64,000 nucleotides of DNA, from the NCBI GenBank assembly GCA_036925085.1, contig JAUPFP010000078.1:124001-188000 (forward strand), read 5' to 3'. Below the pieces are notes generated by a model. It was not told the DNA's origin, made no database searches, and worked only from the letters and a program-made list of their open reading frames with translations. Of the stretch, positions 1 to 64,000 are shown in pieces. A program made the position numbers and the translations under genes. How positions within the stretch are numbered: the stretch's first letter is position 1; each line of letters starts with the position of its first letter. This DNA comes from Brachycybe producta (lineage: Eukaryota > Arthropoda > Diplopoda > Playtdesmida > Andrognathidae).

Positions 1-335
1 ACGTTTTTGGCTGTTTTGTGAGAAACAAAAGTAAGAACCATACTTTTCCGCATTTTTCAGAATTTTAAAAATTCTTGAAACTTCAGACTTTTGGGGACAT
101 CTATCACCAGTTGAGTTTTCTAGGGTTGTATTTCGAGGAGTTTTAGAACATTTTAGGGGTTTAGAGTATTTTTTTACTATGTTTTGGCCGTTATTTTTTT
201 CAGAACAAAGTAAAATTCATATTTTTTCCCCATTTTTCATAATTTTAAAACTTTTGTAGATTTTTGGATATATTGGTTAAGTTCAATCCGCTTGAGTATT
301 GAGGCTTTTAGAGCATTTTTGGCCGTTTTTTGATT
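1..335. repeat. Degenerate GGCCGTTTTT repeat (family O)
   Basis: AT-rich repeated sequence with recurring GGCCGTTTTT and TTTCAGAATTTTAAAAATTC blocks. The same blocks occur in a clearer tandem array at 41885-42610, so this is probably a diverged member of that family. No coding signal seen. Confidence 0.5.
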
Positions 336-660
336 AATTCGATTAATGGCCATTTTGAAGGATAAGGTGAAATTATTATAATTAATTAATTTACAATTTT
401 TTTGGAATTAGAAAAATTCTTCAATGTTTGTACATTTTAAACTTATTTTAATTTTTGTGGGGTTTTTTTCTTCATAAAAACGGCCATTAATCGAAAATTT
501 AGATATTTTTTATTACTGGCCGTTTTTTTTTACGAAGGAAAACCCACAAAAATTAAAATAAGTTTAAAAAGTACAAACATTGAAGACTGTTTGCCCTCAA
601 AAAGGGCTTTTTTTTAGATCATTTAGATATTTTTCGATTAATGGCCGTTTTTTCTTTTTA
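336..660. repeat. Palindromic repeat with GGCC-centred hairpin
   Basis: Two arms of about 70 bp, roughly 419-488 and 515-589, are inverted copies of each other (CTTCAATGTTTGTAC on the left, GTACAAACATTGAAG on the right) around a short loop with ATTAATCG. This is a MITE-like fold-back element. It lies downstream of the calaxin-like exon, in what is probably an intron continuing past the left edge. Confidence 0.6.
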
Positions 661-694
661 ATTTTGTAATTTCTGAGTCGTTCTTAATCCTCAC

Positions 695-2036
695 TTCTTT
701 CCAAAATAATTTCCTCGGTTATTCCTAGTAATTTATGAATTTCTCCTTTGAAAGTGACTTCGTCCATTGAGCCACCAATACAGGAAGTTGCATAAATTTC
801 CATCAGGACTTCCACTTCTTCCGTACTGACTACAAATTCAATTGACAAAAACAAAATATGATAAATATTTATGAACAACTAGCTGATTATATACTGTCCT
901 TCAGAAGAGCAAACTAGAAAGTGGTTTTAGAAACTAGAAGGGTAATAAAGTAACTCAATCACTTAAGAAGGTATTTTAATGCTTTGATATTTTTCAAAAT
1001 AAACTTTTTATAGAGAAAAACTTCAACAACAAAAAAATTGGAGTATTTTTTTTTTTAAATCTGACATAAAAAGCTTATTTTGAAAGATATTAACATTGAA
1101 AATATCCTTTAATAGATTGGAATTACTCTTCTAGTTTCTAAAATACTTTCCAGTTTTTTTTATTATTTGCTCTTAAAAAATTAATCAAAATTTCGAAAAT
1201 CAACTGTTCATCAACCATTTTAGATAAAAAAAAACTAGAAAGTGTTTTAGAAACTAGAAGGGTAACTCAATCACATTAAAGATTATTTACATGTAAGATA
1301 TCTTTCAAAATAAACTTTTTATATGTTAGTTTGAAAATAATCCAAATATATGCAAATGACATTATTTTAATTTTTGTCTATAAAAAGTTTATTTTGAAAG
1401 ATATCATCAACATGAAATTACACTTAAGTGATTAAGCTACCCTTCTAGTTTCTAAAACACTTTCTAGTTTTCTGTTAATATTGTACGGCTGAAAGACAGA
1501 ATAATCAAGATTTTGAAAATCAGCTGTTCATAAACCATTTTAAGAACATCTAGAAAGTGTTTTAGAAACTAGAAGGGTAGCTCAATCACTTAAGATATTA
1601 TATCTCTTAGGCACAAAATAAAGAGAAACTAGAAAGTGTTTTAGAAACTAGAAGGGTAGCTGAATCACTTAAGATATTATATCTCTTAGGCGCAAAATAA
1701 AGAGAAACCGGAAAGTGTTTTAGAAACTAGAATGGTAACTAAACCACTTGAGGAAATTTTTTTGTTGATATATTTCAAAATAAGCTTTTTATGTGATTTT
1801 AAAAATGACCCAATTTTATAAACAGATGATATTTCTTGAATTTTTGTCTATAAAAAGCTTATTTTGAAAGATATGTGTCAAACATGAAAATATTCTTTAA
1901 TTTAGTATAAAGTTTTTCGTTTTAAACGGTTTCCACTGTAATTTTCATAGGAAAAAAACAAATACTTACACTTAGATTTACGACTTAAGTTTTCAATCTG
2001 CTTTAATTTAGCCTTTTTTGCTTTGTTGCTGTGCAT
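695..2036 (-). CDS. CLXN: EF-hand protein, calaxin-like, first two exons (partial)
   Basis: Two minus-strand exons join in phase: exon 1 at 1970-2036 starts with ATG, encodes 22 residues beginning MHSNKAKKAKLKQIENLSRK and ends at a GTAAGT donor; exon 2 at 695-829 follows a TTTGTAG acceptor and ends at a GTGAGG donor. The 67 residues resemble the N-terminus of calaxin/EFCAB1: a basic start, then FSTEEVEVLMEIY (compare FNKFEVNCLIKLF), then FKGEIHKLLGITEEIILER, matching the family's FRNILHVTFGMTDDMIMDR. Known calaxins are about 210-residue Ca2+ sensors at the outer dynein arm of cilia and sperm flagella. The Ca2+-binding EF-hand loops lie in later exons, which must be left of the window; reading on past the donor meets a stop at once. 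Another EF-hand family such as a neuronal calcium sensor is possible but fits less well. Confidence 0.55.
900..1915. repeat. Cluster of family C palindromic MITEs in the calaxin-like intron
   Basis: At least two palindromes (about 905-1160 and 1230-1475) and several half copies to 1915. Left arms read AAACTAGAAAGTGTTTTAG then CTAGAAGGGTAACTCAATCA then ATATCTTTCAAAATAAACTT; right arms are the reverse complement. Two nearly identical half copies at 1550-1700 are direct repeats of about 70 bp. Confidence 0.8.
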
Positions 2037-2765
2037 TTTTTTTTTAAATAATTAAAACTTTTAATAAATTACAACTTAGAACCAACCTAACTACATAATG
2101 ATTCCATTTTTGTTTGTTACCATGACAACGATAACAACAACAACCAAAACAACAAATCAATACATGTAATTGTTTTTATTTTCTGGTGTTGCTTATACCT
2201 TGTACACACATGAGTTAAATGAATTCAAATTAAATGTGTTTAGGTGAATTATACGGAATCCAGTTAAGGACATGAACACTAAATAAAAATTGACTTTATT
2301 ATTAATATTTTGAAATTGAAATACTAAATCAATATTTTAATGTCAATAGTTTCTATATTTAAGTATTAACTCAATATTTTCAGATTATTAACTGAATAAA
2401 TTGAATTCGACATATTGTTTGTTTGTCCTTCACAGGGCTCTGTAGAACGTGTTTATTATTTAAATGCATTTAAATTAATTATCAGCTGTGTGTACTAGGT
2501 ATAAGTGTGAAATTTGAGCAACAGTGTATTTTGTCTTTAGAGCAAATTTTTTCTGTAGGTCAAAAAATAGGTCAAATATCTTTTTTAGGGCAAATTTCGC
2601 ACACCCAAATAAAATATTTGATCAACTTTCTGAACTTAAGGCCAGGCACAAATTAGGCAACAATGGCAAGCTTGGCAACCATCAGCTGTTGCTGGTGACA
2701 ACTACACTAGCGCCACCAACTGCATTTACAGGCACCAAATTGGTAGTATGGCAACAATTGTTGCC
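2037..2765. other. Intergenic, calaxin-like upstream side
   Basis: AT-rich sequence upstream of the calaxin-like ATG. CACAGGGCTCTGTAGAAC near 2435 matches one end of the family N palindrome at 3942-4295, so a lone half copy sits here. A short GGTCAAA/GGGCAAA stretch at 2555-2600 resembles family I (13265-13560). No gene seen. Confidence 0.5.
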
Positions 2766-2972
2766 ACAGGCAATTAGAAATCGAGAAAAACAGAAGTTGA
2801 CTCCGCCCTTTTTATGACGACCGGCAACTTCTAATTGGTTTGTTGTGTGGTTCGACGTTGAAAAGGGCGGAGCATGTGACGTCAGACTACATAACCAACC
2901 AAATTAGAAGTTGCCGTTCGTCATAAAAAGGGCAGAGCCAACTTCTGTTCGTCCCGATTTCTAATTGCCTGT
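2766..2972. mobile_element. Family A MITE, hAT-like (copy 1)
   Basis: A near-perfect 207 bp palindrome, ACAGGCAATTAGAAA at one end and TTTCTAATTGCCTGT at the other. The interior carries CCGCCC on both strands, CTAATTGG, and TGACGTCA. It has no coding capacity. No clear target duplication at this copy. Confidence 0.85.
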
Positions 2973-3225
2973 GATGTTACCTCTGCTCGATATGGTGTGC
3001 AGAGGGAGAACAAGCAACAATTGTTTGCCAGCAACCACTTTCTTCTTGTCAGGTGATCGTGATTTGGTTGCTGGTTGCTCGCTCATTTGGTTCTCCCTAA
3101 TTTGCGCTCGGTTTTCTCTTCCCCAACAAAAATTTTTTAAAAGTTTCTCTCAGTAATTTTATTCAAGAAATAAATATATAAATTTCACAATTTTAAAACA
3201 TATTTCAAATTAAAAGATTTAGACA
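2973..3225. other. Intergenic, 3' flank of GPCR gene
   Basis: Less AT-rich to about 3120 (GCAACAATTGTTTGCCAGC and related words also occur near 2660-2765 in inverted form, suggesting family A copy 1 lies inside an older palindrome), then AT-rich. No gene recognised. Confidence 0.4.
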
Positions 3226-3231
3226 TTTATT
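3226..3231 (-). terminator. Poly(A) signal AATAAA, distal GPCR tail
   Basis: AATAAA on the minus strand about 40 nt after the stop codon at 3271, fitting the 3' end of the transcript using the distal last exon. Confidence 0.55.
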
Positions 3232-3270
3232 TTTTTTTTTTAAAAAAAAAGTTGAAAATAAAACAAAAGT

Positions 3271-3492
3271 TTATGAAGAAGAAATGTTTTCAATTTTGTC
3301 TTGAAACCGGTTGGTTTCTTGTAATTGAAGACGTATTGAGTTTCTATCATTATTACAACTGTTTCCTCCTCCACCGTCAGTCACCGACATGATCTGAGTT
3401 GATGCCGAGGCTCGACTGTTGAAACTGCGGCCACCTCGAGAATCACGCATTAATCGATGACGGTTGTAAGTCCGATGTAACAACAATTGCAC
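3271..3492 (-). CDS. GPCR distal alternative last exon (tail 2)
   Basis: Begins after a CAAAAG acceptor in phase 0 and encodes 73 residues starting VQLLLHRTYNRHRLMRDSRG, with GGRSFNSRASASTQIMS, then a stop. It splices in frame from the 42-nt TM7 exon, giving FCYSTTE-VQLLLHR, the usual helix-8 layout of class B receptors. It is less AT-rich than its flanks. It is homologous to the proximal tail (R-T/S-Y/F-N/D-x-H/F-R-L then GGRS), so the two are duplicated, mutually exclusive ends; the Ser-rich tail may be a phosphorylation target (inference). Confidence 0.75.
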   Translation of the reverse strand: MQLLLHRTYNRHRLMRDSRGGRSFNSRASASTQIMSVTDGGGGNSCNNDRNSIRLQLQETNRFQDKIENISSS

Positions 3493-6400
3493 CTTTTGAT
3501 TATTTATTTAGATTTGAGATGAAGGATTAATAAACACAAAAATAAACATAAAACGACAACAAAAAAAACAAAGGTGTAGAACAAAGGTGTAATTAAATTA
3601 TGGCTTTTAGAAGAAATTAGTGCAACAAAAAAAAGTGCGAAAACTGCAACAAAGAATTGCTTCACAATTTGTCAACATTGTCACAAACACAACTGTTAGG
3701 TCGTTGACACACGAACCACTTTCTGAGACCACTTTTCGACTGCAAAATGAAGTCGGGAGTTGTCGCTCAAAACGCGACCACTTTTTGAGTCCACTGCGGT
3801 GGTTGAAATGTGGTCCAATTTGTATGCCAAGAGCCGGAAGTGGTCGATTTTGAGCGACAACCCCGACTTCATTTTTATAGTGGTCTCAGAAAAGTGGTCT
3901 CAGAAAAGTGGTCCGTGTGCTCCAACAGCCTTAAAAGAAGCAGTTCTACGGAGTCCTGTAAAATCCATGCGAGATTTTTTTTTAAAATCTCGACATTTCG
4001 ACTTTAATCTCGACATGCCGACTTTATTCTCGGCATGTCGACTTTTAATCTCTTTTATTCGGCCATGTTGCGCGAACCATACTCTAAATTATTGCAAGCG
4101 CCCTGTTGTAGCAGCATTAATTTAATTATTATAGTATGGTGCGCACAACATGACATAATTAACAATGGCCGAATAAAAGAGATTAAATGTCGACATGTCC
4201 GAGAATAAAGTCGGCATGTCGAGATTAAAGTCGAAATGTCAAGATTTAAAAAAAAAATTCTCGGCTGTCCTTTACAGGGCTCCGTAAAGTTCAGTTAAAA
4301 ATAGCCAAAAAAAATAATAGAAAGAAAGGGTCAAAGAGAGTATTTTATTTAGTTGACAGGACACATGGAGGTGGTGCAACTAGGCCGCGACTTGCGATGA
4401 GTGGCACTGCCGCTTCGGCCTCCCAACTTCTGCTGAAGGCGGAATGTGTCGAAGGAACGGGCCAACAGGGACATTATCTATTAGATATGGGGACCGGGGA
4501 ATTACAATAGAGATATATAGACCACACATAAAGACATAACACATGGGAATACAAGAGACTGACCACAACTGACCACAAGAAAAAACGAAAAAAATGACAA
4601 CAACAACAACAACAACACATTTGTCACAAATTTCGAGGGTTAGATTTACCTCAGTTGTGGAATAGCAGAAAGAAATGGACACAATGAAACCCTACAATAA
4701 ACACAAAACAATAGCAATCATAAGTTAAGGCTCAAATTCAAGAGGGAAAGTTGGCACTTGAGCTTCAACTTGAGCCCTTTCAACAGGGTTCCAACATTTC
4801 ATGAAAATGCAACTTTGGAAATTCATTGCAAGTGAAACGGAAGTGCGGGAATGGAATTTTTTGGGTGCAATGCATTTCCAGTGATGTCTGCAGGACAAGA
4901 ATGTCTTCTTTTCCTGTGTGAAATGCGCGCCTCAAAAGTTATAAACCACTTTAGAATGGGCGTGATCAAGTGGAAGTTGAAGTGCCACGTTTTCTTCTTG
5001 AATTTCGGAGTAAATCTCTCTTGACCATTGGTCAGTTCTGATATTTTTTTTTACTTGCAAGCCATCAAGCACAGTGCTAAAGTAGGACCAAAGGGCTATT
5101 ATGCCACATGTTCCTTGATGAGGAAGATAGATTGTGGTCAAGTAGTGGACACCAAACAAGGGTACCAGGACCAATGTGGCCTTTGCTGCTTTTCTGTTAA
5201 AGAAATAGGTTTAGAGAAAATTTATTACCGAACTTTCTAGAAACAAGTTTTTAAAGAAATTGAGAAAGTGTGTTCGAAACTAGAATATAGTAAATGAAGG
5301 ATCTAAAAGGATTTTCATGATGACATCTTTCAAAATAAACTTTTAAGAAGCAACTTTAAGTAGAAATTGAAAGTTTGTTATTAACTAGAATGGTAAATGA
5401 AGAACCGAAAAGGATTTTCATGATGACGTCTTTCAAAATAAACTCCAAGAAGTATTTGAAAGTTTGTTAGGAACTAGAATAGTATATGAAGGATCTATGA
5501 GTATTTTCATGACGATATCTTTCAAAATAAACTTTTTTGCGTGATTTCGAAACGTCGTTTCTTGGAAAAACGAGTTTTCAACTGCAATAAAAAGTAACCT
5601 ACTGATTTACTATTCTTGTTTCTAACAAACATTGAAATTTTTTATAATGTTGCTTCTAAAATGTTGAGTACTTTTTGTTTTTGTTTTTACCGGAAGTGAC
5701 TCGGTTCATTCGAATGTGCTGCCCTGAGTTTGGTCACGAGTCCTCGAATGATATTGATCAGAAATATAGTATTGAGCTGTTAATAAGCAAACGAAACTTA
5801 GAATTTTGCATCGACATATAGTTGAAGAGATTCAAGTACACACCTTTTTAGAAACAAATTTGAAAAGAAATTCGAAAAGTATTCGAAACTAGAAGGGTAA
5901 CTGAATTGATTGATTATATTTTTATAACGATATCTTTCAAAATAAACTTTTTATGACAGTTTGAAAATGACATTTGATTTCTAATTGGCAACAAAACAAT
6001 TTTAAAACGTACTCGTTTTTTTTTTAAAGTGACGTAAAAAGTTTATTTTGAAAGATATCGTTATAAAAATACAATCAATTTATTCCTTTACCCTTCTAGT
6101 TTCGAATAATTTTCGAATTTCTTTTAAAATATGCTTTTAAAAAGTTAAGCACCTGAATTATTATATTTAAGAAGAAAAAAAAATGTAATTCTCATCAACT
6201 TACAATTAAACTGAGTAACATTGGAGCATTCATGATCCACTCGTAATTTCCGGATGTGGGAGCCATCCAACATCAACAGACCGGAAAAAAATACCGGAAA
6301 TTTATTTTCTTAATAAAATGTTCAAAATGGCTGTTTTTACACTTACTGTTCATCGTACCAGATTATTCGTATTACGGAGTAGATGGTGACGGGAATCAGA

Positions 6401-9400
6401 GGAAATACTAGAAATAAAAACAATAAATAATATTTAGAAAAAAGTTTCTTAAAAACTAGAAGAGTAAATAAATTCTCTAAAAGCATTTTTCGCGATGCTA
6501 ATCTTAAAAAAATAAACTTTTTATCAAAGTTTGAAGTTAAGATGTTTTAATCAACAGTTGATTTTCAAACTCTGAATTAAAAGTGTGTTAGAAACTAGAA
6601 GGGTAACTGATATCTTTCAAAATAAACTTTTAAAAGATGAAAATTTAAAAAAGAGGGGGGGGGGGGTCTGTTTAAAGTTTGGTAATTTTCAAACTCATCA
6701 TAAAAAAGCTTACTTTGAAAGATATCACTAGGGCTCGGATTTTTATGCAAAATATCAATCAAATGTTTCTCAATTTGTGGCCCAAGTGCCAATTTTGAAC
6801 AATCATCATTAGAGCAACTGCAATAATGCTTTTTTTTTAAAAAAATCAAAACGGCTGGTTAGAGGCTACATGTCTTGGTTGCTATCAGTTGTCAACTAGT
6901 TTTCTAGCCTCTAAACAGTATTTTTGATTGAAAAAAATCATAATTGTTTGTTGATCTTATAACGTGATCGTTACTTCACAATTGGCTCTTGGGCCACAGA
7001 TTGAGAAACAGTTGCATAAAAATCCGAGCCCTGGATCTCACCCTGAAAATACACCAATAGTAAAGTACTACTTACTCCAGCCCATGATGTAATAAACAAC
7101 CAATCGTTTTTCTTCTGCAAATGACGTCACAATAAGTTTATGCAAATAAAATGCTTCACATAACATCCACATGTAAGTGCAAGTTCGAGTATATTTAGTG
7201 AAGGTCAAAGCTAATTTGCATATAGCCTATATTTTAAAATATAAAAATATATAATATTATATAATGCAACATATATTTCAAGAATGAAATGGTGCATTTT
7301 TTCAAATAACGAGACTGTTTAGAGGCTAAAATTGAAATAAATTAATATTTTTGTTGGGTTTAAAGTGTAAACGGTGCCTCTCGAACTCACTACTCTGTAT
7401 TTCAGAAGAGCAAAATGAAGAGAAACTAGAAAGTGTTTTAGAAACTAGAAAGGCAGCTCAATCGCTTAAGTGTATTGTTTTAGAAACTAGAAGGGCAGCT
7501 CAAGTGTAGAATGAAGGAGAAACTTGACTGTGTTTTAGTAACTAGAAGATTAATAGCTCACCAGCTCACTTAATAGTAATTTTCATGTTGATATCTTTCA
7601 AAATAAACTTTTTATGTCAGTTTCGAAATTGACCCATCTTTAAGCAGACGATATTATTTAAATTTCTGTCTATAAAAAGTTTATTTTGAAAGATGACAAC
7701 TTGGAAATACCGCGTGGGCATTAAGTGATTGAGCAACTTTTCTAGTTTCTAAAACACTTTCTAGTTTTGTCTCTTAATTTTGCTCTTCTGAAAGACAAAC
7801 AGTCAAAAGAGTTCCAAAAATTGGCTCTTCATGAACCATCTAATTCTAGCCTCTAAACAGTCGCACTGATTGAAAAAGTTAATTTTTACTGGATTTTGTG
7901 CGTTTATAACGTTTTCCTCATCGGAATTGCCGTCCTCCAAAGCGTTTAAATTGATGATGAGCAATTTAAATACAATGAAGGCAATTGCATTGACAATCAA
8001 TGACAAGAAAAAGTTGGTGTGCATTGTTATTCTGGGCACTCGAAGTTGCCTGAAAAATGTACAAAAAAAAGAACTGTAAACGCGGCTTCTAGCAAATAAT
8101 GTAAGTGTGACCGCAGCATTATTTTTTTACAAAATTTGAAATTACATTTTACAAGATTGTTTAATAACTAGAAGATTAAATATCAAAGTATTTTAGAGAA
8201 AGAATCGTACTACACTTAACAATTTTAAAAGGTACTTTAAAAACTAGAAGGGTAAAAGAATATTTTCCTTATGGGGATATCTTTCAAAATAAACGTTTTT
8301 ACCGATTTTGAAAATGGAAAAACCTTTTTTTTTTGGTCCAACTAGAAAAAGGAAAAATTTGAAATTGCCACAAAAAAAGTATATTCTAAAAGATATCAAC
8401 ATGAAAATATTCTTTTAAGTTCATTAAATTACTCTTCTACTTTCTAAATTAACATAGAGAATATGAAATTGGAAATATTTTAACAACTAGAAGAGTAAAT
8501 AAATGAAATAAATCACTCACATTGGCTTTTTTTAGGCCATAAAAAGTCTATTTTTAAAGATGTCAACAGGAACAAATTTCTAGTTTGTTCGTTGACTTTT
8601 CTAGTTTTTATCGCACTTTTAGTTTCTTTTTTAAAATTGCTTCAAAAAAGTGCTGACTAGAAGCTGACCACATTGAAAAGCCTTTTGAGACGTTTGTTGC
8701 TTTTTTCGAGCAACAAAGGTCTTGCATGACTACGTAAATGAGCTCAATTCTGGATGTCATTATGTATGGATGGATCTCAAATGTTCTGAGCCATATAACT
8801 CGGAAATGGGACTACTTACGATAAAATGACATTAGATCGAAAATCATCTTCACATTCCAGGGATGCTAAATAATTAATTTGATAATTTTAGCTTAACTGC
8901 AACTAACTAAAAATCGATCTAGATCAATTTTGGATGTGAGGATGGATGGATGTCAATCATTGCATGCAACATAAATTGCGAAAGTGATCACGTACGATAA
9001 AATATCACGAGATCGAAAATCATCTATACGTTCTAATGATGTGCTACCTGTTTAATTTGATAATTTTAGTTTAATGCACAAATTAACTAAAATCGATTAA
9101 GAGATAGCAACAAAGGTCTAAAGGGGAACTCCTATTCTTACTTATATGAAAAAAAGATGAAGACAGCCGGCACCAAGAAGACGAGCGAGATGATAAATGC
9201 ACCGATGTGAATGAAGATTTTTCTCTTTAGCGTATCGGATCGACCGCAAGTGACGTAATCCGTAAAAGGGTTCCACGTTCCGTTCGCGAAACAGGTTTTC
9301 GTCGCGTAACCTACGAAGACAAGCGGTTGAATTGTTTCACAGGCCACTTTTGGTGGTTGAGTGGTCACTCAGTTTCTTAGGGTTATTTTAGTTGTCTTAC

Positions 9401-11220
9401 TTGGACACCCTTCGAGTGGTGGGTCACCGTAAAAGTAGATGTGAGACGGGCAAACGACGTGAGCCGTCGAGCCGCTTATGGTGTCATCAATGCATTGCCA
9501 GCCATCCCACTGTCTGGGGCAGTGATTTGCACCTGAAAAAAAAAACATGAAATTTATGTCTTGAATTATAAATTTATGCAAATTGATTCTAGTTGACAAC
9601 TTTTTAGAAGTCATTTTAAGAAGAGTTTAAAAGTGTGTTAGAAAGTAGAATAGTAGGCGAAGAAGCTAAAAGTATTTTCATGATGTTATCTTACAAAATG
9701 AACTTTTTAGAAGCAAATTTAAACAAGAATTTGATAGTGTTAGAAACTAGAATAGCAAATGAATAAGCTAAAAGTATTTTTATAATGTTATCTTTCAAAA
9801 TAAACTTTTTAGAAGCAACTTTAAGAAGAATTTGGAAGTCTTATTTATAAACTAGAATGATAAATGAATGAGCTAAAAGTAGTTTAATGATGTTATCTTA
9901 CAAAATGAACTTTTTAGAAGCAAATTTAAAAAAAAAAGAATTCGAAAGTGTTAGAAGCTAGAATAGTAAATGCATGAGGTGAAAGTATGTTATCATGATA
10001 TCGTTCAAAATAAACTTTTTAAAAGCAACGTTAAGAATTAATTTGAAAGAGCCTAATGAGCCTAAAGTTGTTTAAATTAATGAGGTTATCTTACAAAATG
10101 AACTTTTTTAGAAACAACTTTAAGAAGAATTTCAAATTGTTGGAAACTAGAATAGCAAATGAATAAGTTAAAAGTATTTTTATAATGATATCTTTCAAAA
10201 TAAACTTTTTTTTAGAAGCAACTTTAAGAAGAAAGATGTCAATCGCGACAACAAGTTGATTATTTAATCTGGTCCTTCTAGTTTCTTAAGTTTTCTTTTT
10301 CTACTTTTTTTTCTTCATATAAACTAGAATGAGAAATGAAAGAACTAAAAGTAGTTTAATAAAGTTATCTTACAAAATGAACTCTTTAGAAGCAAATTTA
10401 AAAAAAAGAATTCGAAAGTGTTAGAAGCTAGAATAGTAAATGTATGAGATGAAAGTTTTTTATGATGATATCGTTCAAAATAAACTTTTTACGTGATTGT
10501 GAATTACTTTGAAGAAAAAAAACCGTCTTTCAAACTGCAATAAAAAGTTTATTTTGAAAGATAACGGTATGAAAATACTTTTAGTCTATTGATTTACTAT
10601 TCTAGTCTCTAACAAACTTTAAATTTTATTTGAATGTTGTTTGTGATTTGTTTTGAACTTGAAACCAAGGAGGAACCGAAACTCACTGACGTTTCCATTC
10701 TCCAACATCTTTTCACAACATTTCTTGGATTCTTCACAACACGAAGTCCACATTTGAACTCCTTGTTCTTCTCTGAATGTGTTTTGAATATGAAGAATGT
10801 CCCTTTCTAGTCTGTAATCGTAACGTTTTGGTATTGTCCAATTGTTTGTTTGTTCCCAGCCCCATAATGCACCTAGATCTCCCGGTCTGTAGCAAAGTTG
10901 TTGTTTGAAAAATGTGACCGGTAGGAAAGAGTAGCACTGAACACAAGCGTCCCCATAAAATTCGCTTCTGTTTAGAAGTAGGGAGTGGCGGTTACGGCAG
11001 AGACCTTCGTTGGCCGCCGTTTCGGCCATCCGTGCCACCGCCACCGCCGTCATCATCGTCGTTGTCGTGCTCGGTAAGGATGAGCTAGTGAGAGGTGCCA
11101 AAGTGCTGAAAATCTCCTATTCAGTTGAAAGTAAGAGAGAGGTTACATTGAATAGTTGTTGGTTACTGACTAGAAGGTGCAACTTACATTTTGCTCGTAG
11201 CAGCTTTTGGCAAAACTACT
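3271..11220 (-). CDS. Class B1 (secretin-family) GPCR, calcitonin/DH31-receptor-like
   Basis: Peptide-hormone receptor at the plasma membrane. Exons (minus): 11188-11220 (33 nt, tentative), 10687-11105, 9401-9532, 9142-9367, 7890-8049, 7076-7226, 6347-6407, 6204-6273, 5691-5776, 5055-5193, 4650-4691, then either 4349-4477 or 3271-3492; all phases agree. The ectodomain has CCEESKKCCEKML and CPRQWDGWQC, then CFANGTW before TM1. TM2 follows VPRITMHTNFFLSL; TM3 has WMLCEAFYLHKL; QCW in the second extracellular loop supplies the conserved Cys; ICL3 reads TKLRAAHSNEP then RKAAKATLVLVPLFGVHY (TM6); TM7 is DGLQ plus GFIVSISFCYSTTE, from the 42-nt exon typical of this class. The ectodomain and TM6 favour the calcitonin/DH31 branch, but PDF or CRF receptors cannot be excluded. 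The N-terminus and signal peptide are unresolved. Oddities: one GT-TG intron, one tiny intron, duplicated last exons. Confidence 0.9.
3493..3694. other. GPCR intron sequence between alternative tails
   Basis: AT-rich intronic sequence with A-rich runs. Nothing else recognised. Confidence 0.4.
3695..3930. repeat. Palindromic element M
   Basis: Inverted arms: ACACACGAACCACTTTCTGA at the left, and its approximate complement TCAGAAAAGTGGTCCGTGTG at the right; inner arms GAAGTCGGGAGTTGTCGCTC and GAGCGACAACCCCGACTTC. About 235 bp, no coding capacity, MITE-like. Single copy in this window. Confidence 0.7.
3942..4295. repeat. Palindromic element N
   Basis: About 350 bp palindrome with ends TACGGAGTCCTGTAAA and TTTACAGGGCTCCGTAAA. 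The arms carry iterated TCGACATGCCGACTTTA-type words, so each arm is itself internally repetitive. A half end is also seen near 2435. It sits in the intron before the distal GPCR tail. Confidence 0.7.
4344..4349 (-). terminator. Poly(A) signal overlapping the proximal GPCR stop codon
   Basis: The proximal tail ends CCTGTCAAC-TAA-ATAAAA, so AATAAA overlaps the TAA stop at 4349-4351. A usable signal this close would end the short transcript before the distal tail exon. Confidence 0.5.
4349..4477 (-). CDS. GPCR proximal alternative last exon (tail 1)
   Basis: Phase-0 exon after a CTAATAG acceptor, 42 residues: IMSLLARSFDTFRLQQKLGG, RSGSATHRKSRPS, then CTTSMCPVN and stop. Joined to the TM7 exon it gives FCYSTTE-IMSLLARSF. 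It aligns with the distal tail, pointing to a duplicated terminal exon. The Cys residues could be palmitoylated (inference). Confidence 0.7.
   Translation of the reverse strand: MMSLLARSFDTFRLQQKLGGRSGSATHRKSRPSCTTSMCPVN
4560..4625. repeat. (CAA)n microsatellite in GPCR intron
   Basis: Short CAACAACAACAACAACAAC tract within the 172-bp intron between the 42-nt exon and the proximal tail. The opposite strand is (GTT)n, which can supply a long open frame of valines that is not coding. Confidence 0.6.
5225..5670. repeat. Family C-type repeats in GPCR intron
   Basis: Three direct copies of an arm (AACTAGAATAGTAAATGAAG, then ATCTTTCAAAATAAACTTTT) followed by a diverged inverted arm. This variant has GAATAGTAAATGAAG where the main family has GAAGGGTAACTCAATC. 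Confidence 0.7.
5850..6130. repeat. Family C palindrome in GPCR intron
   Basis: Left arm CTAGAAGGGTAACTGAATTG then ATATCTTTCAAAATAAACTT; right arm AAGTTTATTTTGAAAGATAT then TACCCTTCTAGTTTCGAA. Nearly symmetrical and about 280 bp. Confidence 0.75.
6274..6346 (-). other. GPCR intron with GT donor and apparent TG acceptor
   Basis: The donor after the TM4 exon is a standard GTAAGT. The next exon must start one base before TGT-TGG to give Gln-Cys-Trp in frame, but that position is preceded by CTGTTG, not AG. The only usable AG upstream runs into stop codons. All other introns placed here end in AG. Confidence 0.6.
6410..6729. repeat. Diverged family C copy in GPCR intron
   Basis: Partial palindrome with AAACTAGAAGAGTAAATAAA and a second AAACTAGAAGGGTAACTGAT start, a central ATCTTTCAAAATAAACTTTT, a G-run near 6655, and an inverted GCTTACTTTGAAAGATATCA arm that abuts the family G end. 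Confidence 0.6.
6730..7032. mobile_element. Family G palindromic MITE with nested family H (copy 1)
   Basis: Terminal inverted repeat AGGGCTCGGATTTTTATGCA and TGCATAAAAATCCGAGCCCT, near-perfect. In the middle lies a smaller palindrome with TTAGAGGCTA and TAGCCTCTAAAC (family H). The same nested arrangement occurs at 37967-38285, so the composite moved or was copied as a unit. Confidence 0.75.
7310..7865. repeat. Family H arms enclosing family C copies
   Basis: CTGTTTAGAGGCTAAAATTG at 7315 and TCTAGCCTCTAAACAGTCGC near 7850 are inverted and enclose several family C arms (7420-7790). Read as an H palindrome opened by C insertions; all within one GPCR intron. Confidence 0.55.
8150..8640. repeat. 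Diverged family C copies
   Basis: Arms with AACTAGAAGGGTAAAAGAAT, ATATCTTTCAAAATAAACG and inverted AAAGATATCAACATGAAAAT followed by ACTCTTCTACTTTCTAAAT. Intronic. Confidence 0.6.
8690..9120. repeat. Tandemly duplicated element P
   Basis: Two diverged direct copies of about 220 bp, each with GGATGTCATTATGGATGGAT-like words, ACTTACGATAAAATGACATT or TACGATAAAATATCACGA, GATCGAAAATCATCT and AATTTGATAATTTTAG. AGCAACAAAGGTCT bounds both ends. An inverted relative lies at 35830-36100. Confidence 0.6.
9368..9400 (-). other. Very short GPCR intron (33 or 54 nt)
   Basis: The ectodomain exon ends at A-GTAAGA, and the following frame reaches a TGA 31 nt on. The first in-phase AG (AACTGAG) gives a 33-nt intron; a second (CCAAAAG at about 9347) gives 54 nt. 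Both keep frame. Neither has a long pyrimidine tract. Confidence 0.55.
9600..10625. repeat. Array of family C-type arms in GPCR intron
   Basis: About eight direct copies, 150-180 bp apart, of AACTAGAATAGTAAATGAAT, ATATCTTTCAAAATAAACTT or TTATCTTACAAAATGAACTT, and AGAAGCAACTTTAAGAAG, closed by one inverted arm at 10540-10620. Same variant as 5225-5670. Confidence 0.7.
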
Positions 11221-11319
11221 CTGTAAAAAAAAAAGTTGAGATTTAATAATTTATATAATTAAAGTAGTAGATAATGTTAAAAATATGGATGGAATCGACT
11301 TAAAATACTTGCGACATAC

Positions 11320-12560
11320 ACAGTGACACAGAATAAAGACAGTGACACAAGACAAACACACAGTAAGACGGCTAGAACAAAGACACAGTGACACAGTACA
11401 AACACGCAATGACACAGGACAAACACAATGACACAGGACAAACACAATGACACAAGACAAACAGTGACACAGAACAAAGACAGTGCCACAAGACAAACGT
11501 ACAGTGACACAAGACAAACATACGTTGACACAGGACAAACGTACAGTGAGACAGAACAAATTAAGGCAGTGACACGAGAACAACCACACAGTGACACGAG
11601 AACAACCACACAGTGACACGAGAACAACCACACAGTGACACAGGACAAAGACAGTGACACAGGAAAAAGACAGTGACATGGAACAAACACAATGACACAA
11701 GACAAACAGTGACACAGAACAAACACAGTGCCACAAGACAAACATACGTTGACACAGGACAAAGACAGTGACACAGGACAAAGACAGTGACACAGGACAA
11801 AGACAGTGACACAGGACAAAGACAGTGACATGGAACAAACACAATGACACAGGACAAAGACAGTGACACAGGACAAAGACAGTGACATGGAACAAACACA
11901 ATGACACAAGACAAACAGTGACACAGAACAAACACAGTCCCACAAGACAAACATACGTTGACACAGGACAAAGACAGTGACACAGGACAAAGACAGTGAC
12001 ACAGGACAAAGACAGTGACATGGAACAAACACAATGACACAAGACAAACAGTGACACAGAACAAACACAGTGCCACAAGACAAACACACAGTGGCACAGA
12101 ACAGACTTGCAGGAAACAGGAACACACAGCGACACACGACAAACACAGTGACATAGGACAACCATACAGTGACACACACAACAGACATAGTGACACAGAA
12201 CAGACATAGAAGAAAGTGTATCACACTTTGACACACGACAAACGTAGTGACACACAACAAACATATAATGAAACAAGAGACACAGGACCAACATAACGAC
12301 ACAAGACAAATAGTGACACACAAGACAAACACAAAAGACACAGAACAAACATACAGAAAGCAGTAATACATAGAGACACAGAACAAAAACACAGTGACAC
12401 AGGTCAGACACAGTGATACAGAAGAAACAAACTGACACAGTAGAATCACGTAGTGACACAGAAAGAGACAAAGAGGAAACATTAACACAACGACACAGAA
12501 CAATTGCAGACACAGACACACAGTGACACAAAACAATCACAGACACACACAGAGTGACAC
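11320..12560. repeat. 19-20 bp minisatellite, unit CAGTGACACAGGACAAACA
   Basis: More than 1.2 kb of tandem units, variants CAGTGACACAGGACAAAGA, CAATGACACAAGACAAACA and CAGTGACACGAGAACAACCA, with a higher-order arrangement visible at 11640-12080 (blocks of about 130-190 bp recur). The absence of stop codons makes long open frames in three minus-strand frames (Cys/Val/Leu/Ser repeats); these are not genes. It lies just upstream of the first recognised GPCR exon. Confidence 0.9.
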
Positions 12561-12705
12561 TGAACTACAAAACAAACCCAAGACACAAAAAAAAAGTTTA
12601 AACTTAAAATATCTGAAAATTGACAGTTATGTTCCCAATTTTGATCATGTGTCTTAAAAAAAATACCCAAAGGCGGAAGACAAAGAGAGTAGAAGGGTCA
12701 TTTGG

Positions 12706-12933
12706 GAGAAATAAAAGTTGTCTCCATGTTGTTTGATAAGTTGACCGAGCAACATTTTGTTTCATGGATGACAGATTTTACCGGTAAAACTAGTAATCTG
12801 CCAAGAATTCCTATGAGTATTAAGAAGTTTGTCGTCGTCGTCGTTGTTGTTGTCATTTTTACGGCGAATGTTTTCTTTTCACCTCGGCCACATTTAATCT
12901 TTTCTTCCGCCTGAATTACATCTTGTTTATTGA
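12706..12933 (-). other. Possible 5' exon region of the GPCR
   Basis: Minus strand: a TTACAG acceptor at about 12934, an open frame containing VNKQDVIQAEEKIKCG, then an ATG followed by eight Thr codons (an ACA/ACG microsatellite) and FLILIGILGRLLVLP, which looks like a signal peptide, before a GTAAAA donor. None of the visible donors gives the phase needed by the 33-nt exon at 11188-11220, so the link is unproven. Confidence 0.25.
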
Positions 12934-13015
12934 CCTGTAATCCATAAATATCCAAAAAGTAAACAACAAAATATAATAGAAATTTTTTTTTAAGTTTTTC
13001 CTTTTGAGAGAACAT

Positions 13016-13229
13016 TTTTTTTTAGAAGAGAGATAATAATAAAAAAAATAGTTCAAAATCGCCGATCATGCGAAAAATTTTTAAAAAATTTGATGTGAAA
13101 TTTTTCGCCTTTAGCAAAAATAAGCTGTTTTTATAAACTGCGATAAAAAAAACAAATCAATAACAACAAACATATTGAACAAAATAGTTCAGATTTCAAC
13201 TTTGTTTCATTACAAAGTTGGATTTTTGA
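13016..13229. other. AT-rich spacer
   Basis: AT-rich sequence without a recognised gene or repeat. Confidence 0.4.
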
Positions 13230-13760
13230 ATTCTTGTTACATCTTTCAAAATAAGCTTTTTATGGGGGTGTGTGACATTTGCCCTACAGACAGTTGCCCT
13301 AACGAGAAATTTGTCCTAAAGAGACATTTGTCCTAAAAAGACATTTGTCCTAAAAAGACATTTGTCCTAAGGAGAAATTTGTCCTAAGGAGACATTTGTC
13401 CTAAAGAGACATTTGTCCTAAAGGAACATTTGCCCTAAAACCAAATGACTTATATTTAGACTGCTGCATGATTAGGGCAAACGTCCCTTTAGGGCAAGTG
13501 GTTTTAGGGCAAATGTCGTTTTAGGGCAAATGATTTTAAAGCAAGTGTCTTATGAGTAAATGTCTTGTTTCTAAAACACTTTCAAGGTTTCTTTTCATTG
13601 TTTCTTTCATGAAAGCAAAAATTTCAACAAAATATAAAACTGACTTTAAAAAGTTTATTTTGAAAGACATCCAACATGAAAATGCTATGAAGTGATTGAG
13701 CTACCCTTCTAGTTTCTAAAACATTTTTTAATTTCTCTTCATTTTTGTCAAAGTTTGAAT
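13230..13760. mobile_element. Family C palindrome split by palindromic element I
   Basis: Outer arms (ATCTTTCAAAATAAGCTTTT near 13240 and AAGTTTATTTTGAAAGACAT near 13655) are family C. Between them, 13265-13560 holds element I: about nine tandem 17-mers (AGACATTTGTCCTAAAA) followed by inverted units (TTTAGGGCAAATG), a palindrome with tandemly repeated arms. Confidence 0.7.
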
Positions 13761-14294
13761 AAATTTACTTAAATGTAGTTGTTTTTACTTTTCTAAACTG
13801 ACTTCAAAATAGTTTATTTTGAAAGATATCTAAGATTGAATTACTTTTTCTTAGCTTTTTCACCTGGTTTGAACTCCTTTAAGTTTCTTTGAATCGTGAA
13901 TAAGTTTTAATCAATATTACTGTAAGTCATAACTGAGAAGCAGAATCTAAGGGGGAGGGGGGAGGGGGGAATCCTCCAAAAAATCGATATTTGTAATTTT
14001 CTTCATGTTGTAATTTTATTGTTTCTTCTGTAGTTAAGTTGTCAACACTTTTTTTCATTTTCATTTTCTTTGCTGAAATGAAATCTCAGTAAAGAAAATG
14101 AAAATGAAAAAAAAAGGAATTCTGTTGATCTTTAAGGTTGTAAAAAATAAACCTTCCAATGAAACAATAAAACATTTGCAATTTTCTTTTGTTTTGTGTC
14201 CGTACAACAGAAACAATTGTATATTTTGTAAAACTACCAAATGAATAAAAGGCAGAAGGATAACTTATTACTTTACCTTCAGCTTAAGAACAAT
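13761..14294. other. AT-rich spacer with C arm and short hairpin
   Basis: Contains a lone family C right arm (AGTTTATTTTGAAAGATATC, 13810), a G-rich tract at 13950-13970, and a hairpin at about 14047-14110 (TCATTTTCTTTGCTGA and TCAGTAAAGAAAATGA). No gene seen. Confidence 0.45.
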
Positions 14295-14526
14295 GCAAGT
14301 AAATTATTTATTTTGTGTCCCTGTAGCATTAGATGGCGCCACTAGCCCCTCTCCCATAGAAATGTACTGCTGACACTCTTCAACTCTTGACTCAACCGTC
14401 TTTTTTTCACTTGGCGAACTTTTAATTATGTCATCGCTATTTCTACACGTGCTCGCTTTTCACTAATATGTGATCTGGGTCAGTGAATGTGGAAAATTAA
14501 ATACTTTTCGATGGGAAAACGTTTGC
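14295..14526. repeat. Family E element (copy 1, diverged)
   Basis: Matches 33143-33480 and 41355-41650 through AAATTATTTATTTTGTGT, TTAGATGGCGCCACTAGCCC, AGAAATGTACTG, and GTCATCGCTATTTCT followed by ACACGTGCTC. This copy is truncated on its right. Confidence 0.7.
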
Positions 14527-14765
14527 ATATTGACTAACCACTTGGTCATTTTGCACACTGACTAACCACTGGGTCATTTTGCACACTGACTAACCACTTG
14601 GTTATTTTGCACATTGACTAACCACTTGGTTATTTTGCACACTGACTAACCACTTGCTCACTTTGCACACTGACTAACCACTTGGTCATTTTGCACACTG
14701 ACTAACCACTTGGTAACTTTGCACACTGACTAACCACTTGGTCACTTTGCACATTGTCTACAAAT
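14527..14765. repeat. 28-bp minisatellite
   Basis: About nine tandem copies of GACTAACCACTTGGTCATTT plus TGCACACT, with 1-3 differences per unit. Diverged TTTTGCACATTGCCTA words continue to about 15130. Confidence 0.85.
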
Positions 14766-15142
14766 GGGATAATTCCACACATTGACTAGCCAGTTGGGCA
14801 TTTTGCACATTGCCTAACATTTTAGCATGCCATTGTGTACAATGCTAGTCTTTTTGCAAATTCCTTAGTGGTCCAAGGCAATCTTCACAAACTGAATTTT
14901 TTTTTTGCAATTTTAGTTGATTATTCGCACTTTGCCTAGTTGATTAGTGACTTTGCACATTGCATTATGCACATTGTCTAAAAGGGTAAGGTATTCTGCA
15001 CATTGTTGAGCATTTTAGACTTTATGCAGATTGTCTGTTTGTTTTTAGTAATTCTATAAATTGCTTAAAGTGTGTTGGATTTTTGCAGAGTCACTAGCAA
15101 TTTGGTGGTTTTGCAGATTGCCTGATTTTCCACATTGGCAGT
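14766..15142. repeat. Degenerate TTTTGCACATTG repeats
   Basis: Irregularly spaced TTTGCACATTG and GATTGCCTGATT words, a decayed continuation of the 28-bp array and reminiscent of 40545-40925. Confidence 0.45.
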
Positions 15143-15323
15143 AAGGCCTTGTTTCCACTGAGATGAAAATTTGAACATTTTTGAAAATTTCAACTGGTGA
15201 AAAATAGAAGAAACGTGGCCCCCCGCTTAATCGCCATCATAGATGGGGGTGGGGGCAACGTTTGTTCCATTTTTCACCAGTTGAAATGTTCAAATTTTCA
15301 TTCCAGTGGAAACAAGGCCTTAA
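15143..15323. mobile_element. Palindromic MITE with TAAGGCCTTGTTTCCACT ends
   Basis: Near-perfect inverted arms of about 70 bp (AAGGCCTTGTTTCCACTGAG and CCAGTGGAAACAAGGCCTTA; CAACTGGTGAAAAAT and ATTTTTCACCAGTTG). Related ends (AAGGCC...CTTCCACAC) occur at 27515-27722 and, more loosely, near 26965 and 27325. Confidence 0.75.
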
Positions 15324-15634
15324 ACATACAAATCTGAGCCCTTATTTATTGTTTGTATTGAGAGGGGAAGGTTTTTGTGTTGGATTTAATTTAGACGAAA
15401 CTGTTATTTTATTGCCAGGATTAACGAAAATAACATTTCAATAAAAATGTTAAAGGAGGAGGAGGAGGACCCACCTTTTTATTAATTGTATATTAAGATA
15501 AGGTTGTAAAAATTGTAATATGTTAAGTCAAACAAGAAAAACACACCAAATGTGTAAAGATCAAAATATAGGGGGTTGGGAAGAGAGTAGGAGGGGAAAA
15601 TATTCTTTTGTGTGGCTGGGTTTAGGACATTAGG
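15324..15634. other. AT-rich spacer
   Basis: Nothing recognised beyond a short GGAGGAGGAGG run and a G-rich patch near 15570. Confidence 0.4.
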
Positions 15635-16544
15635 ACAGGCATCTGTAGACAGCTTCAAAATTTCTTTGGCTGTGCCCTTTTATGAGCGTTATCAATTTGT
15701 AATTGGTTTGTTATTTGGTCTGATGTCACATACCCCGCCCTTTTTCGATTTCTAATTGGTTGTTATTTGTGTCTGACGCTCATAAAAGGGCGCAGCCAAA
15801 GAAATTCTGAAGCTGTCTACAGACGCCTGTGTTTGAAACTGCTCAAAGCAAACTTTGATGTGCTTAGTAGAACAGGCATCTGTAGACAGCTTCAGAATTT
15901 CTTTGGCTCCGCCCTTTTATAAGCGTTATCAATTTGTAATTGGTTTGTTATTTCGTCTGATGTCACATTCCCCGCCCTTTTTCAATTTCTAATTGGTTGT
16001 TAATTAGTCTGAAGCTCATAAAAGGGGTGGAGCCAAAGAAATTCTGAAGCTGTCTACAGACGCCTGTGTTTGAAACTGCTCAAAGCAAACTTTGCTGTGC
16101 TTAGTAGAACAGGCATCTGTAAACAGCTTCAGAATTTCTTTGGCTCCGCCCTTTTATGAGCGTTATCAATTTCTAATTGTTTTTTTTTACTGAGTTTGCT
16201 GTCACATTCTCCGCCCCTTTTCAATTTCTAATTGGTTGTTAATTGGTCTGAAGCTCATAAAAGGGGTGGAGCCAAAGAAATTCTGAAGCTGTCTACAGAC
16301 GCCTGTGTTTGAAACTGCTCAAAGCAAACTTTGATGTGCTTAGTAGAACAGGCATCTGTAGACAGCTTCAGAATTTCTTTGGCTCCGCCCTTTTATGAGC
16401 GTCATCAATTTCTAATTGGTTTTTTTACTGAGTTTGCTGTCACATTCTCCGCCCCTTTTCAATTTCTAATTGGTTGTTAATTGGTCTGAAGCTCATAAAA
16501 GGGGCGGAGCCAAAGAAATTTTGAAGCTGTCTACAGATGCCTGT
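15635..16544. mobile_element. Four tandem copies of family B MITE
   Basis: Four palindromes of about 196-199 bp (15635-15830, 15872-16067, 16109-16307, 16348-16544), each from ACAGGCATCTGTAGACAGC to GCTGTCTACAGACGCCTGT, with CCGCCCTTTTATGAGCG and its complement inside. The three spacers are the same about 41 bp (GTTTGAAACTGCTCAAAGC, then AACTTTGATGTGCTTAGTAG), so the unit of amplification is MITE plus spacer (about 238 bp). Confidence 0.9.
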
Positions 16545-17025
16545 GAGGTTTTAGGACACATTTTTATTAATAAGTGTCTCATTTTGTTTATTCATAGGGA
16601 GAGCTGTAAAATGTATATATTTTTTTGGCAACTATCTCTCTGTGAAAGTGAGATTAAGGACCACCCCCTTTTCTTCTGCCATCATTTTTATGTGGAGGAC
16701 ATTTTTTTGGAGATTTTTTTTCTGGGGTAAGTTGCTGAAATTATTGATCAAAAAACTTTATAGACGTTTTTTTTGTTGTTGAAGTTGTTGTTTTTATTAA
16801 TTATTATGTTGATATCCTTTTATTATTTTTAATGAAAGATGTGTTTGTTGTTGTTAAGCTTATTATTTATCATAAATCTTTTGTGTGTGGTTTTTTTTAC
16901 TTCCCTGCAATATGTAACTAATAATTTGCAATGTCGCAAATTGTTTTTTTTAAAAGAATATTTTGATTGGTTGACAAATATTTGGGAGCATTTTAGTACA
17001 TTGGGTGCGTTCAGTTTCAAAAAGA
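16545..17025. other. AT-rich spacer
   Basis: AT-rich with T-runs and TTGTTG microsatellite. No gene recognised. Confidence 0.4.
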
Positions 17026-17645
17026 AGGCATCTGTAGACAAGGCAATTAGAAAACAGGATGAACAGAACTTGGCTCCGCCCTTTTTATGACAAACGGCAA
17101 CTTCTAATTGGTTGGTTATGTAGTCTGACGTCACATGCTCCGCCCTTTTCAACGTCGAACCACACAACAAACCAATTAGAAGTTGCCGTTCGTCATAAAG
17201 AGGGCGGAGCCAACTTCTGTTCATTCCGTTTTCTAATTGCCTGTTTACAATGCCTGTCCAAAAAAAACAGGCAATTAGAAAACGAGATTGAACTTCAGTT
17301 GGCTCCGCCCTTTTTATATGACGACCGGCAACTTCTAATTGGTTGATTATGAAGTCTGACGTCAGATGCTCGGCCCTTTTCAACGTCGAACCACATAAGA
17401 AACCAATTAGAAGTTGCCGGTCGTCATGGCTCCGCCCTTTTATGAGCGGCATCAATTTCTAATTGGTTTGTTACTGGGTCTGATATCACATGCCCCGCCC
17501 TTTTTATTTTTAGTTGGTTGATATTTGGTCTGACGCTCATAAAAGGGCGGGGCCAAACAAATTCTGAAGCTGTCTACAGACGCCTGTGTTTCAAAGCACT
17601 TTTGAAACTGCTCAAGCAACCTTTGATGTGCTCGTTGCACGTGCA
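17026..17645. mobile_element. Composite of family B ends with two family A copies
   Basis: Starts with the family B end GGCATCTGTAGACA (17026-17040), which runs directly into family A copy 2 (17040-17244); copy 3 (17267 to about 17427) loses its right end at CGTCATGGCTCCGCCC, where the sequence becomes the right half of family B, ending ACAGACGCCTGTG near 17591, followed by the same kind of spacer (AAACTGCTCAAGCAA, TTTGATGTGCT) as in the 15.6-16.5 kb array. Confidence 0.75.
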
Positions 17646-17885
17646 GAAGATACACGCGTTTGAATTTCGTTAAAAGGAAATATATATTTTGTTTCCTGCA
17701 TAACAACTGTGCATTGCGGTAATGAAATAACCACCTTTAGGGTGCAATTTAAGACTCACAGTAAAGCTAACTTTTGAGACGTTTTTTCTTGGAAGTTTGT
17801 TAATTACGATTTTCATATTAATTATTTTATAGAGAATTTACATGCAGGTATGTATATAGGATAATTTTTGTTGCCAATGTATAAA
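17646..17885. other. AT-rich spacer
   Basis: Nothing recognised. Confidence 0.4.
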
Positions 17886-18360
17886 GCTAAAGCTTTAAAA
17901 AAAATTCGATTTTTTTTTTCTGATTTTTTCGATTTTTTTTCTGATTTTTTTCGATTTTTTTCTGATTTTTTTTTTCTGATTTTTTATTTTTTTGATTTTT
18001 TTTTTCTGATTTTTTATTATTTTTTATTTTTTTTTTCTTGATTTCTTTTTATTTTTTTTAAATTTTTTTTCGATTTTTTTTTTTAAATTTTTTTTTTCGA
18101 TTTTTTTTTCTGATTTTTTTCTGATTTTTTCGATTTTTTTTTTTATTTTTTTTTTCGATTTTATTTTTTTATTTTTTTTTTTCAATTTTTTTTTTTATTT
18201 ATTTTATTTTTTTTATTTTTTTTATTTTTTTTATTTTTTTTCGATTTTTTTTTTATTATTTTTTTTTTATTTTTTGTTCAATTTTTTTTTCGATTTTTTT
18301 TCCAGATTTTTTCGAAAAAAATATCACACGATATTTTAAAAAAAATCGAAATATCGATGT
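17886..18360. repeat. T-rich low-complexity tract
   Basis: About 470 bp of TTTTTTTCGATTTTTTTCTGA-like sequence, nearly pure T with sparse CGA/CTGA interruptions. It ends with an AAAATATCACACGATATTTT hairpin. Confidence 0.85.
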
Positions 18361-18971
18361 ATTCGAAAATTTTGCCAGCCCTATCATTTACTCTTCTAGT
18401 TTCTAAAAGACTAAAACACATACTTTTTGTTCGATGCATAAAGTGGGGGGGTTTTTACTATTCTATTATTCAAATCAGTAATTTGTTTTTTCCATTAAAA
18501 ATGTTACTATGGAAATCTAAAAATAAAATCTATCAAAATGAAATCTTAATCAACATTTGGAGGGAATTTGTTTAAAAAAAAATATCTAATTTATATTTTA
18601 TATATTTTAAAATGGCGTCACTAATTAATAATTATTTTTAATAATATTCAATTTAATATATTTGCTTTTGGTTGAAATAAATTAATATTAAACTATAATT
18701 TATTGCAAATATAATTTCAAACGACCCTTTTTCTAATGTACACAAGGCCTACTAATTTATGCAAAATGTTTCTTTATTCAAAATTAATAATTTTGAATAA
18801 TGAAACATTTTTGTTTTTGCTAAATTTATTCTCACTTTTGCTAATTGAAACAAAAATCTCCTATTTTAACATCTTTTTTAGATGAATTTTTTTCAAAGTG
18901 GAAACACTTCTTCAGCTAATTAAAAATATAGCTACTAGATGGCGTTGTAACTTAATTAAACCCAATAAAAA
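18361..18971. other. AT-rich spacer
   Basis: A lone TACTCTTCTAGTTTCTAAAA (family C right end) near 18388, otherwise AT-rich sequence without a gene signal. Confidence 0.4.
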
Positions 18972-19120
18972 ACAGGCAATTAGAAAACGGGACGAACAGA
19001 AGTTGGCTCCGCCCTTTTTATGTGGTTCGACGTTGAAAAGGGCGGCGCATGTGACAGCAGACTACATAACCAACCAATTAGAAGTTGCCGTTCGTCATAA
19101 AAAGGGCGGAGCCAACTTCA
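18972..19120. mobile_element. Family A MITE, internally deleted (copy 4)
   Basis: Left end ACAGGCAATTAGAAAACGGG and interior are present, but about 60 bp is missing just after the first CCGCCCTTTTTATG, and the right end stops at GCCAACTTC, short of the terminal repeat. Confidence 0.8.
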
Positions 19121-19480
19121 ACCTCACTTTAATACTTTAATGGCTTCTCTATTAGAATAAATCATAAGAAAAAAGTTCATTTTGAAAGATATTATGATTC
19201 ATTTTGACAAAATGTCAGATATACAAGTTGAACCGAAAAATGTCAAATTTTTCATATATTCTTGTCACAAATTGTTATGAAATATTTATTTTTAAATGAA
19301 AATGGTTTTTTTATCTTAGTTCATTTATTATTCTAGTTTTTAAAGGACTTTTTATTGTTCAAACTCATCATAATAAGTACAATGGAACTTTACAGGGTGG
19401 TTTAAAAAATGGTTTTAAAATGTAAACCCCGGGGGGGGGGGAGTGAGGAAGCGTCTTCGAAGGAAAATCAAGAGGAACTT
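19121..19480. other. AT-rich spacer with C fragments
   Basis: Single C-type words (AAGTTCATTTTGAAAGATAT near 19170; TATTCTAGTTTTTAAAGGAC near 19330) and a G-run at 19428. No gene seen. Confidence 0.4.
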
Positions 19481-19665
19481 CAAAGTTTTTTTTTTAGAAA
19501 ACTAGAAGGGTAACTCAATCATTTAAGGGTATTTTCATGTTGGATATATTTTTCATTGTAAACTTTTTATAAATAAAAATTTAAAAAAATTAAACTGACT
19601 TTAAAAAGTTTATTTTAAAAGATATCCAACATGAAAATACCCTTCTAGTTTCTAAAAAAAAGAGT
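19481..19665. repeat. Family C palindrome
   Basis: AACTAGAAGGGTAACTCAAT with GGGTATTTTCATGTTGGATA, inverted at AAAGATATCCAACATGAAAA and ACCCTTCTAGTTTC. Confidence 0.75.
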
Positions 19666-19845
19666 TAGAAATGCAAATTAAACGCTCCTAAAATTACAAA
19701 TCTAAAAATTACCTTAATTAACTTTTCAGTCAAATTGAACATTTTGTTTTAGAAATTTCATTCTTGCATAATTAATTAATTTTGTGATTTCGTTCAATTA
19801 AGAAGAAATAATATGAAGATCAATGTCGTTAATTAAATCTACATA

Positions 19846-19847
19846 TT

Positions 19848-19878
<31 letters not shown>

Positions 19879-20290
19879 CTCTTTCTCTCTCTTTCTCTCT
19901 CTCTCTCTCCATCTCTCCATCTCTCTCTCTTTCTCTTTCTCTCTCTCTCTCTCTTAAGCGCTCTCTCTTCAACTCTTTCTCTTCAACTCTCTTTCTCTCT
20001 CTTTCTCTCGTCATCTCTCTCTTTCTCTTCAACTTTCTCTCTTTCTCTTTCTCTCTCACTCTCTCGGTCTCCCTTTCTTTCTTTCTCCCTTGATTCGCAC
20101 TCTGTCTCTCGATTCTCTCTCTCATTCTCTCTTTTTCCCTCTCTTGATCTCTCTTTTCTTGATCTCTTCCTCAGTTTGTTGATCTCTCTCTTTCTCTTAT
20201 TCTCTTTCTTTCTATCTCTTTCTCTTCCTCTCTTTCTCCCCCATATTTCCCCCTCTCTTTCTCTCACGGTATTTCTCTCTCTCCATCTAT
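19846..20290. repeat. Polypyrimidine (TCTCTC)n tract
   Basis: About 440 bp of almost pure C/T on the plus strand, chiefly TCTCTCTTTCTC. The minus-strand Arg/Glu-rich open frames are artefacts of this tract. Confidence 0.9.
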
Positions 20291-20589
20291 CTCTGGATGA
20301 AATCGCTTATTGCGATAAAAAAAGAGAAAGATGAAATAATTTGTGTGTTTTGGGGGTCATTTTCCGATCGATATTTCAAGTGAAACGATATAAAAAGCGA
20401 TGATGTTGTTGTTGGAGGGTGGGTTGGTTGGTTGGTTGGTTTCCCTTGTCATTTTTATGATGTGCTTAATTAAGAGACTCTTTTTTTCTTTCTTCCTTGA
20501 AGCTTATTTCATTTTGAATTAGAAATCGTTTCACTTACAATTGTTCATTTTAAACACACTTAAGGCACAAATGTCACGAACAAAATTTG
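20291..20589. other. Spacer
   Basis: AT-rich with a short GGTTGGTTGGTTGG tract near 20425. No gene recognised. Confidence 0.4.
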
Positions 20590-21480
20590 ACACTTGAACA
20601 CCACCTTCAACCCTCAGAACGCTGTGTTAAATAAGGTTTTGCTATGTTAGAACCGTGCTAAAGAGGGTTCAAGTTGGAGTTCAAGTGCAAAAAATTATTT
20701 TTGAATTGAGATATTAGCAATTGAACTTCAACTTTTGAACCCTCAGAATTCTGCTCTATCACAGAAAAATCACGAATGCTAAACTTGAACTCAAGAAGAA
20801 AACTTTGCACTTGAATTATAACTTGAATCCTCTAAACCGGGTTCCAAAAAAAAAACATAAAACCCCTATTTTATTGAGTAACCTTTAACAGGATTTTTTT
20901 CTATGTTAGAACACTGCTCATGAGGGTCAAAGTTGAAGTTTAAGTGCCAAGTTTCAGTCTTGAGTTTGACCTTAACACTTGAAATTTATCTTGAACCCTC
21001 TAAACAAAATTCCAACACAGAAAACTCCTCTATTTTTATTGAGAAACCTTCAACAGGATGTTTTTTTCTGTTAGAAGACTGCTTAGGAGGGTCAAAGTTG
21101 AAGTTCAAGTTGTAAGTTTCAGTCTTGAGTTTGACCTTAACACTTGAAATTCATCTTGAACCCTCTAAACAAAATTCCAACACAGAAAACTCCTCTATTT
21201 TTATTGAGAAACCTTCAACAGGATGTTTTTTTCTGTTAGAAGACTGCTTAGGAGGGTCAAAGTTGAAGTTCAAGTTGTAAGTTTCAGTCTTGAGTTTGAC
21301 CTTAACACTTGAAATTCATCTTGAACCCTCTAAACAAAATTCCAACACAGAAAACTCCTCTATTTTTATTGAGAAACCTTTGAACAAGATTTTTTTACTT
21401 ATGTTTTCAACATTGCTCATTAGGGTTCAAGTTGAAGTTCAAGTGCCAAGTTTGCTTCTTTAAGTAGGACATTAAAAACC
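20590..21480. repeat. Family F palindrome expanded into about 165-bp tandem repeats
   Basis: Words GAACTTCAACTTTGAACCCT and AGGGTTCAAGTTGAAGTTCA alternate in inverted order. From 20951 a unit starting GTTTCAGTCTTGAGTTTGAC recurs at 21115 and 21281 (164 and 166 bp), with almost no differences, so this local tandem duplication is recent. Confidence 0.85.
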
Positions 21481-22085
21481 TCCTCAATTTTAAATTGGGT
21501 CCTTAAATATAATTTCAGTTACAATAATAAAAAAAACCTTAGTAACAAAAGTTTAAAACATTTTCGTTTCTATGGAAACAGAAATAAAAGATGATTTTTT
21601 TACTCATTTTTTATCACATATTTTATTTTTTTTAACAAAAAAATTCTGTGTTTTTTGAAGAAAAATCCAATTTTATCTTTTAAATCAATTATTTAAGGAC
21701 CTATTTTTACCTAAAGTGGTCTCATTAGGTCTAATTAGGTAAAAGAAAAATTTCGCGGAAAAAAATAAGTTAAAGAATTTTGATCTTTTGAGATTTAAAG
21801 AGTGAAAAAAATAGACATTCTAGTATTTAATTGGTTTAAGGGTTTTTTTTGGTTGGTATTGTTCTTTGAAGGTCTTAATAATAACTACAATAATTTTACC
21901 TTTTTTGTCTTTTGGTAAATACTGAAAACACGTCTATAAATAACGTTCAAAATAAAAGATGTTGTTTAATATAACGTCTATTATTGTTGAGATAAGAATG
22001 AAGAAACGACTAAAAAGTGGCCCCTTGAGACAGGCAATCACTGTTAACATTTCTATGCAATTTACGAAAAGAGAAAAATCTTAAA
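21481..22085. other. AT-rich spacer
   Basis: AT-rich; no gene or clear repeat recognised. Confidence 0.4.
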
Positions 22086-23105
22086 ATTATTTCTCCAATT
22101 AAGAGAAACTAGAAAGTGTTTCAGAGATTAGAAGAGTAGCTTAATCATCTTAAGAAGTATTTTCATATTTGATATTTTTTAAAATAAACTTTTTATAAAC
22201 AAAAAATATCTGCTTAAAGTTAGGCTATTTTCAAACTGCCATAAAAAGTTTATTTTAAAAGATATCAAATATAAAAATACCTTTAAGCGGAGTGAGCTAC
22301 CCTTTCTAGTTTCTAAAAAAAAAACATATTCAAGTTTCTCGTTCATTTTGAACTTTCAGAAGAAGAAAAAACACTAAAGGGAAACTGGAAAGGGTTTTAG
22401 ATACTAGAAGGGTAGCCCGATCACTTAAGAAGTATTTTCATATTTGATATTTTTTAAAATAAACTTTTTATAGACAAAATTTTTAAACAGCCATAAAAAG
22501 TTTATTTTAAAAGATATCAAATATAAAAAATACCTTTAAGCAGAGTGAGCTACCCTTTCTAGTTTCTAAAAAAAACATATTCAAGTTTCTAGTTCAATAA
22601 TCTGAAATCAAATCAAAAAGTTCTGGTGGTTATTTTGAACTTTCAGAAGAAAAAAACAACACTAAAGGGAAACTAGAAAGGGTTTTAGATACTAGAAGGG
22701 TAGCTCGATCACTTAAGAAGTATTTTCATATTTGATATTTTTTAAAATAAACTTTTTACAGACAAGAAATAAAAAAATAACATCTGCTTAAAGTTAAACC
22801 ATTTTCAAACTGCCATAAAAAGTTTATTTTAAAAGATATCAAATATAAAAATACCCTTAAGCGGAGTGAGCTACCCTTTCTAGTTTCTAAAAAAAAACAT
22901 ATTCAAGTTTCTCGTTCATTTTACACGTGAAGGACAGAATTAATCAAGAGTTCTGGAAAGTGTTTTAGAAACTAGATGGGTAGCTCAAATTTCAATCATA
23001 TAAGGGTATTTTCATGTTGATATCTTTCAAAATAAACTTTAATAAGTTTATTTTGAAAGATACCAACATGAAAATAACCTCTTAAGTGATTGAACTGTCC
23101 TTTCT
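22086..23105. repeat. Four family C palindromes in a row
   Basis: Copies at about 22100-22320, 22380-22570, 22660-22900 and 22945-23120, each AACTAGAAGGGTAGCTCAAT to GAGCTACCCTTTCTAGTTTC. The first three share a variant core (ATTTTTTAAAATAAACTTTT) and AGAAGAAAAAAC spacers, so they arose by local duplication. Confidence 0.85.
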
Positions 23106-23400
23106 AGTTTCTAAAACACTTTCACCCTTAAGAAATTAAACTACCCTTCTAGTTTCTAAATCATTTTTACCCTTAAGAGATTGAACTACCCTTCTAGTTT
23201 CTAAATCATTTTTACCCTTAAGAGATTGAACTACCCTTCTAGTTTCTAAATCATTTTCACCCTTAACAGATTAAACTACACTTCTAGTTTGTAAAAACAT
23301 TTTCAACCTTAAGAAATTAAACTACCCTTCTAGTTTCTTATCAGTTTCACCCTTAAGAGATTAAACTACCCTCCTAGTTTCTAAAACACTTTCAATTTCT
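23106..23400. repeat. Tandem array of the family C right end (about 48 bp unit)
   Basis: About six copies of TTTCACCCTTAAGAGATTGA plus ACTACCCTTCTAGTTTCTAA. A MITE terminus has become a minisatellite. Confidence 0.85.
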
Positions 23401-23704
23401 CCTTAAAATTTTAAATATAAATATAATTGATATTAATATGATTTATGATTTTTTTCTTATCAACAAATTCAAAGTTTTGTTAACAAAAAAAAGCTCTTCT
23501 AGTATCTTGTTATGTTAAAATGATATTAATTTATTTTGATAACTTATTATTTATGATTCAATTAGATTAGATTTAGTAAAAAAAAAAAAAACAAGACTTA
23601 AAAAATATCATATTTTTTATGTTTGTTTATTTTAGGATAAATTTCTCCGATATGTTGACATTTTTTGTTGTCACTTATGACACACTTTATTACTTTCTTA
23701 TATT
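23401..23704. other. AT-rich spacer
   Basis: Nothing recognised. Confidence 0.4.
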
Positions 23705-23792
23705 TTGTGTCGTATTTTGAGAGTCAGAAAGAGAGAGTCAGAGACAGAGAGAAAATTAGAGAGACGGAGAGGGAGAGATAGAGAAGGAGAGA

Positions 23793-23832
<40 letters not shown>

Positions 23833-23855
23833 AAGACAGATGGAGAAAGAAAAAC

Positions 23856-23887
<32 letters not shown>

Positions 23888-24095
23888 AGATGGACTGAGA
23901 TAGATGGAGAGAAAGAACAAGAAAGAGATAGAGAAACAGAGATATAGATGGAGAGAGAGAAAGAGAGGGAGAAAAAGAAAGACAGAGAGTGAGAGAAAGA
24001 AAGACAGAGAGAGAGGAAAATGGACTGAGATAGATGGAGAGAAAGAGATAGAGAGAGAGGGAGATAGAGATAGACAGTGAGAGAGAAAAATAAGA
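23705..24095. repeat. Polypurine (GAGAGA)n tract
   Basis: About 370 bp of A/G-rich sequence with internal duplications (GATGGACTGAGATAGATGGA occurs twice, near 23888 and 24019). Overlapping open frames are low-complexity artefacts. Confidence 0.9.
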
Positions 24096-24396
24096 TATTT
24101 TTTTCATTCTAGAAATGATGAGAAAAATAGATGAATTTCGTTTTTTTTTTTTTTTCCAATTTCCTGAAAATGTGTTTCTTGTCTTTACATTTTGGATCAT
24201 TTTTTTCTTTTCTAGTCTTTAAGGATTTTCGTTTTGTGCACCAATCAGACATAAAATGATAAAAATCATGAAAAATCTCATCAGGTTTTTAAAGCCTTTT
24301 TTACGTCTCTTCAACATTCTAATGACAATTTATCTATGAATGTCACAAAGATTTAAGATAAGTCATTTTGAAGTTTATCATTTTCGAAAATGAGCA
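24096..24396. other. AT-rich spacer
   Basis: Nothing recognised. Confidence 0.4.
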
Positions 24397-24690
24397 TTAA
24401 GGTGGCTGAATAGATATTTATTTTGCTTTTGTGCCACCGGATGGCGCGCCACTAATAGTGGCTAATAGCTATGCTCCATAGACGTTTTTTTGTAAAATGT
24501 GGACGCAAAAACGTGAAGCGAACGTTTTTTTAGATAAAAAAAAATTCAAATTGTATTCAAAACTAGAATGGTAAAAAATTATATTAAAAGTTTTTTTCAT
24601 TGCACTTTTAGCATTATCACTGACTATTCTAGTTTTTAAAACACTTTTGATTTTCTTCTTTTAAAACACCTTAAAAGTGGGGTTATCTTA
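24397..24690. mobile_element. Family D element, left half (copy 1)
   Basis: TTAA (24397-24400) then GGTGGCTGAATAGATATTTA, ATGGCGCGCCACTAATAG, CATAGACGTTTTTTTGTAAA and GACGCAAAAACGTGAAGCG. The middle and right end are deleted. Confidence 0.75.
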
Positions 24691-24699
24691 TAGCCTTTC

Positions 24700-24995
24700 G
24701 AACTCTTGGTTATTCTATCTTTCAGAAGAGCAAAATTAAGAAAAACTAGAAAGTGTTTTAGAAACTAGAAGAGTAGTTAAATCACTTGAGGATATTTTCA
24801 CGTTGATATATCGTTTAAAATAAGCTTTTTTATGTGAGATTGAAAATGAACCAACTTTTAAGCAGATGATATTCTAAAAGTTTGTTTATAAAAAGTTTAT
24901 TTTGAAAGATATCAACAGGAAAATTTTATTAATGAAATCAATTAATCAGGCATCTACTGTTCTAGTTTTTAACACACTTTTTTCACTTTTCTAAA
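24700..24995. repeat. Family C palindrome
   Basis: AACTAGAAAGTGTTTTAG, AACTAGAAGAGTAGTTAAAT on the left; AGTTTATTTTGAAAGATATC on the right. Confidence 0.75.
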
Positions 24996-25059
24996 AAGTT
25001 GTATTTTGAAATATATCATCTCGAAAATAAATTGATCTCACATTCACTTACTGAACAGT

Positions 25060-25990
25060 CTAGTTTTTAAGCCAATTTTACTGCAAAAAAAAAGTTCATA
25101 AACTATTAAAATTCTTTCAGCTATTTTTTTTTAGCTATTTTTAGGTAAAATTATTAGCAAATTTAACTACAAAAAAGTGCATAAACTATTAACATTCTTT
25201 TAGCTGTTTTTTTTAGCTATTTTTGCTAAAATTATTAGCAAATTTAACTACAAAAAAATTCATAAACTATTAAAATTCTTTTAGCTATTTTTTTATCTAT
25301 TTTTTAAGCTATTTTTAAGCTATTTTTTAAGCTATTTTTTTAGCTATTTTTAGCTATTTTTTAGCTATTTTTAGCTATTTTTTTAGCTATTTATTTGGCT
25401 ATTTTTGTAGCTATTTTTTAGCTATTTTTTTTGCTAAAATTATTAGCAAATTTAACTACAAAAAGTGCATAAACTATTAAAACAATTTTTAGCTATTTTT
25501 TAGCTATTTTTGTAGCTATTTTTGTAGCTATTTTTAGCTATTTTTTAGCCAGTTTTACTGCAAAAAAGTTCATAAACTATTAAAATTCTTTTTGCTATTT
25601 TTTAGCTATTTTTTTAGCTCTTTTTAGGTAAAATTATTAGCAAATTTAACTACAAAAAATTCATAAACTATTAAAATTCTTTTAGCTATTTTTGAAGTTA
25701 TTTTTTTTAGCTATTTTTTAGCTATTTTTTAGCTATTTTTGTAGCTATTTTTAGCTATTTTTAGCCAATTTTAACTGCAAAAAAAAGTTCACACTATTAA
25801 AAGTCGTTTAGCTATTTTAGCCGATTTTACTGCCAAGTAAAAAAGTTCATAAACTATTAAAAAGATTTAGCTATTTTTTTTTAGCTATTTTTAGCTATTT
25901 TTATACCTCTATTTAGCTAGTTTTTAGTCGATTTCACTGCTAAGGAAAAAGTTCATAAATTATTAAAATTATTTTAGCTATTTTTACTTT
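25060..25990. repeat. (AGCTATTTTT)n array with higher-order unit
   Basis: Dozens of TTTTAGCTATTTTT words grouped in blocks that each begin AACTACAAAAAAGTTCATAA then ACTATTAAAATTCTTTTAGC. Two levels of tandem repetition over about 0.9 kb. Confidence 0.85.
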
Positions 25991-26640
25991 AAATTAATAA
26001 CAATTAAGAAAAAATTACATGCTTAAAATTGAACTTTAATTTAAAAAAAAAATTAACTCACCATAAAATTTGCCTTCAATTAAAGTTTAAAATGCAAAAT
26101 GTTGTTTAATCTCAAATGAGTAGAAGAAGAAGAAAAAAAAAACCCACAGAAATATTTTGAAAAACTTCCAAAAAAAAAAAACCAAATTCTTTCACACCAT
26201 AAACACAGAGATAGAAAGAAAGTAAAATAAGATACAGTAGTTAAGTTTATGTTGAAAAATGTGTTATTTTCACAGAAGTTTACACATTTGTCTATTTATA
26301 TAAGAAGAAGACTTAAAACTACTTGAATTTGAAGCTTCCTTTTTTTAAAAAAAAAAGTCAAATGTGTTTTTTGTTGGCTTTCAACATTTTATAAAATGAA
26401 AGATTTTTCCGAATAGTAGTTAGTAGTCATTAGGTAGTTCTTCCTACCAAAAAATAAAAAGATGATCTTTATAGGAGATTTTCAAACAGTTGACTGTTGT
26501 TTTTCCAGAATAAAAACAGCAGCAGGAGAAGCAGAGAAACCGGCATTCATTCAATGCTTATTTCTGATTGGTTGGTTATTCATCATACAAGTGGGATTAT
26601 GGTAACATATACCACCGACACAGAAATTACAGCACCCATA
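25991..26640. other. AT-rich spacer
   Basis: AT-rich. A short open frame near 26500-26640 has no recognisable homology or splice context and runs into the AG microsatellite. Confidence 0.4.
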
Positions 26641-26649
26641 ACACAAACG

Positions 26650-26772
26650 CAAAGAGAGAGAGAGAGAGAAACTGAGTAAGAGAGAGAGAGAGAGAGAGAC
26701 AGAAAGAGAGAGAGAGAGAAGAAGAAGAGAGAGAGAGAGAGAGAGAGAAGAAGAAGAAGAGAGAGAGAGCAT
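26650..26772. repeat. (AG)n microsatellite
   Basis: GAGAGAGAG with AAGAAGAAG interruptions. Confidence 0.9.
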
Positions 26773-26809
26773 CAAATGTTGCAATTTGAGTCATAGTTGC
26801 CCCCTCCAA

Positions 26810-27240
26810 AAAAAAAAGTGAATTTTGAAACACCAGATGCAAAAGATTTGTTTAATTTTAACACTTTTTTTTTGGAGCAATTCCTCTACTTGAAAACATA
26901 CAAATTTGTAAAATACACACATAAAAAGCATTGAGAATGAATGGTGTCTTATGTGTGTTGAGCTATAAGGCCTGCTTCACATGGACCACTTTGTGGCTAC
27001 AGAAAAAAGTGAATTTTGAAACACCAGTTGTAATTTTAACACCTTTTTGGAGCAATTCCTACTTGAAAACATACGAAATTTGCATAAATACACACATAAC
27101 AAGCATTGAGAATGAATGGTGTCTTATGTTGTTGAGCTATAAGGCCTGCGTCACACGGTCCATTTAGTGGCTGCAGGAAAAAAAAAGTGACTTTTGCAAC
27201 ACCAGTTGTAATTTTAACACTTTTTTGCACCACGGTGTCG
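26810..27240. repeat. About 180-190 bp tandem duplication (element K)
   Basis: GTGAATTTTGAAACACCAG recurs near 26818 and 27009 and, diverged, near 27187. Each unit holds ACACACATAAAAAGCATTGA, GAATGGTGTCTTATGT, and AAGGCCTGCTTCACATGG, the latter like a MITE terminus. Confidence 0.75.
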
Positions 27241-27514
27241 ATGAGTGTTCGAATACAACCACGAGCAGCTTAACTCCACCTGTTTGTCAATGGTGATCGA
27301 GGTCATTCCAGTAGCAGTTCTAAGGGCCGCTTCACACGAGACACTTGTGTGTCGTCACAAAATTTGTGTCACCACACAATTTTGTGAGAAACAGGCGGTG
27401 TTCGTCACTTGTGGTTGAACACGAACATTGATCGACACTGTAATCGAAACCATAATCAATAATCTGCTAAAAGCCTAAAAACGAACACTTTTTTTTTGGG
27501 GTGTGGAAGCGAGC
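27241..27514. repeat. Fragment with AGGGCCGCTTCACACGAGAC terminus
   Basis: Contains internal inversions (TTGTGTGTCGTCACAAAAT / TTGTGTCACCACACAATTT) and a decayed right end near 27505 (GAAGCGAGCCTAAGG). Probably a diverged relative of 15143-15323. Confidence 0.45.
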
Positions 27515-27722
27515 CTAAGGCCGCCGCTTCCACACCAGGTGTGCCATTTCCCAAATATTTTCACCTTTGAACCCGTTGCACAGGGTTTCAATATATAAAA
27601 TAAAGGATTCTATTCAATAATGCTTTCTCGAATAGGGTTTTTCAATCATGTGTAAAGAAGGGTGTTCACTGTTCAAAGGTGAAAATATCTGGGGAAAAAT
27701 TCACACCTGGCGTGAAAGAGTT
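27515..27722. mobile_element. Palindromic element L
   Basis: Inverted arms CTTCCACACCAGGTGTGCC / TTCACACCTGGCGTGAAAG and AAATATTTTCACCTTTGAAC / GTTCAAAGGTGAAAATATCT. About 200 bp, no coding capacity. Its right end abuts the TTAA of a family D element. Confidence 0.65.
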
Positions 27723-28299
27723 TTAAGGTGGCTCAATAGATATTTAGTTTGTTTTTGTCTTCCCAGATGGCGCCACTGCAGTGGCTATTATGTTCTATGG
27801 AATGGTATTTTCCCAACTCAACCGCGGTTTTGAGAGAAAAATTATATTTTTCAAGCAAACGTTTTTCAGGAGAAACATTACGAAAAAATTGAAAATGTTT
27901 TAGAAACTAGAATAGTTGGTGATAATGCTAAAAGTTTTTTCAATGATGATATGTTTCAAAATAAACTTTTTATGACAAGTTTGAAAAAGGACGAAAATAT
28001 TTTTTTCATGAAATTTCAATGGAAAAATCACAAAAATACGGTTCGTTTGTCAAACTGAACTATAAAATTGTTTATTTTGTAAGATATTTTTACGGAAAAA
28101 AAAATTAACATTATCTTTTACCATTCTAGTCTTGAAAACAATTTGAATTTTTTCATAATGTTGTTTCTAAAAGCGGTCACTTGACATTTTTGCGTCCAAA
28201 TTTTACAAAAAAAAAACGTCTATATGGAGCGATAGCATTAGCCACTGCAGTGGCGCCGTCTGGGAGTACAAAAGCAAAATAAATATGTATTCAGCCACC
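27723..28299. mobile_element. Family D palindromic MITE (copy 2)
   Basis: TTAA then GGTGGCTCAATAGATATTTA; right end AAATATGTATTCAGCCACC. Interior: CAGATGGCGCCACTGCAGTG, a C-like core (TATGTTTCAAAATAAACTTT and its partner AATTGTTTATTTTGTAAGAT), and GACGCAAAAATG near the right arm. About 575 bp. The right flank lacks a matching TTAA. Confidence 0.85.
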
Positions 28300-28854
28300 C
28301 CACACTCTCTAATTTGCAACCAACAAATTTCTATTTTTATTAAATATTCTGAGTGTGTTTTGTGTGAAAATAAGACAAATTGAAATTGTCCACCAACAAT
28401 GTTTATTGTGAATTAGTGAATCTTAGGTCCAAATTCAAGAATGAAATATTGTCATTACAACTTCAACTTGAACTCTCTAAACAAGGTTCCAAAACTTGAA
28501 TAAAAATATATTTCTTATTATTTTTTAATTGAAACTCAAGTTTGAAACTCTTTGTTTCGAGGGTTGAAGTGAAATGTGCTGAGGGATTTTTTTTCTTCTT
28601 CTTGAATTTTGTCCTCTTATTGTTGTTATTTATTTATTCATTAGTCATTTATAATAAATTTGAGTGGAATTGTGTTCTTGAGACCATTGAATAATTTGAA
28701 GAAGTCCATTCAATTTATTTGATGTGGGGTTGGTTACACAAGAAGGGGTTTTGGGTGTCGAGTTTAACGGTGAATTAAACCCAGGTTGGGGTTTATTTCT
28801 AGGAGTTGTTGGAAATAATGTCGAGTGAAGTTTTAAAGGTTAAGTTTAGAGGAA
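28300..28854. other. Spacer with family F fragment
   Basis: A family F palindrome fragment at 28430-28600 (ACAACTTCAACTTGAACTCT and GAGGGTTGAAGTGAAATG). Otherwise AT-rich and without genes. Confidence 0.5.
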
Positions 28855-29130
28855 GAGATAGAAGGAGGTAAGAGAGAGGAAGAGAGAGAGAGATTGAAAG
28901 AGAGAGGAAGAGAGATTGAAAGAGAGACAGAGAGAGATTGAAAGAGAGACAGAAAGAGAGAGATTGAAAGAGAGAGGAATAGAGAGAGATTGAAAGAGAG
29001 AGGAATAGAGAGATTAAAAAGAAAGGGATAGAGAGAAGAAGAGAGGGAGAGATTGAAAGAGAGAGAAAGAGAGGGAGAGATTGAAAGAGAGAGAGAGAGG
29101 AAGGAAGAGAGATATTGAGAGAGAGATTAT
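28855..29130. repeat. (AGAGAG)n tract with ATTGAAAGAGAG units
   Basis: Purine-rich minisatellite, units AGAGAGATTGAAAGAGAGAG, about 270 bp. Confidence 0.9.
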
Positions 29131-29470
29131 GTGGAGCTCAATTGTATTGACACCTTCTAGTCTTAAAACTGAGATTTTTTTCAGATTGGTGTTTGTTTCA
29201 TAGAACAGCTGTTTTTTGTCCTAAAAGACACAGAAAAAAGTGAAAAGTTTGTTTCACTTCTGTTCAGTAAATGATATTGAAAGTTTTACAGAGAGTTACT
29301 AAAATTATGTTGAGAGTGACTCTCAAATAAAAATAGGTGGCTGTTTATTGTTTTCGTTGAGTTTTTACTGAGTTTGTTCACATTGGTTCTTATCTTTGTT
29401 GTCTGTGTCTGTTTGTGACACTTTTGTGTTTTGTTTGTGACATTCTGTAATTTTGGTGTGTGTTGCAAAG
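29131..29470. other. Spacer with GTGACAC words
   Basis: TGTTTGTGACACTTTTGTG words at 29410-29460 resemble the minisatellite at 30410-31010, so the LINE below may have landed inside an older satellite stretch. Confidence 0.5.
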
Positions 29471-29474
29471 ATAA

Positions 29475-30405
29475 CTACGGCCCACCCACCAATAAGTTTT
29501 AGGCCACTTACACCAGTTGGTGTACAACAGTCTCAACAAGCAGGGGTCTTCATGGGGAATGTAGATAAGAGCCTAGGGCCCCTACCCCTCCCAGGGACCA
29601 CATAAACAGTTTATCTCTAGGTTAGCAGCTAGAGTTTATGCACAAGGTTGTGATTAACAGGTCTGTGTTATCAGAGTTCCAATGGTCGGATCAGGTCATT
29701 TAGTCGTCACTGGTAAGAGAGGCTTCATCATGAGAATCAGGGTATTGGAAGACCACATTGTTGGCAAACTCATGCATTGCCTTCACATGGTCAGCTTGAA
29801 AGAGGACACCTGGGTGGATTGGCCAACTAAAACCTGCCCTAGTGGACCACAAGATGAGTTGGTCACATGCTGCAGTGCTAGTGGGAAGCATACAATGGAA
29901 GAGAATGTGCTGTAGTGTTCTCCTCACCAAGTTGCAAGGGCAGCAGCCATCTGTAGTTGAGAGACGAAAGCATTGGAGGTAACGATTGAAAGGACCATGC
30001 CTGGTCATCAACAAAACTATTTTCCCTAAAAAGTTATGCAGAGACTGCCACTCACGGTGTTCTTTCGCTCGGACTACTGCTTGGAAGCTTGATATTGTAC
30101 AACTGTGGAATGCCACTGTAAGTAACATGGTCCACTGCTTGGTAAGTTGGTCGGCACGCTCGTCCCAGGTGTGTGCAGCATGAGTTTAATCCAGGCCAGG
30201 CGTATCTAACTACCATAACTCCCAAAATGATGAATATCAGCATTTGCAGGGTATGAATCAGCATGGGTGCTGGATCCTAATGCCACAACAGTTAGTGCAG
30301 ATAGTGAGTCCGAGCAGATTATTATTTTTGTCCCTAGTAGGGCACGTTCTCTACACATTTTGATTGCCATCCTGATTGCCAAGAGCTCAGCCTAGAACCC
30401 CATGA
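29475..30405 (-). mobile_element. 5'-truncated LINE: RNase H and C-terminal zinc-knuckle part
   Basis: Minus strand. Near 30395, AELLAIRMAIKMC and IIICSDSLSAL mark an RNase H domain (Glu and the DS motif); further on HTWDERADQLTKQ is the HxxxNExAD-like block; then TRHGPFNRYL, CCPCN and HILFHC form the conserved C-terminal region of I/R1/Jockey-type non-LTR retrotransposons. At least one frame change and several stops separate these blocks, and no reverse transcriptase is present, so it is a dead 5'-truncated copy. About 220 bp of 3' UTR follows to 29475. No poly(A) tail is obvious. Confidence 0.75.
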
Positions 30406-30409
30406 ATGA

Positions 30410-31015
30410 AATTTGCGATTGTGGATTTTGGTGTGTGACACTACATTTCTTGTGTGTGCTTGTGACACTTGTTTGTCTTGTATGCATATGATAATGTCAT
30501 ATGCCGGCACACTTGTGTGTCGTGCTTGTGACACTACTGTATATTGTGTGTCACACTGTGTCGTGTTTGTGACATTGTGTCGTGCTTGTGACAACTTGTA
30601 TTTTTGACACTCGTGTTTGTGACACTCTTGTGTCTTGTTTGTGACACTTGTTTTATCTTGTATGCATGTGATACTGTCATATGCCGGCACTCTTGTGTGT
30701 CTTGCTAGTGGCACTACAGTATATCGTGTGTGACACTGTGGTCTGTTTGTGACACTGTCGTGTTTGTGACACTGTTTCGTGTTTGTGACACTGTCGTGTT
30801 TGTGACACTGTGTCGTGCTTGTGACAAGTTGTGTTTGTGACACTTGTGTCTTGTATGTGGCAATGTGTCATGTTTGTGACACTCTTATTTTATTAGTGAC
30901 ACTGTGTCATATGCATGTGACACTACATTTCTTGTATTTCTGTGTTTTGTTTTGTTTTGCTTGCGACACATGAACGTCGTCTTTGACACTTTGACAGTGT
31001 TTTGTTTGAAACACA
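30410..31015. repeat. 19-20 bp minisatellite, unit TTTGTGACACTGTGTCGTG
   Basis: Tandem units with longer duplicated segments (CTTGTATGCATRTGAT and GTCATATGCCGGCAC occur near 30478 and 30658, about 180 bp apart). In reverse complement the unit (CAGTGTCACAAACACGACA) resembles the 11.3-12.6 kb unit (CAGTGACACAAGACAAACA). Confidence 0.85.
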
Positions 31016-31524
31016 CAGCATGTCTTCTAAAATAGCTTCTATATTTCCTGTTCTGTATAAGAAATCATAAACAGAGACATAACAGAAGAAGAAGAAGAAG
31101 AAAATAACATAAGCACAGAAAACATGTTAAGAGAACCGCATTTAACATGCACACAATTTGAAATAAACACACCCTCAACACACAGATACAGATCGAAATC
31201 CAAACTTTGTGCAAAATGAACAAACACAAAATGAAAACGAATTAATCCTAAATCTCTTGAGTAGAAAGAAGAGAAAATGTATGGATTGCAAATGAAATGA
31301 AGCTGAAAGAAAATGAAACACAGATTCACAGAGAGAGAGAGAGAGAGAGAAAGTGTCTTCCTTTTTCCCTTCATTTTTCTATTCAAAGTGCAATTGGAAC
31401 CAAACTTAATGAGAGAAAAAAGCCTCTAACAGTACCTCAAGGACCAAATACAATAAGGGAAACTTAAAACTTTTAAACCCTCAGAACAGAGGTTACAACA
31501 TAGAAAAATTTCTTGTTTTATTCA
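31016..31524. other. Spacer
   Basis: Short GAA and GA microsatellites (31087, 31330) and a family F fragment near 31470. No gene recognised. Confidence 0.4.
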
Positions 31525-31748
31525 TTAAGGTTGCTTTATTGATATTCAGTTTGCTTTCGTCCCTCCAGATGTCACCACTGCAGTGGCTATAATGGCTCCA
31601 TAGACGTTTTTTTGTTGTTGTTCCGCTACCCTTCTAGTTTCTAAAAAAAACTTAAAATTTCTTCTTAGTGGTTACTATTCTGAAACACAGAATAATCAGA
31701 GCTCAGAAATTGAAAGTGTTTTAGAAACTAGATGGGTAACTCAGTCAC
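31525..31748. mobile_element. Family D left end joined to family C arm (copy 3)
   Basis: TTAA then GGTTGCTTTATTGATATTCA, CACTGCAGTGGCTATAATGG and CCATAGACGTTTTTTTGTTG. It breaks off at 31620 into a family C right end (TACCCTTCTAGTTTCT) and then a left end (AACTAGATGGGTAACTCAGT). Confidence 0.65.
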
Positions 31749-32313
31749 TTAAGGTGGCTTTATAGATATTTATTTTGTTTTTGTATCACCAGATGGCGCT
31801 ACTGCAGTGGCTAATGATATATGCTCCATAGACGTTTTTTTATTGTAAAATTTGGACGCAAAAACGTGAAGCGAACGTTTTTTTTTTTTTTGAGAAACAA
31901 CATGATGAAAAAATTCAAATTGTTTTCAAAACTAGAATGGTAAAAAAATTATGTTAAAAGTTTTTTCAAAACATTCAAAAAATTTTACAAAATAAACAAT
32001 TTCATAGTTCAGTTTGAAAAATGATACGTTTTTTTTTTTACCAAACTGGTCATAAAAAGTTTATTTTGAAAGATATCATCATTTAAAAAAACGTTTAGCA
32101 TTATCACCAACTATTCTAGTTTCTAAAACAGCTTTGAATTTTTATCGTAATGTTTTTTTTTTCTGAAAAATGTTCGCTTGAAAAATAGAAATTTTCTCAA
32201 AATCGCAGATGGAAAGGGGAGAAGAGAGACCTCACTATAGAACATACATTCCACTGCAGTGGCGCCATCTGGAAGGACGAAAAACAAAATAAATATCTAT
32301 AAAACCACCTAAA
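31749..32313. mobile_element. Family D palindromic MITE (copy 4)
   Basis: TTAA then GGTGGCTTTATAGATATTTA; right end AAATATCTATAAAACCACCT followed by AAA. Interior CACTGCAGTGGC occurs on the left and its partner CCACTGCAGTGGCGCCATCT on the right. About 557 bp, with C-like core. Same layout as copies 2, 5 and 7. Confidence 0.85.
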
Positions 32314-32875
32314 CCTTGAATTGGATTTTTTCTATGTTGGAACCCTGCTTAGAGGATTCAAGTTTTAAGTTCCAAAATGACTTGCAGATTTAAATAAAAT
32401 AGGATTTTGTTTTTGTTGATAAATTTAATTTTGGTTTTGGATGAAAAAAAAAGTCATTTTTTTTGTGCAAATGTCATGTTGTATTTTGAACAATATCAGA
32501 ATTAATCTTCATGTTTGCCATAAAATTACTCAAATTTCCACTTTAAAAGTAACAAGAAAGTTGCATTAACACTTCACAAAATAATCTTCTCTCTTAAATC
32601 TCTTTTCTTATTTGTTTGAAAACTAGAAAGGGCTATTTTTTTCTGTTGTTGTTTAAGTCTTTATTTGTCTGACTAATCATTTTTTCTTTTACAAACTTCA
32701 CTTTAATAAAAGTGCTGAAAAAATTGGTCAAAAATGAAACCTTAGTGAAAAATAAACAATATATTTAAAAAAAAATTGTTTTCTTTGGGTTTTGAGAAAT
32801 TTTTGCTTTGACAAAGTTGTGCCGAGAAGCATCTTATATAAGAAATTCAAGGGGTAGCTAATATTACAGGCATCT
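32314..32875. other. AT-rich spacer with family F fragment
   Basis: Family F arm at 32335-32365 (AACCCTGCTTAGAGG and TTCAAGTTTTAAGTTCC); otherwise nothing recognised. Confidence 0.45.
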
Positions 32876-33059
32876 GTAGACAGCAACCGAATTTATTTGG
32901 CTCCGCCCTTTTATGAGCGTCAGACCAAATATCAACCAATTAGAAATTGAAAAGGGCGGGGCATGTGACATCAGACCCAGTAACAAACTAATTAGAAACT
33001 GATGACGCTCATAAAAGGGCGGAGCCAAAGAAATTTTGAAGCTGTCTACAGATGCCTGT
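32876..33059. mobile_element. Family B MITE (copy 5)
   Basis: ACAGGCATCTGTAGACAGCA to GCTGTCTACAGATGCCTGT, with GGCTCCGCCCTTTTATGAGC and complement inside. The central part is inverted relative to the 15.6 kb copies. Confidence 0.85.
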
Positions 33060-33139
33060 GGTAAAAAAAAGAGGACTGACGATATCTTTCAAAATAAACT
33101 TTTTTAAGCAAGTCACGCCTACTACGAGTCGTACATTGG

Positions 33140-33485
33140 AGTGTTAAGAAATGCAAGTAAATCATTTATTTTGTGCGTGTAGCGTTAGATGGCGCCACTA
33201 GCCCTCCCATAGAAATGTACTGACTGACTTCCTTTTTTTCTGCACGTGGACAAACGTTTACTTACGTCATCGCTATTTCTCAACACGTGCTCTCTTCATT
33301 TACTGTATATTATGTTCTGAGGTAAATTTGTCACGTGCTCCGATAATTAAGGTTGTTTTGGAAGCTTTTAGAAGCTAAAAGGGTGCATTCGATTTCAACT
33401 AATTGGCACGTGGGAGTTGGCTACCTATTGAGGTTGCAAGCGCCATCTACCGTGCATTTACACAAGTATTTTTCTATGGAGCCCT
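33140..33485. repeat. Family E element (copy 2)
   Basis: AGATGGCGCCACTAGCCC, then TCTGCACGTGGACAAACG, TACGTCATCGCTATTTCT, AACACGTGCTC, GTCACGTGCTCCGATAATTA, and TTGGCACGTGGGAGTTGG. Four CACGTG motifs lie within about 200 bp. Arms with CACGTG are partly inverted. Confidence 0.75.
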
Positions 33486-33491
33486 ATTAAG

Positions 33492-33686
33492 ACAGGCAAG
33501 TGTGCACAGCAATAAAATTTTGTTGGCTCCGCCCTTTTATGAGCGTCATCAATTTCTAATTGGTTTGTTACTGGGTCTGATGTAACATGCCCCGCCTTTT
33601 TTTAATTTTAAATTATTTGATATTTGGTCTGACGCTCATAAAAGGGCGGAGCCAACAAAATTTTATTGCTGGGCACACTTGCCTGT
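33492..33686. mobile_element. Family B variant MITE (copy 6)
   Basis: Ends ACAGGCAAGTGTGCACAGCA and TGCTGGGCACACTTGCCTGT, but the same interior (GGCTCCGCCCTTTTATGAGC). Flanks CTATTAAG and CTCTTTAAG are a possible imperfect target duplication. Confidence 0.8.
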
Positions 33687-34137
33687 CTCTTTAAGTCGTT
33701 TCTATAACATTGAATAATTGAAAAGTTTTGTCCTAAAATCTTATACAAGGTTGAAGGTTGTGATTGAAAAATAAAGAGGTTTGGTTGACAGCTAATTTTC
33801 GTAAAAATGTTTCAAAATGAAAGATTGTTTTCTTCTGAATCTCTCTCTGAACAAAACAAAAACGAAATCTCTCTCTCTCTCTCTCTGGAGAGTGATTAAT
33901 ACATTTTGCCTTACATGGTTATTATTTACTGTCACACAAAAAAAATACATAAACCTTTTTTATCTTTCGCCTTTCTAGTCTCTAATTATGTTTTTTTTTT
34001 GTGCGTTGACATAAAACATTTGGCCCCAAAAGAGAGAAAATTTGGGTGGCTGTGAAAAACAACCGATAAAAATTATCTCTCCCCTTTTTTTAAAACTTGG
34101 AGGAGGAGAGTTGGAGAGAGAGAGAGAAGAAAAAAAC
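33687..34137. other. AT-rich spacer
   Basis: TC microsatellite near 33870; no gene recognised. Confidence 0.4.
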
Positions 34138-34338
34138 ACAGGCATTTAGAAATCGGGAAGAACTTGGTTCCGTCCTTTTTATGACGAACGGCAACTTCTA
34201 ATTGGTTGGTTATGTAGTCTGACGTCACATACTCCGCCCTTTTCGACGTCGAATCACACAACAAACCAATTAGAAGTTGTCTGTCGTAATAAAAAGGGCG
34301 AAGCCAACAGAAGTTCTTCCAGATTTCTAACTGCCTGT
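34138..34338. mobile_element. Family A MITE (copy 5)
   Basis: ACAGGCATTTAGAAATCGGG to ATTTCTAACTGCCTGT, with TGACGTCACATACTCCGCCC inside. About 201 bp. Confidence 0.85.
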
Positions 34339-34469
34339 GAAAACAGGTTGAAAGGTTTCTCTTTTGAAACATTTGGCGAAAAATTAACAGCCTCATTAAC
34401 AACCCATTATTTTTTTTGGTAGGTTATTATTTAAACAAGGTGCTTTAGGGCCCTCATACACTGGTTAAC

Positions 34470-34660
34470 AAAATTTAAGGCCAAAATTCAAGAAATTTAG
34501 CATTTAAACTTCAACTTTGAACTTTCTCAGCCGTGAGTTCCAACTTGGCTTGCCTTCTGGCTGTCATTCTTTGTGGAGGACAGTCCTCCATTCGGAAATT
34601 TCTTCCTTATTGAGGACTGTCCTCCACAAAGGAGGGCGGATGGCAAGCCTAGTTTCAACC
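34470..34660. repeat. Family F fragment and a GGAGGACAG hairpin
   Basis: F arm at 34475-34545. Then an inverted repeat 34545-34650: CTTTGTGGAGGACAGTCCTC and GAGGACTGTCCTCCACAAAG around a 35-nt loop, with outer arms GGCTTGCC / GGCAAGCC. A small MITE-like hairpin. Confidence 0.65.
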
Positions 34661-34953
34661 CACAGAAAAACACGTTTTTACTAGAGGTGGGGACGATTCC
34701 TAAATTTTCTCGAATCCGAATCCTAAAAGGTTCTCGAATTCTTCGTATAAGAATTCTATATTATTCATTAATAAAATACAAATAAACGAAATAATATTAA
34801 ATATTACATTAGTAATAATTAAAAAAACACAGTGTGGCAGTCATTGGTTGTCATAAGGTGATATTCGTGATCCGGATACCACCGAAATTGAAACAATCGC
34901 TGGTTTTTTTGTTAGTGAATGCTTCTATTGGACGTCAATGGAGTTAATGCTAA

Positions 34954-35735
34954 TGTGACACCCTGTAGTAACAGAAGGTGGAACACTTTGTCAAAAATTC
35001 CTTTTTGACAGTATGGCACCCCTTGGTGCACAGATGTGCAGACTTGGGTGGCCCGAATTCTGTGTGAATTCGTGGAACCCAGTCGGACCGTGAGAATTGG
35101 GAATAGAGTCCCAAAAATACCTTTCCTTTTTAGGTAATATCCCAAGCCCAGGGCAATGATTGGCCCAGTAGGTCAATCATTGAGCCCTGAGGTGACAGTT
35201 GCCCCTCCCAGGATACCGAACAAGTATGCCATGGGACTTACGTGTGAGGACAGTTCGATCTAGAGAATCGAAGAGAACAGACAGTTCAATACGGAAAATT
35301 GTTGAGTAAAGTCGAAGTCTGACTTAAGACAAGATCCATTTTATCGATTATGCAAAGTGCGAGATCACAATGTAAAGTGTGAAGTAAAGAGATTATATAT
35401 TTTTATCGACAACAAAGTGTTTTTGTGTTACATGAGTTTTCGAGTTACATGACCCAACCAACGGAATTTCCGACGGAGGAACTCGGAGAGTTTCTGAGTA
35501 CCTCCGCTTGGAACCTCCAAGTGACTCGAACGGACAGTGACATCGGCATCGTCAAGTACTGTACCGAAGGTTCCAAGAGAAACGAAGTCTCTTTGTGGGC
35601 TTCAAGAGGGATCTAGCCAATCGTAACGTATCAAATGTCGCAAGTGACTAAATCAAAGGAAACCGGGGCTGGTCCGCAGCCTGATCCACCCATCGTGGGC
35701 GAATCAAGAGGGCCAGCCACGTCATGCTAATTTTA
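34954..35735 (+). mobile_element. Possible LTR-element fragment (fossil)
   Basis: A TGTGACA...GTTACA segment of about 480 bp (34954-35432), less AT-rich than its surroundings, looks like a single LTR. It is followed by about 300 bp that could be the start of an internal region. No second LTR and no reverse transcriptase or capsid domain was recognised, so family and age are open. It looks broken and old. Confidence 0.3.
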
Positions 35736-35829
35736 TGAAAGTTTTTAACAGTTTTTAAGGTTTAGGATTCGAAAGACGAAAAAAGGCGTGAAGATTCGAG
35801 TTTTCGAATCTCTAATTTGCGATCTGTGT

Positions 35830-36100
35830 TCTGTTCATTCTTTTTTTTTTTCTAGTCTGAACCTACTCTTAAATTGATTTTAATTAGTTGCAATTCAGCT
35901 AAAATTAGGTAGCCTGAATGAAATATGGAGATGATTTTAGATCTGATGACATTTTTTCATAAGTGGTCCCCGGTTCAGAAGTTACGTAGCTAACAATACG
36001 TTTGAAATCCATCCATCCATCCAGTCGCATAAGACATTTGTTTGCTAAAACTCCTTAAAGAGCAACAAAGGTCGACATACAACAAAAAAAGCGAGAAATC
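35830..36100. repeat. Element P, inverted copy
   Basis: TGATTTTAGATCTGATGACA, ATCCATCCATCCAGTCGC and AGAGCAACAAAGGTCGACAT correspond, partly inverted, to the repeats at 8690-9120. Confidence 0.5.
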
Positions 36101-36598
36101 GATTAGGACCCCCTAATGATTATGATAATACATATGTAGCCTCCTCCTCCTATGTGGGTTCCATTTAAAATCAATAAATGGTACAAATATTTTGAGAGTT
36201 CCTTTTCATATGGGGGGGGGGTAACAAGTGCAGAGGGACACAATGGTATTTCAATGTCTAGACTTTGGGTCATCCAATAGGCAAAATGTATTGGTAAAAA
36301 TCATGTCAAGAAGCCAAAATAGTGGTATGCAAATTAGGAAAATGTGTTTTTTTTGGATCAACTTCTTAATTTAAATTCTATTCCCATAACTCTCCAGAAA
36401 AAACAACATCATTTCTCATCCTTTTTAAACCTTCTAGTTTTTTTTTGGGGCTGGGGGGGGGGGGGAGAGCGGGGTGGGGAGAATATCAGAATACGAATTG
36501 TGGATCAATTTTTTTTTTTGATAAATGACCTCTGCATAAATTTTACAAAATATAATATTGTATATTGTTCAGTTTTGATCAGGTTCCAAAAAAAAATG
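36101..36598. other. Spacer
   Basis: CTCCTCCTCCT and two G-runs (36212, 36450). No gene recognised. Confidence 0.4.
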
Positions 36599-36775
36599 GA
36601 CTTCAGTCAAATTTTGTTGGCCCCGCTTTTTTATGGGGGTCAGACTAAATAACAAACCAATTAGAAATTGAAAAAGGCGGAGCATGTGACGTCAGTCCAA
36701 ATAAAAAACTAATGAGAAATTGATGGCGCTCATAAAAGAGCGGAGCCAAAAAAATTTTACTGCTGGGCAGAGATG
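36599..36775. mobile_element. Family B variant MITE, worn (copy 7)
   Basis: CAAATTTTGTTGGCCCCGC to GCGGAGCCAAAAAAATTTTA with TGCTGGGCA at the right; termini partly lost. Most like copy 6. Confidence 0.65.
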
Positions 36776-36824
36776 AATGTATATATTGGTGGTAAAAAAA
36801 AGTGCAAAGTGAAGAGGAAATTAA

Positions 36825-37580
36825 CATTTAAAAACTAGAAGGGTAGTTCAATCGCCTATATATTGCATTGTTTTAGAAACTAGAAGGGCAGTTCAATCAC
36901 TTAAGTGTATTGTTTTTGAAACTAGAGGGGCAGGTCAATAATTTAAGCATATCATTTTAGAAACTAGAAGGGCAGATCAATAACTTAAGTGTACCGTTCT
37001 AGTTTATAACACTTCTCGAGTTCTGCCTGTTTTGTCGTTCATGAGCAAAATTAAGAGAAACTAGAAAGTGTGTTTTAGAAACTAGAAAGGTAGATCAATC
37101 ACTCGAGGCTATTTTTTCATGTTAATATATATCTTTCAAAATAAGCTTCTTGTTAAAAATGTTGTTCATAAAATGTTTATTTTGAAAGATATCAACATGA
37201 AAAGACCAATAAGTGATTAAGCTGCCCTTCTAGTTTCTAAAACACTTTCTAGGTTTTCTTTAAATGGTTTATGAACAGTTGATTTTCAAACTGATTAATT
37301 CTGTTTTTCAGATGAGCAATATGTGTTTTAGAAACTAGAAAAGCAACTCAATCACTTAACGGTGGTATTTTCATGTTGTTATCTTTCAAAATAAACTTTT
37401 TATAGACACAAAATTAAAAAATGTCATATGCATAAAGTTGGTTTATTTTAAAAACTAACATAAAACGTTTATTTTAAAAGATATCAAACAAGAAAATACG
37501 CTTTTAAGTGATTGAGAGACCCTTCTAGTTTCTAAAATAGTTTCTAGTTTTTTTCTTAATTTTTTTTGAAAGACAGAATA
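36825..37580. repeat. Array of family C copies
   Basis: Short direct units AACTAGAAGGGCAGATCAAT with CACTTAAGTGTATTGTTT (36830-37010), then two full palindromes at about 37035-37255 and 37320-37555 with ATATCTTTCAAAATAAGCTT cores. Confidence 0.8.
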
Positions 37581-37966
37581 ATCAAGACTTGAGTATGAAA
37601 AAAAACCATGTTAAAATAAAGTTCAGCTTAAAAACCTGACTTAAAACGAAAGAGTTAATAAGAGTTTATATTAAATTTAGCTTTCTTTATAAGCTTTAAG
37701 CTTTGTCTTTAAAGCTTAAAACAATGAAGTTTCTTTTGAATGTAAACAATAGAAAATAAATGATTAAACCCCTTTAAAGAAGACAAATATGTTGGTCTAT
37801 TGGATTGTGGGTAATAAGAATTAGGTGACAGCCGCCATTAATAGCCTCAAACACATTAGCTGTTTTTTATCTAAACATTAATCTTGTGGGCTTTAGAGGG
37901 TTTTTTTTTCTTTATACAGTATATGTAATGAAAAAAAGCTTTAAGCTTGTTTATTATTGATTAGTA
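37581..37966. other. AT-rich spacer
   Basis: A TTAAGCTTTAAAGCTTAAA-like symmetrical stretch near 37690; nothing else. Confidence 0.4.
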
Positions 37967-38285
37967 AGGGTTCGGATTTTTATGCAATATCGAGCAATAT
38001 GTTTCTCAATCTGTGGCCCCAAGTGCACAATTGTGAAGTAATCATCATCATTTGTAGAACAACTGCAATTATGCTTTTTCTAATAAAAAAAAGACTGGTT
38101 AGAGGCTAGATGTCTGGTTACAATCAGTTGTCATCTAGAAAGTTCTAGCCTCTAACCAGTCTTTTATGATTGAAATGATTGAAACAAAAAGTTGGTTTAT
38201 CTAAATTGAGTTATTTCAACAATTGGCAATTGGGCCACTGATTGAGAAACATTTGCTTGATATTTTGCATAAAAATCCGAACCCT
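37967..38285. mobile_element. Family G palindromic MITE with nested H (copy 2)
   Basis: AGGGTTCGGATTTTTATGCA to TGCATAAAAATCCGAACCCT, with GGTTAGAGGCTAGATG / TCTAGCCTCTAACC in the middle. Flanks ATTGATTAG and ATTGATGAG may be a decayed target duplication. Confidence 0.8.
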
Positions 38286-38511
38286 ATTGATGAGAGCTTT
38301 AAATGTTTTTTTTATCAAAATTAGTAAAAAAAGGACATTTATTTTATATTTCCGCATCACTTAATTTGATTTCTATTGTTTTTTTCTTGAATAATTAATT
38401 GGGTTTAAAAAACTTCATTGAAAACGACAAAATAATATATTTTGAATTTCATCATTTACTAAGAGGCTTAATAGATTAGCATTAATAGGATAAACAACTT
38501 TTTAAGGTGGC
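38286..38511. other. AT-rich spacer
   Basis: Nothing recognised. Confidence 0.4.
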
Positions 38512-39059
38512 TGAATAGATATTTATTTTGTTTTCATCCCCCAGATGGCGCCATTATATTCTGTAGGAAGCCTCTTCCCTCCAATTGCGGGTTTTGAAAG
38601 AGAATTTCTATTTTTTAAGCGAACGTTTTTCAGAAGAAACATTACGAAAAAATTCAAAGTGTTTTAAAAACTAGAATTGTTGGTGATAATGCTAAAAGTT
38701 TTTTTTAAGATGATATCTTTCAAAATAAACTTTTTATGGCAGTTTGAAAAAGAAGGCGAAAATAGTTTTTCATGAAAAGTCAACGGGAAAACCTAAAAAA
38801 AAAACGGTTCTAATTTTCAAACTGAGCTATAAAATTGTTTATTTTGTAAGATATTGTGATGAAAAAAACTTTTAGTTAACCCATTCTAGTTTTGAAAACA
38901 ATTTGAATTTTTCACGTAATTTTGTTTAAAAAAAAACGTTCGCTTGATGTTTTTGCGTCCAAATTTTACAAAAAAAACAACTATGGAGCATAGTATTAGC
39001 CACTGCAATGGCGCCACCCAGTGGGACAAAAGCAAAATGAATATCTAAAATCACCTTAA
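38512..39059. mobile_element. Family D palindromic MITE with TTAA on both sides (copy 5)
   Basis: TTAA (38512-38515), GGTGGCTGAATAGATATTTA ... GAATATCTAAAATCACC, TTAA (39056-39059). About 540 bp. The matched TTAA flanks are the target duplication expected of piggyBac-type (or Sola3-type) transposition; no transposase is encoded. Confidence 0.85.
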
Positions 39060-39260
39060 GTAGAAAATGAAAGCATTTTAGAAACTAGAAGGGTATCCCA
39101 AGCACATAACTGTATTTTCATGTTTGAAATCTTTCCTAATGAACTTTTTTTTATGTAAAAGAAAGTTTATTTTGAAAGATAAAAACATGAAAATATAGGC
39201 CTACTTAAGTGATTGAGTTACCCTTCTAGTTCCTAAAACACATTCAAATTTATCTTCATT
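39060..39260. repeat. Family C palindrome
   Basis: AACTAGAAGGGTATCCCAAG to GAGTTACCCTTCTAGTTCCT, ATCTTTCCTAATGAACTTT core. It starts directly after the TTAA of family D copy 5. Confidence 0.75.
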
Positions 39261-39345
39261 TTTTGCTCTTCTGAAAGGCGGAATAATCAAGAAGAGTTCA
39301 AAGGGTGACGTTTACATTTTAAAAGGGAATTTTGTGAACATATTG

Positions 39346-39956
39346 AGAGACATCTGTAGACAATTTCTATCCTATTTCTAACTGCCTGTTGAGAATTTCT
39401 TTGGCTCCGCCCTTTTATGAGCGTCACTGGGTCTGAAGTCACATGCCCCGCCCTTTTTATTTCTAATTGGTTGATATTTGGTCCGACGCTCATAAAAGGG
39501 CGGAGCCAAAGTAATTCTGAAGCTGTCTATAGAACAGGCAGTTAGAAATAGGAGAGAACTTCAATTGGCTCCGCCCTTGTTATGACGACCGGCAACTTCT
39601 AATTGGTTGGTTTAATGTAGTCTGACGTCACATGCTCCGCCCTTTTCAACGTCGAACCACACAACAAACCAATTAGAAGTTGCCGTTCTTCATAAAAAGG
39701 GCGGAGCCAACTTCTGTTCATCCCGTTTTCTAATTGCCTGTATCCAAAAAACCGGCAATTAGAAAACAGGATGAACAGAAGTTGACTCCGCCCTTTTTAT
39801 GACGACTGGCAACTTCTAATTGGTTGTTTATGTAGTCTGACGTCACATGCTCCGCCCTTTTCAACGTCGAACCACACAACAAACCAATTAGAAGTTGAAG
39901 GTCGTCATAACAAGGGCGGAGCTAACTGAAGTTCTTTCCTATTTTTAACTGCCTGT
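39346..39956. mobile_element. Family B copy fused to two family A copies
   Basis: B copy 8 (39346 to about 39532: GACATCTGTAGACAATTTC ... GCTGTCTATAGA) contains a stray family A end (CTATTTCTAACTGCCTGT) near its left end, and is followed without spacer by A copy 6 (39534-39741) and, 9 bp later, A copy 7 (39751-39956). The two A copies mix ends of two subtypes (TAGAAATAGG and TAGAAAACAGG). Confidence 0.8.
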
Positions 39957-40544
39957 GTCTGAATCTGAATAAATACTCTGCAAGCAGCTCAATTGGCCTG
40001 TGTCTATAGATGCCAAAAAGCGGCCATTTTGTTTTTAAAGATGGCGCCCTTCTTTTTTTTAATTTAGTCTTGTTTTCTTGTCGGTTTTTTATGCGGGTTT
40101 TCTTGTTTACTTTTTTTGATATTTGTTTACTTTTCTAGAAAGGGAAATAATTATATTTATCCAAAAAATTATTATTTATCCGAATATCAAACTTGACTTT
40201 TATTTAACCGATAAGAATATATTTAATAATGAAATATCATCTAATTTTCTAAACCAAATTATTTAGAAACAATTTGAATTTGTCATTAGGGGTTGCTATG
40301 TGATGCTTGAGAGAGAGACAGAGTCACATACACATAATTTTCATTAATTTTAGATTATTGTTAAAATTGACAAATAAAATTGATTTCTCAAAATATTAAT
40401 TAAAGAAAATGACAACAAAAATGCTGAATTTGCACAAAATATAAAATTTCATCTTTTTTTTTGTTATATAATTAGAAAATCATTCAAACATTATTTTCCA
40501 TTTGGCTGCCATTTCTATTGTTTATTATTAGATATATATGTCTT
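39957..40544. other. AT-rich spacer
   Basis: AT-rich; no gene or clear repeat recognised. Confidence 0.4.
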
Positions 40545-40925
40545 ACTGTCAATCTGCAGAATCAGTCAATCTGAAGATTGCCTGATTGCTAATCTGCTAA
40601 ACCATCAAACTGCTAGTGAATCTGCAAAATTCAAGATGTTGAATTTTGTGAGAATCACTAGCATATGGTGGTTGTTTTTGCAGATTTCCTAGGCAGTTAT
40701 CAGATTGACTGATTCCGCAGATTGTATTGTTTATTATATAGATTAGGCATCTTACTGTCAATCTGCGGAATGAAGTCAATCTGAAGATTGCCTGATTGCT
40801 AATCTGCAAAATCACAAAATTGCTAGTGAATCTGCAAAATTCAAGATGTTGAATTTTGTGAGATTCACTAGCATGTTGGTTGTTTTTGCAGATTGCCTAG
40901 GCAGTTTGCAGATTGACAGAAAGAT
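40545..40925. repeat. Tandem pair of palindromes (GTCAATCTGCAGAATCAGTC)
   Basis: Two near-identical copies (about 40547-40722 and 40750-40925), each with CAATCTGAAGATTGCCTGAT, GAATCTGCAAAATTCAAGAT, GTGAGAATCACTAGCAT and inverted GTTTTTGCAGATTTCCTAGG. Each copy is itself a palindrome. Confidence 0.8.
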
Positions 40926-41354
40926 ATATATATCTCTATGTTATTATTATATTGTTCAAAAGATAATAACGTTTTTTTTTCTAGCTCTGAATTCATAAAA
41001 TAAGATTAGAAAATTAATGTTATTTGATTGCATTTAGATTTGTAAACAAGATTAAAATTTCTCTGTGTATTTTGTATAATTTCTTAGGCATTTTGCAAAA
41101 AAAAACCTGTAATATTAGCTATGTTTTTAAATAATCATTATCATTACTAAAAAATACAAAAGGACTTTTATGCTAATTTGTTGTTTTGTAGGAAGTTTTT
41201 AATTAGGAAGCCATTTTTTTTTTTTGCAAATTATACAAATGAAGGAGAAACAATGGAACAATAGATTTATTCGAAAGTTAATCTGCATTCTGAAGCGGAT
41301 ATTAAAAATATACTGAAAGTGTTTTAGAAACTAGAAGGGTAACTGAATCACATA
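40926..41354. other. AT-rich spacer ending in a family C left end
   Basis: GAAAGTGTTTTAGAAACTAG then AAGGGTAACTGAATCAC at 41317-41352, whose matching right arm (41700-41850) lies beyond the family E copy: E appears inserted in C. Confidence 0.5.
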
Positions 41355-41655
41355 TTAAGAATTCAAGTAGATCATTTATTTTGTGTGTGAAGCATTAGAT
41401 GGCGCCACTAGCCCTCCTCCCATTAGAAATCTACTGACTGACTTCCTTTTTTTTTGTTGCACGTGGCAAACTTTTAATTGCGTCATCGCTATTTCTCTAC
41501 ACGTGCTTTTCTTCACTTATATTGTGTTCTGGGTGTAAGTTTGTCCACGTGCTCTGATAATTAAGGTTGTTTTGGACGCTTTTTTAGAGCTAAAAGGGTG
41601 CATTCGATTTCAACTAATTAGCACGTGTGGAGTTGGCCACCTATGGGGGGGTAGC
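41355..41655. repeat. Family E element (copy 3)
   Basis: AGATGGCGCCACTAGCCC, TGCACGTGGCAAACTTTT, GCGTCATCGCTATTTCTC, TACACGTGCTTTTCTTC, GTCCACGTGCTCTGATAATT and TAGCACGTGTGGAGTTGG. Closest to copy 2. Confidence 0.75.
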
Positions 41656-41884
41656 TTAAATTTACTATTCTACCTTTTAACAAACTTTTAAATTGTTATC
41701 TGTTCTAGAAATGACTTTAAATGTGAAAAATATAAACAGAAGGCCATTTTTAAACTGTCGTAAATTATTTAATTTGAAAGATATCTTAATTGAAAACAAA
41801 ATTAATCAATTTCTGTACTTTTTCAGTTTCTAAGAAACTTTGAAATTTTGTTTTCAGTTTTCAAATTAATTTTTGGGCGTCGAT
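41656..41884. repeat. Family C right-arm remnant
   Basis: TTTAATTTGAAAGATATCTT with TTTCTGTACTTTTTCAGTTT; diverged. Confidence 0.45.
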
Positions 41885-42610
41885 TTTCTTCGATTTTCTG
41901 CCAAATTTTTTTATCAAAAAAATTATCAAACCCCTTCAAACCCATTTTTTTCGAATTTTAAGAATTCTTGAATCCTTGTGTTTTTTTCAAACTGTTTCGA
42001 ACTTCTGGGGCCAGCTGAACGCTCCAGAGGCATTTTTAGAGCTTTTAAAGCATTTAAATATTTTTCAACTTTTGGCCGTTTTTTGAAAAAGCCAAAGACC
42101 ATTTGACCCATTTTTTCGAATTTTAAAAATTCTTAAAGAAATCCTTATGCTTTTCCAAGCTTTTTGGGACTTACTTTTAAGGTCAGCTGAGCACTCCAGA
42201 GGAATTTTTAGAGCTTTTAGGGTTTTTTAAATATATTTTTCGACTTTTGGCCATTTTTGAAAAAAGCCAAAGCCAGTCTTGGCTATTGACCCATTTTTTT
42301 CGAATTTTAAAAATTCTTGAATCGTTTTGTTTATCCAAGCTTTTTGGAACTTCTGGGGCCAGCTGATCGCCCCAGAGGCATTTTTAGAGCTTTTAGGGTT
42401 TTTTAAAATATATTTTTTGACGTTTGGCCGTTTTTGGGAAAAAAAGCCAAATCCTTGGCTTTTGACCCATTTTTTTGAATTTTAAAAATTCTTGAATCCT
42501 TGTGTTTTTCCAAGCTTTTTTGAACTTCTGGGGTCAGTTGAGCACTCCTGAGGCTAAAAATGCCTCAGGAGTGCTCAACTGACCCCAGAAGTTTGAAAAA
42601 GAGCTTTTAG
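41885..42610. repeat. About 175-bp tandem repeat (family O), four copies
   Basis: GACCCATTTTTTTCGAATTT plus TAAAAATTCTTGAATCC recurs near 41937, 42104, 42287 and 42462. Each unit continues with AACTTCTGGGGCCAGCTGA, CTCCAGAGGCATTTTTAGAG and TTTTGGCCGTTTTT. The last unit ends in a fold-back (see 42523-42593). Confidence 0.85.
42523..42593. repeat. Perfect 32-bp inverted repeat with 7-nt loop
   Basis: Arm 42523-42554 (AACTTCTGGGG...CCTGAGGC) and arm 42562-42593 are exact reverse complements around TAAAAAT. The left arm is ordinary family O sequence; the right arm replaces the expected continuation. Confidence 0.9.
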
Positions 42611-42730
42611 AATAAAAAAAGCATAATTGCAGTTATTCTAATGATGATGATTGCTTCACAGTTGGCATATGGGCCACAGATTGAGAAACATTAGCGAGCT
42701 TGATATTTGCATAAAAATCCCAGCTCTAAT
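42611..42730. repeat. Family G right half (copy 3)
   Basis: GCATAATTGCAGTTATTCTA, GGGCCACAGATTGAGAAACA and GCATAAAAATCCCAGCTCTA; left half absent. Confidence 0.7.
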
Positions 42731-43220
42731 GTGATTAGTCTTGAAACTAAAAGGTTCCTTCTTGAATTTGGACCTTATTTTTTTGAGACATTTATTTATG
42801 TGAATGGATAAGATTAAGTAGAAAATGGAGCTTCTTCTCATTGGAAGTTAATCATTTAGATTCAGAGCTTTTAGTTCGGGGAGAGAGAAAAACATCCCCG
42901 CAATTTGTCAATTGTCTTTGGGGATTTCAATCCTTTCAAATGAAATCTGGGCTAATTTTTCAAGACAACTTGAGAAAACACAAAAACCAATTTCATCAAC
43001 TCAGTTTTCGTTCAAAATAAATAATCTTCAATCAAATGAAATATATTTTAATAATTAATTACTCTTCTTAAGACTTGTTTTTTTATTCTTATTTGCATAA
43101 TATGCAAATTAGGAAAGAACAAGTTTGAATAAAACTCTTGTTTCCTTTTTAAATGAAGATATTAAGAGAGAAAAAAAACAATTGAAAATATTTTAAAAAC
43201 TAGAAGAGTTAAATGAAGAA
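42731..43220. other. AT-rich spacer
   Basis: Nothing recognised apart from a C-type AAAAACTAGAAGAGTTAAAT at 43195. Confidence 0.4.
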
Positions 43221-43225
43221 TTTTA

Positions 43226-43800
43226 GGTGGCTCCATAGATGTTTATTTTGCTTTTGTCCCACAAGATGGCGCTACTGCAGTTGGCGGATAGCTATGTTTC
43301 ATACAAGCAATTAGAAAACGGGATAAACAGACGTTTGCTCCGCCCTTTTAATGACGAACGCAACTTCTAATTGGTTGGTTATGTAGTCTGACGTCACATG
43401 CTCCGTCCTTTTTAACGTCAGACTACATATCCAACCAATTAGAAGTTGCCGTTCGTCATAAAAAGGGTGGAGCCAATGTCTGTTTATCCCGTTTTTTAAT
43501 TGCCTGTTGTTTCATAGACGTTTTTTAAATAAAATTTAGACGCAAAAACGTCAAGCGAACGTTTTTTTTTTAGAAACAACATTATGAAAAAATTCAAATT
43601 GTTTTTAAAACTAGAATGGTAAAAGATTATATTAAAAGTTTTTTCAATGCTATATCTTACAAAATAAACAATTTTATAGTTCAGTTTGAAAAATGACCCG
43701 TTTTTCAATTGAAATTTCATAAAAACTATTTTCGGCCTTTTTTTTCAAACTTGTCATAAAAAGTTTATTTTGAAAGATATGATCATTGAAAGATATTGTT
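43226..43800. mobile_element. Family D element (copy 6) interrupted by family A copy 8
   Basis: GGTGGCTCCATAGATGTTTA ... GATGGCGCTACTGCAGTTGG ... GCTATGTTTCAT, then the family A element, then TGTTTCATAGACGTTTTTTA and the rest of D up to the C-like core AAGTTTATTTTGAAAGATAT. The terminal right end of D is worn away. Confidence 0.85.
43313..43507. mobile_element. Family A MITE (copy 8) with 8-bp target duplication
   Basis: ACAAGCAATTAGAAAACGGG to TAATTGCCTGT. TGTTTCAT lies immediately on both sides (43305-43312 and 43508-43515) and is single in other family D copies, proving insertion after D. An 8-bp duplication and CAGG-type ends fit hAT-derived MITEs. Confidence 0.9.
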
Positions 43801-44488
43801 AAGAATAAAATTGAAATATAGTTGTAAGTTTTCTTTTCCATTTAATTTGCTTTAAATTTATTTATTGTTTTGTTCAATTTTTTTTTTCTTCCAAAAAACA
43901 AATCTTTTCAAAGAAGAAAAGAATTTCTCAAATTAGAAAGGGTTTTGAGTTTTCCTTGACTTATTTTATTGTCTTAAGACAAATATATAACCAGATATTT
44001 ACATCTGGTGCCCACTTTGAAGATTAAAGTAGAACTTAAAACGGTTCCAGGGGGGGGGGGGGGGCCTTATAGCCTCTTAAATGATCGAGCTACCCTTCTA
44101 GTTTCTAAAACACGTTTCTAGTTTTCTTTTTTTAATGTTGCTCTTCTGCAAAAAAACAGACCATAATCCGAATTAGAAAATCATCTGTTCAATTTTATAA
44201 TAAAACCATCTTTTATTTTTCACTATCTAACTCCCTTGAGCCACCCCTCCCACCCTCTTCCTTATTTCTACCTAAAAAAAATATCGATTATTTTGGGAAA
44301 ATAACTATAAAAGAGCTTTGAGCTGTTTTCTCAGTGAACTTGTTATTCGTTTATCTTTTTGTTCAAATGGTTTATATTTCAAACAATTTTTCTAAAGTTG
44401 AGTTATTTTTTTAGTTTTTAATCTATATTTCCGTTTGAAATCACTTTTGATGGTTTCCCCTAAAAATGGATGGAAGGAAAAGGAAGCA
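43801..44488. other. AT-rich spacer
   Basis: A G-run at 44051 and a lone family C right end (GAGCTACCCTTCTAGTTTCT, 44088). No gene recognised. Confidence 0.45.
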
Positions 44489-45544
<1,056 letters not shown>

Positions 45545-45870
45545 GCAACCAGAACAAAGAACCTGTTCAGAGGCTAGAATTCATAGGCTAAAGGTCAATC
45601 GAGTATCAAACTATTTTTTACTCGAAATAAAATCTAGCTTTTAACCAGGTTCTTTGACAAAAAATGCATTTGTCTGTCCAAAAAAAACCTGGTCAGAGGC
45701 TAGAATTCATAGGCTAAATGTCAATCTAGTATCAAACTATTTCTACTCAAATTAAAATCTAGCCTTTAACCAGGTTCTTTGACATAAAATGCATTTGTCT
45801 GTCCAAAAAAAACCTGGTCAGAGGCTAGAATTCATAGGCTACGAGTCAGTCTAGTATCAAACTATTTTTA
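45545..45870. repeat. Family H-type element in 125-bp tandem array
   Basis: CAGAGGCTAGAATTCATAGG recurs at 45568, 45693 and 45818 (exactly 125 bp apart). Each full unit pairs it with the inverted AAATCTAGCTTTTAACCAGG and includes GCATTTGTCTGTCCAAAAAA. Confidence 0.85.
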
Positions 45871-46120
45871 CTCAAAACTAGAATGGTAAAAGATTATGCC
45901 AAAAGTTTTTTTTCTTGGCAATATCTTGAAAAATGAACAATTTTATTGTTCAGTTTGAAAAATGACCTGTTTTTTTTCCATTGAAATTTCCTGAAAACGC
46001 TATTTTCGCCTTTTTTTCAAACATTCATAAAAAGTTTATTTTGAAAGATATCACCATGAAAAAAACTTTTAGCATTATTGTCAACTATTCTAGTTTTTAA
46101 AATACTGCATTTTGTAAAAT
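45871..46120. mobile_element. Family D internal fragment
   Basis: AACTAGAATGGTAAAAGATT, AATTTTATTGTTCAGTTTGA and AAGTTTATTTTGAAAGATAT, then CAACTATTCTAGTTTTTAAA; both termini missing. Confidence 0.7.
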
Positions 46121-46160
46121 TATAAAATTCAATAAAATGCCTATATTTGATATAAACAAT

Positions 46161-46166
46161 TTTATT
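46161..46166 (-). terminator. Poly(A) signal AATAAA, NCKX gene
   Basis: AATAAA on the minus strand about 215 nt after the NCKX stop codon. Confidence 0.5.
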
Positions 46167-46378
46167 CATGAAAAGAGAACCTTTTTTTTTTTATCTATAA
46201 AACATATAAAAGGGACAACATAAATTTTTAACTATTACCAGTATAGCCATATTTATATAATGTATAAAAAAGAAGAAACTTGTGACACTCAAGTGACACT
46301 TGAAAGAGAGTAAGATTTAATTTTGAACCCATTATAGGTTTAAGCCCTCGAAGCCAAAAATATTTAAGGATGTGGGGA

Positions 46379-49300
46379 TTAATTTTTCTCGAGACAAGTT
46401 GGTAAATTGACCATTCCAAAGACATTCATTTCGAAAAGATTTGAAAAAATGAGGAAAATTATGTACATGATGAGACAACTAATGCCCAGTTTTTTGTCGA
46501 GCTTCCACTTGTTGAGTATGACGACGGCATAGAGAAATACGACCGTCGACAGCAGAGTTATGGTCGAATATTCGATACCGGCACTGTTGATAGTCACCGA
46601 GTTGTTACTAGAGAATCCGGCTGCTTTGATAACCCAAGGAAGGCCGAGACAGAAGAGAATGTCGAAGATGTTGCTTCCGAGGATGTTCGAAACGGCCATA
46701 TCGCCGTAACCTAACATAAAAAAATGAAAAAAAAACTCGTTATATTCGATGGACTTTCCACTTTGTCTTCGTTGGAATTCGAGGTTCTCGAGGACGATCT
46801 TCCAGAATACCTTGTCGGCATACGAGAACACTTGAAATTGCTTCCGGTACACTAGTTCCGGCAGCGAGGAATGTCAGTCCCATGACCGTATCGGGAACTC
46901 CTATGGTGTAACCTAAAAGAAAAAACGATACCGATGTGTATAGAAATTGCATTTGAAGTTCTCGTCATGGTGGCCACGGATTTGGGCCCATACCTATAAT
47001 GGTGACCATCCATGCGGTGACATACGACAAACTTCCGATGTAAATAATAGAGATGAAGAAAGTGCCCATGTAGTATGGTTTCCAAGCCTTCTTGCGACAA
47101 TTTGGAATGGTCAAGTAGAAGACGAAGTTCGCTGGCCACATGATGACCCACGAGATCTGCTTTAAGGTACCATGGTACGGCATGGACCAGATGGAATCTC
47201 CGTCGTCGTCGTCGTCATCTTCGTCGTCGTCTTTGTTGTCTTCTACGTTCTCTTTGATCGCGACCGAAAAGCCGTTGTCATTTTTTAGATCCACAGACGA
47301 TTGAGAGTCTTTAGTGGCCTCGCCGAGGAGAGGACTCTGTTCCGATGAGGCCAAAGTATCTTCCAAGTGTTTCCCTTTGTGGCATAACGAGTTAGCGACT
47401 CGTCTGGCTATTTTTTCTAATTTAGTGTTGAAGCACATCATGACAATGTACAGACAGTAGAGCAGTAACATGAAGGCCCCTTCCCACCTGAAAAAAGCAA
47501 GATCCATTATTTTACTGTCGAAAAAGCGTCGACCGATCCCGGTCAGTTAGGACCCGGCAGAGTGCGTCGGCAACCCGAGCCCACTTTTGGTCTGCCGTGG
47601 CCGAAAGTGGGCTAATCGTGGTCAAAAGTGGTCACGGTGGCCATACGTTGAGAACGCGGGTAAAAAACTTACGCCCCCGGGGCGTAAACCCCTGGCGTAT
47701 TAATGACTTAGTTATGAGAGTTTGGCGAACTCGTCACAGAATATACGAGCTCGGATATAAAGAAGGGAAACTGTGGACACCTTTGATGTTGTTGTGACAG
47801 GGAAGTTAAACAGGAAGTCTTTTTTTTTGTCATTTTAACCGCTTACTCAACTCACTTTGAAAGGGCCGCCATTTTGAAAGTAGGTATGTCGCCATTTTGA
47901 AAGTAGGCATGTCGCCATTTTGAAAGTGGGTAAGGAAACGAATTTTAACATAGAAGTCTATGGAAACTTGCGCACATGCACAGAAATAACGAATTACAGG
48001 TTTCTGACCGAGTTTTCTCTTCTCTATTCGCTGCTCTCGTGATACCTCGGAATTGCGAGTTTGCTTACCAAGTGACCCGCTGATCAGTTATGATGCAGAT
48101 TAACGTAATGACTGTGATGACGTATGCAAAACTATCGCGAGTCATGGGCCACCAATCCAAAGAAACCACCTTGAGAAACAAAAAAAAATTACTAAAATTA
48201 ATTCCTGGCTGATTTTTGACTACAATAAAAAAAAACAGACGCCATTTTGTTTTGTATTTAAATTTTTGTTAGTTTAGTTATTTAGAAAATAAAATAGAAG
48301 CATATTCCTTTGTTTCTTCTTATTTACTGCCCTTTTTTTCTGAGGAAGAAGTGGTTTGTGAAGTTGTGGTGGGATGCATGGTCAGTATGGTTGGTTGGTT
48401 GGTTGGATGGATGGGTCAGAAGTTGTCCGTAGGCGGGAGAAGAGGAGGTCCCGATAGACAGAGATAGAGCTACTCATAAGACACATGCAAATTTGAGTAG
48501 GAGTAGGGAATTAGTTAGAACGGAAGTGGTTGGGAATGGATCACTTGTGGTCTTATCTCCCCTCCCTCACTCATGTTCACCCTCAAGCCTACAACTCACT
48601 TTCTGTAAAAGAGAAAACACATTTTTAAACACGAAAACCGTTCTTTTTGTAACCATTTTGAAATTGTTTATTTGGCAGCCATTTTTAAAACATTTTGGCA
48701 GCCATTTTATATACTTTTTGGGAGGAATTTTTAAAACATTTTTGCAACCATTTTTAAAACAGTTTGGTAGCCATTTTTAAAAGTAAGTTTTCTGTTTGAA
48801 AACTTTTTGGTATATTTTTAAAAATTCTTTAGACAGCCATCTTAAAACTTTTTGCAGCCATTTTTAAAGTTTTTCGCAGCCATTATGAGAATACTTAGAG
48901 AGAAATTTTGAAAACTTTTTTCACAATCATTTTGAAAATATTCACAATAAGTCTTAAGTAATTTTGTTTGTCACTTTTAAAAACTTTTTTATCAGCCATT
49001 TTGAAACTTTTTTTTTTCAGCCATTTTGAAACTTTTTTTTTCAGCCATTTTGAAACTTTTTTTTTCAGCCATTTTGAAACTTTTTTTAAGCCATTTTGAA
49101 ACTTTTTTTTCAGCCATTTTGAAACTTTTTTTTCAGCCATTTTGAAACTTTTTTTTCAGCCATTTTGAAACTTTTTTTTTCAGCCATTTTGAAACTTTTT
49201 TTGCCACCATTTTGAAAAATGTTTACCAACCATTATGAAAAGTTTAGAAATTTAGTTAATTTAGTTTAGAAAATTGGTTAGAAATTTTTTAAGTAGAAAT

Positions 49301-51986
49301 TTTGAAATCGTTTTTGACAGCCATTTTGAAACTTATGTAGCCATTTTTACAATTTTTCGCAGTTCTTAATTTTTTTTTGGCAGCCATTTTGAAAACTTTT
49401 TATTTTTATAAGATTGTGAAGTTTTCTAAGTTGGCCATTTTCATTACTTCGTATTCGCGATGATACATTTTAAACTACAATGTTACATTTTACGTGAAAA
49501 ACTCACAATTCCGGCCAAAAGTCCACAGACACTGAGAACTGCCAAAATATTGAAAACTGCGGATCCAACGATGGTTCCGACACCGATATCACCTTCCGTT
49601 ACGAAGGCACCTAGAATAAACGACCAAAGAAAATAAATTACGAGCTCGTACTATTATAAAGAACTCGTGTTCGGAAGTCCGAAAAACAAATACAGACCAA
49701 TCACCGATGTAAATAGTTCGGGTGCCGAAGTTCCCATTGCCATAAAAGTGGCTCCAGCCACATCGGTCGGAAGATCCAATCCTGTCACAAAATAGTGAAA
49801 AAATGAAATATATTTTTAAAAATCCAAGATGGCCGCCATTTTTTTTTGTATTTAGAATTATTATAGACAAAAAAAAATGGCGGCCATCTTGAATTTTTAA
49901 AAATGGCCGCCATTTTTTTGTGTTTATAATTATTTTAGACAAAAAAAATTGGCGGCCATCTTTGATTTTTTTTTGCGAAACTGACTTTCGCAAAGACATT
50001 CCAACGAAGGTACGAAATAATCGTCACAAATGATGGCCAACGAATAAAATAAGTAGATGGAAATGAGGAAATGGATGAGAACTCCTCCTCGTGCTCGTTC
50101 TGATTGGTCGAAAAAATCGTCCGGAAATTCGTCAATGGCCGCCGGAGTACAAGTTCGGTTACTATGGATACTCAGCAAATGACGTGTTTGACTGGCTTCT
50201 ATAAAGATTTTTTAGTAATTTATAACAAGTTTTAATCAAAAACAAAGTTGAAACTAAAACATTTTTTTTTCAAAATTTGCAATGTTTCATTTTTTAAAAT
50301 TTAGATATTTTTATTAAATTAAAAAATAACTAAATTTAAAAAAAAAATGAAACATTACAAAATGGGCATAAAAGTTTCATTATGAACAACTTTGAAGTTT
50401 AATGTTAATGTAACTCTGGTTATGAAAAGCAAAATCAACAGAAACATGAAAAAAGTGTTTTAAAAACTAGAAGGGTAGGTCAAGCTTCTGAAAGTAGCTC
50501 AAATTTTCATGTTGATATCTCTCAAAATAAACTTTTTTTATAGACAAAGTCTGCTTACAGTTAGATCATTTTCGAACTAAATAAAAAGCTTATTTTGAAA
50601 AATATCAAACATGAAAATACCTTTAAGTGATTGAGCTACCATTCTAGTTTCTAACATACTTTCAATTTATTTCTTAATTTTTTATGAAAATATTTTTAAT
50701 ATTTTATAAAGAAATTGAAAGTTAGAAACTAGAATAGGTGGAAGTTCTAAAAGTATTTCCCATCTGTTTTCTAGTTTCTAAAACAACTTTTAAGCATATT
50801 AGAAACTAGAAGAGTAACTGAATCACTGAAGGGTGATTTTTCTTTGGATATCTTTCAAAATAAACATTTTTAATATTTATAAAAAGCTTATTTTAAATTT
50901 AAACGATATCAATGGGAAAATAACCCTTAAACAATTGAGCTACTCTTCTAGTTTCTAAAACAATTTTAAGTTTTTCGTTATTTGGCGCATTGTCACTGTC
51001 ATATGTTCATATCTTTTAAAATAAACTTTTTATCTTAAGTTGGCAAATGACCCAACTTTAAGAAGGCGATATTTAGTTTAATTTTTGTCTTACAAAAAGT
51101 TCATTTTGAAAGATATCAACCTGAAAATAGCCTTAAAGTAATTAAATGTTTATTTTAAAATATATCAACTTGAATATAGCCTTAAGTTCTTAATTAAAAG
51201 TTTATTTTGAAAGATATTAACCTGAAAATAACCTTAAAGTGATTAATTACAAGTTTATTTTAAAAGATATCAACATGAAAATAGCCTTAAAGTAATTAAA
51301 AGTTTATTTTAAAAGATATCAACTTGAATATAGCCTTAAGTTCTTAATTAAAAGTTTATTTTGAAAGATATTAACCTGAAAATAACCTTAAAGTGATTAA
51401 AAGTTTATTTTAAAAGATATCAACTTGAATATAGCCTTAAGTTCTTAATTAAAAGTTTATTTTGAAAGATATTAACCTGAAAATAACCTTAAAGTGATTA
51501 ATTAAAAGTTTATTTTAAAAGATAACTACATGAAAATAGCCTTAAAGTAATTAAAAGTTTATTTTAAAAGATATCAACTTGAATATAGCCTTAAGTTCTT
51601 AATTAAAAGTTTATTTTGAAAGATATTAACCTGAAAATAACCTTAAAGTGATTAATTAAAAGTTTATTTTAAAAGATAACTACATGAAAATAGCCTTAAA
51701 GTAATTAAAAGTTTATTTTAAAAGATATCAACCTGAAAATAACCTTAAAGTGATTAATTAAAAGTTTCTCTTAAATTAAATTAAATTGAATTGAATGATA
51801 TCGATTACCTTGTTGATCAACCCATGTGATTTCGTCGAAATTAGGCAAATCTCTAAGATGTCTAATTTGTCGGTTCTCTTTGGTGCCAAAAGTGGCGTAA
51901 AAGAAGAACACAATTGCGTAAAATGGTAGAATCCAGGTTAAAACTTTAGTCCTTTTACTGGATCGACAATTTCGCAATTTTATCAT
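46379..51986 (-). CDS. SLC24A: K+-dependent Na+/Ca2+ exchanger (NCKX, SLC24 family)
   Basis: Exports Ca2+ with K+ in exchange for Na+ across a membrane. Eight minus-strand exons with GT-AG introns and matching phases: 51809-51986 (ATG at 51986), 49986-50198, 49698-49781, 49507-49610, 48069-48169, 46994-47487, 46811-46912, 46379-46710; 535 residues, somewhat shorter than vertebrate members. An N-terminal signal-anchor ([20 protein letters not shown]) is followed by an extracellular part ending [16 protein letters not shown]. Alpha-1 repeat: [20 protein letters not shown] and [12 protein letters not shown]. The cytoplasmic loop holds an acidic run ([17 protein letters not shown]). Alpha-2: [35 protein letters not shown]. 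The C-terminus (LDKKLG, then [13 protein letters not shown]) resembles NCKX3/4 most. Odd: alpha-2 has TSVPE where NCKX2-type proteins have TS(I/V)PD. Upstream ATG-less TTG frame ignored. Confidence 0.95.
47520..47960. repeat. NCKX intron sequence, less AT-rich, with GCCATTTTGAAAGT repeats
   Basis: 47540-47660 contains inverted AGCCCACTTTTGGTC / GGCCGAAAGTGGGCT. At 47870-47935, ATGTCGCCATTTTGAAAGTA is repeated three times. A plus-strand open frame here has no recognisable product. Confidence 0.5.
48235..48975. other. NCKX intron, unique and GCCATTTT-rich sequence
   Basis: GGTTGGTTGGTTGGATGGAT near 48390, then increasingly frequent GCAGCCATTTTTAAAAC words from 48680. No exon seen. Confidence 0.45.
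48976..49230. repeat. 23-26 bp minisatellite in NCKX intron
   Basis: About nine copies of CAGCCATTTTGAAACTTTTT differing mainly in T-run length. The minus-strand Lys/Trp open frame is an artefact. Confidence 0.9.
49810..49975. repeat. GATGGCCGCCATTTTT inverted pair in NCKX intron
   Basis: Two consecutive hairpins with arms AAGATGGCCGCCATTTTTTT and its complement, loops with TTATTATAGACAAAA. It fills most of the 204-bp intron and ends about 10 bp from the exon. Confidence 0.75.
50450..50970. repeat. Family C copies in NCKX intron 1
   Basis: Palindromes at about 50455-50660 and 50795-50965: AACTAGAAGGGTAGGTCAAG, CATGTTGATATCTCTCAAAA, and inverted partners. Confidence 0.75.
50971..51770. repeat. 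Family C arm amplified into 50-100 bp tandem repeats
   Basis: About twelve copies of AAGTTTATTTTGAAAGATAT plus CAACCTGAAAATAACCTTAA. Two alternating subtypes (AACTTGAATATAGCCTTAAG and TTAACCTGAAAATAACC) make a higher-order unit of about 100 bp. The array stops just before NCKX exon 1's donor side. Confidence 0.85.
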
Positions 51987-52640
51987 CCTATTCTCTCTCA
52001 ACTCTTGAAGATTATTTTTTTTATATTAAAAAAAATAACTCAAAATTAAATTTTCAAAAAAAAAAAATTATCAAAAATAATAATAATTTTTGTGCTTTTT
52101 TTTTCCTTCTTCTTCTCGCACAAAATATAAAATGACAATAATTTCAAAATGTAATAATGTTTAATTTATAAATGGTTTTTATCAATATTTTTTTATTTAG
52201 AAAATATACCTGTTTAATGACGTCAATTGGACGTCACTGACCAATAAAATATCGTCTAAATTTGTGATATTTAAGGGCTTTTTTCATTTGGTGGACCATT
52301 TTTGTTTGTTTTTATAAATAGGAGTGAGGAGGGGGGGGGAGAGGGTGGGTCCAAAAATATAAGATATAATTTCTTATCTATTTAGGACCCTTTAAAAGTA
52401 TTTGAACTTTATTGCATTTGGTGAACAACTTTAGAAACAAAAGAAAATTCTTCATTGATTGAATCCTTTTTTATTTCTAAATTGTTCATTTTGTATTTTT
52501 ATTTGTAAATTTCAAAGAAATTACAAAAGTGGATGTTATTTTGTTTTAAGAAAAAATTCAAACTAGAAACTAGAATAGTAAAGGTGAATGTGTTTTCAAA
52601 AAAGGATTTTATCTCATGGCCATTATCTTTCAGAATAAAC
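51987..52640. other. Upstream region of the NCKX gene
   Basis: AT-rich, with a G-run at 52332 and one worn family C left arm (AAACTAGAATAGTAAAGGTG, 52565). Presumed promoter and 5' UTR; no specific element could be assigned. Confidence 0.35.
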
Positions 52641-53400
52641 TTTTTAAGAATTTTTAAAAAAAATGTTAAAATAATGAATTTTTTTTAAAAAAAATGTTAA
52701 AATAATGAATTTTTTTTTAAAAAAAATGTTAAAACTAGCTATTAATGAATTTTAAAAATATTTTTAGGAATTTTTAAAATTATTAAAATAATGAATTTTT
52801 TTTAAAAAAAAGTGTTAAAACTATTAATGAATTTTTTTTAAAAATATTTTTAGGAATTTTTAAAATTATTAAAATAATGATTTTTTTTTTAAATATTTTT
52901 TAGGAATTTTTAAAAATGTTAAATTAATGAATTTTTTTTTAAAAAAAGTGTTAAAACTATTAATGAATTTTTTTTAAAATTATTTTTAGGAATTTTTAAA
53001 ATTATTAAAATAATGAATTTTTTTTTAAAAAAAAGTGTTAAAACTATTAATGAATTTTTTTAAAAATATTTTTAAGGAATTTTTAAAAATGTTAAAATAA
53101 TGAATTTTTTTTTAAAAAAAGTGTTAAAACTATTAATGAATTTTTTTTAAAATTATTTTTAGGAATTTTTAAAATTATTAAAATAATGAATTTTTTTTTA
53201 AAAAAAAGTGTTAAAACTATTAATGAATTTTTTTAAAAATATTTTTAAGGAATTTTTAAAAATGTTAAAATAATGAATTTTTTTAAAAAAAAAATGTTAA
53301 AACTAGCTATTAATGAATTTTAAAAATATTTTTAAGAATTTTTAAAAATATTAATATAATGAATTTTTTAAAAAAAATGTTATTTTTAAATTTGTATTTC
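52641..53400. repeat. AT-only tandem repeat, units of about 60 and 115 bp
   Basis: AATGAATTTTTTTTAAAAAA, GTGTTAAAACTATTAATG, and AGGAATTTTTAAAATTATTA recur six to seven times. Almost no G or C. Confidence 0.85.
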
Positions 53401-54110
53401 ATTTTTGGTCCCCTAAAAGGCGTAAAAAAGTTTCTAATAAACTTTCAATTTATTTTCTAGATTTTATGCAAAACAATTTTAACCCATTTTTTCCATTATA
53501 ACCCATTTTTGCAATTCTAGTTCCTAACAAACTTTCATTGAAAATTTATTTCCTAGATTTTATACAAAAAAAATTTAACCCATTTTTGTCATTCTAGTTT
53601 CTAACAAACTTTCAATTTATTTGCTAGATGTTTTTATAGAAATATTTTGAAGTTTTATCACATTTTTGTGATTCTAGTTTCTAACATGTTGTTATAGTTT
53701 TTTATTTCCTTAATCCATTTTTAAAATCGTGAACAAATGCGATATTAAATCTTCTAGTTTTTTAAAGCACATTTTTCTGGCATAATATGCCATATAAGAA
53801 AATGTTATTATAAATAAATATCCGCCGCCATTTTTGGGCGTTTATTTCTCATGGATTTTCGTCTATTTTTTCTAAATCTTATTCAGTGACGCACATAAAG
53901 AGATAGAGATTAGAAAATTAGACAAATGTTTATTCTACTTTTCAGATTTCCAATAACTTAAATCAATATTTGTGCCCTCAAACAAGGACTTTCTAGTTTT
54001 TTTGGCCCCTTCTTGTTTTTAAATTTCATTTCATTGTTTTCTCTTCTTGGTCACTTGAAGGACAATTTCCTGTATTTGTCATTAAAGTTACAATAATTAT
54101 ATATTTTTTT
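53401..54110. repeat. TCTAGTTTCTAACAAACTTT repeats and AT-rich spacer
   Basis: Four direct copies at 53420-53690 of TTCTAGTTTCTAACAAACTT with TTTATTTTCTAGATTTTAT and AACCCATTTTT; family C-like right ends. Beyond 53720 nothing recognised. Confidence 0.6.
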
Positions 54111-54114
54111 AATT

Positions 54115-54215
54115 AACGAGCCTGTTTAGAGGCTAAAATTGTAACAATTAATTGAAGTTATAATGCTTGAGCGCCATTTTTGAATTTTAGCCTCTAAACA
54201 GTTTCTTACTGATTA
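54115..54215. repeat. Family H palindrome
   Basis: GCCTGTTTAGAGGCTAAAAT and ATTTTAGCCTCTAAACAG around about 55 bp. An undivided copy. Confidence 0.8.
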
Positions 54216-54253
54216 AAAAAAAATGCAGAATTCTTTAGGATATCATTTATGAT

Positions 54254-54726
54254 TTAAGGGTAGCTGAATAGATATTCATTTTGTATTTGTCCTCCCAGAT
54301 GGCGCCACTGCAGTGGCTAATGCTGCGCTCCATAGACGTTTTTTGTAAAATTTGGGCGCAAAAGCGTAAAGCGAGCGTTTTTTTTTTAGAAACAACAAAC
54401 GTTACGATAAAATTCAAATCGTTTTAAAATCTAGAATGGTAAAATATTATGTTAAAAGTTTTTTTCAATGACAATATCTTACAAAATAAACAATTTTATA
54501 GTTTATCATCGATGATTGAAAAAAACTTTTAGCATTATCACCAACTATTCTAGTTTCTAAACAACTTTCGTAATGTTTCTTCTGAAAAACGTTCGCTTGA
54601 AAAATAGAAATTTTCTCTCAAAATCGCAATTGGAGGGAAGAGGCTTCCTATAGAACATAATAACCACTACAGTGGCGCCATCTGTGGGAGGCAAAAACAA
54701 AATAAATATCCATAAAGTCACATTAA
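54254..54726. mobile_element. Family D palindromic MITE with TTAA flanks (copy 7)
   Basis: TTAA (54254-54257), GGGTAGCTGAATAGATATTC ... AAATATCCATAAAGTCACA, TTAA (54723-54726). Interior has GATGGCGCCACTGCAGTGGC and its partner. Central core is shortened relative to copies 4 and 5. Confidence 0.85.
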
Positions 54727-54850
54727 CACAATATTTTTGAACTTCAGAGGGTTCGAGTTGAAGTGCTAAGTTTTTCTTTCATGAATTTGGGTCAAAATTT
54801 AAAGGATCTCTCATAATAGACCAACAGGTCCAGGATAGGCACGGAGAGCC
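54727..54850. repeat. Family F fragment
   Basis: GAGGGTTCGAGTTGAAGTGC with AAGTTTTTCTTTCATGAATT. Confidence 0.5.
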
Positions 54851-54859
54851 GGCCGCATG

Positions 54860-55066
54860 ACAGGCAGTTAGAAATAGGTGAAAACTTCAGTTGGCTCCGC
54901 CCTTGTTATGACGACGGGCAACTTCTAATTGGCTGGTTATGAAGTCTGACGTCACGTGCTCCGCCCTTTTCCACGTCAGACTACATAACCAGCCAATTAG
55001 AAGTTGCCAGTCGTCATAACAATGGGCGGAGCCAATTGAAGTTTTCACCGATTTCTAACTAATTGT
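54860..55066. mobile_element. Family A MITE (copy 9) with 9-bp target duplication
   Basis: ACAGGCAGTTAGAAATAGGT ... CGATTTCTAACTAATTGT, flanked by GGCCGCATG at 54851-54859 and 55067-55075. The centre is CACGTCAGACTACATAACCA, a rearranged (more perfectly palindromic) interior. Confidence 0.9.
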
Positions 55067-55118
55067 GGCCGCATGCCGGTCGCTGTCTTTACGTTTGATC
55101 GAGCCTAGTGTGGGTTTA

Positions 55119-55356
55119 CTTATTTGAACTAGCATTAGCCCATTAGAATTTTTCATAGCGCATGCGCATTGCCGTCCATCGTTTTATATAGGAAAGTGAA
55201 AACTACCCCTAAGTGAACGTCTCATCGCAGGTTCCATTGGTGATCAATAGATGGCGCTGCTAACGCAAATCTGCAATACTTTCCTATATAAAACGATGGA
55301 CGGCAATGCGCATGCGCTATGAAAAATTCTACTGGACTAATGCTAGTCTTATTTGA
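55119..55356. mobile_element. Palindromic MITE with 9-bp target duplication
   Basis: Element 55128-55347, flanked by CTTATTTGA at 55119-55127 and 55348-55356. Arms of about 75 bp are nearly perfect (ACTAGCATTAGCCCATTAGA / CTACTGGACTAATGCTAGT; TAGCGCATGCGCATTGCCGT / ACGGCAATGCGCATGCGCTA). A 9-bp duplication suits Mutator-like elements. It looks intact and young. Confidence 0.9.
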
Positions 55357-55500
55357 TTCTTTGGTTTTTATTCCATCCGGAATTTTCCTTTTTCTGATTC
55401 GAGTCGGTTTTAGACAAATGTTGACATTTTTTTATTTTTCAACATTATTTACATAAAGGCAAAAAAAAAAAGATCAAGACACTTTAAAATAAAGCCTTTT

Positions 55501-57495
55501 CTAGTTTCTTATTTCCATAGTTCTTTGAAGATCAGTTAGGTTATCAACGGATTCTTTTATCGAAATTTCTGGTTTCAATTTTGACTTCGAGTCCATTTTC
55601 TCGACTTCTTCTTTGATTTCGCAAACCTGAAAAACCAAACAAACAAAAAGTTTAAATTAAAAGACATTTTAAGAAAGGAAGCCATTTTGTTTAAATATAT
55701 TTTTATATACAAAATTGAACGAAAAGCAGACAATTAAAGAAGAAACGAAATAACATAAGGTGGCCTAATATTTATTTTACTTTTGTCCCTCCAGACGGCG
55801 CCACTGCAATGGGGATTGATGCAAAAACGTTAAGCGAACGTTTTTTTTTTTCAGAAACATTATGAAAAAATTTCAAATTGTTTTCAAAACTAGATTATGT
55901 TAAAAGTTTCTTCAATGAAATATCTTAAAAAATAAACAATTTTATAGTTCAGTTTGAAAAATGAACCATTTGTTTATTTCATGGAAAAACTTATTTTCGG
56001 CTTTTTTTTTTCAAACTTTCATTAAAAGTTTATTTTGAAAGATATCATCATTGAAAAAACTTTTAACGTTATCACCAACTATTCTAGTTTTTAAAACACT
56101 TTGAATTTTTTTCGTAATGTTTCTCCTGAAAAACGTTCGCTTGAAAAAAGAAATTCAGAGAGACCTCCTATAGAACATAATAGCCACTGCAGTGGTGCCA
56201 TCTGGGAGGACGAAAACAAAATAAATATCTATAAAAGGGTATATCTTAAGGCTATTTTCATGTTTGATATCTTTTAAAATAAACTTTTTATGGAACTTTG
56301 AAAGATATCAAACATGAAAATAGCATTAAGTGATTGAGCTACCCTTCTAGTTTCTAAACCACTTTCAATTTCTTCCTTAGTGTTGCTCTTTTAAAACGTA
56401 GAATGACCACCAGAGTTTTTATTTTCAATTTATTATTTGAGTATATTGTTTTTTTGATTTTCAAGATCTTACATTTTTCACAATTGCTGGTTTCTTTACC
56501 ACAGTTATCAATTCTTGTATATTTTTTAACTTTTCATCCAATTTATCCACTTGTTCTCGTGTCCTGATATTTATCTGAAAAAATAAATCCTCTTTAAGTT
56601 AATTACAATTAAGTTATTGAACTCAACTGTCATAAAAAAATGTTTATTTTGAGAAATATTGTCATGAAAATATTTTTAGCCCATTTCAGGTGTTACCATT
56701 CTAGTTTCTAACCGATTCGTTGATTTCTTCTTAAAAGTTTATTCTAAAACGTTTATTTTGAAAGATATTATTACTATATAAATAAATTTACCCCATTATT
56801 TTGCTATTCTAGTTTCTAACCAAGTTTGAATTTCTTCGTAAAAGTTGCTTCTGAAAGTTTATTTTGAAAAATATCGCTACAGAAATAATCTTAGCCCATT
56901 ACAATTACAATTAGTACTCTGCTAGCAGCCAAATAGGCCTATGGCAGAGGGACATAAAAGTCCATATGCAGCATTAAGCATTGTTTAATGGTATTACTTT
57001 GGTATTCTAGTTTTTAACAAACTTTTAATTTATTCGAGTTACTTCTAAAAATGTTTATTTTGAAAAATATCACTGCAAAAATATTTTTTACCTTGTTTAC
57101 TATTCTAGTTTCTAACCAATTCGTCAATTTCTTTCTAGTTGATTCTATAAAACGTTTATTTTGAAAGAATTACAAAAAATAATTTTAACCCATTATTTCG
57201 GTATTCTAGTTTTTAACAAACTTTGATAAAGTTACTTTTAAAAAGTGTATTTTGAAAGATATCACTATAAAAAAATAATTTTTACCCAATTATTTGGCTA
57301 TTCTAGTTTTTAACAAACATTGATTTTCTTCTTAAAAGTTGCTTCTAAAAAGTTTATTTTGAAATATATTTCAACCTGTTTAAGATTTGTTTTAACCGGT
57401 TTAGTCCTTCCTTTAAACGCTTTAAGTGAGTTGTGTCCGGCAACTTTAAAAACGGCGTCCGTTTTCCTTTTCTGTTTTCCTTTATTTTTACCCAT
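55501..57495 (-). CDS. RBIS: Ribosomal biogenesis factor RBIS (C8orf59-like)
   Basis: Small nucleolar protein of large-subunit ribosome assembly. Three exons, all phase 0: 57376-57495 (ATG; 40 residues beginning MGKNKGKQKRKTDAVFKVAG), 56473-56574 (34 residues) and 55501-55626 (41 residues plus TAG); 115 residues against about 100 in human. Matches to the family: MAKNK-like basic start, VFHIA-like VFKVAG, then the diagnostic TKPVKTNLKQINI (human KPVTTNLKKINI) across the first splice, followed by a coiled-coil-like helix (EQVDKLDEKLKNIQELI). The acidic/basic C-terminus (EIKEEVEKMDSKSKLKPE) is poorly conserved, as usual. The stop codon lies in a GAAACTAGAAAAGG stretch resembling family C. Introns are filled with MITEs. 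Individual exons are too short to stand out as open frames. Confidence 0.85.
55759..56360. mobile_element. Family D MITE (copy 8) and family C copy in RBIS intron 2
   Basis: GGTGGCCTAATATTTATTTT ... GTGCCATCTGGGAGGACGAA, AAATAAATATCTATAAAAG (D, to about 56237), followed by a short C palindrome (ATCTTTTAAAATAAACTTTT; GAGCTACCCTTCTAGTTTCT). Confidence 0.8.
56590..57375. repeat. Tandem family C-type right arms in RBIS intron 1
   Basis: About six direct units, each with AGTTTATTTTGAAAGATATC or GAAAAATATCACT and TTTGGTATTCTAGTTTCTAA, spaced about 120 bp. Same amplification style as 50971-51770. Confidence 0.8.
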
Positions 57496-57834
57496 TTTTT
57501 CTCTAACTTTTTTTGCTAAAAAATACTTAAATCTGCAAAATAGACAACAAAAAAAGCTCAAATTTAAATTGTTTACTTTTAAACATCGATGTAGAAAGAA
57601 GTTAACGGGATTTTTTTTTCCGAACAAAATGTTCATCAGACCAAGAATTAAATCAAAACTTTTACTTTGAAATATTTCAACCGAATTCAATTAAAACTTG
57701 GTATAAGAAAAAGTAACTTTTTATGAAATTACAGTTACTTTCGTCACAACAAAAGTTAACTTTATATGAAGTCATTCAAAAAATAACTACAGTTACTTTC
57801 ATAACTAATTTCAACTTTATTGATGTAACTTTTT
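57496..57834. other. RBIS upstream / TRMT5 downstream spacer
   Basis: AT-rich; presumed RBIS promoter immediately upstream of its ATG. No specific site assigned. Confidence 0.35.
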
Positions 57835-58260
57835 TCATATAGTAACTAGTTATTTTTATAGTTACTTTTTATATAGTAACTAGTTACTTTTAGGTACTTT
57901 TTATATAGTAACTAGTTACTTTTATAGTTACTTTTTATATAGTAACTAGTTACTTTTATAGTTACTTTTTATATAGTAACTAGTTACTTTTATAGTTACT
58001 TTTATAGTTACCTTTTATATAGTAACTAGTTACTTTTATAGTTACTTTTTATATAGGAACTAGTTACTTTTATAGTTACTTTTAATATAGTAACTAGTTA
58101 CTTTTATAGTTACTTTTTATATAGAAACTAGTTACTTTTAGTTACTTTTTATATAGTAACTAGTTACTTTTATATAGTAACTAGTTACTTTTATATAGTA
58201 ACCATAGTTGTTTTTTATTTAAAATATTTTTTTTAAAAAATTATGTAAGTTAGAAATTGA
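57835..58260. repeat. TAGTAACTAGTTACTTTTATA minisatellite
   Basis: About twelve units of 28-36 bp, each containing AGTAACTAGTTACTTTTATA. AGTAACTAGTTACT is itself a perfect palindrome, so every unit can form a small cruciform. Confidence 0.9.
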
Positions 58261-58491
58261 CTCTTTCAAAAGTAACTGTTTTTAGAGTTACTTTTCTTTC
58301 GCTCCCTTTTATTTCAACTGAAACTGGTCACTACAAAAGTAACTGAATCTACGAAGTTACTTTTATTCCAATTCCTTTTGCATCATATTAATAAAAACGA
58401 ATAAAGTTTGTAAAAATTAAAACAAAAGAGAAAATTTTAATTTCTTGACCAAAATTCGCAAAAATATTTTACAATCAATTCGAATTTTTTG

Positions 58492-60426
58492 TTAAATCGT
58501 ATCGTCGAGATGCATTTTCTTCGGAGGCGGTTCTAGTCCATCTTCGACCGTATCCGCAAACAAAACCGTATTCGGCAAGACGAAACTAACTCTCGCCATT
58601 TCTTTATTAGGTGCCACTTTTCGCACGTGCGTCACCTCGGTGAGCGACGAATCGATCCGTTCTCTCAGTACGGATTCCACCATAGAGATCGCAGTTTCTC
58701 GTAAAGTGTCTTCGTCTCCTTTACAAAACATGTAACAATGGACCGTAGGCAACTTCGAGGCTTTCTCGTCGTCGCCGTCACCACGAGACAAGAGACCGCG
58801 AAACGCATCGAGAAACTCGACCGCAATCGCCGGTAAGTTCATAACCACGTGGAACTCCGAATGACGGAGATGCGAATCGTGACGACACTTTACCATATCC
58901 TTACCGATAACCTCTTTTATGAACTTCCGTCCATCCATATTGTAAGTCGTAACTCTGTCTTTAACTTTATTTAGCTCCAAGTTCCGTTCGAGGTACTTAA
59001 AAGACGAAGGATTGAGATCGTTCGCAAGGACTCTGCATTTTTTAAAGCGTGCCGCCGGAACCGCAAAAGGGCCGACACCGCAGAACACGTCGTAGAGAAC
59101 GCAACCGTACGGCAACTTCTCTACGATGCGTTCGTGTTCGCTCGATAATCTCGGATTCCAGAAAACCTCCGAGAAATCGAACTCGAATCGACAACCGTTT
59201 TCTCGTACGTTGGCGATCATCGTTCCGTCGCCGGCTACGACTTCCATTTTGAAATTGCGGTAAGTATTATCGATCGTGTCCGTCTTATTAACCACTAAGG
59301 TAACTCCGACGAGCTTGTCGATTAAAACCTGACCGATGAGATAACGATAATCCGTTAAGTGTTCTCTCAGGTTCAGATGTACGATGTGGCCGATACGACT
59401 GTACGCAGTCGATTTCTCGCGGTCGTCGGGTAACACCGCTTTCAAGATGTCGTCGTTCTTCCAGTTCTCGTACTTCAGTTCTACTTGCTTCCATTGCAAC
59501 GCTTCGATTGCATCGTTTCGAAGGACCTCGCGAGATAGCGGATCCAGATCGGACATAGTTTTCACTCGATCGGGATTCAGAAGGATCCAACGTTTTGTCG
59601 GTGTCGTGTCGTCTTCGTAAACCGATTTGAAGTCTTTTAGTTTAAGTAAGAACGGTTTAATCGGTTTCAGAATCTGATTGATTTTGTGTCCGGCCACTAG
59701 AAAACATGGGACTGTGACCAGTTTCGTAAAAAGGGAACAGTCAAGAGTTTTCATCCCTTGAACGCTTGTCGGCGGTTTCAGAACCGATTCTAGCGGTGAT
59801 ACGGTTGTTTCTGATAGTCTTGAAGACGATTTCGATGATTTCGTGTTGTCTGTCTGTTCGGACGATTCCAGAAACGCTTTTGTGAGTTCTGACAATTTCA
59901 CAGCCGATTTCGCCAATTCTGACGATTTCAGAACCGATTCCGTCTGTTCTGACAATTTCAGAGATGTGTCCGTTAGTTCTACCGATTCTTGAGCCGACTT
60001 CTTTAATTCTGACGATTCTGGAACCGATTTCGTCGATATTAATTGTTCTGACGATTCCAGAGGTGCTTTCATCAGTTCAGCGGAATCGAGTGCCGATTTT
60101 GTCAATTCTGACGACTCTAGAGCTGACTTCTTTAATTCTGACGATTCTGGAACGAATTTCGTAGATAATATCTGTTCTGACGATTCCAGTTCTGACGAAT
60201 TAGTCGACTTCAGCTCCGATTGTGTTGTCTTTACTAACGATTTTGTCGGTTCTGACTCTTTCAGAACCGTTTTCGTCGAATCAACTGCTGATTTTGTGCA
60301 ATTCGATCCAGTTGCCATAGTTACGGCGTCCTGAAACAGTAACTTGTGACCTGGATGTCGTTTCAAAACGGAAACGGGTCCTAAAAACAGTTTTAGAAAC
60401 GGTTTAGAGCGACACCACATGTACAT
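58492..60426 (-). CDS. TRMT5: tRNA (guanine(37)-N1)-methyltransferase TRMT5
   Basis: Transfers methyl from S-adenosylmethionine to N1 of G37 beside the anticodon, preventing frameshifting; acts in mitochondria and nucleus/cytosol. One uninterrupted exon, 644 residues (human about 509). Residues 1-35 (RSKPFLKLFLGPVSVLKRHP) look like a mitochondrial presequence; a second Met at 37 could start a non-mitochondrial form. Residues about 50-215 form a Ser/Glu/Leu/Lys-rich insert built on 11-residue repeats (ESSELTKSALD). The conserved enzyme starts near 222 (VQGMKTLD). Motifs: AYSRIGHIVHLNLREH (341-356), NTYRNFKMEVVAGD (387-400), SAM site DVFCGVGPFAVPAAR (446-460), ANDLNPSSF (468-476), HVVMNLPA (526-533), VAPNKEM (604-610). 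All expected catalytic blocks are present. Codon use is less AT-rich than the surroundings. Confidence 0.95.
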   Translation of the reverse strand: MYMWCRSKPFLKLFLGPVSVLKRHPGHKLLFQDAVTMATGSNCTKSAVDSTKTVLKESEPTKSLVKTTQSELKSTNSSELESSEQILSTKFVPESSELKKSALESSELTKSALDSAELMKAPLESSEQLISTKSVPESSELKKSAQESVELTDTSLKLSEQTESVLKSSELAKSAVKLSELTKAFLESSEQTDNTKSSKSSSRLSETTVSPLESVLKPPTSVQGMKTLDCSLFTKLVTVPCFLVAGHKINQILKPIKPFLLKLKDFKSVYEDDTTPTKRWILLNPDRVKTMSDLDPLSREVLRNDAIEALQWKQVELKYENWKNDDILKAVLPDDREKSTAYSRIGHIVHLNLREHLTDYRYLIGQVLIDKLVGVTLVVNKTDTIDNTYRNFKMEVVAGDGTMIANVRENGCRFEFDFSEVFWNPRLSSEHERIVEKLPYGCVLYDVFCGVGPFAVPAARFKKCRVLANDLNPSSFKYLERNLELNKVKDRVTTYNMDGRKFIKEVIGKDMVKCRHDSHLRHSEFHVVMNLPAIAVEFLDAFRGLLSRGDGDDEKASKLPTVHCYMFCKGDEDTLRETAISMVESVLRERIDSSLTEVTHVRKVAPNKEMARVSFVLPNTVLFADTVEDGLEPPPKKMHLDDTI

Positions 60427-60690
60427 TTAAGTCCGATAAACACTTTGTTCTATAAATCCCATTAACTTTCACGATTCTACTACGAAATAAACAGGTAAAT
60501 ATCATTAAAAATACAAGAATTATACGAAAATGTTTTATAAATATTAATACCCTCTCCTTTAGACGTCTTTTCGAGACCAAAACCACGTGGCTGAATAATA
60601 AAAAAACCGCGAAATAGTACGGGAGATGCTCACTGTGTGGCGCTCTACTACGGATACGCGCTTTATACAAGGTGATTCAAAAAAATATAA
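60427..60690. promoter_or_regulatory. TRMT5 upstream region
   Basis: First 260 bp upstream of the TRMT5 ATG, including a less AT-rich patch (60580-60660) with CCACGTGG near 60589, a perfect E-box palindrome. No TATA box assigned. Confidence 0.35.
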
Positions 60691-61235
60691 CTACTGTAAA
60701 ATACAATTAGTAATCAACTAAATATTTTTCTAAAAACTAAACAGCTGTATAGAAATAAATGAAATTTTAAAAAATACTAGAAAACACATTTACAAACATA
60801 ATACTAAAAGGAAATTTCCGTGTACCTTCTAGTTTTTAAGCAGAAAATTTAAAACCGATCACCTCAATTTTCCCCATAGGCCCAAATGGAAAGATTGAAA
60901 ATACGAAATGTTTTTTAAAAACCAAAAAACCCAATGAAAATGAATGAAATTTTAAAAGAAACTAGAAAACATATTCAGAAATATAACCCTAAAAGGAAAT
61001 CCCCGTATACTTTCTAGTTTTTAAATAGTAAATTTGAAAACTGAGCACCTCAACTTCCCATATACTTAACATGAGATAGTCGAAATATATTTTTTTCTAA
61101 AACCTAAACAGCTTTGTAGAAATGAATGAAATTTTAATGGAAACTACAAAACACATCCACAGACATAACCCTAAAAGAAAATTTTCTTGTACCTTCTAGT
61201 TTCTAAACAAAATTAAAAACCGATTAAACAATCCA
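60691..61235. repeat. About 165-bp tandem repeat between TRMT5 and SDR39U1
   Basis: Three diverged units, each with AATGAATGAAATTTTAAAA, AACTAGAAAACACATT, CATAACCCTAAAAGGAAAT and TACCTTCTAGTTTTTAA. The AACTAG and CTAGTT ends make each unit weakly palindromic, as in family C. Confidence 0.75.
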
Positions 61236-61311
61236 CAACTTTTTTTGTTGTCTGTGGTTCAATGTTTTTGAATCAGTTTGTACAATGGTATGTGTATCGA
61301 CGCCTATTTTG

Positions 61312-61321
61312 TAACCGGTTA
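61312..61321. promoter_or_regulatory. TAACCGGTTA palindrome (site 1)
   Basis: AACCGGTT is the known Grainyhead/CP2 consensus. It lies in a longer direct repeat (TTGTAACCGGTTACGACTTTCCT) also found at 61541-61563, within the divergent TRMT5/SDR39U1 promoter region. Function is inferred only. Confidence 0.4.
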
Positions 61322-61343
61322 CGACTTTCCTCGTCATACTTAT

Positions 61344-61540
61344 ACAAGGTGATTCAAAACATATCTAACATACTTAAAGTTAGTTATTTTACTTATTTAT
61401 ACTTAAGTTAAAAACTTTTTACTTATTTATTTATCTAATAATACATTTGAAAAGAAGTTAGTTACTTAAAACTTAAAAAATGAAGAAGGAAAAAAAAAAG
61501 AAAATGTAGTTTTATAAGAATGTTTGGTCACCCTGTACAT
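61344..61540. mobile_element. Tc1/mariner-like MITE
   Basis: TA-CAAGGTGATTCAAAACAT on the left and AATGTTTGGTCACCCTG-TA on the right: imperfect terminal inverted repeats flanked by TA, as in mariner elements. About 195 bp, no coding. A second left-type end (TATACAAGGTGATTCAAAAA) is at 60664. Confidence 0.6.
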
Positions 61541-61542
61541 TG

Positions 61543-61552
61543 TAACCGGTTA
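61543..61552. promoter_or_regulatory. TAACCGGTTA palindrome (site 2)
   Basis: Second copy of the AACCGGTT palindrome, about 60 bp upstream of the SDR39U1 ATG and on the other side of the mariner-like MITE from site 1. Confidence 0.4.
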
Positions 61553-61609
61553 CGTGTTTCCTGTTTCTCCATAGACTCCAATGTCAGAAGTTTCTTTTCG
61601 CCACGTGAA

Positions 61610-64000
61610 ATGAAACAATCTCTTGGAACCGTTCTGATTGGTCAGTATCGCGGCGCGTGCTTTCGGTTGTGCCATGTGCTTTTTCTACTGATGGCCACGT
61701 GCGTTTTTGTTTTCTGTTTATTGATTATTATTATTATTAAATGAAGGTGGTGGAAGTGGTTTTATTGGAAGCGCGATTAATTCGGTTCTTAGAAGTCGTG
61801 GTTATAACGTTTTAACCGTCTCGAGAACGCCGGGTTTAAGTCGACTTACTTGGGTATAAATGATTCTATGATCGCTTCTGTACTTTGACTGATGTTTTGT
61901 GCCTCTAAAATGTAGAAATCTGCTCAAACAGCCTAAAAAACATAGAAAATTACAGACATTTGTAAGAAAACTTGCAAAATTCTTCAGAAAATATCAAAAT
62001 GTTGCAGAATTCTTCCAAAAAAAGTAGTTAAAGAAGTAAAGATTAAGTAGAATTCTGCATGAATATCAGAATTCTGCATAAACATGTCAAAAGTTTCCAG
62101 AAAACTTGCAGCAAATAGGAGAATACTTGCAAAAGTCTGTCAGAAAAGAGCAAAATGGTGCAGAATTCTGCCAAAAAAAGTAGTTAAAGAAGTAAAGATT
62201 AAGTAGAATTCTGCATGAATAGCTGAATTCTGCAGAAACATGTCAAAAGTTTCCAGAAAACTTGCAGCGAATAGGAAAATTCTGCATACATTTGTAAGAA
62301 AACTTGCAAAAGTCTGTCAGAAAATATCAAGATGTTGCAGAATTCTGCCAATAAAAACAGTTAATGAAGTAAAGATTAAGTAGAATTCTGCATGAATATC
62401 AGAATTCTGCAGAAACATATCAAAAACTTGCAGCAAATAGAAGAATTCTGCAGAAATTTGTAAGATAACTTGCAAAAGTCTGTCAGAAAATAGCAAAATG
62501 TTGCAGAATTCTGCCAAAAAAATTAGTTAATGAAGTAAAGATTAAGTAGAATTCTGCATGAATATCAGAATTCTGCAGAAACATATCAAAATCTTGCTGA
62601 AAACTTGTGGCAAATATTAAATTCTACAGAAAAATTGCAGAAATTTGTGAGAAAACTTCAGAAATTCGCAAATCTTGAAAATTCTGCAAATATATTTTAA
62701 ACTATTAATATTTTTTTTTTGCTTCTAAAGACGGATCTTCGAAAAGGGCTACCGAAATGCGTAGCCGTAATCAATGTCGCAGGAGAGAATCTTCTGAATC
62801 CGAGGCGAAAATGGACATCGGAATTTCGAAACGAAATCTGGGAGAGTCGAGTGGAAACGACGAAGAATTTGGCGAATCTTATAATCGATTCCGATCCCGC
62901 GAACCGTCCCAAAGTCTTTGCAACTATTTCCGGAGTTGGTAAGATCTTTATCTTAACTTTCTCTTTATTGGAAATTTTAATGAAATTGTTGAAAATGATA
63001 AAAAAAAAACCTCGAGTTTGATTGAAACCATTGAAATAGTTAAATAACGGATTTAATGATAAAAACTGGAATTTTATGAAAATTTCATGAAATTGGTGAA
63101 ATAAAAAAAAAAACTGGTGTTGAGCTAAATCGTTGAAATGATTGAAATTCGTACAAAATCATGAATTTCATGGAAATTTCATGAAATTGTTGAAACTAAT
63201 GAAAAAACTGTGGTTTACCAAAATCGATAAAAATTATGAAATACGAGGAAAATCATGAATTGTGTGGAAATTTCATGAAATTGTTGAAACTAATGAAAAA
63301 TTTGTGGTTTACCAAAATCGATAAAAATTATGAAATACGAGGAAAATCATGAATTGTGTGGAAATTTCATGAAATTGTTGAAACTAATGAAAAATTTGTG
63401 GTTTGACAAAATCGATAAAATTATGAAATACGAGGAAAATCATGAATTGCATGGAAATTCCATGAAATTGTTGAAACTAATGAAAAATTTGTGGTTTACC
63501 AAAATCGATAAAAATTATGAAATACGAGGAAAATCATGAATTGTATGAAAATTTCATGAAATTGTTGAAATTGATGCCACGAAACAATTCCCCTACAGGT
63601 TATTACAAACCTAGCGAAACTACGGAATACACGGAAGACAGTCGAGGTGGAGACTTCGACTTCTTGTCGCGATTAGCGAAGAATTGGGAAGAGGCAGCCG
63701 AAGTTCCGATCGATTTGAACGTGAGACGAGTAACGGTAAGATCAGGTCTGTAAATTAATCGGAGCGTTTTAGGTACGAACAAAACGAAGAAACAGCTTTT
63801 TTTAAAAAAGCGGCTTGTTGGTCCTCTTTTAGGGGTGGTCCTCGGACGTGAGGGTGGGATGATTAACCAGTTAATCTGGCCGTTTTTTTTCGGTCTCGGT
63901 GGTCCGATCGGATCCGGCAAACAATTCATGCCTTGGATTCACGTTCACGATCTAGCGCGCCTTTTTGAACACGCGATTCGTAAAGATCAAATTCGTGGCG
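61610..64000 (+). CDS. SDR39U1: SDR39U1, epimerase family protein (partial, runs off right edge)
   Basis: Atypical short-chain dehydrogenase/reductase with an NAD(P)-binding Rossmann fold; its substrate is not established. Exons (plus): 61610-61640, 61747-61853, 62731-62938, 63599-63745, 63833 to past 64000; introns GT-AG and phases agree. Exon 1 supplies MKQSLGTVLIG, and the splice completes the dinucleotide loop VLIGGGSGFIGSAI. Then RGYNVLTVSRTPG, the family block VINVAGENLLNPRRKW, SRVETTKNLANLI, and VGYYKPSETTEYTED with the Tyr-bearing YYKP. RGGDFDFLSRLAKNWE, VTVRSGVVLGREGG, and FFFGLGGPIGSGKQFMPWIH follow. About 230 residues are seen of roughly 290-310 expected. Exon 1 was chosen because it is the only nearby ATG that gives both the right phase and the missing first strand of the fold. 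Confidence 0.92.
61990..62620. repeat. About 165-bp tandem repeat in SDR39U1 intron 2
   Basis: AAAGATTAAGTAGAATTCTG recurs near 62038, 62197, 62371 and 62540 (159-174 bp apart). Units contain ACTTGCAGCAAATAG, TCTGTCAGAAAATA and AATGTTGCAGAATTCTGCCA. Confidence 0.85.
63090..63580. repeat. About 95-bp tandem repeat in SDR39U1 intron 3
   Basis: Five copies of AAATTTCATGAAATTGTTGA, AACTAATGAAAAATTTGTGG, and TTATGAAATACGAGGAAAAT. Minor changes only; the Met/Lys/Glu plus-strand frames over it are artefacts. Confidence 0.88.

Follow-up and report, generated by a model that had tools for sequence, protein, structure and literature searches.

Two related candidate last exons behind one TM7 exon in a putative calcitonin-type receptor gene of the millipede Brachycybe producta

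Alternative 3′ exons encoding the C-terminal part of a receptor are established in the insect ETH receptors: according to the accessible parts of two papers, ETHR-A and ETHR-B carry the alternative exons 3a/3b or 4A/4B, and the two isoforms were mapped to largely separate neurons in the moth and the fly (PMC8175484, PMC5572281). In the available text on the Aplysia tachykinin receptor, a class A receptor, isoforms A and B differ only in the intracellular C-terminus, and desensitization is determined in part by the tail (PMC11365428). A commentary on latrophilin-3, an adhesion GPCR, describes in its accessible part that E31/E32 splicing alters the C-terminal region with a reported shift in G-protein coupling, and notes conflicting coupling data (PMC11043342). 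C-terminal isoforms are also mentioned in the available portions of papers covering C. elegans NPR-5 and T19F4.1 (PMC3414713) and fly Moody (PMC3510462). Among class B receptors, isoforms differing in pharmacology are described, in the text available, for C. elegans PDFR-1a–e (PMC3527849, PMC3414713) and Tribolium Urn8RA/RB (PMC8040626); as far as these sources go, they may or may not be of the alternative-tail kind.

No paper among the matches listed for open-licence PubMed Central described two related last exons in a receptor of the calcitonin type, and the accessible parts of PMC6039563, PMC7200681, PMC12638048, and PMC3863949 contained nothing on alternative receptor tails. A previous sequence-only reading of the DNA described here proposed two homologous alternative last exons for a GPCR, expected the switch to change arrestin and kinase coupling, and knew of no such arrangement as standard for this receptor class. 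This agreed with the search as regards calcitonin-type receptors; alternative C-terminal 3′ exons are, however, established for the insect ETH receptors (PMC8175484, PMC5572281).

We analyzed a window of 64,000 nt of the B. producta assembly GCA_036925085.1 (contig JAUPFP010000078.1, positions 124,001 to 188,000, forward strand); the genome searched comprised 295 Mb in 442 contigs. The receptor gene model occupied the minus strand from approximately 11056 to 3271 and consisted of ten exons and two possible last exons. The features, in window coordinates, were as follows.

10687–11056, minus strand: first extracellular exon of the model; open frame, donor CA/GTGAGT, next exon in phase 1
9401–9532, minus strand: exon of the hormone receptor domain (exon model; Pfam HRM, 6.3e-10 over the spliced protein)
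9142–9310, minus strand: end of the hormone receptor domain and TM1 (exon model)
7890–8049, minus strand: TM2 exon (exon model)
7076–7226, minus strand: TM3 exon (exon model)
6347–6407, minus strand: TM4 exon (exon model)
6204–6273, minus strand: exon encoding the conserved Cys-Trp of extracellular loop 2; the intron before it would have TG, not AG, at its 3′ end
5691–5776, minus strand: TM5 exon (exon model)
5055–5193, minus strand: TM6 exon (exon model)
4650–4691, minus strand: 42-nt TM7 exon, common to both tails, coding for GFIVSISFCYSTTE; ends in phase 0
4349–4477, minus strand: tail A, candidate alternative last exon, IMSLLARSFDTFRLQQKLGGRSGSATHRKSRPSCTTSMCPVN; 42 aa; AATAAA overlaps the stop codon
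3947–4286, no strand assigned: larger dispersed palindromic repeat, MITE-like, between the last exons; ends approximate
3705–3934, no strand assigned: second dispersed palindromic repeat between the last exons; ends approximate
3271–3492, minus strand: tail B, candidate CLR-like last exon, VQLLLHRTYNRHRLMRDSRGGRSFNSRASASTQIMSVTDGGGG...ENISSS; 73 aa

The start codon of the first exon is tentative, and one more exon upstream is possible. The intron 6346–6274 (minus strand) had no usable AG; the Cys-Trp exon seemingly begins after ...ccggtctgttg because an in-frame TGA stands before TGT-TGG. Either the intron is of the rare GT-TG kind or the assembly differs by a base here. The TM7 end of the receptor read STTE, versus N-G/S-E in four paralogs, with the Glu retained. 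Because of this TM7 end and the apparent TG acceptor, the locus could be imperfect, either as a damaged gene or through an assembly error.

Two other minus-strand features of the window were 58492–60426, where TRM5/TYW2 methyltransferase domains (PF02475, 9.1e-27) were encoded in a frame without interruption, and 46379–46873, an exon encoding a Na/Ca exchanger domain (PF01699, 6.8e-14). The genome also contained a 15.4-kb mitochondrial contig, the frames of which (invertebrate code) were read by eye as COX1, COX2, CYTB, and ND genes, with a tRNA run Ala-Arg-Asn-Ser-Glu, of a type typical of arthropods, identified by ARAGORN. Two large contigs, C17 and C1, also contained COX1-like stretches of about the same quality as the mitochondrial one, the stretch in C1 with an extra TAA; they are either nuclear copies of mitochondrial DNA or assembly joins.

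The spliced isoforms with tail A and with tail B were intact proteins of 502 and 533 aa, respectively. Both contained the 7tm_2 domain (PF00002; 2.5e-53 and 3e-53) and the HRM domain (PF02793; 6.3e-10 and 7.2e-10). Among solved structures, the best matches were CLR of the CGRP receptor (223 bits, 5.7e-65) and the calcitonin receptor (214 bits, 3e-62), both nearer than the further class B1 receptors PTH1R (166 bits) and VIPR2 (145 bits). These matches point to a class B1 (secretin family) GPCR of the calcitonin/CLR type, probably an arthropod receptor of the DH31-receptor type, a name given by similarity. The isoform ends with tail A and with tail B both aligned to solved class B1 receptors through helix 8.

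The TM7 exon (4691–4650) ended with the donor GAG/GTAAAT, and both tails could be joined to it in phase 0: tail A via the acceptor ...tctaatag/ATAATG at 4477, with a stop codon at 4351–4349, and tail B via ...atcaaaag/GTGCAA at 3492, with a stop codon at 3273–3271. The coordinates, strand, phase, and frames that the sequence-only reading had given for these joins were right. Since a stop codon ends each tail exon, the inclusion of tail A leaves tail B untranslated. Among the minus-strand AG sites, the acceptor of tail A was at the 80th percentile and that of tail B at the 45th, versus the 91st to 100th for the other acceptors of the gene, according to an approximate, crude matrix. Two weak competing acceptors, the nearer one being better, would fit a regulated choice as far as such a crude matrix can indicate.

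The same reading had also ascribed its own poly(A) signal to each exon, which is literally true; the presence of AATAAA near a stop, however, was close to chance level on the minus strand, where it occurred within 35 nt of 330 of the 2013 TAA triplets and within 70 nt of 803 of the 3898 stop triplets. Poly(A) signals were thus rejected as support for the tail exons. Codon usage in the coding frame (z of −0.75 and −0.43 for the two exons, by a small reference) was equaled or surpassed in other frames and was uninformative for tail A and tail B alike. The G+C content of tail A was 57% versus 40% and 31% in its flanks, a value reached by 0.3% of 129-nt windows. Retention of the intron after the TM7 exon would give an in-frame reading of 89 residues; however, 1002 of 18238 stretches of 171 nt were open in one frame. 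As for splicing motifs, a TGTTGTTG run was found at about 4605–4617, and two GCATG both lay within the larger palindromic repeat. No Rfam family matched in the window at gathering scores.

Two related helix-8/tail exons after one TM7 exon are well supported at the protein level. With the alignment fixed at the splice junction, residues 1–14 of tails A and B had a BLOSUM62 score of 24, reached in none of 20000 shuffles. The length of 14 residues was picked after the alignment had been seen; at 18 and 22 residues, 11 and 5 of 20000 shuffles, respectively, reached the observed score. Counting both strands, the window has 6891 AG sites, of which 2854 are open for 14 codons; apart from A and B themselves, none reached 24 against B or A. 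Whole-tail local alignment was weaker (108/20000 and 146/20000 shuffles). The alignment proposed earlier extended to a shared GGRS: its helix-8 start exceeds chance, but the GGRS stretch past helix 8 is not significant on its own (512/5000 shuffles) and was rejected as independent evidence of homology.

Over these 14 codons, five first, eight second, and three third positions were identical between the tails. Codon shuffles (n = 10000) matched the second-position count in 35 cases, while the first and third positions were at chance (3891 and 6202 cases). Such a pattern would look like an old duplication held at the protein level; convergence on helix 8 would also be compatible with it. Local alignment of the DNA revealed no similarity between the tails (1841/2000 shuffles), and the 16 identities in the first 42 nt were marginal (240/5000). 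Because DNA similarity is absent or marginal, the case for duplication rests on the 14 residues.

When the window was scanned with the helix-8 starts of the four paralogs found in this genome, tail B ranked first (13.2) and tail A second (10.0) among 6891 AG sites, the third site scoring 9.8. Tail A was sixth of 6891 with 15 human starts and fifth with all 19 starts; the sites that outranked it in these two scans, apart from tail B, were Arg/Lys/Glu-rich stretches elsewhere in the window. Within the slice 9000–500, scanned with the 19 starts (4 paralog and 15 human), B scored 15.8 and A 9.9, and the next of 375 open sites 3.0. Three paralog loci served as controls, with their own tail left out: the real tail ranked first of 452, 365, and 442 open sites, with scores of 18.7, 38.7, and 8.4 versus 6.4, 4.6, and 2.9 for the best other sites. 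With a yardstick that was nearly the same, tail A (9.9) outscored one true control tail (8.4). At the DH44R-like locus, which lacks the intron there, nothing scored over 4.0 in a scan with three starts. With the PDFR1-like tail as the sole yardstick, tail A was 42nd and tail B 20th, with ties present.

A 42-nt TM7 exon was also present in the PTHR-like paralog and in two paralogs that we take to be PDFR-like, with a phase-0 helix-8 exon next in each; in the DH44R-like paralog there was no intron at the TM7/tail position. The names PTHR-like and DH44R-like were backed by searches of solved structures. No second tail was found at the four paralog loci in the 8–10 kb read downstream of the TM6 or TM7 exon; since reading was confined to 8–10 kb, a tail lying further off would escape. 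Each tail was found in one copy in the genome; thus, no second gene shows the tail pair. In PTHR, a 42-bp TM7 exon just ahead of the tail is a known alternative splicing site (delta-exon-14; PMC3179322), and a review calls the corresponding exon, exon 17 of PAC1, highly conserved in the secretin family (PMC3659299); in the accessible parts of both sources, however, the variation is exon skipping, with no second tail.

The end of tail A and the start of tail B were 856 nt apart, and two palindromic repeats, one of about 340 nt and one of about 230 nt, occupied about two thirds of this gap. Both are dispersed in the genome: the ~340-nt repeat had at least 146 matching pieces (40 of 1207 candidates scored) and the ~230-nt repeat at least 57 (40 of 517 candidates scored), the own place and both strands being counted in each case. 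The tail exons were probably much closer together formerly. Just downstream of the receptor gene, at 2765–2973, there was a 78-nt inverted repeat with 90% complementarity, MITE-like by appearance. A motif like AAAGTTTATTTTGAAAGATATC recurred, by eye, in several introns within 5300–8400 (minus strand) and has the appearance of a dispersed repeat.

Tail B aligned with the human CLR tail beyond helix 8 (0/5000 shuffles reached the score), and its outer part alone also matched CLR (10/5000), while the outer part of tail A did not (2807/5000), tail A keeping helix 8 only. Because only B matches CLR beyond helix 8, the ancestral tail is most probably B, with A as the variant. The same result speaks for a reading that treats tail A as a relic, namely a last-exon duplicate unused or used at noise level, tail B being the sole functional tail; the dissimilarity of the outer part of tail A to both tails compared (B as well as CLR) and the lack of a second tail at the four paralogs in the stretches examined are in line with it. 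We regard this as unlikely. The helix-8 residues are similar in spite of third codon positions at chance (3/14), and a copy of such age, if unused, should by now have neither its frame nor its helix 8 nor its splice site; in addition, the acceptor of tail A outscores that of tail B on the crude matrix.

A further reading, in which tail A arose as an exon of separate origin, came to resemble helix 8 by convergence, and is used as an alternative last exon, seems very improbable to us. Helix 8 is generally constrained in class B1 receptors, and the DNA similarity between A and B is little or none. Tail A resembles the CLR helix 8 as well (local score 28, 139/5000 shuffles), and tail B is nearer to human CLR (34), GCGR, and GLP1R (27 each) than to tail A (24). 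Against convergence, tail A scores higher with tail B (24) than with each of the 15 human starts (closest CLR, 23, and GCGR, 20), and the score with tail B is far above the 6 obtained with the PDFR1-like helix-8 start. Least probable of all is that the helix-8 likeness of tail A is due to a chance open frame after an intronic AG in a one-tailed gene. Its likeness to tail B is unmatched among the 6891 AG sites, 56 AG dinucleotides are present on the minus strand between 4649 and 3200, and tail A ranks second of 6891 with the in-genome starts while lying in the right intron, strand, and phase; a chance frame would, on the other hand, agree with a signal carried by 14 residues only, with the lack of support from codon usage and poly(A) signals, and with the few chance sites near or above A in the window-wide rankings.

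We therefore prefer, as the probable explanation, a calcitonin/CLR-type receptor with an anciently tandem-duplicated last exon, the copies of which are alternative last exons. The terminal exon would have been duplicated in tandem long ago, a course we favor over convergence, and the donor of the TM7 exon would pair with either the proximal acceptor (A) or the distal one (B), each mRNA having its own stop codon. Both predicted isoforms would retain the seven helices and helix 8 and differ in the outer tail, of 42 versus 73 residues. Which tail is used could be decided by the two acceptors competing, that of A being near and better and that of B far and weak. A broader possibility, which we consider doubtful, is an old, selected tail switch of the arthropod calcitonin/DH31 receptor, with the same ligand site and with G-protein, kinase, or arrestin coupling differing by tissue, that would exist in many arthropods and have been overlooked since gene models keep one last exon.

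In class B1 receptors, G proteins, kinases, and arrestins engage helix 8 and the tail. The difference in the outer tail would be expected to alter kinase, arrestin, or trafficking contacts, whereas ligand binding should be equal in both isoforms because helix 8 and the tail alone differ. By one pattern, tail A carried one complete long arrestin phospho-code and tail B two; by a stricter pattern, tail A carried none and tail B two. A clean arrestin-code difference between the tails was rejected as a prediction. As each tail has at least one complete long phospho-code by the former pattern, it does not follow that one tail lacks arrestin, nor can a better-coupling tail be predicted. Concretely, the predicted tails differ in how long they are and in a CLR-like, Ser-rich block that B has. 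If the proposed arrangement is true, one ligand site with two related helix-8/tail exons would make a clean system for the role of that segment alone, and the hormone system concerned is known for its part in water balance.

Among calcitonin-type receptors, the nearest case is the Rhodnius CT/DH receptor 1, variants B and C of which show C-terminal splice variation in an arthropod; in the accessible text, however, an alternative splice site cuts exon 13 by 6 nt (2 residues), and no second last exon is described there (PMC3843727). The closest known design is that of the insect ETH receptor, likewise an arthropod neuropeptide GPCR in which one gene has alternative 3′ exons giving the C-terminal part, as described in the portions available. 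Here, two related 3′ exons follow one donor in the same phase, each with a stop codon, their relatedness being confined to helix 8. The ETH receptor differs in belonging to class A and, according to the same portions, in having exons that run from TM4 to the C-terminus and alter ligand sensitivity, whereas helix 8 and the tail alone are concerned here. Receptor-tail swapping itself is thus already known, while no report of a two-tailed calcitonin-type receptor was among the matches listed; if true, the alternative 3′ exon design of the insect ETH receptors would extend to calcitonin-type receptors.
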